This document shows, one piece after another, positions 1 to 35,999 of a stretch of 35,999 nt of DNA. Position 1 is the stretch's first letter. The number at the start of each line of letters is the position of its first letter. Origin of the DNA: a virus. Made by a program: the position numbers and the translations under genes. The notes under the pieces are model-generated. The model had not been told where the DNA came from. It ran no database searches and saw only the letters and a list, made by a program, of their open reading frames with translations. The stretch is taken from IMG/VR virus record IMGVR_UViG_3300027736_000116, positions 1-35,999 of that record, one strand, 5' to 3'.

Positions 1-293
1 CAGGATACTTTGACTTACCAGTAGGAACAACAGGACAAAGACCAGGCTCACCAACATCTGGGAACATGCGTTACAATACTACTACCAATGGCTTTGAAGG
101 GTATAGTGGAACTGCATGGGGATCTATTGGTGGAGGCGCATCTGCTGGTGGTGCAATCTATGAGAACACAACAACGATCAGCGCTAACTATACATTAACA
201 ACAAGCACCAATGGATTCAGTGTTGGACCAATCACGATTGCTGCTACTTATGCAGTCACAGTTCCTAGCGGTGCGCGCTGGGTAGTCCTTTAG
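1..293 (+). CDS. Tail fibre protein, C-terminal fragment (5' truncated by window)
   Basis: The reading frame is open from base 3 and ends at TAG 291-293. It encodes the last ~97 residues of the fibre gene whose complete copy lies at 33933-35951. The protein contains the module RPGSPTSGNMRYNTTTNGFE, a pattern also found near the start of the glycine-rich protein at 1934-2902, followed by a short glycine-rich hinge and a beta-rich tail ending SGARWVVL. One residue differs from the other copy (Ala for Ser, base 183); the other six substitutions are silent third-position changes. An ATG at 66 lies in frame but is internal and is not a real start. Confidence 0.9.
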   Translation, partial: GYFDLPVGTTGQRPGSPTSGNMRYNTTTNGFEGYSGTAWGSIGGGASAGGAIYENTTTISANYTLTTSTNGFSVGPITIAATYAVTVPSGARWVVL

Positions 294-341
294 GAGAAAC
301 AAATGGCTTCAAGTATAAATGCTTCAACGAGTGGTGCTGGT
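1..341. repeat. Terminal direct repeat, left copy (genome overlap)
   Basis: This stretch is repeated at 35659-35999. It holds the 3' end of the tail fibre gene and the first codons of the next gene. The first 127 bases are identical in both copies; mismatches fall at 128, 176, 183, 209, 218, 233 and 236; the remainder is identical. Because the gene order continues correctly across the join, the simplest reading is that the contig runs once around a circular or circularly permuted genome of about 35,658 bp. The mismatches suggest two strain variants rather than one molecule. Confidence 0.9.
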
Positions 342-920
342 GGTGTAATAACCACTGCTGATAACACTGGCATATTAAATTTACAATCTGCTGGCACTAC
401 AGTAGCAGCAGTTAGCTCTACTGGTGTAGCAGTGACAGGCACATTAAGTGCTAGTGGAGCTATTACAGCAACAGGCGGTATAGTAGTTGGTGCAGCAGCA
501 GCTCCAGCGTTTAGTGTTTATTTAACTGGGAATCAATCAGTTACAAATAATGTATTCACAAAAGTTACTTTTAATACTGAAACATTTGATACAAATAATA
601 ATTTTGACTCAACAACTAATTATCGTTTTACACCAACAGTAGCTGGATACTACCAAATAAATGGAACAATTATGTTTGGAGGTGTAGGAATGACTTTAGG
701 TGGCACATATATTTATAAAAATGGAGCTGCATATAAGAATGCAGCACAAGTGCCAAGTTCAACTTATTACAGTGGCTCAACAGTTGCAGATGTAATTTAT
801 TTCAATGGCTCAACTGACTATATTGAATTATATGGACTTATTACTGGTACAAGCGGACTTCTTTTTTTTAGTCAAATATTATATACATTTATGTCTGGTG
901 CATTAATAAGGAGCGCATGA
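303..920 (+). CDS. C1q-like tail/adhesin protein
   Basis: The 205-residue product begins with a Ser/Thr/Gly/Ala-rich stalk (about residues 1-65) with short beta-repeat character. From about residue 68 (AFSVYLTGNQSVTNN) to the end it resembles a C1q/TNF-like globular domain: the order of V-F-T-KVTFNTETFDTNNNFD, then YRFTPTVAGYYQINGTIMF, then a YIYKNG strand is typical of that fold. Such domains are found on phage fibres and baseplates, where they trimerise and bind receptors. The gene lies 9 bases after the tail fibre stop, has GGAG as ribosome binding site, and overlaps the next gene by one base. Role as a second receptor-binding or fibre-tip protein is inferred. The 5' end is repeated at 35961-35999. 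Confidence 0.7.
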   Translation: MASSINASTSGAGGVITTADNTGILNLQSAGTTVAAVSSTGVAVTGTLSASGAITATGGIVVGAAAAPAFSVYLTGNQSVTNNVFTKVTFNTETFDTNNNFDSTTNYRFTPTVAGYYQINGTIMFGGVGMTLGGTYIYKNGAAYKNAAQVPSSTYYSGSTVADVIYFNGSTDYIELYGLITGTSGLLFFSQILYTFMSGALIRSA

Positions 921-1090
921 TGAACTTATACGAAAAAATAATGGCTATCTATCCACAACTAGAGCCACAAGATTTCCTAACTGTTATTACATTACAAAAC
1001 GACTCTGATGGTAAAGATGACTACATAGCAAAATGGGAACATCCTACACTAGCTAAACCTACAGACGAACAACTAGGAGCATCACTATGA
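920..1090 (+). CDS. Small XkdW-like tail-associated protein (56 aa)
   Basis: A 56-residue protein, from ATG at 920 (sharing its A with the preceding TGA) to TGA at 1088-1090. The sequence starts MNLYEKIMAIYPQLEPQDFL and ends with a PTDEQL segment. The pattern YP.L.P.DF.....LQ.DSDG...YIA.W......PTDEQL resembles the XkdW family and similar small proteins found next to tail fibre genes in many phages. Those are thought to be fibre-associated or assembly factors, but their function is not settled. The start and stop overlaps on both sides (1 base before, 4 bases ATGA after) indicate translational coupling in the adhesin string. Ribosome binding site AAGGAG at 909-914. Confidence 0.7.
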   Translation: MNLYEKIMAIYPQLEPQDFLTVITLQNDSDGKDDYIAKWEHPTLAKPTDEQLGASL

Positions 1091-1659
1091 GCAGTGTAAT
1101 TATTGCTGGCGATACCAGCGGATCAGTAACACTAGCAGCTCCCGCAGTATCAGGAACAACAACATTAACTTTGCCAGCGACAACAGATACGCTAGTAGGT
1201 AAAACAACAACAGATACGCTTACTAATAAGACTTTGGGTGCAGGCACAGTAATGCCAACAGGAAGTGTATTGCAAGTGGTGCAAGCAACAGTAACTGGAG
1301 CAGTTTCTACAACTAGCACATCTGATATTACCTCTGGTTTAACAGCATCAATTACACCTTCTAACACATCTAATAAAATTCTTTTAATAGTTGCTAGTGG
1401 TAAGGCATATTCATCTGGTGGAAATCAACTTATTGTTACTGCATACAGAAATGGAAGCACTTTAGGAACTGGAGCAAGAGCAACTCCAGTTGAAGGCACT
1501 GGTGGTGTTAATCATAGTTTAACATATCTTGATTCTCCATCATCTACTTCTTCTGTTACTTACGCTATTTTTTATAGAACTACTGCAGGAACTGGTTATT
1601 TTCAAGATTCTGCAACTTATGGTCAAGCAACATTAACTCTTATGGAGATTAAAGGATAA
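1087..1659 (+). CDS. Tail fibre-like structural protein
   Basis: The 190-residue product starts MSSVIIAGDTSGSVTLAAP and carries the segment LVGKTTTDTLTNKTLGAGTV (residues 36-55). This 'LVG..TTDTLTNKTL' motif is common in phage fibre proteins of marine and freshwater viruses. The N-terminal half is Thr/Ser/Ala/Gly-rich, the C-terminal half (about 57-190) alternates hydrophobic and polar residues as in a beta-sandwich and ends in LTLMEIKG. The start ATG overlaps the preceding stop (ATGA) and the stop overlaps the next start, so it belongs to the same translationally coupled string. Precise function unknown; an adhesin or fibre component is inferred from composition and position. Confidence 0.65.
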   Translation: MSSVIIAGDTSGSVTLAAPAVSGTTTLTLPATTDTLVGKTTTDTLTNKTLGAGTVMPTGSVLQVVQATVTGAVSTTSTSDITSGLTASITPSNTSNKILLIVASGKAYSSGGNQLIVTAYRNGSTLGTGARATPVEGTGGVNHSLTYLDSPSSTSSVTYAIFYRTTAGTGYFQDSATYGQATLTLMEIKG

Positions 1660-1934
1660 TGAATAAACATCAAGCTATATATAAACTTTATTCTAATGTA
1701 ACCCATATTAATGGTGATGTTGCATACGACAAAGACGAACAAAAAGTAACCTACGACAAAGCTGCTGTAGACGCTTTAGTAGCATCAGAAGCATACAAGG
1801 CTAAACGAGTAGCAGAGTATCCATCATATACAGACTACCTAGATGGTATCGTCAAAGGTGACAACGCACAAGTGCAAGCATACATAGACGCTTGTCTAGC
1901 GGTAAAGAATAAGTATCCTAAAGGAGCAGCATAA
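1659..1934 (+). CDS. Small tail-region protein (YPSYTDYLDGIVKGD motif)
   Basis: A 91-residue acidic/basic mixed protein. The second half, AEYPSYTDYLDGIVKGD followed by YIDACLAVKNKYPK, matches a motif I recognise from small proteins encoded next to phage tail fibre genes (fibre-assembly or XkdW-type neighbours). The N-terminal half reads like a variable segment with VTYDKAAVDALV. It starts at the last base of the previous stop and its own stop overlaps the next start by one base. No signal peptide or membrane segment. The role is probably in fibre assembly or attachment, but that rests only on context. Confidence 0.6.
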   Translation: MNKHQAIYKLYSNVTHINGDVAYDKDEQKVTYDKAAVDALVASEAYKAKRVAEYPSYTDYLDGIVKGDNAQVQAYIDACLAVKNKYPKGAA

Positions 1935-2902
1935 TGGCTTTAACACTTACAGGAGCAGCAGGAAGCAGTACATTAGACAGCTCTAAAGGTTTATCTGTGG
2001 CTACATGGACAACAGCTAACCGCCCAGCAAGTCCTGTGACTGGACAGATGGGATACAATACAACGACTGGTCAAATGGAAATTTATGGTGCTATAGGTTG
2101 GGCAAATGCTGGCACAGCGGGTAATTCTTATACCGCATCTTATTTGCTTATTGCTGGTGGTGGTGGCGCTGGAAATAACTATGGTGGCGCAGGAGGTGCT
2201 GGTGGTTATCTAACAGGAACTACAAGCTTAACTAGCGGTTCTGTATATACAGCAACAGTTGGCGCTGGTGGAGCAGCCGCTGCTAGCACTGTTGCAGGCA
2301 CTAATGGGGTAGACTCAACATTTACTGGGCTAACAACCGCTGTAGGTGGAGGTGGTGGCGGAAGTTATCCTAGTGTAAACCCAGCTTCAGGAGGTTCAGG
2401 AGGGGGAATGGGAATTAGCTCAGGAACAGCTAGTTCTGGAACATCAGGTCAAGGTTTTGCTGGAGGCACTAGCACAGGTTATGTAAGCGGTCCAGGTCCG
2501 TGGGCAGCTGGAGCTGGTGGAGGTGCGGGCGCTGTTGGAGGTACTGGTTCTGGAAGCACTGGAGGTGCTGGTGGTGTTGGTTTAGCTAGTAGCATTACTG
2601 GCTCATCTGTTACTCGTGCTGGTGGTGGTGGCGCTCATGGTATGTCAGTTGCGGGCGCTGGTGGCACAGGAGGAGGAGGTAATGGAACTGTTTTAGGCAA
2701 TGGAGTAGCTGGAACTGCAAATACTGGTGGTGGTGGAGGTAGTGGATCTACTACTGGTTTTGGTGCTGGAGGTTCAGGCATTATCATTATATCAGTCCCA
2801 ACAACAAACTATACAGGCACAACTACAGGCTCACCAACAGTTACAACATCAGGTGCTAATACAATTTTACAATTCACAGCCTCTGGCACATACACAGCAT
2901 AA
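1934..2902 (+). CDS. Glycine-rich adhesin / receptor-binding protein
   Basis: A 322-residue protein in three parts. Residues ~1-60 carry RPASPVTGQMGYNTTTGQME, the same kind of module as the tail fibre C-terminus (RPGSPTSGNMRYNTTTNGFE), probably a fibre-attachment domain. Residues ~70-290 are extremely glycine-rich (runs such as AGGGGAGNNYGGAGGAGG) with Ser, Thr and Ala, as in glycine-rich receptor-binding proteins that form packed polyglycine helices. The C-terminus (NTGGGGGSGSTTGFGAGGSG, then IIIISVPTTNY and a short Thr-rich strand) is a common ending of such phage proteins. Likely exposed at the fibre tip and a host-range determinant; this is inferred from composition. Low-complexity DNA here (GGTGG repeats) could promote recombination. 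Confidence 0.7.
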   Translation: MALTLTGAAGSSTLDSSKGLSVATWTTANRPASPVTGQMGYNTTTGQMEIYGAIGWANAGTAGNSYTASYLLIAGGGGAGNNYGGAGGAGGYLTGTTSLTSGSVYTATVGAGGAAAASTVAGTNGVDSTFTGLTTAVGGGGGGSYPSVNPASGGSGGGMGISSGTASSGTSGQGFAGGTSTGYVSGPGPWAAGAGGGAGAVGGTGSGSTGGAGGVGLASSITGSSVTRAGGGGAHGMSVAGAGGTGGGGNGTVLGNGVAGTANTGGGGGSGSTTGFGAGGSGIIIISVPTTNYTGTTTGSPTVTTSGANTILQFTASGTYTA

Positions 2903-2911
2903 GGATAAACT

Positions 2912-3262
2912 ATGGCACATTACGCAAAAGTTAATAACGGAATTGTAGAGAAAGTTATAGTCGCAGAAGCTGACTTCTTTACTACCTTTGTAGATTCAAG
3001 TCCAGGCACTTGGTTACAAACATCATACAATACTCATGGTAATAAACATCCAGAAGGCAGACCACTCCGTGGTAACTATGCTGGTATTGGTTATACATAC
3101 GATGCTACCAACGATGTATTCTATGCACCTAAACCATATCCATCATGGATACTTAATGAATCAACATGGTTATGGAAAGCTCCTGTAGATTACCCTACAG
3201 AAGAAGGTCGTTTTACATGGGACGAAACAACAACATCTTGGATTGAGATAGATAATGTCTAA
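2912..3262 (+). CDS. Conserved tail-associated protein (NTHGNKH...PLRGNYAGIGYTYD)
   Basis: The 116-residue product reads MAHYAKVNNGIVEKVIVAEA followed by a ...GTWLQTSYNTHGNKH... block, PLRGNYAGIGYTYD and a Trp-rich end (PSWILNESTWLWKAPVDYP). This arrangement is found in many marine and cyanobacterial phages as a small protein near tail fibres, usually annotated as hypothetical or tail-related. The many aromatic residues and the absence of signal peptide or membrane segments fit a compact structural or fibre-associated protein. It follows the adhesin gene by 9 bases with AAGGA as ribosome binding site, and its end overlaps the next small gene by 8 bases. Confidence 0.6.
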   Translation: MAHYAKVNNGIVEKVIVAEADFFTTFVDSSPGTWLQTSYNTHGNKHPEGRPLRGNYAGIGYTYDATNDVFYAPKPYPSWILNESTWLWKAPVDYPTEEGRFTWDETTTSWIEIDNV

Positions 3263-3425
3263 ACCTACTCAAGCTGAATTAGAATCAAGACTAAGCACAC
3301 ACGAGGAGATCTGTGCATTTAGATATGAATCTATCAATGCACGACTCAAGCGACTAGAGCAGATCCTATTAGGCACTGCTGGCTTTATTATTATATTCTT
3401 GCTGACACAGTTATTTAACAAGTAG
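3255..3425 (+). CDS. XhlA-like small membrane protein, holin-associated (56 aa)
   Basis: A 56-residue protein: ATG 3255, stop TAG 3423-3425. The N-terminal two thirds is charged and heptad-like (LESRLSTHEEICAFRYESIN, then ARLKRLEQ); the C-terminal third is one hydrophobic segment (ILLGTAGFIIIFLLTQLF, residues ~37-54) ending in NK. A short coiled coil followed by a C-terminal membrane anchor is the plan of the XhlA haemolysin family, which acts with holins in phage lysis. It begins inside the end of the preceding gene and lies at the start of the lysis group, which supports the call. It could equally be a host membrane-acting protein. Confidence 0.65.
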   Translation: MSKPTQAELESRLSTHEEICAFRYESINARLKRLEQILLGTAGFIIIFLLTQLFNK

Positions 3426-3427
3426 CC

Positions 3428-3766
3428 ATGTTACTCACTAGACAAAACTTGCGCAAACTATACGCATGCTTTGTTAAGTTACCACCATTCAATGGCTATA
3501 AAATGCCAGCACCACACAAGGTTCAGTTCGGTATCATCAATACCAATGGCGATGTGCTTGGATACTTTCATACAGATCCTACACGCATTGAAGTAGATGT
3601 ATCTAATGACACCTACCTAAAGGTAAGTGAAACACTGATGCATGAGATGATCCACTGTCTATTGTATTATCATAACCACAATGACTTCGATCAGCACGAT
3701 AAAAAGTTTCATAAGTATGCAAAGATGGTATGTAATATCCATGGGTTTAACCTAAAGGATTTTTAA
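3428..3766 (+). CDS. SprT-like zinc metalloprotease
   Basis: The 112-residue product has the zincin motif HEMIH at residues 72-76 (LMHEMIHCLLYYHN), followed by a ...HDKKFHKYA... segment around 90-98 that supplies the likely third ligand. This order, HExxH then a short His-containing KFHKYAKMV segment, is the SprT-like domain seen in bacterial SprT and eukaryotic Spartan. It lacks the C-terminal zinc ribbon of full-length SprT, so only the catalytic domain is present. SprT-like proteins in eukaryotes cleave DNA-protein crosslinks; the phage role is unknown. Lies two bases after the XhlA-like gene and overlaps the next gene by one base. Confidence 0.75.
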   Translation: MLLTRQNLRKLYACFVKLPPFNGYKMPAPHKVQFGIINTNGDVLGYFHTDPTRIEVDVSNDTYLKVSETLMHEMIHCLLYYHNHNDFDQHDKKFHKYAKMVCNIHGFNLKDF

Positions 3767-4050
3767 TGAAGAATATTTTTTGGCTTATAATAGTAGGAAC
3801 ATTACTTTATTCTATTCACAATGCAGAAGCAGTAGAAGTTATGGTGATGCAATACAATGAACAAGTGCGTATCGTATTATCTAAAGAGAAGTGCGACAAA
3901 GGTGAAGGCTTTAAAGCAGTAGCTCAACGCATAGATCAAGAAGTGATGTTAGCGTGTTGGACTCCTAAAGGAAAACTGATCCATATACAATGGGAAGGTG
4001 GGGACTTTAGTGAGTTTGATGTCAATAGATTTTACCCAGTGGAGATTTAA
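3766..4050 (+). CDS. Secreted/periplasmic small protein
   Basis: The 94-residue product opens with a classical signal peptide: MKNIFWLIIVGTLLYSIHNA, then EA-VEV, with a likely cleavage after NAEA (about residue 22). The mature part contains two cysteines (EKCDKGEGF and LACW), which could form a disulfide in the periplasm, and a pattern ...IHIQWEGGDFSEFDVNRF. Similar short exported proteins of unknown function occur in many phage lysis regions. There is no lipobox, so it is not a typical outer-membrane spanin. Translational coupling with the SprT-like gene (1-base overlap) is visible. Confidence 0.6.
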   Translation: MKNIFWLIIVGTLLYSIHNAEAVEVMVMQYNEQVRIVLSKEKCDKGEGFKAVAQRIDQEVMLACWTPKGKLIHIQWEGGDFSEFDVNRFYPVEI

Positions 4051-4052
4051 AC

Positions 4053-4418
4053 ATGGATCCAATTACTTTACTTGCAACACTAGGCCCACTTGCTGTTGAT
4101 CTAGGCAAGTCGTTAATCAATAAGTTTATAGCGCCAGATGTATTTAAACCAGCGACTATAGAACAATACACTCAAATGAAACAACTAGACTTAGAATTCT
4201 TTAAGACTATGAATGAGGTAGGCAGTGGTAATGAAAGTTATCCATGGGTAGAAGCTACTGTAAGATTAATGAGGCCTATCATTGGGGTGCTTGTCTTAAC
4301 TACATGGACTTACACTGTAGTATCTGGACACATGTCAGAAGAAGTAAATAACTTTGCATCAGCAGTTGGCTTCTATTTGTTTGGTGAACGCTCACTGTTT
4401 TATGTTAAAAAGAAATGA
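4053..4418 (+). CDS. Holin candidate (GTA-type 3-TM holin family-like)
   Basis: The 121-residue protein has an amphipathic/hydrophobic N-terminus (MDPITLLATLGPLAVDLGKS), then WVEATVRLMRPIIGVLVLTT at about 65-84 as a strong membrane segment, and a second hydrophobic stretch NNFASAVGFYLFGERSLFY near the end. The sequence WVEA.VRL.RP followed by ..GFYLFG.RSLFY resembles the 3-TM holin family described for gene-transfer agents and relatives. It lies directly before the endolysin, with which it overlaps by four bases (ATGA), the expected place for a holin. The call rests on motif memory and context. Confidence 0.65.
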   Translation: MDPITLLATLGPLAVDLGKSLINKFIAPDVFKPATIEQYTQMKQLDLEFFKTMNEVGSGNESYPWVEATVRLMRPIIGVLVLTTWTYTVVSGHMSEEVNNFASAVGFYLFGERSLFYVKKK

Positions 4419-4852
4419 ATCTATCACCACACTTTACACTCGAAGAATTAACAGCATCTGAGTTAGCTCATAGACAAGGGTTAGACAATCAACCCAAAGA
4501 TGTTAAGGTAATGAATCATCTAAAAATTTTAGCTAAGAATTTGGAGGATGTCCGTGAATGTTTGGGAAGCCCTATTCATATTAACAGTGCTTATCGCTGC
4601 CTTATGGTTAATGCTCTACTTGGAAGCAAACCGACAAGCGCTCACGTCAAAGGACTGGCGGCAGATTTCGTCTGCCCAGGATTCGGAACACCTAAAGAAA
4701 TTGTTAAGAGGTTATCGTCTAGCAATGTGGCTTACGATCAACTTATATTGGAGTTTGATCGCTGGGTTCACATTGCGTTTAGTGAAGAAGGTTACATTGC
4801 TCGTAAACAAACTCTTATCATAGATAAGACAGGAACTAGACAGTTCAAGTAA
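4415..4852 (+). CDS. Endolysin, M15 family peptidase
   Basis: The 145-residue protein carries the zinc site of the M15 D-Ala-D-Ala carboxypeptidase / L-Ala-D-Glu endopeptidase group: SAHVKGLAADF at residues 75-85 (ligands His77 and Asp84) and WVHIAF (His119 as third ligand). The upstream INSAYRC segment is also typical of Peptidase_M15A. It opens with LSPHFTLEELTASELAHRQG, the usual N-terminal helix of this family. No signal peptide, so export must depend on a holin, which is encoded immediately upstream with a 4-base overlap. It should cut peptide crosslinks in peptidoglycan at the end of infection. Confidence 0.9.
   Translation: MNLSPHFTLEELTASELAHRQGLDNQPKDVKVMNHLKILAKNLEDVRECLGSPIHINSAYRCLMVNALLGSKPTSAHVKGLAADFVCPGFGTPKEIVKRLSSSNVAYDQLILEFDRWVHIAFSEEGYIARKQTLIIDKTGTRQFK
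4554..4823 (+). CDS. Possible nested membrane protein inside the endolysin gene
   Basis: In another frame of the endolysin gene, GGAGG (4543-4547) is followed by a 6-base gap and GTG at 4554 (an ATG at 4548 is too close to the site). The frame encodes about 90 residues with an N-terminal hydrophobic segment (EALFILTVLIAALWLMLYL), a charged middle (KDWRQ, DSEHLKKLLRG) and a second hydrophobic stretch (LAMWLTINLYWSLIAGFTL). Nested lysis genes are known (Rz1 within Rz of lambda), and an inner-membrane spanin or second holin would fit the place. It may simply be a chance open frame. Confidence 0.25.
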   Translation: MNVWEALFILTVLIAALWLMLYLEANRQALTSKDWRQISSAQDSEHLKKLLRGYRLAMWLTINLYWSLIAGFTLRLVKKVTLLVNKLLS

Positions 4853-4892
4853 TCTATGATATCTTGACGATACCTAACTACACGGGATCGTT

Positions 4893-5606
4893 ATGACTAC
4901 CAAATCATACAAGTCTGTTTTAGTAATCAGTGATCTTCATATACCTTACCACCACCCAGATGCATTCAACTTTCTTAAAGCGCTCAAGACGAAATACAAA
5001 CCCGATCTTGTTATCAATATTGGTGATGAACTTGATATGCATGCGATGTCTATGCATGATAGTGATCCAGATCTATTCTCTGCTGGCCATGAGTTGGCAG
5101 CATCTATTTCGTATATTCAAACACTAGAAAAGATATTCCCTAAGATGCAGATTGTGCATAGCAATCACTCATCCATGTTATACAGACGTGCATTAAAGCA
5201 TGGCGTTCCTAAAGGCTACCTTAAACATTACAATGACTTCTTAGGTGTTGGCACAGGCTGGCAATGGGAAGAAGATATTACGATCACACTATCAGATGGA
5301 TCACGTTGCTTCTTTACTCATGGACTATCTGCTGATGTATTAAAGGTAGCCATGCAGTATGGTATGAACTCAGTTCAAGGTCACTATCATACTAAGTTTA
5401 GTATTGGCTACTACTCTAACCCAGATGCATTAGTTTGGGGTATGCAAGTAGGATCACTTATCAATCAAAAGTCCATGGCATTTAACTATGCCAAGAACTT
5501 TAAGACTAGATTCATTGTTGGCTGCGGAATGATACTAGATGGGCAGCCTAAACTTATGCCAATGGTACTTAACACAAATGGTAAATGGAATGGTAAAATT
5601 GTTTAG
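4893..5606 (+). CDS. Calcineurin-like metallophosphoesterase
   Basis: The 237-residue product has the full metallophosphoesterase motif set: SDLHIPYH (Asp14, His16), GDELD (Asp45), SNHSS in place of the usual GNHD/E (Asn91, His92), FFTHG (His143) and GHYH (163-166). The family hydrolyses phosphomono- or diesters using two metal ions; phage members are found near lysis or replication genes with unknown substrates. The change of GNHE to SNHS keeps the metal/phosphate ligands. It lies 40 bases after the endolysin and has no strong ribosome binding site (CGGGA only). Its stop overlaps the GTG start of the next gene by one base. Confidence 0.85.
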   Translation: MTTKSYKSVLVISDLHIPYHHPDAFNFLKALKTKYKPDLVINIGDELDMHAMSMHDSDPDLFSAGHELAASISYIQTLEKIFPKMQIVHSNHSSMLYRRALKHGVPKGYLKHYNDFLGVGTGWQWEEDITITLSDGSRCFFTHGLSADVLKVAMQYGMNSVQGHYHTKFSIGYYSNPDALVWGMQVGSLINQKSMAFNYAKNFKTRFIVGCGMILDGQPKLMPMVLNTNGKWNGKIV

Positions 5607-5806
5607 TGGAAAATCCAACATCAGAACAGCTAGATATCCTAGACAAACTTATTGGTCGTAATATTTGGGATATCGAGATCATCGAGGAGCAACCTCTTAC
5701 AGTCATTAGAATTTTTTTCACTGAAAATGAGGATGATTACATAGAGATCAATGCAGAATATATGCAGATGCTCTACATTTCCCCTAAACCTCATGCTTTA
5801 CACTAA
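5606..5806 (+). CDS. Small acidic hypothetical protein (GTG start)
   Basis: A 66-residue protein that starts with GTG, sharing its G with the preceding TAG. It is acidic (ENEDDYIEINAEY) and has alternating hydrophobic residues (WDIEIIEEQPLTVIRIFF) as in a small beta-sheet domain. I do not recognise the family. It is the last gene of the rightward transcript; beyond it lies an 82-base convergent junction with the minus-strand methyltransferase operon. Confidence 0.55.
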   Translation: MENPTSEQLDILDKLIGRNIWDIEIIEEQPLTVIRIFFTENEDDYIEINAEYMQMLYISPKPHALH

Positions 5807-5809
5807 AAC

Positions 5810-5821
5810 TAGGTATACCTA
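5810..5821. promoter_or_regulatory. Perfect 12-bp palindrome TAGGTATACCTA
   Basis: The sequence TAGGTATACCTA reads the same on both strands and lies 3 bases after the stop of the last rightward gene. It could bind a dimeric protein. No promoter elements are seen close by, so any regulatory role is a guess. Confidence 0.3.
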
Positions 5822-5848
5822 AGTATCACCTTGCTTGAGATCGTGCGT

Positions 5849-5874
5849 TACAGAGCGATTGTGTGCGTTCTGTA
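5849..5874. terminator. Hairpin between convergent transcripts
   Basis: ACAGAGCG (5850-5857) pairs with CGTTCTGT (5866-5873) with one G-U pair and an 8-base loop; a T-A pair extends the stem at 5849/5874. It sits between the ends of the rightward late transcript and the leftward methyltransferase operon, where a bidirectional terminator is expected. There is no T-run on either side, so it is not a classical intrinsic terminator. Confidence 0.35.
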
Positions 5875-5888
5875 TACCAATCAATGAC

Positions 5889-7307
5889 TTACAACTGACT
5901 TATACGCTTACCTATCCATCTCATCACAGGAACTGCCATAGAATTACCTAATGCTTTATATCGAGTCGTGTCACTTGATGTTGGAGTATGAGTATAACCA
6001 TCTGGAAAGCCTTGTAACCTTTCACATTCCATTGGGGTTAATCTACGCACTCTCATTTGTTGCATAACTTTTGGACCACTATGAGTTGGACCGGCCATAT
6101 CTGCCGTCATTGTTGCAGTAACATCACCTTGAATAGTTCCATTGTATGTATCAACTGCAACTCCAGGTCTTTGGCATGCGGTTAAAGTTCCAGACAATTC
6201 TCTTTCAAATTTCATTTCATCTGGTCTAGCATTAACATGAAATCCATGAGCAACTGCTACCTGGTTATCACCCATGACTGCTCTTAATGTAGGAGATAGT
6301 TCTTTTGAAAACCTAGATGGATTACCTTCACGCTTTGCAATACCAGGTTCAAATCCATAAGCAACTCCATGTACACCACTTGCATTTAATGTATACATGA
6401 CTTCTTCTGAGTATCCATTACCATTACCACCATTGTGAGCTTGCCTACCTATAATGTTTTCTGCAATAGCGTATGACTTAGGTTCTAATACTAAAGGTTT
6501 AATATCTAAATCTGCACCGCCTGTTCCATAACTAGCAGTCAATGTTTTAGATACATCCTTGAGATCAATAGCACTGACACCTCGATCAATAATTATTTTA
6601 GTATGATCGTAGTTATCAATGCCTTTATGATCTCTTGCAAGTAATGATCCTACAATGACTGCGTTACCTTCTGATCTTGCTGGATTGTAACTGCCGTAGC
6701 TTGAAGGGCTTGCCTTAATGCAGTTGGCAATTTCTTTTCCCTCTTGTCTGCTCGGTGTAATATCCCTAGACAAGCTTTCGGACTCAAATAATACTTTGGC
6801 AGCACTTCTCCAGTCTCCAAGACATCCGACAACGAACACACGTCTGCGTCTTTGTGGCACTCCGAAGTATTGAGCGTCAAAAACTCTGTAGGCGAACCCA
6901 TACCCGAGTTCAGCCATCCCTTTAAGGAGACAGGCAAAGTCCTCTCCTCCGTTACTAGAGAGAACACCTGGGACATTTTCCCATAGTAACCATTTTGGTT
7001 TAAACTTTTCTGCAATTCCAAGATAGGTGAGCATGAGGTTTCCCCTTGGATCTTCAAGACCTTTTCTAAGTCCGGCGACTGAGAATGATTGACAAGGGGT
7101 TCCTCCGACCAAAAGTCCGATTGATTCATTTAGATTCCATTCTTTATAGTTAGTCATGTCTCCGTAATTGGTTACATGTGGGTAGTGATGTTGTAATAAT
7201 TGACTTGGAAACTTCTCAATTTCTGAGAATCCAACTGGGTTAAATCCTAGATCATGCCATGCTACTGTTGCGGCTTCAATGCCTGAACATACTGACAGAT
7301 AGTTCAT
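5889..7307 (-). CDS. C5-cytosine DNA methyltransferase
   Basis: The 472-residue protein contains the ordered motifs of cytosine-5 methyltransferases: motif I SVCSGIEAATVAW (5-17, SAM binding), motif IV GGTPCQSFS (68-76, catalytic Cys72), motif VI WENVPG (109-114), motif VIII QRRRRVFVVG (152-161) and motif X YKALGNSMAVPV near 450-461. The long insert between VIII and IX (about 165-430) is the target-recognition region and holds loosely repeated S/T-L-T-A/S segments (SKTLTASYGTGG, SGTLTACQRPG, TATMTADMAGP), a feature of phage enzymes of this type. It probably protects phage DNA from host restriction; no partner endonuclease is present. It is the last gene of a leftward operon, starting 2 bases past the stop of the 49-aa gene. 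Confidence 0.95.
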   Translation of the reverse strand: MNYLSVCSGIEAATVAWHDLGFNPVGFSEIEKFPSQLLQHHYPHVTNYGDMTNYKEWNLNESIGLLVGGTPCQSFSVAGLRKGLEDPRGNLMLTYLGIAEKFKPKWLLWENVPGVLSSNGGEDFACLLKGMAELGYGFAYRVFDAQYFGVPQRRRRVFVVGCLGDWRSAAKVLFESESLSRDITPSRQEGKEIANCIKASPSSYGSYNPARSEGNAVIVGSLLARDHKGIDNYDHTKIIIDRGVSAIDLKDVSKTLTASYGTGGADLDIKPLVLEPKSYAIAENIIGRQAHNGGNGNGYSEEVMYTLNASGVHGVAYGFEPGIAKREGNPSRFSKELSPTLRAVMGDNQVAVAHGFHVNARPDEMKFERELSGTLTACQRPGVAVDTYNGTIQGDVTATMTADMAGPTHSGPKVMQQMRVRRLTPMECERLQGFPDGYTHTPTSSDTTRYKALGNSMAVPVMRWIGKRISQL

Positions 7308-7309
7308 AG

Positions 7310-7459
7310 TTACTCCGAGTAATGATCACTAATTCCATGATCGTGTTTAAAATAATCAAGTAGTTCATCATCTTCCATAGGTTCTTCATATAATCTTTGA
7401 AGTCCCTTTAATGGTTTCTTTTTTTTCTTTGGATCTTGTTCCACCTTATCATCATCCAT
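7310..7459 (-). CDS. Small charged hypothetical protein (49 aa)
   Basis: Read leftward from ATG at 7459 to TAA at 7310-7312, with AGAGGGA as ribosome binding site. The 49-residue product is highly charged: a start rich in Asp (MDDDKVEQDP), a run of five lysines, then acidic EEPMEDDELLDYF and a His-containing end. No recognised family. It sits snugly between a tiny membrane protein gene and the methyltransferase (one base and two bases from its neighbours), which is the main evidence that it is real. Confidence 0.6.
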   Translation of the reverse strand: MDDDKVEQDPKKKKKPLKGLQRLYEEPMEDDELLDYFKHDHGISDHYSE

Positions 7460-7460
7460 A

Positions 7461-7589
7461 TTAATTCCCTCTTATAAAAAATAAATCAATTAATATGTAA
7501 CATCCATAAGCAAGCCAAATCATACTACTAATAACTAATAACCATACTATAACATCTACTATTTTTTCTACTAATTTAATAAAAGACAT
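7461..7589 (-). CDS. Tiny membrane protein (42 aa)
   Basis: ATG at 7589, TAA at 7461-7463. The 42-residue product has a short charged N-terminus (MSFIKLVEKIVDV) and then one long hydrophobic segment (IVWLLVISSMIWLAYGCYIL) ending in DLFFIRGN. It overlaps the end of the cell wall hydrolase gene by 14 bases, and the next gene starts one base after its stop. Association with a cell wall hydrolase suggests a holin-like or pinholin-like role, but it could also act on the host membrane in another way. Confidence 0.55.
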   Translation of the reverse strand: MSFIKLVEKIVDVIVWLLVISSMIWLAYGCYILIDLFFIRGN

Positions 7590-7929
7590 GATTTTTAATC
7601 ACAGTTCTAGGTTTCATTCCCCATTGGTTTGGTAATTCTACACTATGAAAATGTGTAGCACCATGACTATAATCTTTCACTTGTTGATTTAAAATCTTAT
7701 TAGACAAATCAATGTAAGGCTGCAATTGTTGCATGGTAGGTACTTTAAAAGCTTTGGTAGTCCATTCAAATTGGTATGGTCTATAAGTCTCACGACATAC
7801 GTTCTTAGGATCAAACTCTGACCTACGATACAACACGTATCCCACCGCCACTTGGCCAGGGAATGGTTCCCCCCTAGCCTCATGGTACAAAGTCAAACTC
7901 ATACACATCACTGCTGCAATATCTAACAT
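7576..7929 (-). CDS. Cell wall hydrolase, SleB-like (Hydrolase_2)
   Basis: The 117-residue protein has the SleB-type lysozyme-like core: LTLYHEARGEPFPGQVAVG (Glu17 in HEARGE is the likely catalytic acid), VLYRRSEFD, VCRETYRPYQFEW and the C-terminal DYSHGATHFHSVELP...NHVFY. I chose ATG 7929 because it follows AAAGGAGAC by four bases; an upstream in-frame ATG at 8007 lacks a site and would run through the putative promoter. No signal peptide. SleB-type enzymes cleave peptidoglycan glycan strands. This is the second lysin in the genome and lies in the leftward operon with the methyltransferase, not in the late lysis group. Confidence 0.88.
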   Translation of the reverse strand: MLDIAAVMCMSLTLYHEARGEPFPGQVAVGYVLYRRSEFDPKNVCRETYRPYQFEWTTKAFKVPTMQQLQPYIDLSNKILNQQVKDYSHGATHFHSVELPNQWGMKPRTVIKNHVFY

Positions 7930-7966
7930 AAAGTCTCCTTTGCTTAGATAGCTTTCATGGTTTTGC

Positions 7967-7985
7967 GTATATACTTTGTATATAC
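7967..7985. promoter_or_regulatory. Double GTATATAC operator-like repeat
   Basis: Two copies of the self-complementary octamer GTATATAC (7967-7974 and 7978-7985) are separated by TTT. The arrangement is both a direct and an inverted repeat, as expected for a dimeric regulator. It lies between the divergent starts of the SleB operon (7929, minus) and the PqqA gene (8044, plus) and overlaps the -10 of a leftward promoter candidate. Confidence 0.45.
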
Positions 7986-7997
7986 AATTATTTACAA
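7968..7997 (-). promoter_or_regulatory. Leftward promoter candidate for the SleB-methyltransferase operon
   Basis: On the minus strand, TTGTAA (7997-7992) is followed after 18 bases by TATATA (7973-7968). Transcription would start about 30 bases upstream of the hydrolase ATG at 7929. The -10 box lies within the GTATATAC repeat, so binding there would block transcription. Confidence 0.45.
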
Positions 7998-8043
7998 TAA
8001 TACACACAAGCTATGTTGCTTGTATTTTATTAAGGACAAAATT

Positions 8044-8115
8044 ATGTGGACAACTCCATTAGCTACTGAAATGCGCTTCGGCTTCGAAGTTACGATGTAT
8101 GTAATGAATAAATAA
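8044..8115 (+). CDS. pqqA: PqqA, pyrroloquinoline quinone precursor peptide
   Basis: A 23-codon gene on the plus strand, ATG 8044 to TAA 8113-8115, with AAGGA at 8032-8036 and a 7-base spacer. The peptide begins MWTTP, has RFGFEVTMYV at residues 11-20 and ends NK. It has the same length as Klebsiella PqqA and matches it at Trp2, Pro5, Arg11, Gly13, Glu15, Val16, Thr17, Tyr19 and Asn22, with a basic last residue. Glu15 and Tyr19 are the two residues that PqqE (with PqqD) crosslinks and that become PQQ. No other pqq gene is present, so the host must supply PqqB, C, D, E and the protease. It stands alone, divergent from the SleB operon, and its last 26 bases overlap the end of the convergent gene at 8090-8290. 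PQQ serves methanol dehydrogenase, so this is a likely auxiliary metabolic gene. Confidence 0.9.
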   Translation: MWTTPLATEMRFGFEVTMYVMNK

Positions 8116-8290
8116 GCCAAGCGTATACAGATAGGGCAATGCCTGCGGAGATCTTTGTTGCTCTCCATACGCGTTGCCTTTTATCTTTAGGTGACTCTAA
8201 TGTCACCTCATACTCATAGCCATTAAGTTCTTTAAATGAGCGTGGGAAGCGCCATTCAAATGCATTGAAGTCTGTTTTAACTGGTTTCAT
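8090..8290 (-). CDS. Small C-terminally anchored membrane protein
   Basis: The 66-residue product has a charged, aromatic N-terminal domain (FNAFEWRFPRSFKELNGYEY, then EVTLESPKDKRQRVWRATK) and a single hydrophobic segment near the C-terminus (ISAGIALSVYAWLIYSL, about 47-63). Ribosome binding site AAAAGGA seven bases before ATG 8290. It is the last gene of the leftward recombination operon, three bases after the annealing protein gene, and its 3' end overlaps the end of the PqqA gene on the other strand. I do not recognise a family. Confidence 0.55.
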   Translation of the reverse strand: MKPVKTDFNAFEWRFPRSFKELNGYEYEVTLESPKDKRQRVWRATKISAGIALSVYAWLIYSLHTS

Positions 8291-8293
8291 TGA

Positions 8294-9007
8294 TTATCCT
8301 TTTACATTTTTGATGCGTGTGGCGTGTTTGCCTAAGTATTGCATCTTTAGTGTTATGGGTAGGCGGTTTAATGTAAGCTCATTGGCTTCAAATAATGCCT
8401 TAAGTTTAGATATCTTATCCTCTGATGAAAGACTAGAATTAACTAGCTTGTCATTCATTTCATCAAACTTTGCTTGCCATGTCAATAGATCAGATACCTC
8501 TTGAGCTTCTTTTCCAGGCACAAAGAAGGTAAATGTACTACTAAGTGGTTTTTTTGCAACACTGCCAGACCTTTCTGTAGCTAAGTTACCATCATCATCC
8601 TCTGGTGCAATACCACAAGCAGCCATAAGGCTACCTCTACGACAGTAAGTCAATGATGCCATGACACCATGCGGATCTATCTTGGATGCGGGGATGTGTA
8701 AGATACCACCACTCAAAGTCTCACCTGACTCATGGATAAAAACAGTCTCCACCTTGACACCATCATCACAATCATGCGTCTTTTGTATAAGACCAATACC
8801 ATTGTTATGTAGTGCGTCAATGACTGCCTCAATACACCCTTCCAAGTTTACATATTTACTGCGAAAGTGTGGATTAGTAGCTGTTTTAATTGCCGGAGCA
8901 AACTCCTTTTGTGCTTTGATAAATGCTGCTGATATAGTTTTCATACTTTTCTCCTGTTGTTGTAATTCATTCATAACTTCTGCTTCAAAACGATCTTGGT
9001 CATTCAT
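8294..9007 (-). CDS. erf: ERF-family single-strand annealing protein
   Basis: The 237-residue protein matches the ERF superfamily in its first 150 residues: ISAAFIKAQKEFAPAIKTAT, NPHFRSKYVNLEGCIEAVID, ALHNNGIGLIQ, then VETVFIHESGETLSGG, IPASKIDPHGVMASLTYCRR and GSLMAACGIAPEDDDGN. This order of Y.NL..v..a....l..nGl...Q, and then the P.....D.Q..GS..TYarRY-like segment, defines the family. ERF proteins anneal complementary single strands in phage recombination and genome circularisation, usually with an exonuclease; the YqaJ nuclease two genes upstream fits this. The C-terminal part is alpha-helical and variable. It starts just one base after the preceding stop. Confidence 0.88.
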   Translation of the reverse strand: MNDQDRFEAEVMNELQQQEKSMKTISAAFIKAQKEFAPAIKTATNPHFRSKYVNLEGCIEAVIDALHNNGIGLIQKTHDCDDGVKVETVFIHESGETLSGGILHIPASKIDPHGVMASLTYCRRGSLMAACGIAPEDDDGNLATERSGSVAKKPLSSTFTFFVPGKEAQEVSDLLTWQAKFDEMNDKLVNSSLSSEDKISKLKALFEANELTLNRLPITLKMQYLGKHATRIKNVKG

Positions 9008-9008
9008 A

Positions 9009-9605
9009 TCAATTAAACCAATCTATAGTTGTTGTACCTTGATAACCTTTTTCCCACACAAACCAAGCATAAGAAACTGCTGATCCTTTTTGCTTATAAA
9101 ACTCTCCGTTAATTGCACATATTAATCTACTGCTACTTACATAGATAATTTTAGGTGGGTTTTCTTTAAATATCTTTTTGCGAGCCTTGCCTTCTAAATA
9201 TCTTATTGGCAAAAATAATGCTAACTTTTTACCTGTTTGCATAATAGATAAAGACCTAACAATAAAATCATTAGCATATTTATATGGTGGGTTAGTAATA
9301 ATATTCATATCTATTTGTTGATTATTTGTAGCAGAAAGAAAATCCTTTACTTCTCCATAACCCCTATCAACTAAATCTGAACTATAAACATCATACCCAA
9401 GTGCTTTCATTTCATTTGATAAACTACCTTCACCACAAGCACATTCCCAAATCTTGCCTTCAAATTTTTCTATATCAAGAAATAATCTAACTGCTTTAGG
9501 TTCTGTAGCATAATAGTCATGTTCTTGTCTATCATAACTTGCATGACTACTAGCTCCCAATGTTTTAGCATAAGCTACACTATTTCCTGTCCAATCTTTA
9601 CTCAT
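9009..9605 (-). CDS. Adenine-type DNA methyltransferase (NPPY)
   Basis: The 198-residue protein has SAM-binding motif I ECACGEGSLS (54-63) and catalytic motif IV NPPY (105-108), with an intervening Asp in SSDLVD (motif II). NPPY is typical of N6-adenine (and some N4-cytosine) methyltransferases. Length and the compact layout, with no obvious large recognition domain, match small phage enzymes of the Dam-like / 'SAM-dependent methyltransferase' type. The N-terminus GNSVAYAKTLGASSHASYDR is a common lead-in. It overlaps the YqaJ gene by four bases. Together with the cytosine enzyme at 5889-7307 it would give the phage two kinds of base modification. Confidence 0.8.
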   Translation of the reverse strand: MSKDWTGNSVAYAKTLGASSHASYDRQEHDYYATEPKAVRLFLDIEKFEGKIWECACGEGSLSNEMKALGYDVYSSDLVDRGYGEVKDFLSATNNQQIDMNIITNPPYKYANDFIVRSLSIMQTGKKLALFLPIRYLEGKARKKIFKENPPKIIYVSSSRLICAINGEFYKQKGSAVSYAWFVWEKGYQGTTTIDWFN

Positions 9606-10573
9606 ATACGATCCTTAATAGATAATTTAGATTGCCTAATAATATAGGCTTCCTTAGCTGGCACCTTCTTTTCTGGCTGTGCTTTGTAACTTCTCATTGG
9701 CCATGAAATCTTATAACGACCTGCGTTACATACTTCTGCATCACGCATTTGATCCATAATATTGATCTGTAAATTATCAATAGCTTTTTCTAACTCAAAA
9801 ATTTGTTCACGTAATGTAATAATCTTTTCTGCCTGGATCTCTACTTCTGGCAATTCAATCGTACTCTTTTCAGCACGATCAAATATACGTGCAGCTTCAA
9901 AAGAGTTTTGCAAATCATACCATTCAATCTCTTGATTAGTTTTGTACTTATCTAATCGCTCTTGAAAATCCTCTACCGCATTGTGAATCATATTGACATG
10001 ATCTTCATTGATGGGATATAGGAAGATACGTAATGTAGTCCCTTTGTATAAAACACATAAAGCTCCCCAGGATGCTCTCATAATATTCATTTGTCCCTGG
10101 AGTTGTATCACACCACGATATGGAGCTGGCTCACTCTCGACTTCTTGAGCAGTAAGTTTTGCTTCTAAAATACCATACCCATCAAGTTTAATTGAATCCC
10201 TACCCATGACATAAATACCTTTGTCAATATCAGTATAAATTGTTGTGTCATTGCCAGATGCAGTACCATCAAGGCTTGTAGCCAATGGTATGTCAGGATG
10301 AAAGTAAGGTTTATCATGTGCTAATTGATCTATGTCTACACCTAATCTCTTACATGCTTCTGCCAGGATAAGCTTTTCTGTAATGTTACCCCATAGCATA
10401 GGTTCATTTTCTACAAACTCATTAGGTTCACCATTAATTGCATTGATTGAATATTTCAATTCATCATTTGGCGTCCTAAATTTACTAAAACCTAATAAGG
10501 ATGGAAGCCTGGAACACGACATCATGTCATCAGGTGTTAATTTTCCAAGCGCTTTATCTTGCATTGTATTCAC
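9602..10573 (-). CDS. YqaJ-like viral exonuclease
   Basis: The 323-residue protein shows the PD-(D/E)XK nuclease layout of YqaJ recombinases: a Ser-rich N-terminus (SCSRLPSLLGFSKF), Glu66 in WGNITEKLI, Asp102 in TSLDGTAS, the EAK triad member at 137-139 (GILEAKLT) and Gln157/Gln159 in VIQLQGQMNI. It is followed by a coiled coil (about 245-285: EKIITLREQIFELEKAIDN) and a basic tail. The enzyme would resect double-strand ends and hand single strands to the ERF protein. Its start overlaps the serine recombinase gene by 20 bases. Confidence 0.85.
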   Translation of the reverse strand: MNTMQDKALGKLTPDDMMSCSRLPSLLGFSKFRTPNDELKYSINAINGEPNEFVENEPMLWGNITEKLILAEACKRLGVDIDQLAHDKPYFHPDIPLATSLDGTASGNDTTIYTDIDKGIYVMGRDSIKLDGYGILEAKLTAQEVESEPAPYRGVIQLQGQMNIMRASWGALCVLYKGTTLRIFLYPINEDHVNMIHNAVEDFQERLDKYKTNQEIEWYDLQNSFEAARIFDRAEKSTIELPEVEIQAEKIITLREQIFELEKAIDNLQINIMDQMRDAEVCNAGRYKISWPMRSYKAQPEKKVPAKEAYIIRQSKLSIKDRI

Positions 10574-11243
10574 TCACTTTCTTTTTGTAATTGTTTAAAT
10601 AATACGATACATTAGGAGCAGTCCAAGTATGGCCTAAAAATGTTTTGACACCTAATTCATTGAGTTTTTTTGCAATGTTGCGACAAGATGGTTTACCACA
10701 ATTAGAAATGGCAAGATCAACCATGGGTTTAATATTCATGGCAAATTCAATCTTAATATCTGCGGATGCAAATCCACCTCGGATAGATGCTTGCAGCAGT
10801 GCCTCTCTTGGCGCACCAAGTTTAATACCTCTTGCTTTGGCAGCCATTAATGCATTACGCGTATTGATTGAGATCTGTCGCCTTGTTTCTTCATTTAATA
10901 CCGCTCGAATATGTAATTCAAAAATACTAGCGTTTGGGGTTTCCGCTATGGTAAGTGGCACCTTCTTTTCCAAAAGCGAACTCATCAATGCAACGGAACG
11001 AGTTAATCTGCACTGTTTGGCAACAAGTAAACGAGAATCATTCTCAATATCTAATAATGCCAACGCTTTGAGTAACTCCTCTCTTTCATTGTGAGAACCG
11101 CTCTCAATGTCCGTAAACTCTGCGAGAATTTCCGCGTTAATGCTTTGAGCGTATGCGTAACAGATTGTTTTTTGTGCCTCCAATCCGAGTCCGCTTTGCC
11201 CTTGCTTATCAGTTGAAACACGATAATATGCAATAAATTTCAT
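10554..11243 (-). CDS. Small serine recombinase (resolvase/invertase type)
   Basis: The 229-residue protein starts MKFIAYYRVSTDKQGQSGLG, with catalytic Ser10 in the YYRVSTDKQ motif, then the conserved SRLLVAKQCRLTRSVA core and a long helix (EETRRQISINTRNALMAAKA) leading to a DNA-binding end with a helix-turn-helix (SCRNIAKKLNELGVKTFLG, then WTAPNVSYYL). The size matches resolvases and invertases, not the large serine integrases. It could resolve multimers, invert a segment or integrate the genome; no recombination site could be proved. It opens the recombination operon. Preceded by AAAGG nine bases before ATG 11243. Confidence 0.88.
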   Translation of the reverse strand: MKFIAYYRVSTDKQGQSGLGLEAQKTICYAYAQSINAEILAEFTDIESGSHNEREELLKALALLDIENDSRLLVAKQCRLTRSVALMSSLLEKKVPLTIAETPNASIFELHIRAVLNEETRRQISINTRNALMAAKARGIKLGAPREALLQASIRGGFASADIKIEFAMNIKPMVDLAISNCGKPSCRNIAKKLNELGVKTFLGHTWTAPNVSYYLNNYKKKVSEYNAR

Positions 11244-11262
11244 AATGTTAGCCTTTCATAGC

Positions 11263-11358
11263 TTAAAAAGAGAATAAAAAGAGAACCCATGCATAGATGA
11301 CAATTAATCCTAGAAATGCATAGAGTACTAACTGAAAAAAACTAGGTTCATTTTGCAT
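11263..11358 (-). CDS. Tiny membrane protein (31 aa)
   Basis: From ATG 11358 to TAA 11263-11265, with an excellent ribosome binding site (AAGGAG, seven bases before the start). The product is 31 residues: a short polar start (MQNEPSFFQ) and then one hydrophobic stretch (LVLYAFLGLIVIYAWVLFLF). No family recognised. It lies between the unknown-gene cluster and the serine recombinase gene. The strong translation signal is the main reason to believe it. Confidence 0.5.
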   Translation of the reverse strand: MQNEPSFFQLVLYAFLGLIVIYAWVLFLFSF

Positions 11359-11404
11359 TTTAATGCTCCTTAAATGATTTAAAAATGGTTACCAATAGCA
11401 ACCC

Positions 11405-11431
11405 CTAAGCACCCTAAAAAAAGATGCTTAG
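11405..11431. other. Inverted repeat CTAAGCA / TGCTTAG
   Basis: CTAAGCA (11405-11411) and TGCTTAG (11425-11431) form a perfect 7-base stem with a 13-base loop, just downstream of the gene ending at 11452. On the leftward message it could slow or end transcription, but the T-run (TTTTTTT) is in the loop, not after the stem, so it is not a standard terminator. Confidence 0.3.
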
Positions 11432-11451
11432 AGTTGATACTATGCAATTAA

Positions 11452-11676
11452 TTAGTTACCTAACCCATCGCGATATGCAACCCCTAAAGTAAAAGAGCGG
11501 ACATGCTCTGCTAGGTCGTAGTCATCGCCATACTTCCACCAATTAGGTTCACACTTAAATAACTTGGTGTGTTCTTCAAGAGCTATTTGAAGTGCTTCTA
11601 TAGCTCTTTCTTTGGTTGTCTCAATGAGTTCAAAATTAAAACTGTTACTTATGTATTGAGCATGAAATAAAGTCAT
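11452..11676 (-). CDS. Hypothetical protein, 74 aa
   Basis: The acidic product contains an alpha-helical segment (TTKERAIEALQIALEEHTKL) followed by an aromatic, acidic patch (EPNWWKYGDDYDLAEHVRS). No recognised domain, signal peptide or membrane segment. AAGGAGGG, lying inside the end of the upstream gene, is nine bases before ATG 11676, so the two genes are translationally linked. Being small, acidic and in the leftward early region, it could be a host takeover or DNA-mimic protein, but nothing in the sequence proves that. Confidence 0.55.
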   Translation of the reverse strand: MTLFHAQYISNSFNFELIETTKERAIEALQIALEEHTKLFKCEPNWWKYGDDYDLAEHVRSFTLGVAYRDGLGN

Positions 11677-11679
11677 GAC

Positions 11680-12228
11680 TTAACCCTCCTTTCTTTTGTA
11701 GATTGCAAAGGTAGTGGCAAAGTCTTGCGTAATATAGGATTGTTTACGCTTAAATTCTATTTGCTTAATAGATTGACCGCGGAACTTGTAGCGATACATG
11801 CCTTTTGTGTGCATTTGAAAAGTTTTGAGGTATTGCATTGGAATGCCTTTTGCAACGCTATGCTCTGCACTTGGTGAAGCGTGCAATTGAATCATTACTT
11901 CAATTTGTGCAAGTGTGAGCGGTTCTTGTTGAATGTTAAGAAGCTTTTTTGCTTTAAGTGCTTTCTTTGTTTGTGTTTCTTGGATCTTTGCCCATCGTAG
12001 AGCATCTTTAAGTCTTGCTATTTCTCTGTCTTTCTCTGTTGCCTTTTGTCTTGCTACGAAATCAACAAAAGTGATGCAACACTTAGACAAAATCTCCGTT
12101 GCTTCTTCGTAGTTAATGACACCATCGTCAAATTGAGCGTAAATGTCATTAATAGAAGAATAGAGGTCATGCACTGTGTAAGTGATTGCTTGGTTGTTAC
12201 TGATCATGCGAGTTGTAAAAGTTTGCAT
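11680..12228 (-). CDS. Hypothetical protein with central coiled coil, 182 aa
   Basis: The product has an N-terminal part (about 1-60) with ITYTVHDLYSSINDIYAQF, a lysine/glutamate-rich helix in the middle (ATEKDREIARLKDALRWAKI, then QETQTKKALKAKKLL) that should form a coiled coil, and a basic C-terminal half (YRYKFRGQSIKQIEFKRKQS). The basic tail could bind nucleic acid. No family recognised. It is preceded by the repeated leader at 12233-12256, which supplies AAAAGGA and includes the stop codon of the gene before it. Confidence 0.6.
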   Translation of the reverse strand: MQTFTTRMISNNQAITYTVHDLYSSINDIYAQFDDGVINYEEATEILSKCCITFVDFVARQKATEKDREIARLKDALRWAKIQETQTKKALKAKKLLNIQQEPLTLAQIEVMIQLHASPSAEHSVAKGIPMQYLKTFQMHTKGMYRYKFRGQSIKQIEFKRKQSYITQDFATTFAIYKRKEG

Positions 12229-12232
12229 TTTA

Positions 12233-12256
12233 TTTTCCTTTTATGGATTGATTAAA
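12233..12256 (-). repeat. Repeated leader, copy 1 (before gene starting 12228)
   Basis: Read leftward it has TTTAATCAATCCATAAAAGG, then AAAA. The conserved core AATCCAT plus AGGA recurs before three other genes (12521-12547, 12859-12884, 13310-13335). The AGGA serves as ribosome binding site. The TAA in this copy is the stop codon of the upstream gene. Confidence 0.7.
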
Positions 12257-12515
12257 TTGTGGGGATTGTTTCAAGGGCATCATTAGAGGTAAACAAAGAA
12301 CCGCCATTGTTGCCCTCATCGTCTGCACTTGCAAAAATATAATGTCCATCATCAAAGAAAATGACGAGAGCGGATTTATCCCACCCAAGTGCTTCCATTT
12401 CTTTTTCTGATAGATATTCACAATTAACAATCTTTTTACCTACTAAAAAAGCGTTTGCTAATTGTCCCCAATGTTTTCTAGCTATTGGTGGATATTTAAG
12501 TATCTTTGGATTCAT
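12252..12515 (-). CDS. Hypothetical protein, 87 aa
   Basis: The product reads MNPKILKYPPIARKHWGQLA at the start, then a ...LSEKEMEALGWDKSALVIFF segment followed by DDGHYIFASADDEGNNGGSL. The acidic, glycine-containing loop and the alternating hydrophobics around 50-70 suggest a small beta-rich domain that could be a regulator or inhibitor. No family recognised. Its start lies behind the second copy of the repeated leader and its stop lies inside the first copy. Confidence 0.55.
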   Translation of the reverse strand: MNPKILKYPPIARKHWGQLANAFLVGKKIVNCEYLSEKEMEALGWDKSALVIFFDDGHYIFASADDEGNNGGSLFTSNDALETIPTI

Positions 12516-12520
12516 TTTGT

Positions 12521-12547
12521 TTCTCCTTTAATGGATTAATTAAAATT
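12521..12547 (-). repeat. Repeated leader, copy 2 (before gene starting 12515)
   Basis: Read leftward it contains AATTAATCCATTAAAGGAGA and provides the ribosome binding site AAAGGAGA for the gene at 12252-12515. The stop codon of the gene at 12540-12854 lies within it. It differs from the other copies at a few positions in the A/T-rich parts only. Confidence 0.7.
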
Positions 12548-12854
12548 GTTGAAATATAAAATACTTAATGCCGTTTTTTTCGTGAGAACCTAACACCCAA
12601 GTGTTATCACTCAAAAACTCCTCTGCCTCTTCGCCTTCTTCAATATCATAAGAGGCTTTGATTTCGTCTAAAGCCATCTCTGAGAAATCACAACATAAGG
12701 CGATAACATCTAATTCCATTTTCTGATCTGCATCACTTTCATACTGTTCTAAACTTTCAAATAGAATAGTTAAACCCTCATAGCTAAACTGTTCACCTCT
12801 GCCCATGTTATGAAAAGCATCTCTAAAACTGTGCTTATTAATTGATTGATACAT
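12540..12854 (-). CDS. Acidic hypothetical protein, 104 aa
   Basis: The product is strongly acidic (LEQYESDADQKMELD; SYDIEEGEEAEEFLSD) with an aromatic end (VLGSHEKNGIKYFIFQQF). The middle part contains LDVIALCCDFSEMALDEIKA, which resembles a helical segment. Acidic small phage proteins of this kind are sometimes anti-restriction DNA mimics or host RNA polymerase binders; there is no direct evidence here. It begins behind copy 3 of the repeated leader and ends inside copy 2. Confidence 0.6.
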   Translation of the reverse strand: MYQSINKHSFRDAFHNMGRGEQFSYEGLTILFESLEQYESDADQKMELDVIALCCDFSEMALDEIKASYDIEEGEEAEEFLSDNTWVLGSHEKNGIKYFIFQQF

Positions 12855-12858
12855 ATAA

Positions 12859-12884
12859 TTCTCCTTTTATGGATTGATTAAAAT
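12859..12884 (-). repeat. Repeated leader, copy 3 (before gene starting 12854)
   Basis: Read leftward: TTAATCAATCCATAAAAGGA, then GAA, four bases before the ATG at 12854. It is the closest match to copy 1. Unlike copies 1 and 2 it does not include a stop codon of an upstream gene; about 50 non-coding bases separate it from the stop at 12936-12938. Confidence 0.7.
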
Positions 12885-12935
12885 GGTTAATTAAAACCCA
12901 CAAAGACACTCCTAAGAATGCCTTTGTAGATTGCA

Positions 12936-13304
12936 TTAAGCAATTTCTGTTGCACTTTCAAGAGCAAAGGCAAAACTCCAAGCATCATCTGAGTTCTTGA
13001 ATAAATATCTTAAAGCACACTCACAATGGTTTGCAGAATATCTTGGATAATCTAAATATCTTTGAAACTCCAAACCAAGATCATTGGCAATGAGAGTTGC
13101 CTTGTCATTGTGAATGTAGTCGTCTTGATCCCATCCGCTTTTAAATTCAACGAATGTGAGAGACTCCATGACTTTAACTGAGAATGGGAATGTAACATCT
13201 AAACCAAAAGCACCAATAATTGGTTCGTTGTATGTTCTCATGATCTCGTCATGTTCTTTGGAATACTTTGGGAAATCGTTTGCATCTTTGAAGAATTTAG
13301 TCAT
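12936..13304 (-). CDS. Hypothetical protein, 122 aa, first gene of leftward early operon
   Basis: The product starts MTKFFKDANDFPKYSKEHDE and has a central beta-like section (GAFGLDVTFPFSVKVMESLT) and a C-terminal helical part with ...ANHCECALRYLFKNSDDAW. The balance of acidic and aromatic residues is like the other small proteins of this cluster. No family recognised. It is the first gene behind the leftward promoter at 13360-13389 and carries the fourth copy of the leader. Being earliest, it is a candidate for host takeover, but this is only position-based. Confidence 0.6.
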   Translation of the reverse strand: MTKFFKDANDFPKYSKEHDEIMRTYNEPIIGAFGLDVTFPFSVKVMESLTFVEFKSGWDQDDYIHNDKATLIANDLGLEFQRYLDYPRYSANHCECALRYLFKNSDDAWSFAFALESATEIA

Positions 13305-13309
13305 TTTGT

Positions 13310-13335
13310 TTCTCCTATTATGGATTGTTTAAAAT
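13310..13335 (-). repeat. Repeated leader, copy 4 (before gene starting 13304)
   Basis: Read leftward it contains TTTTAAACAATCCATAATAG followed by GAGAA. This first copy lies in the 5' leader of the operon, just after a hairpin at 13336-13354. The stretch AATCCAT and the AGGAG ribosome binding site are conserved. Confidence 0.65.
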
Positions 13336-13354
13336 ATCGCTTTTTGCTTGCGAT
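13336..13354 (-). other. Hairpin at the 5' end of the leftward early message
   Basis: ATCGC (13336-13340) and GCGAT (13350-13354) form a 5-base stem with a 9-base loop. From the promoter at 13360-13389 the message would start at about 13353, so this hairpin would sit at its very 5' end and may protect the RNA. Confidence 0.4.
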
Positions 13355-13359
13355 GCCAA

Positions 13360-13389
13360 ATTATAGTTTGAAAGATATCTAAATTACAA
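13360..13389 (-). promoter_or_regulatory. Leftward early promoter
   Basis: On the minus strand TTGTAA (13389-13384) is followed by an 18-base spacer and the perfect -10 box TATAAT (13365-13360). The spacer contains the palindrome AGATATCT (13373-13380). It would drive the unknown-gene cluster from 13304 leftward and possibly the recombination genes. Confidence 0.65.
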
Positions 13390-13421
13390 GCATTAAATCA
13401 TATTTAGTTAAAATAAATCTG

Positions 13422-13439
13422 TGTTATAATCAGATATCG
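13422..13439 (+). promoter_or_regulatory. Rightward extended -10 promoter with operator
   Basis: TGTTATAAT (13422-13430) is an extended -10 element with a perfect TATAAT. Two bases later lies AGATATCG (13432-13439), one mismatch from the palindrome in the neighbouring promoters, at the expected transcription start. It would drive the winged-helix gene at 13457. Confidence 0.6.
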
Positions 13440-13456
13440 TTACAAAACAAGGCCTT

Positions 13457-14047
13457 ATGCGTTACATCATCCCTAAACAAATTGAGTTAAAAACAACTAA
13501 AAACGAGGATTTACGGAAATTCTGTGTTATGCCTTTGAGGGCATTCTTAAACCCTAAGATCTCACCATATGCATTAAGAGTTCTTGGAGTATTGGCAAGT
13601 TATTGCAATCGCGGAGGGTTCTCTTTTGTATCTCTTAAAAAAATCGGCAGCGATCTAGGTCGTACTCCTCAGAATGTTGGAAAACATCTAAAAAAGCTAG
13701 AAGCTTTTGGAATAGTTGAGAGTTATAAAAACTATTTCCCTATGTTAAAAGGCAACACAAGAAGAATCATATTTGACGAGAACATCAAGAGAGAGGATTT
13801 AAAAGAACACGACTTGCACAACTCAGAAATTACAGAGATTTTGCATAACACTATATTACAAAACAAAGTAAGTGGAGAAGATAAGAAAGTTCAAGGAGTT
13901 TCTCAATCAGACAATATGGGAATAGATGATATAGCTAGTTTGTTTTTAAGTATCTCAAAGGAACATCAATTAATAGAAGCGGAGAAGCTACTAGCACAAG
14001 GCTTGACACCTGGAGAAGTGAGAATCCGCATGGCTCTAGGCTCTTAG
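13457..14047 (+). CDS. Winged-helix DNA-binding protein (replication initiator or regulator candidate)
   Basis: The 196-residue product has a winged helix-turn-helix at about residues 35-92: a helix with SPYALRVLGVLASYCNRGGF, the SLKKIGSDLGRTPQNVGKHL helix-turn-helix core, a LKKLEAFGIVES helix and a wing of NTRRIIFD. This plan (CVMPLRAF...ALRVLGVLASYCNR) is common in phage and plasmid 'helix-turn-helix / replication initiation' proteins. The rest is polar and probably flexible, ending in a helix with a LTPGEVRIRMALG sequence. It lies alone between divergent promoters and next to a 700-bp non-coding region. Either it starts replication there or it regulates the AGATATCT promoters; I cannot tell which. 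Confidence 0.7.
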   Translation: MRYIIPKQIELKTTKNEDLRKFCVMPLRAFLNPKISPYALRVLGVLASYCNRGGFSFVSLKKIGSDLGRTPQNVGKHLKKLEAFGIVESYKNYFPMLKGNTRRIIFDENIKREDLKEHDLHNSEITEILHNTILQNKVSGEDKKVQGVSQSDNMGIDDIASLFLSISKEHQLIEAEKLLAQGLTPGEVRIRMALGS

Positions 14048-14059
14048 CGTATCATACAA

Positions 14060-14092
14060 GAGGGCTTATTGGACAATTAGCCTCCTTTGCCT
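14060..14092 (+). terminator. Weak terminator after the winged-helix gene
   Basis: GAGGGCTTATT and AATTAGCCTC pair around a GGAC loop with one bulge and one mismatch, 13 bases after the stop of the winged-helix gene. The following CCTTTGCC is only slightly T-rich. Confidence 0.35.
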
Positions 14093-14264
14093 TCCTTGTA
14101 ATCATTAGGGTTGTATTGACATCCCTTATATATCAATGGACTCAAGGTTTATTCATTGGTGGATGTACACTATGACCAATTTCAGAGGCGGTATGCTTCC
14201 CCCCACCCCCTCACTTGTACCGAGGGGTACCTTACTCAATTTTTCGCTAGTATTTATAAAACAC

Positions 14265-14280
14265 TTGACAACAGATATCT
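14265..14280 (+). promoter_or_regulatory. TTGACA with AGATATCT, possible promoter
   Basis: A perfect -35 box TTGACA (14265-14270) is followed two bases later by AGATATCT (14273-14280), the same layout as at 14710. No good -10 box is found at 16-18 bases (the sequence is GTGTGC), so it may be a weak or activator-dependent promoter, or just an operator. Confidence 0.35.
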
Positions 14281-14416
14281 TTTGTGAGTGTGCATGTCTT
14301 AGCAGAAACAAATCTACCTAACGATGCCCTTTACAAATATATATATTAAATACAAACCAAACAGAGTGTAGTCTAAAAGATTGTATGTAATGATGATGAC
14401 CATGATAGAGTTCGTG

Positions 14417-14442
14417 CCGATAATAGACCTAACCCGATAATA
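14417..14442. repeat. Paired direct repeat CCGATAATA
   Basis: Two identical 9-base units, 14417-14425 and 14434-14442, are spaced 17 bases from start to start, with a related CGATAAT at 14676. They may be iterons bound by a replication initiator or parts of a serine recombinase site. Confidence 0.4.
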
Positions 14443-14506
14443 AACAGTATTGTTTAAATTATCTTACTAATCCTATTGGATTGTAGCTTCTCGTTTATCT
14501 AGTTTA

Positions 14507-14529
14507 GATGTAATGCACTACGCTACATC
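14507..14529. other. Hairpin GATGTA...TACATC
   Basis: GATGTA (14507-14512) pairs with TACATC (14524-14529), and GC/GC inside extend the stem to 8 pairs with a 2-base bulge and an ACTAC loop. It may mark an origin, packaging signal or a non-coding RNA. Confidence 0.35.
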
Positions 14530-14553
14530 CCCAGTGGTCAGATCCCCGATACT

Positions 14554-14579
14554 GTTGTTTGATCCCATCCGGGAACAAC
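14554..14579. other. Hairpin GTTGT...ACAAC with inner TCCC/GGGA
   Basis: Outer arms GTTGT and ACAAC and inner arms TCCC and GGGA pair, with a 4-base loop and a 4-base bulge. It lies 25 bases downstream of the previous hairpin in the most GC-rich part of the non-coding region. Confidence 0.35.
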
Positions 14580-14709
14580 ACTTAAGGAGAACCCACCGAT
14601 TAAACACGTTTATCCCTATCTGTCAGCTACTACATTTAGGAGGGCTGGGTAATGGCCCCGAATAGTTAATATAAGCGATAATTAATTTTAAGTCAAGGTA
14701 AGGATACTA

Positions 14710-14745
14710 TTGACATAGATATCTGTCTGATATATATTGCGTATA
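14710..14745 (+). promoter_or_regulatory. Strong rightward promoter, leaderless start
   Basis: TTGACA (14710-14715), a 17-base spacer and TATATT (14733-14738) make a near-consensus sigma-70 promoter. The spacer contains AGATATCT (14717-14724). Transcription should begin 6-8 bases after the -10, at about 14745, which is the A of the ATG of the next gene. It probably drives the late/packaging genes. Confidence 0.7.
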
Positions 14746-14951
14746 TGAGCAAAGGATCTAAACCAAGACCATTTACCGACAAAGACATCTTTGATGAACA
14801 CTTTGATCGTATCTTCCGTACCGAACAAAAAGCATTTAAAGCATTAGAGAAATCCATCAGTAAGCATAGTAAGGATTATGCAAAGTTAGCAGAGTATGAA
14901 TTGAATCCATCTACTGGTGAAATAGAAAAAAAGTATAAAGATGGATGTTAA
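14745..14951 (+). CDS. Small conserved phage protein (SKGSKPRPF start)
   Basis: The 68-residue product begins MSKGSKPRPFTDKDIFDEHF, a start motif (S.G.K.RP.......F...FD.IF) that recurs in small phage proteins of unknown function. It continues with a helical charged section and a SKHSKDYAKLAEYELNPSTG sequence. No Shine-Dalgarno sequence precedes the ATG, and the promoter -10 box ends only six bases upstream, so the message is probably leaderless. It overlaps the next gene by 11 bases. The function is unknown. Confidence 0.65.
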   Translation: MSKGSKPRPFTDKDIFDEHFDRIFRTEQKAFKALEKSISKHSKDYAKLAEYELNPSTGEIEKKYKDGC

Positions 14952-15195
14952 GAAGTGGATGCAAGACATGGCCAAAGAGTTTGGCAAGTATGAATACAAA
15001 GTTAAGTATCAAGCAGAAGCGGGTTATGTAGAGTTAAAGTCACCAGGATGGCAAGATGATCCACCAGGATTAAAAGAGTATAAAGCGATTGATTGTATTT
15101 TGCCAGTATTTCTAAGGAATGCTAAACCACAGGCAAAAAATAAAGATAAGAAGAAGCTAGTCAAGCAATTAACCAAGTATAAGGAGATCGAATGA
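14941..15195 (+). CDS. Hypothetical basic protein, 84 aa
   Basis: The product is MDVKKWMQDMAKEFGKYEYK followed by YVELKSPGWQDDPPGLKEYK and a lysine-rich C-terminus (KPQAKNKDKKKLVKQLTKYK). The basic tail could bind DNA or RNA. It starts inside the end of the previous gene and its stop overlaps the next start (ATGA). No family recognised. Confidence 0.55.
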   Translation: MDVKKWMQDMAKEFGKYEYKVKYQAEAGYVELKSPGWQDDPPGLKEYKAIDCILPVFLRNAKPQAKNKDKKKLVKQLTKYKEIE

Positions 15196-15365
15196 GTACC
15201 GAATTAAAACCATTTCTAGTTAGACTCACACCATCTAGTGTAGAGTTGTTAAGTAAAGCTTCTAAAGAACAAGAAAAACCAAAGGCAAGTATTATTAATG
15301 ATGCGATTAAAGCCTATCTTTCTAAAGAGGGTGATCTCAACTCAAGACTTAATAAGATTTTATAA
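15192..15365 (+). CDS. Ribbon-helix-helix-like small DNA-binding protein (57 aa)
   Basis: A 57-residue product: ATG 15192 (overlapping the preceding TGA), TAA 15363-15365. It opens with LKPFLVRLTPSSVELLSKAS (a beta strand followed by helix A) and continues with KASIINDAIKAYLSK (helix B), the pattern of ribbon-helix-helix repressors such as Arc, CopG and MetJ. Such proteins bind short palindromes as dimers, so it is a candidate for AGATATCT or other operator sites in this genome. AAGGAG lies six bases before the start. Confidence 0.65.
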   Translation: MSTELKPFLVRLTPSSVELLSKASKEQEKPKASIINDAIKAYLSKEGDLNSRLNKIL

Positions 15366-15716
15366 ATGATATTAGAGTTGCCTTATCCACCTAGTGTAAA
15401 TACTTATTGGAGAGCAAATGGAAAAAGACGATTTATTTCTAAAGAAGGTGTGGCTTTCAAGAATGCTGTCATGGCTTATTGTATTGATCAACATATTAAG
15501 TCTTGGGATGATAAGCGTCTTAATGTATTTGTGTATATTCACCCTAGGAGTAAAAGACGATTCGATCTTGACAATTGTCTTAAGGCTATTTTAGATGCAT
15601 TAATGGCAGCACATGTATATGATGATGACTCACAAATTGATATGTTATCCATTACACGTGCTGAACCAAGACCAGGCGGATGTGCTATGGTTGTTATTAG
15701 TGAGTATGGTAAGTAA
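15366..15716 (+). CDS. rusA: RusA-like Holliday junction resolvase
   Basis: The 116-residue protein has the RusA motifs: LPYPPSVNTYWR near the start, RRFDLDNCLKAILDAL at 64-79 (Asp67, Asp69 and Lys73 in the active site) and YDDDSQID at 85-92 (further metal-binding Asp). RusA cuts Holliday junctions symmetrically, and in phages it clears branches before DNA is packaged. Its position a few genes before the terminases fits that role. The ATG follows the preceding stop directly and the gene overlaps the next by 11 bases. Confidence 0.92.
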   Translation: MILELPYPPSVNTYWRANGKRRFISKEGVAFKNAVMAYCIDQHIKSWDDKRLNVFVYIHPRSKRRFDLDNCLKAILDALMAAHVYDDDSQIDMLSITRAEPRPGGCAMVVISEYGK

Positions 15717-15891
15717 GTTTTCGGTATATGAAAATGCAGAGCTTAGTCCACTTGGTCCTAGATTCTGTTCAACATGTTACCAATACAAAGCATGTACTGG
15801 TAAATGGAAGATTGCATCACATGGCAAAAATAGACGCTGGCTTTGTGATGAGTGTATGAGTAAACGCGTCAAAGTTACGCCAATTAAATAA
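15706..15891 (+). CDS. Small zinc-ribbon protein (61 aa)
   Basis: I choose ATG 15706, which gives a 61-residue product MVSKFSVYENAELSPLGPRF followed by CSTC (residues 21-24) and CDEC (about 47-50), two CxxC knuckles with a basic linker (KACTGKWKIASHGKNRRWLC). An upstream in-frame ATG at 15613 would overlap RusA by more than 100 bases and is unlikely. Two CxxC pairs of this kind bind one zinc ion. Similar short zinc proteins lie next to RusA or Nin-type genes in other phages. It may bind nucleic acid; function unknown. Confidence 0.6.
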   Translation: MVSKFSVYENAELSPLGPRFCSTCYQYKACTGKWKIASHGKNRRWLCDECMSKRVKVTPIK

Positions 15892-15902
15892 AGGAGAAAG
15901 CT

Positions 15903-16190
15903 ATGGCTGAACAAAAAGAACGTAAACCAGGTACTGGAGTTGCATTTGTTAATAAGAATAAGAAAGAAGATTGGCATGCTGATTGGACTGGAGAGTTTGC
16001 AGCCCATGATGGTACTGTTTATTATCTTAATGTTTCTAAAAAAGTAGGTGGTCATAGTGGTACTGAGTATATTACTGTTGGTTTAGGCAAACCTAAAGTA
16101 GCTGCTGGTACATCTACTGCTCCAAATAACTCTCCTCAAGCAAGACCTATGTCAGAATTACAAGATTTGCCTGACGATTTGCTATTCTAA
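15903..16190 (+). CDS. Putative single-stranded DNA-binding protein with SSB-type tail
   Basis: The 95-residue protein has a beta-rich core (about 9-65: GTGVAFVNKNKKEDWHADWT, then GEFAAHDGTVYYLNVSKKVG) and a low-complexity linker (AGTSTAPNNSPQARP) that ends in LQDLPDDLLF. A disordered linker followed by an acidic tip ending in a hydrophobic residue is the mark of SSB proteins (DDDIPF in E. coli), which recruit partner proteins with it. The core resembles small OB-fold phage proteins of the DUF736 type. It would protect single-stranded DNA for the ERF/YqaJ system. AAAGGAGA lies six bases before the start. Confidence 0.55.
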   Translation: MAEQKERKPGTGVAFVNKNKKEDWHADWTGEFAAHDGTVYYLNVSKKVGGHSGTEYITVGLGKPKVAAGTSTAPNNSPQARPMSELQDLPDDLLF

Positions 16191-16657
16191 TGGATGAAGT
16201 TAAAAAGAAAAATCCAATCCCTTCTCTTGCTGGCTATGGCGGTGTCCGTAGCTTGCAAAAGAAATTGGAAAGGTCTACCACTTTACAACAGAATCGTGAG
16301 GCAGTTAGTTATTCGTTGCTATGTTTGGCGAATACAAAGCTTACTGACATTATGGAGTGGGATGAACAGGGCAATATTAAAGTTAAACCAAGTAAAGACA
16401 TCCCAGAACATGCTATGCAAGCCATTAAAAGTATTAAGTCAAATACTAAGGTGGATAAAGAGGGGAATAGTTACACGACTCTTGATATAGAACTATGGGA
16501 TAAGGTCGGAGTGCTTAGATTACTTGCTAAAGCATCTGGTTTACTAGATAATCCAGAAGAATCAGATAAACCTAGCGTATTAGGTATTAATATACGCGCA
16601 CCAGAGATTATAGACCATGACGAAACAACAGGACAAGATAACAAAGATACTGAATGA
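16190..16657 (+). CDS. Terminase small subunit
   Basis: The 155-residue product contains a helical, charged N-terminus (SLAGYGGVRSLQKKLERSTT) and a C-terminal segment EHAMQAIKSIKSNTKVDKEG, then LDIELWDKVGVLRLLAKASG. The 'LWDK...L.LLAK..GL' sequence is typical of small terminase subunits, where it precedes the flexible tail that contacts the large subunit. It lies three genes before the large terminase. The acidic tail (HDETTGQDNKDTE) overlaps the next gene. It would recognise the packaging site, perhaps in the non-coding region at 14.1-14.7 kb. Confidence 0.7.
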   Translation: MDEVKKKNPIPSLAGYGGVRSLQKKLERSTTLQQNREAVSYSLLCLANTKLTDIMEWDEQGNIKVKPSKDIPEHAMQAIKSIKSNTKVDKEGNSYTTLDIELWDKVGVLRLLAKASGLLDNPEESDKPSVLGINIRAPEIIDHDETTGQDNKDTE

Positions 16658-16949
16658 GCGTCAATTAACGCATGGTGATTATTTGTCTAAATGTATTTTC
16701 ATTCAAACAATCAAAGAAAGCATGCGGAATGAAAACAATAACTGGGTTAGGTTAGATCCAGATATGCAAGAGTCATTAGATATGATGGTACATAAGATTA
16801 GTCGTATTCTTTATGGAGATCCATATCATACTGACAATTGGGTAGATATAGCTGGTTACATTATGTTAGTAGCAAATCGTTTACAACTTGAGGAGGAATT
16901 TAATGAGCGCACCAAATCATGTAGAAGATCGTATTCAAAAGTTACGTGA
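16617..16949 (+). CDS. DUF6378-like phage protein
   Basis: The 110-residue product has the motif ILNERQLTHGDYLSKCIFIQ followed by LDPDMQESLDMMVHKISRIL and YGDPYHTDNWVDIAGYIMLV. This is a widely distributed phage protein (DUF6378-like) of unknown function; the 'HKI.RIL.GDP...D.W.DIAGY' segment resembles all-alpha pyrophosphohydrolase-type helices. It starts 41 bases before the end of the small terminase gene, and overlaps the next gene by 47 bases. Some relatives are linked to nucleotide metabolism only by prediction. Confidence 0.65.
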   Translation: MTKQQDKITKILNERQLTHGDYLSKCIFIQTIKESMRNENNNWVRLDPDMQESLDMMVHKISRILYGDPYHTDNWVDIAGYIMLVANRLQLEEEFNERTKSCRRSYSKVT

Positions 16950-17070
16950 TGTTTATGCATTAAATAACATTTATCAAAATGAGGCGTTACAAATTATTGA
17001 TGCATTGCAAGCGCAGATCAATGTGCTTAATCAATTATTAGCACTCGAAATTAAAGATATAGATGGCTAA
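16903..17070 (+). CDS. Small coiled-coil protein (55 aa)
   Basis: ATG 16903 is preceded by GAGGAGG with a six-base gap, the best ribosome binding site in the region; an upstream in-frame ATG at 16888 has none. The 55-residue product MSAPNHVEDRIQKLRDVYAL continues into a helix rich in Leu/Ile/Gln (IIDALQAQINVLNQLLALEI), a likely coiled coil. It overlaps both neighbours (DUF6378-like upstream, large terminase downstream). Role unknown; perhaps a helper of packaging. Confidence 0.55.
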   Translation: MSAPNHVEDRIQKLRDVYALNNIYQNEALQIIDALQAQINVLNQLLALEIKDIDG

Positions 17071-18616
17071 AACAAAAGAGATGTCATCCAAGGCCATACA
17101 TGGGCCAGGGATAGACTTAGACTTTTCAACAGCGCCTACGACATGGAACTTTCTACAGTCTGATGCATTTGTACGTGGATTAATGGGACCAGTAGGTTCT
17201 GGTAAATCCTATGCATGTGCGGCAGAAGTTATGATGCGCGCAGTCAGACAAAAACCATCTCCTATAGATGGCATTCGTTATACACGTTTTGTCATTGTAC
17301 GTAACTCTTATCCTGAATTAAAAACTACCACAATAAAAACATGGATAGATTTATTTCCAGAGAATACTTTTGGACCCATGTTACATACACCACCTATTAC
17401 TCATCATATCCGTTTGCCATCTCGCGGTGAAGCAGCGGGTATTGATTGCGAAGTTATCTTTTTAGCATTAGATCAACCTAAAGACGTACGAAAATTACTA
17501 TCTTTGGAATTAACAGGAGCCTGGGTAAATGAAGCTAGAGAACTTCCTAAAGCAGTTATTGACGGACTTACGCATCGTGTGGGTAGATATCCGACTCAAC
17601 GTGATGGAGGACCTACTTGGCATGGTGTGTGGATGGATACTAATCCAATGGATGATGACCACTGGTGGTTTAGATTAGCAGAAAAAGAAAAGCTAAATGG
17701 CAAGTATGCATGGCAATTCTTTAAACAACCAGGCGGTGTCATAGAAGTATCACCAGAACATTTGCCAGAAAATCCAGAAGCCAATGACCATATATTCTCA
17801 GGTGGCAGATGGTGGAAAATAAATAATAAAGCAGAGAACGTAGGTAATTTACCAGCGGGTTATTACATGCAGATGTTAGGCGGTAAGAACCTAGATTGGA
17901 TTAAATGTTATGCAGAAGGCAAATATACATACGTTCAAGAAGGCAGACCAGTATGGCCAGAATATGATGATCACTCTATGAGTGGAGATGTACAATATGA
18001 TCCAGAGTTGCCATTACAAGTTGGTCTTGACTTTGGTTTAACACCGGCTGCGGTAGTAGGACAAAGACTTAACAATGGTCGTTGGGTAATCTTAGAAGAA
18101 ATCGTTACATTTGATATGGGACTAGAAAGATTTGGTCAGCAACTATTAGCAGAGTTAAATGCTAAATACCCTAAAGCACAAATACTAATGTGGGGTGATC
18201 CTGCTGGTATGCAACGAGATGCTATTTATGAAGTTACCGCATTTGATTACTTACGCACTTTAGGATTAAGAGCGCAGCCTACACCATCCAATGATTTTAA
18301 AGTTAGACGAGAGTCAGCTGCTGCACCTATGCAAAGATTAATTGCTGGTAAACCAGGACTTATGATTGCTACAAAATGCAAAATGATACGTAAATCATTG
18401 GCAGGTGGATACCATTTTAAACGAGTGGCTATTGGTGCCGGACAAGAACGATTTAGAGATATGCCTAATAAAAACGAACACTCTCACGTAGGTGATGCTT
18501 TTGGATACTTACTTCTTGGTGGCGGTGAACATAAACGTATGACACGCAGTCCATTATCTGCTTCGACCATTATTGCTCAAACTGTAGCAAAGTCTGACTT
18601 TAATGTTTTTGATTGA
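17063..18616 (+). CDS. terL: Terminase large subunit
   Basis: The 517-residue packaging motor has an ATPase domain with Walker A GPVGSGKS (42-49) and a Walker B/catalytic Glu segment GAWVNEARE (152-160), and an RNase H-like nuclease domain with VGLDFGLTPA (Asp323), MWGDPAG (Asp379) and HSHVGDAFGYLL (Asp478). Length and motif order match phage TerL of the Terminase_6 group. It cuts concatemers and drives DNA into the prohead. It overlaps the previous gene by 8 bases and the next by 14. Confidence 0.95.
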   Translation: MAKTKEMSSKAIHGPGIDLDFSTAPTTWNFLQSDAFVRGLMGPVGSGKSYACAAEVMMRAVRQKPSPIDGIRYTRFVIVRNSYPELKTTTIKTWIDLFPENTFGPMLHTPPITHHIRLPSRGEAAGIDCEVIFLALDQPKDVRKLLSLELTGAWVNEARELPKAVIDGLTHRVGRYPTQRDGGPTWHGVWMDTNPMDDDHWWFRLAEKEKLNGKYAWQFFKQPGGVIEVSPEHLPENPEANDHIFSGGRWWKINNKAENVGNLPAGYYMQMLGGKNLDWIKCYAEGKYTYVQEGRPVWPEYDDHSMSGDVQYDPELPLQVGLDFGLTPAAVVGQRLNNGRWVILEEIVTFDMGLERFGQQLLAELNAKYPKAQILMWGDPAGMQRDAIYEVTAFDYLRTLGLRAQPTPSNDFKVRRESAAAPMQRLIAGKPGLMIATKCKMIRKSLAGGYHFKRVAIGAGQERFRDMPNKNEHSHVGDAFGYLLLGGGEHKRMTRSPLSASTIIAQTVAKSDFNVFD

Positions 18617-19094
18617 TTATGTAGAAGTATTTAAACATATGCCACATGTCAAAGGTGGCTATTATCTTCCATTCCTTCCTCCACATTTAGATGAATTAGA
18701 TTGTATAGAAGTACACAATCAAGTAGCTATAGGTTCAAAAGACTTTAAACGCATGATTTGTCATCAAGCAGAATGCGGTCCAACCATTACTGCATTTATT
18801 TATGGAAAGCCAGTTGCTATATTTGGATGCACTATGTTATGGAAAGGTGTTGCAGAATCATGGTCTTTACTCTCAGAGCAATCTAGGCGATATCCAATAG
18901 CTATGACAAAAGCCGGATTAACATTTATTGATATCTGTGAGATATTATTTCACTTGCATAGAGTACAAATAACTGTTAAAACCTCAGATAGTCGTGCTAT
19001 GGCATGGGCTAAAGCATTAGCTTTTGTTCCTGAATGCAATATGGTTCATTACAGTGCAGATAAAGAAGATTATACATTATTGAGGAGAAATTAA
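18603..19094 (+). CDS. T7 gp13-like internal virion protein / GNAT-like (DUF2833)
   Basis: The 163-residue protein resembles gp13-like proteins (DUF2833): a CGPTITAFIYGKPVAIFGCT strand pair, then WKGVAESWSLLSEQSRRYPI and a helix, ending in a strand with AKALAFVPECNMVHYSADKE. The fold is GNAT-acyltransferase-like (CGPTITAFI.GKPVAIFG recalls the N-terminal part) but a clear acetyl-CoA loop is missing. T7 gp13 is required for correct assembly of internal core proteins. It lies between large terminase and portal. Confidence 0.65.
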   Translation: MFLIDYVEVFKHMPHVKGGYYLPFLPPHLDELDCIEVHNQVAIGSKDFKRMICHQAECGPTITAFIYGKPVAIFGCTMLWKGVAESWSLLSEQSRRYPIAMTKAGLTFIDICEILFHLHRVQITVKTSDSRAMAWAKALAFVPECNMVHYSADKEDYTLLRRN

Positions 19095-19336
19095 TGGGCG
19101 GATTATTAGGCGGTAGTAAGCCAGATACATCAGGAGCTGAAGCTCAAATTAGGGCGCAACAAGAAGAAACAAGTCGCTTAAGAGTGCAAGCAGAACAAGA
19201 TAAAGTTAAGTTAGCAGAAGATTTAGCATCTAAACGCAAAGCAAGACAACGTGGTGCTAGAGCATTGTTAGCCGAAGAAAGATTAAACCCAGAAACAGGC
19301 GTATCAGAAACGCTTGGATCATCAGGAGGAGTATAA
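19094..19336 (+). CDS. Small virion-region protein, coiled coil (80 aa)
   Basis: The product starts MGGLLGGSKPDTSGAEAQIR and has a long charged helix (RAQQEETSRLRVQAEQDKVK, LAEDLASKRKARQRGAR) that predicts a coiled coil, then a Gly/Ser end. Short proteins of this type, beginning MGGL/MGG and with a basic helix, occur between the terminase and portal genes in many podoviruses; their function is unknown. It overlaps the previous gene by one base. Confidence 0.55.
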   Translation: MGGLLGGSKPDTSGAEAQIRAQQEETSRLRVQAEQDKVKLAEDLASKRKARQRGARALLAEERLNPETGVSETLGSSGGV

Positions 19337-19337
19337 T

Positions 19338-19532
19338 ATGGGCGGAGGATCAAGACCAGCAGCACCAGCACCAGCACCAGTAGTAGTACCACCAGTGGAT
19401 GTAGCACCAGCAAGAACAGCAGCAGAAACATCAGCAGCTTATAAAAAAGCTAGACGTGGTAGATCATCTGGACTTATGGCATCTACAACGACTGATACAC
19501 TTGGTACAGATACAACCTTAGGCGTTTCCTAA
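19338..19532 (+). CDS. Small Pro/Ala-rich protein (64 aa)
   Basis: ATG 19338 is preceded by AGGAGGAG at the right distance; an upstream ATG at 19314 is internal to the previous gene and rejected. The 64-residue product begins MGGGSRPAAPAPAPVVVPPV, continues with a helix (ARTAAETSAAYKKARRG) and ends in a Thr-rich DTLGTDTTLGVS. Such low-complexity proteins sit in this position in several podoviruses. Unknown role, perhaps a capsid- or portal-associated linker. Confidence 0.55.
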   Translation: MGGGSRPAAPAPAPVVVPPVDVAPARTAAETSAAYKKARRGRSSGLMASTTTDTLGTDTTLGVS

Positions 19533-19533
19533 A

Positions 19534-19947
19534 ATGTCAGGCGCGGTAGGAAAAAAAGAATATAGCATTGCTCCAGAAGCAAAAGCTAATTTAACACCTA
19601 CAGAAGAAAAGAAATTTCAGCAAGATGTTAAAGGTAGCGATTGGTATAAAGAATATAAACAAAACTATGGTGAAGATCCAGACTTAAATAGTAAGGATTA
19701 TAATTATAGGGCCGCATGGAAGTCTGGTGCAAAACCAGAAAGATATGCACCAGATGAAAATAAATATCATTGGCCAAGCGAAACTTCTAAAGGTGAAAGT
19801 TTAAAAGCATTAAATCATCCTACTGCATGGATGGAAGATTATATGCAATTAACTGGTAAAGATCCACATGAAGGTAAAGGAATGACAGAAAGTCAATCAC
19901 AAAAAATGAAACAATTTTTAATCCAACGCTATGGTAAAGGAAAATAA
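19534..19947 (+). CDS. Conserved phage protein with YNYRAAWKSGAKP motif (137 aa)
   Basis: The 137-residue product has a helical, charged N-terminal part (PTEEKKFQQDVKGSDWYKEY) and the motif DYNYRAAWKSGAKPERYAPD, followed by NKYHWPSETSKGESLKALNH and PTAWMEDYMQLTGKDP. The sequence YDYRGAWKSG.........HWPS..K...HPT is shared by many phage proteins of unknown role, often close to head genes. It could be a virion component. No signal or membrane segment. Confidence 0.6.
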   Translation: MSGAVGKKEYSIAPEAKANLTPTEEKKFQQDVKGSDWYKEYKQNYGEDPDLNSKDYNYRAAWKSGAKPERYAPDENKYHWPSETSKGESLKALNHPTAWMEDYMQLTGKDPHEGKGMTESQSQKMKQFLIQRYGKGK

Positions 19948-20106
19948 ATGAAAGAAGATAAAATGCAAGCCAAAGTTCACAAAGTTATGCGTGAATATAA
20001 ATCTGGTACACTTCATTCTGGTAAAGGCGGTAAGGTAGTTAAGTCACAAAAGCAAGCTGTTGCTATTGCAATGAGTGAAGCTGGCAAAACTAAAAAAGGA
20101 TATTAA
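19948..20106 (+). CDS. DUF6496-like small basic protein (52 aa)
   Basis: A 52-residue basic product, ATG 19948 directly after the preceding TAA, ending at TAA 20104-20106. It contains VMREYKSGTLHSGKGGKVVK and SQKQAVAIAMSEAGKTKKGY. The pattern 'MREFK.GTLHSG..GKVVKS.KQAIAIALSEAG' is a frequent small phage/prophage protein family. Function is unknown; composition suggests DNA binding. Confidence 0.7.
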   Translation: MKEDKMQAKVHKVMREYKSGTLHSGKGGKVVKSQKQAVAIAMSEAGKTKKGY

Positions 20107-20107
20107 T

Positions 20108-20551
20108 ATGGAAGATAGATCATGTCCTTTACCAACGCATGACATTGAGGTTAATTTAAAAAACCGCAATTATGCATTTGAACATTATGGTTATGGCCCA
20201 GCTAACCCAGAAGAACTTAATAAAGTTTTTTGGCTTAAAAAAGCTATTATGTATAATGTTACTGAGCAAGAAGCTCAAACAATGCGATGTGGCAATTGCT
20301 CGGCTTTTATTCAAACGAGTGCCATGCTTGACTGCATTAAACAAGGATTGGAAAAATCTGCTGATATGGAAGGTGGATACGATGAAGAAATGATTGCATC
20401 TGCTGATCTTGGTTTTTGCGAATTATTTTCTTTTAAGTGTGCAGCTACTAGAACATGTGATGCATGGTTAGTTGGTGGTCCCATGGATGATGCACGTTAT
20501 GAAAAAGTAGATAAAGAACTTGAGATGCGTGATAATAGCGAGCAAGACTAA
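20108..20551 (+). CDS. Cysteine-rich phage protein, possible metal or Fe-S binding
   Basis: I place the start at ATG 20108, one base after the preceding stop; an upstream ATG at 20075 is internal to the previous gene. The 147-residue product has cysteines in a regular order: MRCGNCSAF, MLDCIKQG, LGFCELFSFKC and TRTCDAWLVGG, which could hold zinc or an iron-sulfur cluster. The lead-in RSCPLPTHDIEVNLKNRNYA followed by YGYGPANPEE belongs to a conserved phage family seen next to portal genes. Role unknown. Confidence 0.65.
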   Translation: MEDRSCPLPTHDIEVNLKNRNYAFEHYGYGPANPEELNKVFWLKKAIMYNVTEQEAQTMRCGNCSAFIQTSAMLDCIKQGLEKSADMEGGYDEEMIASADLGFCELFSFKCAATRTCDAWLVGGPMDDARYEKVDKELEMRDNSEQD

Positions 20552-21135
20552 TGGCTATTAATATATCTAGAGAATCAGACACTACAAAATCTAGGCATGT
20601 TAATCCAGCTTATGTAGATAAAGATGGCATAAGTTATATTGCTGGATCTGATAGACCATTTCCTATTTTAGATATTAATCATCTACGCTTGCATGAAGGT
20701 AGAGCTTTTAAAGCATACAGAATATATCCAGGTGCAACAAAATTAGCAAATGGAGCAAGTTGTAATATAGCAGTTGCATGGGCTAGTGGCGTATATGCAC
20801 ATGTATTAGTTGATGCAAGTTGTGGTGGAGATGCTGAACTTTACATGTATGAAGATGCAACTGTATCTGGAGGAACATCATTTACAGCAATTAAAAGAAA
20901 TAGAACAAGTGCAACAACAAGTCAATCAGCAATATTGATTAATCCAACTGTAACAGTAACTGGAACTGAAATGGATGCGGAAATTATTGCTGGTGGATCT
21001 GGTAAAAAATCTGGTGGCGCTGGATCTAGTGCTTTAGAAATAGTATTAAACCCATTAACGACATATTTATTTAGATTAACTAATGTTAGTGGTGCTGCTC
21101 AAATGGCTGAATTATTTTTAGAATGGTATGAATAG
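20551..21135 (+). CDS. Putative capsid decoration / structural protein
   Basis: The 194-residue protein has a beta-rich profile with the block FPILDINHLRLHEGRAFKAY, then IAVAWASGVYAHVLVDASCG, and ends in LTTYLFRLTNVSGAAQMAEL. The 'LLDINH.RLHEGRAF.A' phrase recurs in structural proteins of phages with T7-like heads. No coiled coil or signal. It lies just before the portal gene; head fibre or decoration protein is a reasonable inference. It overlaps the preceding gene by one base. Confidence 0.55.
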   Translation: MAINISRESDTTKSRHVNPAYVDKDGISYIAGSDRPFPILDINHLRLHEGRAFKAYRIYPGATKLANGASCNIAVAWASGVYAHVLVDASCGGDAELYMYEDATVSGGTSFTAIKRNRTSATTSQSAILINPTVTVTGTEMDAEIIAGGSGKKSGGAGSSALEIVLNPLTTYLFRLTNVSGAAQMAELFLEWYE

Positions 21136-21143
21136 GAAAACAA

Positions 21144-22727
21144 ATGGCTGAAATGATGAGATTATCCGCTGATGATGTTTTAAAAAGACATGAAAAAGCG
21201 CTAACAAAAAAAGAAGATTTTAGATCTTTGTATGATGAAGCTTATGAATTTGCTTTACCACAACGTAATTTATATGATGGTTATTACGATGGTAAAACTA
21301 CAGGGCAAAAGAAAATGAATCGTGTGTTTGATTCTACTGCTATTAATTCTACACAAAGATTTGCTAATCGCATGCAGTCTGGCATATTTCCTCCACAACG
21401 TAAGTGGTGTAGACTTGAACCAGGAGCAGATATTCCTGATGATCGCAAAGAAGAAGCACAAGCTGCATTAGATGTGTATTCAGATAAATTATTTGCTACA
21501 TTAAAACAATCTAACTTTGATATTGCTATTGGCGAGTTCTTACTTGATCTATCTGTAGGTACTGCTGTAATGATGGTTCAGCCTGGTGATGATATTAATC
21601 CACTTAATTTTATTCCAGTACCACAATTCTTAGTATCTTTTGAAGAAGGTGCTAATGGTCAAGTAGATAATGTATATAGACGTATGCGTATTAAAGGCGA
21701 GTCTTTAATGAGACAATGGCCAGATGCAGTTATCCCAGAAGAACTGCAAAAGAAAATTGATCAAAAGCCTACAGATGATTTAGATTTAATTGAAGCTACA
21801 GTATTAGATCAAAAGCGTGGTGATTATTGTTATCATGTTATTCATAAAGAATCTAAAACAGAGTTAGTCTATAAACGAATGAATGAAAGTCCATGGATTG
21901 TATCTCGCTATGCAAAAGTAGCTGGGGAGATTTATGGTCGTGGTCCATTAATTACTGCATTGCCAGACATTAAGACGCTTAACAAAACATTAGAGTTATT
22001 ACTTAAAAATGCTTCATTGGCTATTGCTGGTGTTTATACGGCAGCAGATGATGGCGTATTAAATCCTAATACAGTTAAAATTATTCCAGGCGCTATTATT
22101 CCTGTAGCTCGTAATGGTGGTCCACAAGGTGAATCATTAAAAGCATTGCCACGTGCTGGTGATTTTAATGTATCTCAAATTATTATGAATGATCTACGCA
22201 TGAGTATTAAGCGTATTCTATTAGATGAATCATTGCCACCTGATAATATGTCAGCTCGTTCTGCTACAGAAGTAGTAGAAAGAATGAAAGAATTATCACA
22301 GAATTTAGGTTCTGCATTTGGCAGACTGATAAATGAAACTATGATACCATTGGTAACTAAGATTTTAAAAGTTATGGATGAGCGTGGTCTTATTGATTTG
22401 CCACTTAAAGTCAATGGATTAGAAATTAGAGTATCAGCGGTAGCACCATTAGCTATGGCACAAAGCATGGAAGATGTACAAAGCGTATTACAATATGCTC
22501 AAATTGTACAACAAGCAGGTCCACAAGCTCAGATGACTATTAAGATGGATGCTATGATGGATTACATTGCTGAGAAGTTAGGTATACCACAAAAGATACG
22601 CAACACTCAAGAAGAACGTGCAATGATGACTCAACAAATGGCTCAAGCTGCACAACAAGTTGCACAACAAGCACCAGAAGTTATACCAGAGGCTGCCAAG
22701 CAAATGGTTAAACAAGGGGGAATGTAA
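21144..22727 (+). CDS. Portal (head-tail connector) protein
   Basis: The 527-residue product matches the T7 gp8-like portal family: an N-terminal helical part (DEAYEFALPQRNLYDGYYDG), the conserved VFDSTAINSTQRFANRMQSG, IFPPQRKWCRLEPG, a stem and crown (RMRIKGESLMRQWPDAVIPE), IYGRGPLITALPDIKTLNKT and a C-terminal glutamine/alanine-rich helix. Twelve copies should form the DNA entry gate in one vertex. It follows AGGAAA and overlaps the next gene by one base. Confidence 0.9.
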   Translation: MAEMMRLSADDVLKRHEKALTKKEDFRSLYDEAYEFALPQRNLYDGYYDGKTTGQKKMNRVFDSTAINSTQRFANRMQSGIFPPQRKWCRLEPGADIPDDRKEEAQAALDVYSDKLFATLKQSNFDIAIGEFLLDLSVGTAVMMVQPGDDINPLNFIPVPQFLVSFEEGANGQVDNVYRRMRIKGESLMRQWPDAVIPEELQKKIDQKPTDDLDLIEATVLDQKRGDYCYHVIHKESKTELVYKRMNESPWIVSRYAKVAGEIYGRGPLITALPDIKTLNKTLELLLKNASLAIAGVYTAADDGVLNPNTVKIIPGAIIPVARNGGPQGESLKALPRAGDFNVSQIIMNDLRMSIKRILLDESLPPDNMSARSATEVVERMKELSQNLGSAFGRLINETMIPLVTKILKVMDERGLIDLPLKVNGLEIRVSAVAPLAMAQSMEDVQSVLQYAQIVQQAGPQAQMTIKMDAMMDYIAEKLGIPQKIRNTQEERAMMTQQMAQAAQQVAQQAPEVIPEAAKQMVKQGGM

Positions 22728-22990
22728 TGGCTGGATGGGAAGATTTAGAGAATCAATTACCATTAGATGTTAGGGATGTTAGCCAAGCAAGAGAAGATTT
22801 AGACAGATTAGTTTTACGCGTATTAGGTAATGAAGATGGACAAAAAGTTATGGCGTGGTTACGTCAAACTGTTTTAGAGCAACCAGTTGCCCTGCCTGGT
22901 AGCGATTCTAGCTATGCTTACTACCGAGAAGGTCAGAATAGTATGGTCAGAGATTTAGAAGCAAGGTTAATTAGAGCAAGGAAAATGTAA
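22727..22990 (+). CDS. Bbp19-like phage protein
   Basis: The 87-residue product contains LRVLGNEDGQKVMAWLRQTV and the signature SSYAYYREGQNSMVRDLEAR. 'F/L.GNEDGQ.VL..L ... YREGQ.S.V' is the Bbp19-like domain, a small protein between portal and scaffold genes in many podoviruses. Function is not known. Helical and charged; its gene is coupled with both neighbours by 1-base overlaps. Confidence 0.75.
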   Translation: MAGWEDLENQLPLDVRDVSQAREDLDRLVLRVLGNEDGQKVMAWLRQTVLEQPVALPGSDSSYAYYREGQNSMVRDLEARLIRARKM

Positions 22991-23772
22991 TGATAGATGA
23001 CTCAATCGAGCCTAGTACTGAGGAAGTATCTCAAGAAACTGGCTTACTCGACAACGCATCACCTGAAATAGAAACACAAGCATCAGATCCTACAAAGACT
23101 GATATATCACATCTTGAACCTACAGAAGATGACTCTCCATTAGAAAGACCAGAATGGTGGCCAGAAAACTTTTGGAAGAAAGATAATGCAGAACCAGACC
23201 TAGAAGCAATTGCTAAGTCATGGACTGATCTCCGCAAGCAAATCTCACAAGGCAAACATAAAGCACCAGCAGATGGAAAGTATGATGTATCTGCATTTAA
23301 AAACATTCCAGAGACTGATCCTGTAAGGAGTCATGTTATAGAATGGGCTAAAGAATATAATGTTAGCCAAGCAGCTTTAGATACATTAGTAGGTAAAGTT
23401 GTTGAAATGGGCTTTGAAGCAGAAAATACTCAAACAATTAACTTAGAGCAAGAAAAGAAAGCACTAGGTCCTAATGCAGATGCTCGCATCAATGGCATGA
23501 TTAAATGGGCTAGTGGATTAGTTAATAAAGGTATTTGGGGTAAAGACGACTTTGAAGAATTTAAAGTTATGGGTGGCACTGCTAAAGGCATTGCTGCATT
23601 AGAAAAGTTAAGATCATCTTATGAAGGTCGTGTACCTACAGATAACTCTCCTGTTAGTGGCGCTCCGTCAAAAGATGAACTTTATGCTATGGTAGGGGAT
23701 CCAAAATATAAAACAGATCCTGGATATCGTGCTAAAGTAGAAAGAATGTTCCAATCATCTTTTGGTACATAA
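22990..23772 (+). CDS. Capsid scaffolding protein
   Basis: The 260-residue product is acidic, low in hydrophobics and largely helical, the usual profile of scaffold proteins. The N-terminal third is disordered and Glu/Asp/Ser/Thr-rich, followed by RPEWWPENFWKKDNAEPDLE and a helical core. The C-terminal end (DELYAMVGDPKYKTDPGYRA, then KVERMFQSSFG) resembles the capsid-binding helix-turn of T7-like scaffolds. It lies between portal and major capsid genes, as expected. Confidence 0.85.
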   Translation: MIDDSIEPSTEEVSQETGLLDNASPEIETQASDPTKTDISHLEPTEDDSPLERPEWWPENFWKKDNAEPDLEAIAKSWTDLRKQISQGKHKAPADGKYDVSAFKNIPETDPVRSHVIEWAKEYNVSQAALDTLVGKVVEMGFEAENTQTINLEQEKKALGPNADARINGMIKWASGLVNKGIWGKDDFEEFKVMGGTAKGIAALEKLRSSYEGRVPTDNSPVSGAPSKDELYAMVGDPKYKTDPGYRAKVERMFQSSFGT

Positions 23773-23788
23773 TTAGTCTCCGTAGGCT

Positions 23789-23816
23789 AAGGCTCACTTC
23801 GGTGGGCCTTTTTTTT
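23789..23816 (+). terminator. Strong intrinsic terminator before the capsid gene
   Basis: AAGGCTCAC (23789-23797), loop TTCG (23798-23801) and GTGGGCCTT (23802-23810) form a 9-base stem with one G-U pair, followed by a run of eight T. The stable UUCG-type loop makes this a textbook terminator. It follows the scaffold stop by 16 bases. Confidence 0.9.
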
Positions 23817-23834
23817 GTTTAATACGCAAAATAC

Positions 23835-23863
23835 TTGCATAAATTTGCAAAACATGCTAAAAA
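23835..23863 (+). promoter_or_regulatory. Weak promoter candidate for the capsid gene
   Basis: TTGCAT (23835-23840), a 17-base spacer and TAAAAA (23858-23863) give a partial sigma-70 match. It lies between the terminator and the capsid start at 24005 within a 232-base leader. Something must drive capsid expression after the terminator, by read-through or by a promoter here. Confidence 0.3.
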
Positions 23864-24004
23864 CTCCTCAAGGCTCATTGCATTCGCAACCCTTCACGCA
23901 AGTTGTCTTGTCGTATGGCTATCGTAAATAGCAAGCACTGGCCCAGATTTCTTGGCTAACCAAAGCGATAAACTTAAATTTTTTATCAATTCTAGGAGAA
24001 TAAC

Positions 24005-24847
24005 ATGGCTATTGGATTATCAAGCGCTTTTGTAACGCTCTTTGATGCCGAAGTTAAACAGGCTTACCAAGGTAAGGCAGAATTAGTTGGTGCTGTTAGA
24101 CAAAGACGCGGTGTTGAAGGCTCAGTAGTAAAATTTCCTAAAGTAGGCAAAGGTGTTGCTACTTTAAGAATCCCACAAACAGACGTAACACCATTAAATG
24201 CAGCATGGTCACAAGTAACTGCTACGCTTGCAGATTGGAATGCAGCAGAGTACTCTGACATTTTCATGCAACAAAAAGTAAACTTTGACGAAAGACAAGA
24301 GTTAGTGCAATTAGTAGCTAACGCTATTGGTCGCCGTCAAGATCAAATGGTTCTTGATGCACTTGCTGCTTCATCAACTTCATTAACAGTGTCTAACGAC
24401 ATTGGCGGAACAGACACTAACCTAAGCGTAGCTAAATTACGTGAAGCTAAACGTCTATTAGATAAAAACAATGTTCCTCCAATGGATCGCCATGTTATTT
24501 TACATGGTAATGGCTTGTCTTCATTGCTTTCAGAAACAGCAGTAACTTCTTCTGACTTCAATACAGTTAAAGCACTTGTGGCTGGCGAAATCAATACATT
24601 CTTAGGTTTCACATTCCATACATTGGGTGATCGTTCAGAAGGTGGTTTAGCAATCGATGGATCTTTAGATAGAACAATGTTTGCGTTCCATAAAGACTCT
24701 GTTGGTTACGCAGAAGGCATAGCTCCTCGCACAGAAATCAATTATGTTCCAGAAAAAACATCATTCCTTGTGAATGCAGTTTTCTCTGCTACAGCAACAA
24801 CAATTGATGCTGAGGGTATCGTTCAACTCACTTGCCGTGAAACTTAA
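24005..24847 (+). CDS. Major capsid protein
   Basis: The 280-residue product is preceded by TAGGAGAA and follows the scaffold gene. It has a HK97-fold podovirus capsid character: an N-terminal arm (AFVTLFDAEVKQAYQGKAEL), a spine helix with NFDERQELVQLVANAIGRRQ, a P-domain with AKLREAKRLLDKNNVPPMDR and a C-terminal strand (INYVPEKTSFLVNAVFSATA). The sequence belongs to the gp10-like capsid group (Phage_capsid_2-like). At 280 residues it is on the short side for the T7 group. Confidence 0.9.
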   Translation: MAIGLSSAFVTLFDAEVKQAYQGKAELVGAVRQRRGVEGSVVKFPKVGKGVATLRIPQTDVTPLNAAWSQVTATLADWNAAEYSDIFMQQKVNFDERQELVQLVANAIGRRQDQMVLDALAASSTSLTVSNDIGGTDTNLSVAKLREAKRLLDKNNVPPMDRHVILHGNGLSSLLSETAVTSSDFNTVKALVAGEINTFLGFTFHTLGDRSEGGLAIDGSLDRTMFAFHKDSVGYAEGIAPRTEINYVPEKTSFLVNAVFSATATTIDAEGIVQLTCRET

Positions 24848-24864
24848 TCTAAGGGGAAACTATT

Positions 24865-25152
24865 ATGGCATTTTCAAGCACAGCATTTCAACCGATTGGC
24901 GGTCAATCTAAAGCTGGTAATGCTCCACAAGTTTGGAGTTATACCACTGAAGATTCAGCTGCAACAGTTGATACATCAGGTTATTTTAACGCAGTAACTT
25001 CATTATTAAAAGTTGGCGACATTATTTGGCGCGTAACAACTTCTTCTGGTGCAGTTTCAACAGCTGGTTATCACGTTGTGATGACAAATACAGCTCTTGG
25101 CGTTGTAAACGTATCTGATACAACAGCAGCAACAGTAACAAATACAGACTAA
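24865..25152 (+). CDS. Small capsid-associated protein (95 aa)
   Basis: The product begins MAFSSTAFQPIGGQSKAGNA and is beta-rich (VWSYTTEDSAATVDTSGYFN, then SLLKVGDIIWRVTTSSG, ending in VNVSDTTAATVTN). Proteins with the pattern 'PQ.W.Y.T.D..A.V..SGYF......LKVGD.I' directly after the capsid gene are common and probably decorate the capsid or help it mature. AAGGGGAA serves as ribosome binding site. Confidence 0.65.
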   Translation: MAFSSTAFQPIGGQSKAGNAPQVWSYTTEDSAATVDTSGYFNAVTSLLKVGDIIWRVTTSSGAVSTAGYHVVMTNTALGVVNVSDTTAATVTNTD

Positions 25153-25183
25153 AACACTGTATTGTAGTAAGTAAATTGGGTAG

Positions 25184-25212
25184 GGCGGGTGTTTTGCACT
25201 CGCCTTATTCTT
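25184..25212 (+). terminator. Likely terminator after the capsid unit
   Basis: GGCGGGTG (25184-25191) and CACTCGCC (25197-25204) pair with one G-U pair around a TTTTG loop, followed by the U-rich TTATTCTT. It lies 31 bases after the stop of the small capsid protein gene and would trim the capsid message. The tail is only partly T, so it is probably leaky. Confidence 0.65.
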
Positions 25213-25229
25213 ACATTTGGAGATAGAGT

Positions 25230-25844
25230 ATGGCAGCTGGAGATTCAGCATTATCCGTTTGTTCTGATTCTTTATTGATGTTAGGTGCAAAACCTATTGC
25301 ATCATTTACAGAAGGAACAGATGAGTCATCTATATGCGATAGACTTTATCCAGACGTTAGAGATCAAGCTCTAACAACTTATCCATGGTCATTCTCTTTT
25401 AAAAAAGTGGCTTTGGCTCGTTTGGTTACAATACCAACGACAGAATATGAATACGAATATCAATTACCATCAGATCGTCTAACATCACCACGCGGTGTAT
25501 TTAATAGTAATTCTGTAGGCGCTCCCTTTAGAAATGAGTATAGAATCATGGGAGATAAATTACTTACTAACTACGAAGAAGTATATGTAGATTATCAGTA
25601 CTCAGTTCCAGAATATGCAATGCCTACTTATTTTATTCAATTATTAAAATATATCTTAGCATGGCATTTATCATTGCCTATTACAGACCAAACTGAAAAA
25701 GCTCAGTATTGGCAAACTATTGCAGTAGGAACCCCAGGAGAAAATGGTCGCGGTGGCTATATGAGACAGGCTATGAATATTGATGGACAAGGACAACCTA
25801 TCAATGCTATTCAAGATTTCTCACTTATTAATGTGAGATATTAA
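25230..25844 (+). CDS. Tail tubular protein A (T7 gp11-like)
   Basis: The 204-residue product starts with CSDSLLMLGAKPIASFTEGT, then CDRLYPDVRDQALTTYPWSF. This 'ALL.LGA.PI.SF.DG......C...Y...R...L..YPW.FA' phrase defines the gp11-like adaptor family. The C-terminal half with EYRIMGDKLLTNYEEVYVDY completes the fold. It forms the adaptor ring between portal and nozzle. It lies 78 bases after the capsid unit and overlaps the nozzle gene by one base. Confidence 0.9.
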   Translation: MAAGDSALSVCSDSLLMLGAKPIASFTEGTDESSICDRLYPDVRDQALTTYPWSFSFKKVALARLVTIPTTEYEYEYQLPSDRLTSPRGVFNSNSVGAPFRNEYRIMGDKLLTNYEEVYVDYQYSVPEYAMPTYFIQLLKYILAWHLSLPITDQTEKAQYWQTIAVGTPGENGRGGYMRQAMNIDGQGQPINAIQDFSLINVRY

Positions 25845-27844
25845 TGGCTCGCTTTGTTAATATACAAACAAACTTTACTGCGGGTGAAATAGATCCATTA
25901 CTTCGTTCACGTGTAGATATTAAATCATATGAAAATGGTTTAGAGACCGCACAAAATGTAACATGTCAGCCACAAGGTGGCATTACTCGTAGACATGGCT
26001 TACGCTATATAAGTGCATTACCTAATACAAGTGCAGAATCTGCTGCTAATGGCGTAAGGCTAGTAGCATTTGAATTTTCTACATCAGATAGTTATATGCT
26101 TTGCTTTACGCACAATCGCATGCATATCTTTAAAGCCGGTGTATTAATAACCAATATTAATGGTACTGGAAATTCATACTTATCTACATCAGGTGTCAGT
26201 CTTACATCAGCTAAATTAGCTAATATGTGTTGGACACAATCTGCTGATACTTTAATTGTAGTACAAGAAGATACTGCTCCCATAAAAATTGTGCGTGGAG
26301 CTAATGATGCTACATGGACAGCATCTGCTATTAGTTTTGATAGTATTCCTAAATATGCTTATACCATTGCATACTCTAACCCAGCTGGCACATTAACACC
26401 ATCAGCAGTATCTGGAAAAGTCACACTTACTGCATCTTCTGCTGTTTTTAGTGCTGCATCTGTAGGTCAATATATTAATGTAATACCACAAGGTAGAGCA
26501 AAAATTGTACAGTATACAAGCACTACAGTGGTCAATGCTATTACTGAATTTCCATTCTTTAACACATCAGCCATTGCCAATGCAAATTGGGAATTAGAGT
26601 CTGGTTATGAAGATGTGTGGTCAGCAACAAAAGGATGGCCTAGAACAGTTACATTTCATCAAGGTCGTTTATATTTTGGTGGATCTAAATCTCGACCATC
26701 TACAGTATGGGGTTCAAAAGTAGGTATATTCTTTGACTTTGAAGCTACCGAAGGCTTAGATGATGATGCAGTAGAAGCAACATTAGATACCAATACATTT
26801 AATGCTATTACAGATATGATCTCTGGTCGAGACCTTATGATCTTTACAACTGGTGGTGAGTTCTATGTACCACAACAAGGCTTAGATCCTATTACGCCAA
26901 CATCATTCTTTGTATCTACTACTGGTCGTGCTGGTAGTAAACAAGGCATTCGTGTTCAACAACTAGAATCAGGCGTATTATTTATTCAACGCCAAGGAAA
27001 GATACTTAGTGAAATTGCCTATTCTGATACACAATTAACATATTTAACATCTAAGATATCTTTATTGTCTGGACATCTATTAAAGACACCTACTCGTATG
27101 GCTTTAAGGCGTGCAGTAGATACAGATGAAAATGATTTATTATTAATTGTTAATAGTTCTGATGGAAGTATGGCAGCTTATTCTATTATGCGCTCACAAA
27201 ATGTTATAGCGCCATCAGAGTTTATTACAAACAATGGATCATTTATAGATGTAGGTGTAGATATTACTACTATTTATGCAGTGGTCAAGCGTACGATTAG
27301 TGGTACGGATCAATATTATGTAGAACGTTTTGATGGTACATTATTGACAGATAGTGCTGTAACAGGTGGTGTAGCAGCATCATTATCTATGTCTCATTTA
27401 ATAGGCAAAGAAATTAATATTTTACTTGATGGTATTGTACAAGCTAATCAAACTGTTCCAGGCGGTGGCACTGTTACTTTCCCTAGAGCATCTACTACAA
27501 GTTATGAATTGGGATTGCCAATTAGCGTTGAAGCAACTACAATGCCTATAGACCTTAAGATTCAAACTGGAACACGTTTAGGTTTTAAAAAGCGTATTGT
27601 TGAAGTTAATGCATTAGTGTTAGAAACACAGAATTTAGTTATTAATGGTATTGAAATACCATTTAGATCATTTGATACAGCAAATATATTAGATGCTGAT
27701 GTGCCAGATTTTACAGGAACTAAAGTGTTGCATGGTATTTTAGGATATAGCACAGAGGCAAAGATTACTATTACTCAAAGCGCACCATTAAAAATGACAG
27801 TATTAGGGTTAGAATATAAAGTGGGAGTCCATCAAGGAACATAA
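25844..27844 (+). CDS. Tail tubular protein B (T7 gp12-like nozzle)
   Basis: The 666-residue product has the usual N-terminus MARFVNIQTNFTAGEIDPLL followed by RSRVDIKSYENGLETAQN and the GGITRRHGLRYI loop, characteristic of the podovirus nozzle family. It continues in a long beta-rich body with YGG/WPRTVTFHQGRLYFGG-type repeats. It forms the lower tail tube. It is cotranslated with the adaptor gene (1-base overlap). Confidence 0.92.
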   Translation: MARFVNIQTNFTAGEIDPLLRSRVDIKSYENGLETAQNVTCQPQGGITRRHGLRYISALPNTSAESAANGVRLVAFEFSTSDSYMLCFTHNRMHIFKAGVLITNINGTGNSYLSTSGVSLTSAKLANMCWTQSADTLIVVQEDTAPIKIVRGANDATWTASAISFDSIPKYAYTIAYSNPAGTLTPSAVSGKVTLTASSAVFSAASVGQYINVIPQGRAKIVQYTSTTVVNAITEFPFFNTSAIANANWELESGYEDVWSATKGWPRTVTFHQGRLYFGGSKSRPSTVWGSKVGIFFDFEATEGLDDDAVEATLDTNTFNAITDMISGRDLMIFTTGGEFYVPQQGLDPITPTSFFVSTTGRAGSKQGIRVQQLESGVLFIQRQGKILSEIAYSDTQLTYLTSKISLLSGHLLKTPTRMALRRAVDTDENDLLLIVNSSDGSMAAYSIMRSQNVIAPSEFITNNGSFIDVGVDITTIYAVVKRTISGTDQYYVERFDGTLLTDSAVTGGVAASLSMSHLIGKEINILLDGIVQANQTVPGGGTVTFPRASTTSYELGLPISVEATTMPIDLKIQTGTRLGFKKRIVEVNALVLETQNLVINGIEIPFRSFDTANILDADVPDFTGTKVLHGILGYSTEAKITITQSAPLKMTVLGLEYKVGVHQGT

Positions 27845-27846
27845 TT

Positions 27847-28356
27847 ATGTCTTGGCAAATAGCATTAACAGTAGCATCGACAGTAGTAAGCGCAAGTCAG
27901 AGCATGTCTCAAGCAAAGTCTCAAAAGGCTATGTATGACTTACAAGCTAAACAAACAGAAGCTGATGCAGCTCGCAAAGCATTAGCATATGAACAAAGAG
28001 GTAATGAAACATTACGTAAAATAACATCTGCCAATGCTTCATCTGTTGCTAGAGGATATGGTGGTGGTGTTGTGGGTTTAGAAGGATCATCTAAGCTTAT
28101 GCAAACTATTAATACTCAGCAAGGTGGTAAGGACTTTTTAATGGATATGGATAATGCAGCTAATGCTTTAATGACTGGATCCACTCAAGCCGATATCTAT
28201 GGCACAGCTGGAGACATTGCAATGCGAGGTGGTGCATTTGATGCTGCAAGCAAATTATTTACTGGAGCATTAGATATTAGTAAAACATATAAAACATCTG
28301 CCCCAGCAAAAACTCCGGCAACAGGTAGTACTGATTACTGGAAAGGTACTAAATAA
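27847..28356 (+). CDS. Internal virion protein (T7 gp14-like)
   Basis: The 169-residue product has a hydrophobic-Ala/Ser N-terminus (MSWQIALTVASTVVSASQSM), a glutamine/alanine-rich helix (QKAMYDLQAKQTEADAARKA) and a glycine-rich centre (SVARGYGGGVVGLEGSSKLM). This matches gp14-like ejection proteins, which form the outer membrane pore for DNA entry. The C-terminus is Thr/Ser/Lys-rich. It lies two bases after the nozzle gene and overlaps the next by one. Confidence 0.75.
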   Translation: MSWQIALTVASTVVSASQSMSQAKSQKAMYDLQAKQTEADAARKALAYEQRGNETLRKITSANASSVARGYGGGVVGLEGSSKLMQTINTQQGGKDFLMDMDNAANALMTGSTQADIYGTAGDIAMRGGAFDAASKLFTGALDISKTYKTSAPAKTPATGSTDYWKGTK

Positions 28357-30095
28357 TGGCAGATAATCCAGTATATCAAAGACAAAATATTACATTAGCA
28401 GATACTCAGCCCTTACAGTTTGCTGATCTTCAAGAGTCTATAAAGTCATCAAAATCACTTATTGCTGGTTTAGATAAGATTTCTAAATTTGCAATGGAGT
28501 CACAAACTGAAAAAGCTAAAAAAGCTGGTGCTGAATATGGTGCATCTAATAGACCATCATTGCAACAAATCATGGATGCTGTTAGTCGTAAACAAGATCC
28601 TAAAGAATTATTTTCAGAAGATTACACAATATTTGGTCAAAATGCAGTAGCAGCTCAAGCAGCAACTGTCAAAGCTGATTTTGAATTAGAAGCTAAAAGT
28701 GAGTTAAGTCGTATCCAAGGAGTCATTGATTCTGGTATAGATATTAATCGTGATGATATTAGATCTACACTAGATGGTATGATTAATGGCTATAGCAATA
28801 TTTTAGCTAAAATAGATCCAGAGCAGTCATTAAAGTTTAGAGCTTCTGTAGGCACAGCATCTCAAGAACTATTAAGACATGCAGACGCAGTAGTGTCTAA
28901 GAAATATGTTGCTCAACAAGAAATTAAAGTAGAAGAATCTTTTACTAACTTTTCATCCCAAATTGGTTTATTAGTTGATAATAACAATCCAATGGAATTT
29001 AAACTTAAAGCTGCTACATATATTGCTGATATTAATGATCGTATTGCTATGTTACCAGGGGAAGCACAATTAAAATATGCAAAAAGAGCAAAAGAGATTG
29101 TAGACAATGCTGTAGTTAATTCACTAATTAATTATGGTGCTACAGATAAAGCATTCTTTACTGATTCATATGATGTAATGAATAAAGTAAATCAAGGTAT
29201 TTTTGGAGACAAGACTGATTATTATGCTTCACTTGGTGAAGATGATAAAGGTAATAGTCTTAAAGACAAAGTAAGAGATGGTTTACGTAAACGTTTTAAT
29301 GATCTTAAAGATACTAGAAAAGAAGTAGAGTCTGCTCAAACAGATAAAGATAAGATTACAGTGCAAGAATTGGAAGCATCATACTATAAAAATTCTGATC
29401 CTAAAATTTTAGTACAATTAAATGCAATTGCTATTCGTAATCCTAATGCTATTACTGCTAATCAAGTAGAGTCTATTCGTAAGTCTGCTGAAACGGAAGC
29501 TGAGTATGATAATAATGTTGTTAAGTTAAAATCAGAAGTAGGTAGAAAATGGGATACATTAGAAGGTATGTATGCAAGAGCAACTGAATTAGGTGTGTCT
29601 CGTAAAGCAGCTAATAAATACGCATCGCCATTACTTAATAAAGCTGATGCATATGTTGATGAAAAATTAGTTAGTTATTCTAAAATGTTTTACCCTCCAC
29701 AATCTACAGATAGAATTAAAGCTAATATACAATATGCTAAACGTATTGAAATTGACAAAATTATTGAATCAAATGATGCATATAATAAGTCAGTTGGCAA
29801 AATAGAAAAACCAACAAATAGGTCTGATATTTTAGATAGTTTAATGGATAAGAAAGATAAAGTTAATAAAGCTAATAAAGCTGTCAATACTCAATTAATT
29901 GACTTTGAAGCATATTTACGCAATAAAAACATTAAAAATATTACATACCCAGAAGATCCAATGGATGAAAAAAAGTATCAATTATTTATTCAAAGCATCA
30001 GAATGAAAAAATTAAACACAACTGTTGAAACAGACATTATAAATCATTTAGATGCTATTCATAAATCTGAATTAGCTGCTTCTGAGTTAAGGTAA
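28356..30095 (+). CDS. Internal core protein (T7 gp15-like)
   Basis: The 579-residue product is almost entirely charged, helical and without membrane segments (for example EKAKKAGAEYGASNRPSLQQ and DKVRDGLRKRFNDLKDTRKE). Size, helical composition and position between gp14-like and the large ejection protein fit gp15, which forms the periplasmic tube. I do not see a strong motif, so the call rests on context and composition. Confidence 0.65.
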   Translation: MADNPVYQRQNITLADTQPLQFADLQESIKSSKSLIAGLDKISKFAMESQTEKAKKAGAEYGASNRPSLQQIMDAVSRKQDPKELFSEDYTIFGQNAVAAQAATVKADFELEAKSELSRIQGVIDSGIDINRDDIRSTLDGMINGYSNILAKIDPEQSLKFRASVGTASQELLRHADAVVSKKYVAQQEIKVEESFTNFSSQIGLLVDNNNPMEFKLKAATYIADINDRIAMLPGEAQLKYAKRAKEIVDNAVVNSLINYGATDKAFFTDSYDVMNKVNQGIFGDKTDYYASLGEDDKGNSLKDKVRDGLRKRFNDLKDTRKEVESAQTDKDKITVQELEASYYKNSDPKILVQLNAIAIRNPNAITANQVESIRKSAETEAEYDNNVVKLKSEVGRKWDTLEGMYARATELGVSRKAANKYASPLLNKADAYVDEKLVSYSKMFYPPQSTDRIKANIQYAKRIEIDKIIESNDAYNKSVGKIEKPTNRSDILDSLMDKKDKVNKANKAVNTQLIDFEAYLRNKNIKNITYPEDPMDEKKYQLFIQSIRMKKLNTTVETDIINHLDAIHKSELAASELR

Positions 30096-30100
30096 ATAAT

Positions 30101-30700
30101 ATGGATGACATATTTGACGATCATATAAATTGGCAAACTGAAAGAGAGTATGGCCCTATTACTCCTATGCCACAAGAACCTGCACCACAAAAACCCATGG
30201 TGAAAGAACCTGCTATGGTAATGAATGCTCCTATAGAAGAACCATATGTATCTAAATCAAGAGCATCTATGGCAGCAGAAAATGAATCAAAAGGTATTAT
30301 TGCTACTCCAACTCAAGCAGCACAAGAATTATTAAATTTGCCCATATCAACAGTAAAAGGTGCATTGCAAGGATTTTTAGGTTTGCCAGGTGATCTTGAA
30401 ACTTTACTGCGTGGCGTAGTCAATATGGCTAATGATGAACAAGGCAAAGGTAAGCTAACAAAATTCTTAGATGGAATGCATCAAGATACTGTATTACCTA
30501 CTACAGAAAAAGTTAAAGAGTTTGTAGATGATAATAGCAATTATTTTAAAGGTTTGCGTAACAACCCAATGCAAACTATTGGTGAAGTATTAGCTCCTGG
30601 TGGATATTTTAAAGCAGCAAAAGCAATTAAACCAATATCTAAAATAGCAACACCTATAGCAGTTGGAACTATAGGCAATACAACAGAGAAAGTTAAATAA
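30101..30700 (+). CDS. Ejection-associated protein (199 aa)
   Basis: The N-terminal part is Pro/Glu/Met-rich (MPQEPAPQKPMVKEPAMVMN). From about residue 68 there is STVKGALQGFLGLPGDLETL, LRGVVNMANDEQGKGKLTKF, VLPTTEKVKEFVDDNSNYFK and a C-terminal amphipathic helix (LAPGGYFKAAKAIKPI). In other podoviruses the segment 'GALQG..GLPGDLE.L.RG....LPTTE.V...L' is found within large gp16-like ejection proteins; here it is a separate gene before it. Possible split of that protein. Confidence 0.55.
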   Translation: MDDIFDDHINWQTEREYGPITPMPQEPAPQKPMVKEPAMVMNAPIEEPYVSKSRASMAAENESKGIIATPTQAAQELLNLPISTVKGALQGFLGLPGDLETLLRGVVNMANDEQGKGKLTKFLDGMHQDTVLPTTEKVKEFVDDNSNYFKGLRNNPMQTIGEVLAPGGYFKAAKAIKPISKIATPIAVGTIGNTTEKVK

Positions 30701-33700
30701 TGACAATTGATAACACATCATTAGATAAACGTATTAATCAAATGACTACTGATTTAGGTGACTCAGTTAATCAAGAAGTTGCTCAAACAGAAGCACAAGC
30801 TATTGATGAAGGATCAATTCCTGACATTGGTGTTCCTCTAACAGATTCAGTCTTTACAGAGACAGAGCCAACATTAGTAGCTGGTAAAGCTACTATGGTA
30901 GAAGATATTTTAAAGAAAACATTAGAAAAAGCTGGTACAAAAGTTGAGCGTGAAGTAAAAGTAGGTCCGGCTACACAAAGACCTAAACTTCCGCCAAAAG
31001 AAACTGAAATCACAGAACCAACTATTCCTGATAATCCTCAACCATTAAATGTTAAACCAATTTCTGAAAAGAAAATGGAAAAAGTAATAGATAAGCAAGG
31101 TGAAATTAAAGCTACAGGTGCTATACCAGTATCGCCTACAGGAATTAATTATGGCAAGATTTCTACTGTGCCATTTGACGATGATTCATTAAGAGCTACT
31201 ATTCAATCTACATCAGAAATAATGCTTAAAGATCCTGTTGTTAAAACTAGAACTGTACAAAGTATTTATGATGCAGCAATAGAACGTGGTGTCCCTGAGT
31301 CTATGGCTAGATCTATTTTACAAGGTGAGGAGTTTACATCTAAAGTAGGTGATTCTCAATTAGCTACTAATCTAGCTGGATTAATTCAATTACATGATGA
31401 TAGTGCCAAATATGTTGATGATTTAATTATTCGATACACTACGGAAGGTTTATCTGATATTGATAAATTAAACCTTAGACAACAATTAGCTTACCATGAC
31501 GTTATTTTAAAACAAATGTCTGGAGTACAGACTGATGTTGCTAGATCACTTAATGTATTTAAAAGAGCTAATGAAACTAAGACTGCATTATCTGGACCAG
31601 ACTTGCAAGCTTTATTAGATGAGACTGCAAGCGAAAGTACTTTACAACAATTTGCTAAACTTTATATGGCATCTCCAACGCAAGCTGGTAAAAATGCTCT
31701 TATTAAAGGACAAAAAGGATTTTGGAATAAGATTCAAGATGGTGCTTGGTATACTTTACAAAGCAACATGCTTAATGATGTTAAAACATGGTCAGAAAAC
31801 TTAGTGGGTTCTATGGCTCATGGTGCTTTAATGACAGTAGAAGATGGTATTGCAGCTGGTATTGGCAAATTAAGAACTGCTATTAAAGGTGAAGAAAGTT
31901 ATTTCATGGAGGACTTTATTAATGGTCTACATGGATGGCGTAATGGCATGCTTGATGGATTTGAATCTGCATCTAAAGTTGTTAAAACTGGAGAAAGAGC
32001 TGGATTTAAAGGTGAGGTACGTAAGAATCCTTTATCAGCAGAAGCATTTTCAGATACATCTATTAATGTACCATTTACTAAACATGAACTTTATAGGACT
32101 GGTGATTTAAAAGATACATTTGTAGGCAATACATTAGATGGTGTGAGCTTTGTACAATCTATTCCTTTTAGAGCTTTAGCTGGTGGAGACGAATTAGTAT
32201 CAGGCACAGTAGCTAGAATGGCTTTACACAGAGAAGCATCTAAATTTGCACGTTCAAGATTAGACGAATTAACTAATGGAGGTATGTCGTTAGTAGATGC
32301 ACAAAAACAAGTAACAGAAGATGTCATTAAATTTGTACGTGAACAGCCAGCAGATATCTATAATAATGTAGAAGAAACACGCAGGCTTATATCATTTTCA
32401 TATGACTTTGACAAAACTAAAACATTAGATAAATTCTACTATAAAACTAATCAATTCTTTCAATTACCTGTTGTTAGAACAATGGTGCCATTTTCTAATA
32501 CATTAAGTAAAATATTTGATCAAGGTGCTTCACGTATCCCAGGAATGAATTTTATATCTCCACAATTCTATAAAGACTGGAATAAGGGTGGTATATACAA
32601 AGATAGAGCTATGGCTAGATTAGCAGTAGGATCTACTGTTGGATCATTAACTGCTTATGCTGCAACAGAAGGATTTTTAACAGGTAGTGGTCCTGCTGAT
32701 ATTGAACAAAAAAATGCTATGCAAAATACAGGATGGCAAGAGTATTCATTTGCTATTCCTACAGAACAAATATCTGCTTCTGTTAAAGAGGCATTAGGTA
32801 AATATACAGATGTAAAAGAAGCTAATGGTAAAGTTTATATATCTTATAAACGTTTTGACCAAATAGCTCAAATTATGGCAGCTGGTGCTGACTTTGCAGA
32901 TGCTATGAAATTCTCAGAAGAAGATCCTAATAGTGATCAAATATCAAATTGGGTAGGAGCAATTGCCGGAAGCAATGCAGAGTATTTAACTAATCTCCCT
33001 ACAATGCAATTCGTTGGAGAAATATTATCTTTAAGTCGTGGTAAGTTTGAAGATGGTGGAGAAAAATTATTATCCATTGTAGCAGCTTTAGGTAGGCAAG
33101 GTATTAAGAATGCTGCTATGAGCATACCTATTTTAGGTATTGGAGCATCTACTCAAGCTGCTCATGTTGCTAGATTGATAGATAGACCATCTACATCAAA
33201 ACTTCCTGATGAAATTATGGTAGGCAATAATATTAGTACTATGGCATCACGTGCATACCAACAAGCTAAAAATGAAGTCATTGGCAGAATCCCTGTATTG
33301 CGTGGTCAAGTTGAGCAAGAGTTAGATGATGCTGGCAGACAAAAATATACAAAGAATACTGTACTAGATATGTGGATTAATGCAATTCCATTTATATCTG
33401 CTACCTCTACACAGATATCTCCAATGGATGAAATACTTGCAGAAAATCGCACTGGTATTTCAAGGGCTTCTAAAAATTGGGATGGTGTTAGTTTAAATGC
33501 AGAACAATTTAATACTTATAAACGTCTATATGGACAACAAATTAAATTACCAGTTATTAGTGAATCTAGTGATGATCTTGGTAATATGAATATGGAAAGA
33601 GCTATTCCAACTATTATAAAAGATATTGAAAAGAATCGTAAGATTTCAGGAAGATCTCCTATGGCTCCTGATGATAAACGTAAAGAAATTGATCGTATTG

Positions 33701-33912
33701 TTTCTAAATATAGAAAAGAAGCTAAAAAGGTAATGATTGGTGAAATTCAACGATCTGATACTAATATGACAGAAGAAGAAGATTATGGCGCTAAATATAG
33801 TGGCATTTACTATGAAGAAGATGGAAGTGAAAAGAAAGCAAAATATCCTGATTTAGTAGAAGCTATCAATAAACAGAAAGAATTTGTACGCTTTTCTATA
33901 AATCCAAGGTAA
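30700..33912 (+). CDS. Large internal virion / DNA ejection protein (T7 gp16-like position)
   Basis: At 1070 residues this is the largest product. It starts with a Pro/Glu/Thr-rich disordered region (to ~130), then long helical regions including VAGKATMVEDILKKTLEKAG, a segment with amphipathic membrane-active potential around 635-655 (LAVGSTVGSLTAYAATEGFL) and a charged C-terminus. I cannot find a lytic transglycosylase motif in it, so unlike T7 gp16 it may lack its own murein hydrolase. Position between gp15-like and the tail fibre supports the call. Confidence 0.65.
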   Translation: MTIDNTSLDKRINQMTTDLGDSVNQEVAQTEAQAIDEGSIPDIGVPLTDSVFTETEPTLVAGKATMVEDILKKTLEKAGTKVEREVKVGPATQRPKLPPKETEITEPTIPDNPQPLNVKPISEKKMEKVIDKQGEIKATGAIPVSPTGINYGKISTVPFDDDSLRATIQSTSEIMLKDPVVKTRTVQSIYDAAIERGVPESMARSILQGEEFTSKVGDSQLATNLAGLIQLHDDSAKYVDDLIIRYTTEGLSDIDKLNLRQQLAYHDVILKQMSGVQTDVARSLNVFKRANETKTALSGPDLQALLDETASESTLQQFAKLYMASPTQAGKNALIKGQKGFWNKIQDGAWYTLQSNMLNDVKTWSENLVGSMAHGALMTVEDGIAAGIGKLRTAIKGEESYFMEDFINGLHGWRNGMLDGFESASKVVKTGERAGFKGEVRKNPLSAEAFSDTSINVPFTKHELYRTGDLKDTFVGNTLDGVSFVQSIPFRALAGGDELVSGTVARMALHREASKFARSRLDELTNGGMSLVDAQKQVTEDVIKFVREQPADIYNNVEETRRLISFSYDFDKTKTLDKFYYKTNQFFQLPVVRTMVPFSNTLSKIFDQGASRIPGMNFISPQFYKDWNKGGIYKDRAMARLAVGSTVGSLTAYAATEGFLTGSGPADIEQKNAMQNTGWQEYSFAIPTEQISASVKEALGKYTDVKEANGKVYISYKRFDQIAQIMAAGADFADAMKFSEEDPNSDQISNWVGAIAGSNAEYLTNLPTMQFVGEILSLSRGKFEDGGEKLLSIVAALGRQGIKNAAMSIPILGIGASTQAAHVARLIDRPSTSKLPDEIMVGNNISTMASRAYQQAKNEVIGRIPVLRGQVEQELDDAGRQKYTKNTVLDMWINAIPFISATSTQISPMDEILAENRTGISRASKNWDGVSLNAEQFNTYKRLYGQQIKLPVISESSDDLGNMNMERAIPTIIKDIEKNRKISGRSPMAPDDKRKEIDRIVSKYRKEAKKVMIGEIQRSDTNMTEEEDYGAKYSGIYYEEDGSEKKAKYPDLVEAINKQKEFVRFSINPR

Positions 33913-33932
33913 AATAAGGCAGAGGAAAAAAC

Positions 33933-35951
33933 ATGGCTGATTATGCAATAACCAACGTAGCAAGACGAATAGTATACACAGGATCTGCTGGTATAGGCCC
34001 CTATGCATTTTCGTTTCCTGTACTCACTAGTACAGATATCGCAGTATACAAGAATACCACACTTCTTACTTTAACTACAAATTATACTGTAACCATTAGT
34101 CCAACTACTGGTCAAGGATCAGTCACATTAGTAGTAGCTGCCACAAACGCTGATCGTATTACTATTGTAGGTGCTAGATCTATTGAGCGTTCAACAGACT
34201 TTGTAACTGGTGGTGATTTCTTTGCTAATACATTAAATACAGAATTAGACTCAGATGTTATATTTGTTCAACAAGTGGCTGAAACAGCAGAGCGTTCACT
34301 TAAAGCTCCTGTAACAGATCCTACTTCTATTAACATGACGTTGCCATACAATACAACTCGTGCTAATAAGTTTTTATCTTTTGATGCTGATGGTAATCCA
34401 ACAGTAACTAATGCAGTAGGCACATACAAGGGTAATTGGGCTGCATCTACAGCATATATTGTTTATGACATTATTAAAGATACATCTAACAATAACATCT
34501 ATATCTGCTTAACTGCACATACATCTACAGGATCACAACCTATATCAAGTAATGCCGATGTAGCTAAATGGTCACTGCTTGTAGACGCTGCTTCTGCTAC
34601 AACATCTGCTACCAATGCTGCAACAAGCGCTACCGCAGCTGCTGCATCAGCATCTGCTGCAAGTAGTTCAGCTTCTGGAGCAAGCACCTCTGCTACTAAT
34701 GCGGGTATATCTGCCGCTGCTTCTGCTGCTAGTGCTTCTACATCTACAGCTCAAGCTGTTATATCAACAACTCAAGCAAGTAACGCTTCAACATCAGCAA
34801 GTAATGCTTCTACATCAGCAAGTAACGCTTCTACGAGTGCTACAGCTTCTGCTGCATCGGCAAGCGCTGCTTCAACAAGTGCAACTTCTGCTTCTGGATC
34901 TGCTTCTACTGCTACAACACAAGCTTCTAATGCATCAACATCAGCTTCTAATGCAAGCACATCAGCTGCTGCTGCCTCAACAAGTGCTACTGCCTCAGCT
35001 GCTTCTGCAACAACTGCAACGACTCAAGCAACAACAGCTACTACACAAGCATCAAATGCTTCGACAAGTGCTGCCTCTGCTGCTGCCTCTGCTGCTGCTG
35101 CTCTTACAGCATTAGATAATTTTGATGATACATATTTAGGAGCTTTTTCAAGTAACCCTACATTAGATAATGATGGAAATGCTTTAACCACAGGGGATTT
35201 ATATTTTAATACAGTAGGCAATGAATTACGTGTATACAATGGAACAACTTGGCAAGCAGCTGCGGTTTCTGCTGCAAGCTTTTTAACTGTTTCTAACAAC
35301 TTATCTGATGTAGCTAATACTGGCACAGCAAGAACAAACCTTGGTCTTGCTATTGGCACTAATGTTCAAGCTTATGATGCTGAATTGGCTGCTCTTGCTG
35401 GATTAACTTCTGCGGCTAATAAAGGTATTCAATTTACTGGATCTGGCACTGCTGCCACATATGACTTAACAACTGCGGGTAAAGCATTATTAGATGATGC
35501 TGATGCAACAGCACAAAGAGTCACATTAGGTTTAGGCACATTAGCTACCATATCGCCTACAGGCACAGCAGACGCTACAACATTCCTTCGTGGAGATAAT
35601 GCATATGCAGTAGTATCAGTCACACCTACTGCTGTATCAGATCAAGCTAACTCATCCACAGGATACTTTGACTTACCAGTAGGAACAACAGGACAAAGAC
35701 CAGGCTCACCAACATCTGGGAACATGCGTTACAATACTACTACCAATGGCTTTGAAGGGTATAGTGGAACTGCATGGGGATCTATCGGTGGAGGCGCATC
35801 TGCTGGTGGTGCAATCTATGAGAACACAACAACAATCAGCTCTAACTATACATTAACAACAAGCACTAATGGATTTAGTGTTGGACCAATTACAATTGCT
35901 GCTACTTATGCAGTCACAGTTCCTAGCGGTGCGCGCTGGGTAGTCCTTTAG
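33933..35951 (+). CDS. Tail fibre protein (T7 gp17-like N-terminus)
   Basis: The 672-residue protein has a T7-tail-fibre-like N-terminal domain (about 1-130: AITNVARRIVYTGSAGIGPY, VTLVVAATNADRITIVGARS, then FVTGGDFFANTLNTELDSDV) that attaches to the tail. A small aromatic module at ~164-217 (YKGNWAASTAYIVYDIIKD; IYICLTAHTS) resembles a carbohydrate-binding fold. Residues ~219-393 are an Ala/Ser/Thr/Asn repeat shaft. Then come beta modules (GDLYFNTVGNELRVYNGTTW; NLSDVANTGTARTNLGL; FLRGDNAYAVV) and the RPGSPTSGNMRYNTTT unit. Its C-terminal codons are repeated at 1-293. Confidence 0.92.
   Translation: MADYAITNVARRIVYTGSAGIGPYAFSFPVLTSTDIAVYKNTTLLTLTTNYTVTISPTTGQGSVTLVVAATNADRITIVGARSIERSTDFVTGGDFFANTLNTELDSDVIFVQQVAETAERSLKAPVTDPTSINMTLPYNTTRANKFLSFDADGNPTVTNAVGTYKGNWAASTAYIVYDIIKDTSNNNIYICLTAHTSTGSQPISSNADVAKWSLLVDAASATTSATNAATSATAAAASASAASSSASGASTSATNAGISAAASAASASTSTAQAVISTTQASNASTSASNASTSASNASTSATASAASASAASTSATSASGSASTATTQASNASTSASNASTSAAAASTSATASAASATTATTQATTATTQASNASTSAASAAASAAAALTALDNFDDTYLGAFSSNPTLDNDGNALTTGDLYFNTVGNELRVYNGTTWQAAAVSAASFLTVSNNLSDVANTGTARTNLGLAIGTNVQAYDAELAALAGLTSAANKGIQFTGSGTAATYDLTTAGKALLDDADATAQRVTLGLGTLATISPTGTADATTFLRGDNAYAVVSVTPTAVSDQANSSTGYFDLPVGTTGQRPGSPTSGNMRYNTTTNGFEGYSGTAWGSIGGGASAGGAIYENTTTISSNYTLTTSTNGFSVGPITIAATYAVTVPSGARWVVL
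34589..35110 (+). repeat. Ala/Ser/Thr/Asn coding repeat in tail fibre shaft
   Basis: Reiterated units of the type ASNASTSASNASTSASNAST are encoded by near-identical DNA, for instance around 34774-34840 (GCTTCTACATCAGCAAGTAA repeated). This low-complexity shaft is expected to form a trimeric coiled-coil rod, and the DNA repeats allow length change by slippage or recombination. Confidence 0.8.
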
Positions 35952-35999
35952 GAGAAACAAATGGCTTCAAGTATAAATGCTTCAACGAGTGGTGCTGGT
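35659..35999. repeat. Terminal direct repeat, right copy (genome overlap)
   Basis: Counterpart of 1-341 with seven differences. First 127 bases identical, then C at 35786, A at 35834, T at 35841, T at 35867, T at 35876, T at 35891 and A at 35894 in place of the left copy's bases. The join defines a circle of about 35,658 bp. Confidence 0.9.
35961..35999 (+). CDS. C1q-like tail protein, 5' fragment (cut by window end)
   Basis: The first 13 codons (MASSINASTSGAG) of the gene whose complete copy is at 303-920. Ribosome binding site GGAG eight bases before the ATG. Present only because the window runs past the start point of the circle. Confidence 0.9.
   Translation, partial: MASSINASTSGAG

Follow-up and report, generated by a model that had tools for sequence, protein, structure and literature searches.

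PQQ is made from a peptide, PqqA, in which PqqE, together with PqqD, joins a Glu and a Tyr residue before PqqB and PqqC finish the product. Each PQQ uses up one PqqA. The auxiliary metabolic genes of phages mostly encode enzymes, e.g. psbA and pmoC. The phage pqqA gene described here resembles these in being a host-derived function kept by the phage, but its product is a consumed substrate peptide and not an enzyme.

Phage PqqA was reported in 2020 for a T4-like population of Lake Baikal, VP_266, whose phage also encodes a methanol dehydrogenase (PMC7678222), and the viral genes of a 2026 sediment survey include pqqA, pqqD and pqqE (PMC13188868). The gene of the window (the whole stretch of 35,999 nucleotides analysed here) is like that of VP_266 in being phage-encoded and in its proposed role, the provision of PQQ for methanol dehydrogenase. 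In contrast to VP_266, the window has no PQQ-dependent methanol dehydrogenase gene of its own (no match to the PQQ-dependent alcohol dehydrogenase family, TIGR03075, was found in it), and it belongs to the small MEP301-type lineage. PQQ goes unmentioned in the papers on MEP301, MEP401/402 and Venkman, and in that on Melnitz it appears as a medium ingredient only. As we found no report of pqqA in cultured methylophages, of its near-constancy or of a solo cassette in the open literature searched, the last two appear to be new.

The pqqA gene of the window

The window is a near-complete phage genome, its first 341 bases being repeated at its end with 7 mismatches. These near-identical ends (1-341 and 35659-35999) lie within a tail-fibre-like gene; they are a terminal repeat or, alternatively, come from diverged reads where a circle closes. 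Its kin is the Methylophilales phage MEP301, with 80.7% DNA identity across the connector and capsid region and protein identities of 84.7% for the terminase and 86.4% for the capsid. A resolvase-family recombinase is also encoded. A C5 cytosine DNA methyltransferase gene (5889-7304, minus strand) has 76.6% DNA identity over ~400 bp to Roseobacter phages CRP-821/822 and is missing from several otherwise close relatives of the window. The features around pqqA are as follows.

7576..7929, minus strand: cell wall hydrolase (PF07486), divergent upstream neighbour; Pfam match 7576-7914, start at 7929 chosen from the ORF reading
7930..8043, plus strand: divergent intergenic region, presumed promoter region of pqqA
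8032..8036, plus strand: ribosome binding site AAGGA, 7 nt 5' of the ATG, read from the sequence
8044..8115, plus strand: pqqA, 23 codons and stop; above the curated cut-offs of PF08042 and TIGR02107, conserved frame
8090..8290, minus strand: opposing gene of 66 aa with 58 relatives in viral contigs
8133..8188, plus strand: terminator-like hairpin and, after it, TTTTATCTTT; 17 nt past the pqqA stop and within the opposing gene
8294..9007, minus strand: ERF-family recombination protein (PF04404)

An earlier note on this DNA had picked out pqqA by its PqqA-like length and key residues, and this reading holds. The frame at 8044-8115 (plus strand) runs from ATG to TAA and translates to the 23-aa peptide MWTTPLATEMRFGFEVTMYVMNK, which scores 36.6 bits against the Pfam family HMM PF08042 (cut-off 21.1, E 4e-9) and 35.2 bits against that of NCBIfam TIGR02107 (cut-off 20). 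When the whole record was searched for PqqA, this gene was the single match (34.4 bits, E 1.5e-9); the same search found none in 14 control genomes. The translation has Trp2, Pro5, Arg11, Gly13, Glu15 and Tyr19 and ends in Asn-Lys, with the E-x-x-x-Y spacing as E15-VTM-Y19. The peptide shares its length, Trp2, Pro5, Arg11, Gly13 and the EVTMY core with PqqA of Methylophilaceae, and the alignment with these that the note had proposed gives 22 of 23 residues matching the commonest host peptide, MWTTPAATEMRFGFEVTMYVMNK. In contrast to the host genes, the copy in the window sits in a phage genome without PqqE. Judged by these family models and residues, the window peptide is a true PqqA.

The gene is opposed in strand to both of its neighbours (7576-7929 and 8090-8290, both minus), and its last 26 bp are overlapped by the 66-aa gene, for which no Pfam match was found. 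With a MEP301-like terminase and capsid, phage genes on both sides and the same gene in cultured phages, pqqA lies in a real phage genome.

Distribution and conservation among phages

A tblastn search of ~50,700 phage records found PqqA only in phages of Methylophilales/Methylophilaceae, in the uncultured spring phage ctXG6705 and in two 'Acinetobacter phage' contigs. Approximate probes of Methylobacterium and Pseudomonas type found no further phages. Of the two 'Acinetobacter phage' matches, neither of which was used further, the one examined is bacterial, pqqA being followed there by pqqB, pqqC and pqqD. This contig, a 144-kb record labelled 'Acinetobacter phage MD-2021a' (CAKLQF020000010.1, 1-4054), also has ppk and looks bacterial.

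All nine identifiable methylophage records, a set that excludes MEP431-434 and Venkman EXVC038S, carry one copy of pqqA: P19250A, MEP301, Venkman, MEP401, MEP402 and four Melnitz. They are like the window in having one PqqA each, which is not annotated as such. The phages with pqqA fall into groups sharing few genes, i.e. the window with MEP301, Venkman with ctXG6705, P19250A, MEP401/402 and the T4-like Melnitz. The pelagiphages HTVC008M and HTVC011P have no PqqA, and the first of them is of the same family (Kyanoviridae) as Melnitz.

The MEP301-type phages divide by base composition. Among records chosen via terminase or capsid and no shorter than 28 kb, pqqA is found in 10/10 with a GC content of 37-39% and in none of the five relatives (G052-G056) with a GC content of 43-58%, whose capsids are still 79-82% identical. 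The GC difference suggests that these high-GC relatives without pqqA probably have other hosts. Related capsids seem to have passed between hosts that differ in base composition. In shorter fragments of the lineage the occurrence of pqqA is mixed, as expected of fragments.

Conservation of the frame was measured at 58 loci, chosen, against circularity, via the neighbouring 66-aa gene and hence independently of pqqA. The frame is intact at 57 of them, and the single locus without it (G071) is an incomplete contig ending in that very region. The intact copies represent 18 DNA variants, none with a stop, with a pN/pS of 0.12 and with third codon positions making up 11 of the 18 variable columns. 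The E-x-x-x-Y spacing is retained in all 18, and in none of them is either of the other forward frames open. Since the frame is open at 57 of the 58 loci, pN/pS is 0.12 and the other forward frames are closed, its conservation is, on the aligned sequences, far beyond chance. The earlier note had named loss of the frame in related phages, or stops and frameshifts in variants, as grounds for giving the gene up; apart from the incomplete contig, neither loss of the frame nor stops came to light. The search for the same gene in related phages that it proposed was answered by all nine methylophage records and by 57 of the 58 loci, and its placing of the host in the Methylophilaceae is backed by kinship with MEP301, a shared commonest peptide and near-exclusive occurrence in methylophages. 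On the genomes compared, pqqA is a near-constant gene of methylophages, a wider scope than the note had given it.

A wider survey scanned IMG/VR with a degenerate DNA pattern, in which the motif itself required Glu15 and Tyr19, and found at least 120 stretches with the PqqA motif. Pooled with the phage records and the window, the matches listed comprise 127 copies, 117 DNA versions and 56 peptides. Trp2, Pro5 and Arg11, which lie outside the search motif, are invariant across the 106 distinct 23-codon versions among these matches.

None of the nine methylophage records annotates PqqA; they lack a feature there or have, on the opposite strand, a hypothetical ORF. Such ORFs lie over pqqA in Melnitz and ctXG6705. 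These two, QZI94879.1 (Melnitz, L005 2961-3056, minus strand) and UOF77531.1 (ctXG6705, L006 2067-2195, minus strand), may be spurious and hide pqqA. For one of the nine genomes, five gene callers and curation by hand were used, and pqqA is still unnamed (PMC9004378). That genes of this size are easily missed by gene calling, as had been claimed, is thus seen in nine deposited genomes.

Expression signals and the missing PqqE

Both signals attributed to pqqA earlier, a good ribosome binding site and a divergent upstream region of its own, were found again. AAGGA stands 7 nt before the ATG; AAGGA, AAGGAG or TAGGAG similarly precedes pqqA in aligned relatives, and a core like that of a Shine–Dalgarno sequence is found in 121 of the 127 phage copies among the matches listed. 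The intergenic region 7930..8043, bounded upstream by a gene on the minus strand, includes GTATATAC-TTT-GTATATAC at 7967-7985 and a small hairpin at 8006-8023. A consensus sigma-70 promoter was not found on the plus strand upstream of pqqA in the window. Among the phage matches listed, TATAAT occurs at -65 to -20 in 37/116 copies, against a mean of 11.9 and a highest count of 22 in 100 shuffles. This enrichment sets the phage copies apart from those of Methylophilaceae hosts, with TATAAT in the same interval in 0/122.

Terminator-like hairpins follow 49/116 phage copies among the matches listed (5.0 expected) and 90/126 host copies (9.8 expected). In the window, the stretch 8100-8195 folds with -27.6 kcal/mol (z -2.2), and the T-run of the hairpin at 8133-8188 is on the same strand as pqqA. 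The pairs of this hairpin are retained in 466 of 476 cells across 28 relatives, with one compensatory pair; as much of this stretch is invariant and also coding, the covariation is weak support. The commonest arrangement, that of the window, places pqqA antisense to both neighbours (42/106 among the matches listed). As a set, the phage copies look in sequence like a stand-alone cassette: an upstream region enriched in TATAAT, a ribosome site, 23 codons and, often, a terminator.

The earlier note had seen no other pqq genes nearby, and for PqqE this extends to the whole record of the window, in which none was found (TIGR02109). None of 43 phage records has PqqE above the family cut-off, so that pqqA is without this partner in the window and in all 43. 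Matches to PqqE in control genomes were radical-SAM background, none over the cut-off. Exactly one PqqA is present in each of 36 long viral records, which were chosen for carrying the motif. A PQQ-dependent alcohol dehydrogenase (TIGR03075) was found in one of 54 records, of 72 kb (IMGVR_UViG_3300025120_009955), where a frame of 628 aa at 34049-35731 exceeds the cut-off. It lies ~6 kb from pqqA; the pairing of the two genes resembles that reported for VP_266 from Baikal.

The dosage of these genes in the hosts is uneven. Twelve host genomes have 1 to 7 pqqA, usually several, and 11 of them have one PqqE, the twelfth being an incomplete single-cell assembly. For Methylophilaceae, 3-12 pqqA genes are described, yet typically one pqqBCDE set (PMC4109929). 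Availability of PqqA is reported as rate-determining in Methylovorus MP688 (Ge et al. 2015, as cited in PMC11317620), and pqqA as dispensable, other copies aside, in Methylobacterium extorquens AM1 (Toyama and Lidstrom 1998, as cited in PMC11317620). The idea that a phage might supply the precursor alone, raised at the outset, fits the lack of PqqE in the 43 phage records, the single PqqE and usually several pqqA of the hosts and the description of PqqA as rate-determining.

Proposed role and its meaning for methylophages

The most probable reading is that phage pqqA is a working gene which, as a unit of its own, feeds host PQQ synthesis for methanol dehydrogenase; its expression during infection, its processing by host enzymes and its benefit to the phage are inferred. 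It would be transcribed during infection as a small unit on the strand opposite to its neighbours. Host PqqE and PqqD would cross-link Glu15 and Tyr19 of the phage peptide, and host PqqB and PqqC would convert the product to PQQ, one peptide per PQQ. The enzymes, being catalysts, could be left to the host, whereas the peptide would be consumed, and for this reason the phage would carry pqqA alone. With the extra PQQ, PQQ-dependent methanol dehydrogenase (XoxF/MxaF) would stay loaded with its cofactor as host gene expression fails, which would sustain the supply of energy and carbon for phage growth. A phage needing more PQQ, or needing it after host transcription fails, would gain most from the consumable peptide. 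The gain may be modest, as the hosts have several pqqA already.

Methanol dehydrogenase, central to these hosts, is the likely beneficiary. The precursor might instead be supplied with the gain lying elsewhere, in lanthanide handling, antioxidant protection, another PQQ enzyme or a product derived from PqqA; for Methylorubrum, a link between an orphan pqqA and lanthanide uptake has been suggested (PMC11317620). We regard this as unlikely given the restriction of pqqA to phages of methylotrophs and the joint presence of pqqA and a PQQ alcohol dehydrogenase in the 72-kb record and in the Baikal phages (PMC7678222).

A peptide that binds the same enzymes could also act as a decoy, occupying PqqE and PqqD and slowing host PQQ synthesis. 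A decoy would be expected to alter Glu15 and Tyr19, but both are retained, also in the set selected by the neighbouring gene without use of the motif, and the commonest phage peptide among the matches listed is identical to the commonest host peptide, which makes this reading improbable. Also very improbable is that selection maintains the 72 bp for something other than the peptide, be it DNA, for example a site that matches host pqqA and serves attachment or recombination, or a regulatory RNA. The several host copies of pqqA would be possible targets and the phage has a resolvase-family recombinase, but selection is on the peptide, as the abundance of synonymous variants shows (pN/pS 0.12); among the matches listed, 18 distinct DNA sequences encode one and the same peptide, and between the window and the closest host copies found, 8/72 bases differ. 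The attachment site was rejected on this codon-level selection. A chance ORF or host contamination, which the shortness of pqqA and its lack of annotation in most methylophage records might suggest, can be dismissed given the HMM scores above the cut-offs, the conserved frame, its presence in cultured phage genomes, the phage genes on both sides and the near-identical ends of the window (7 mismatches in 341 bp).

Supply of the peptide to host PQQ synthesis remains the preferred reading; the host peptides are identical or nearly so, and the phage gene is under purifying selection. With somewhat less assurance, we favour the broader view that the stand-alone pqqA cassette is a near-universal and repeatedly acquired hallmark of Methylophilales phages, that supply of the peptide is a general bottleneck of infection and that the gene marks the host. 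It would then be a short sequence by which methylophages in metagenomes could be recognised, and it illustrates how genes of this size are lost in gene calling. Its presence, without PqqE, in 9/9 methylophage records from several lineages suggests that the supply of the PQQ precursor matters for, and limits, the infection of methylotrophs.
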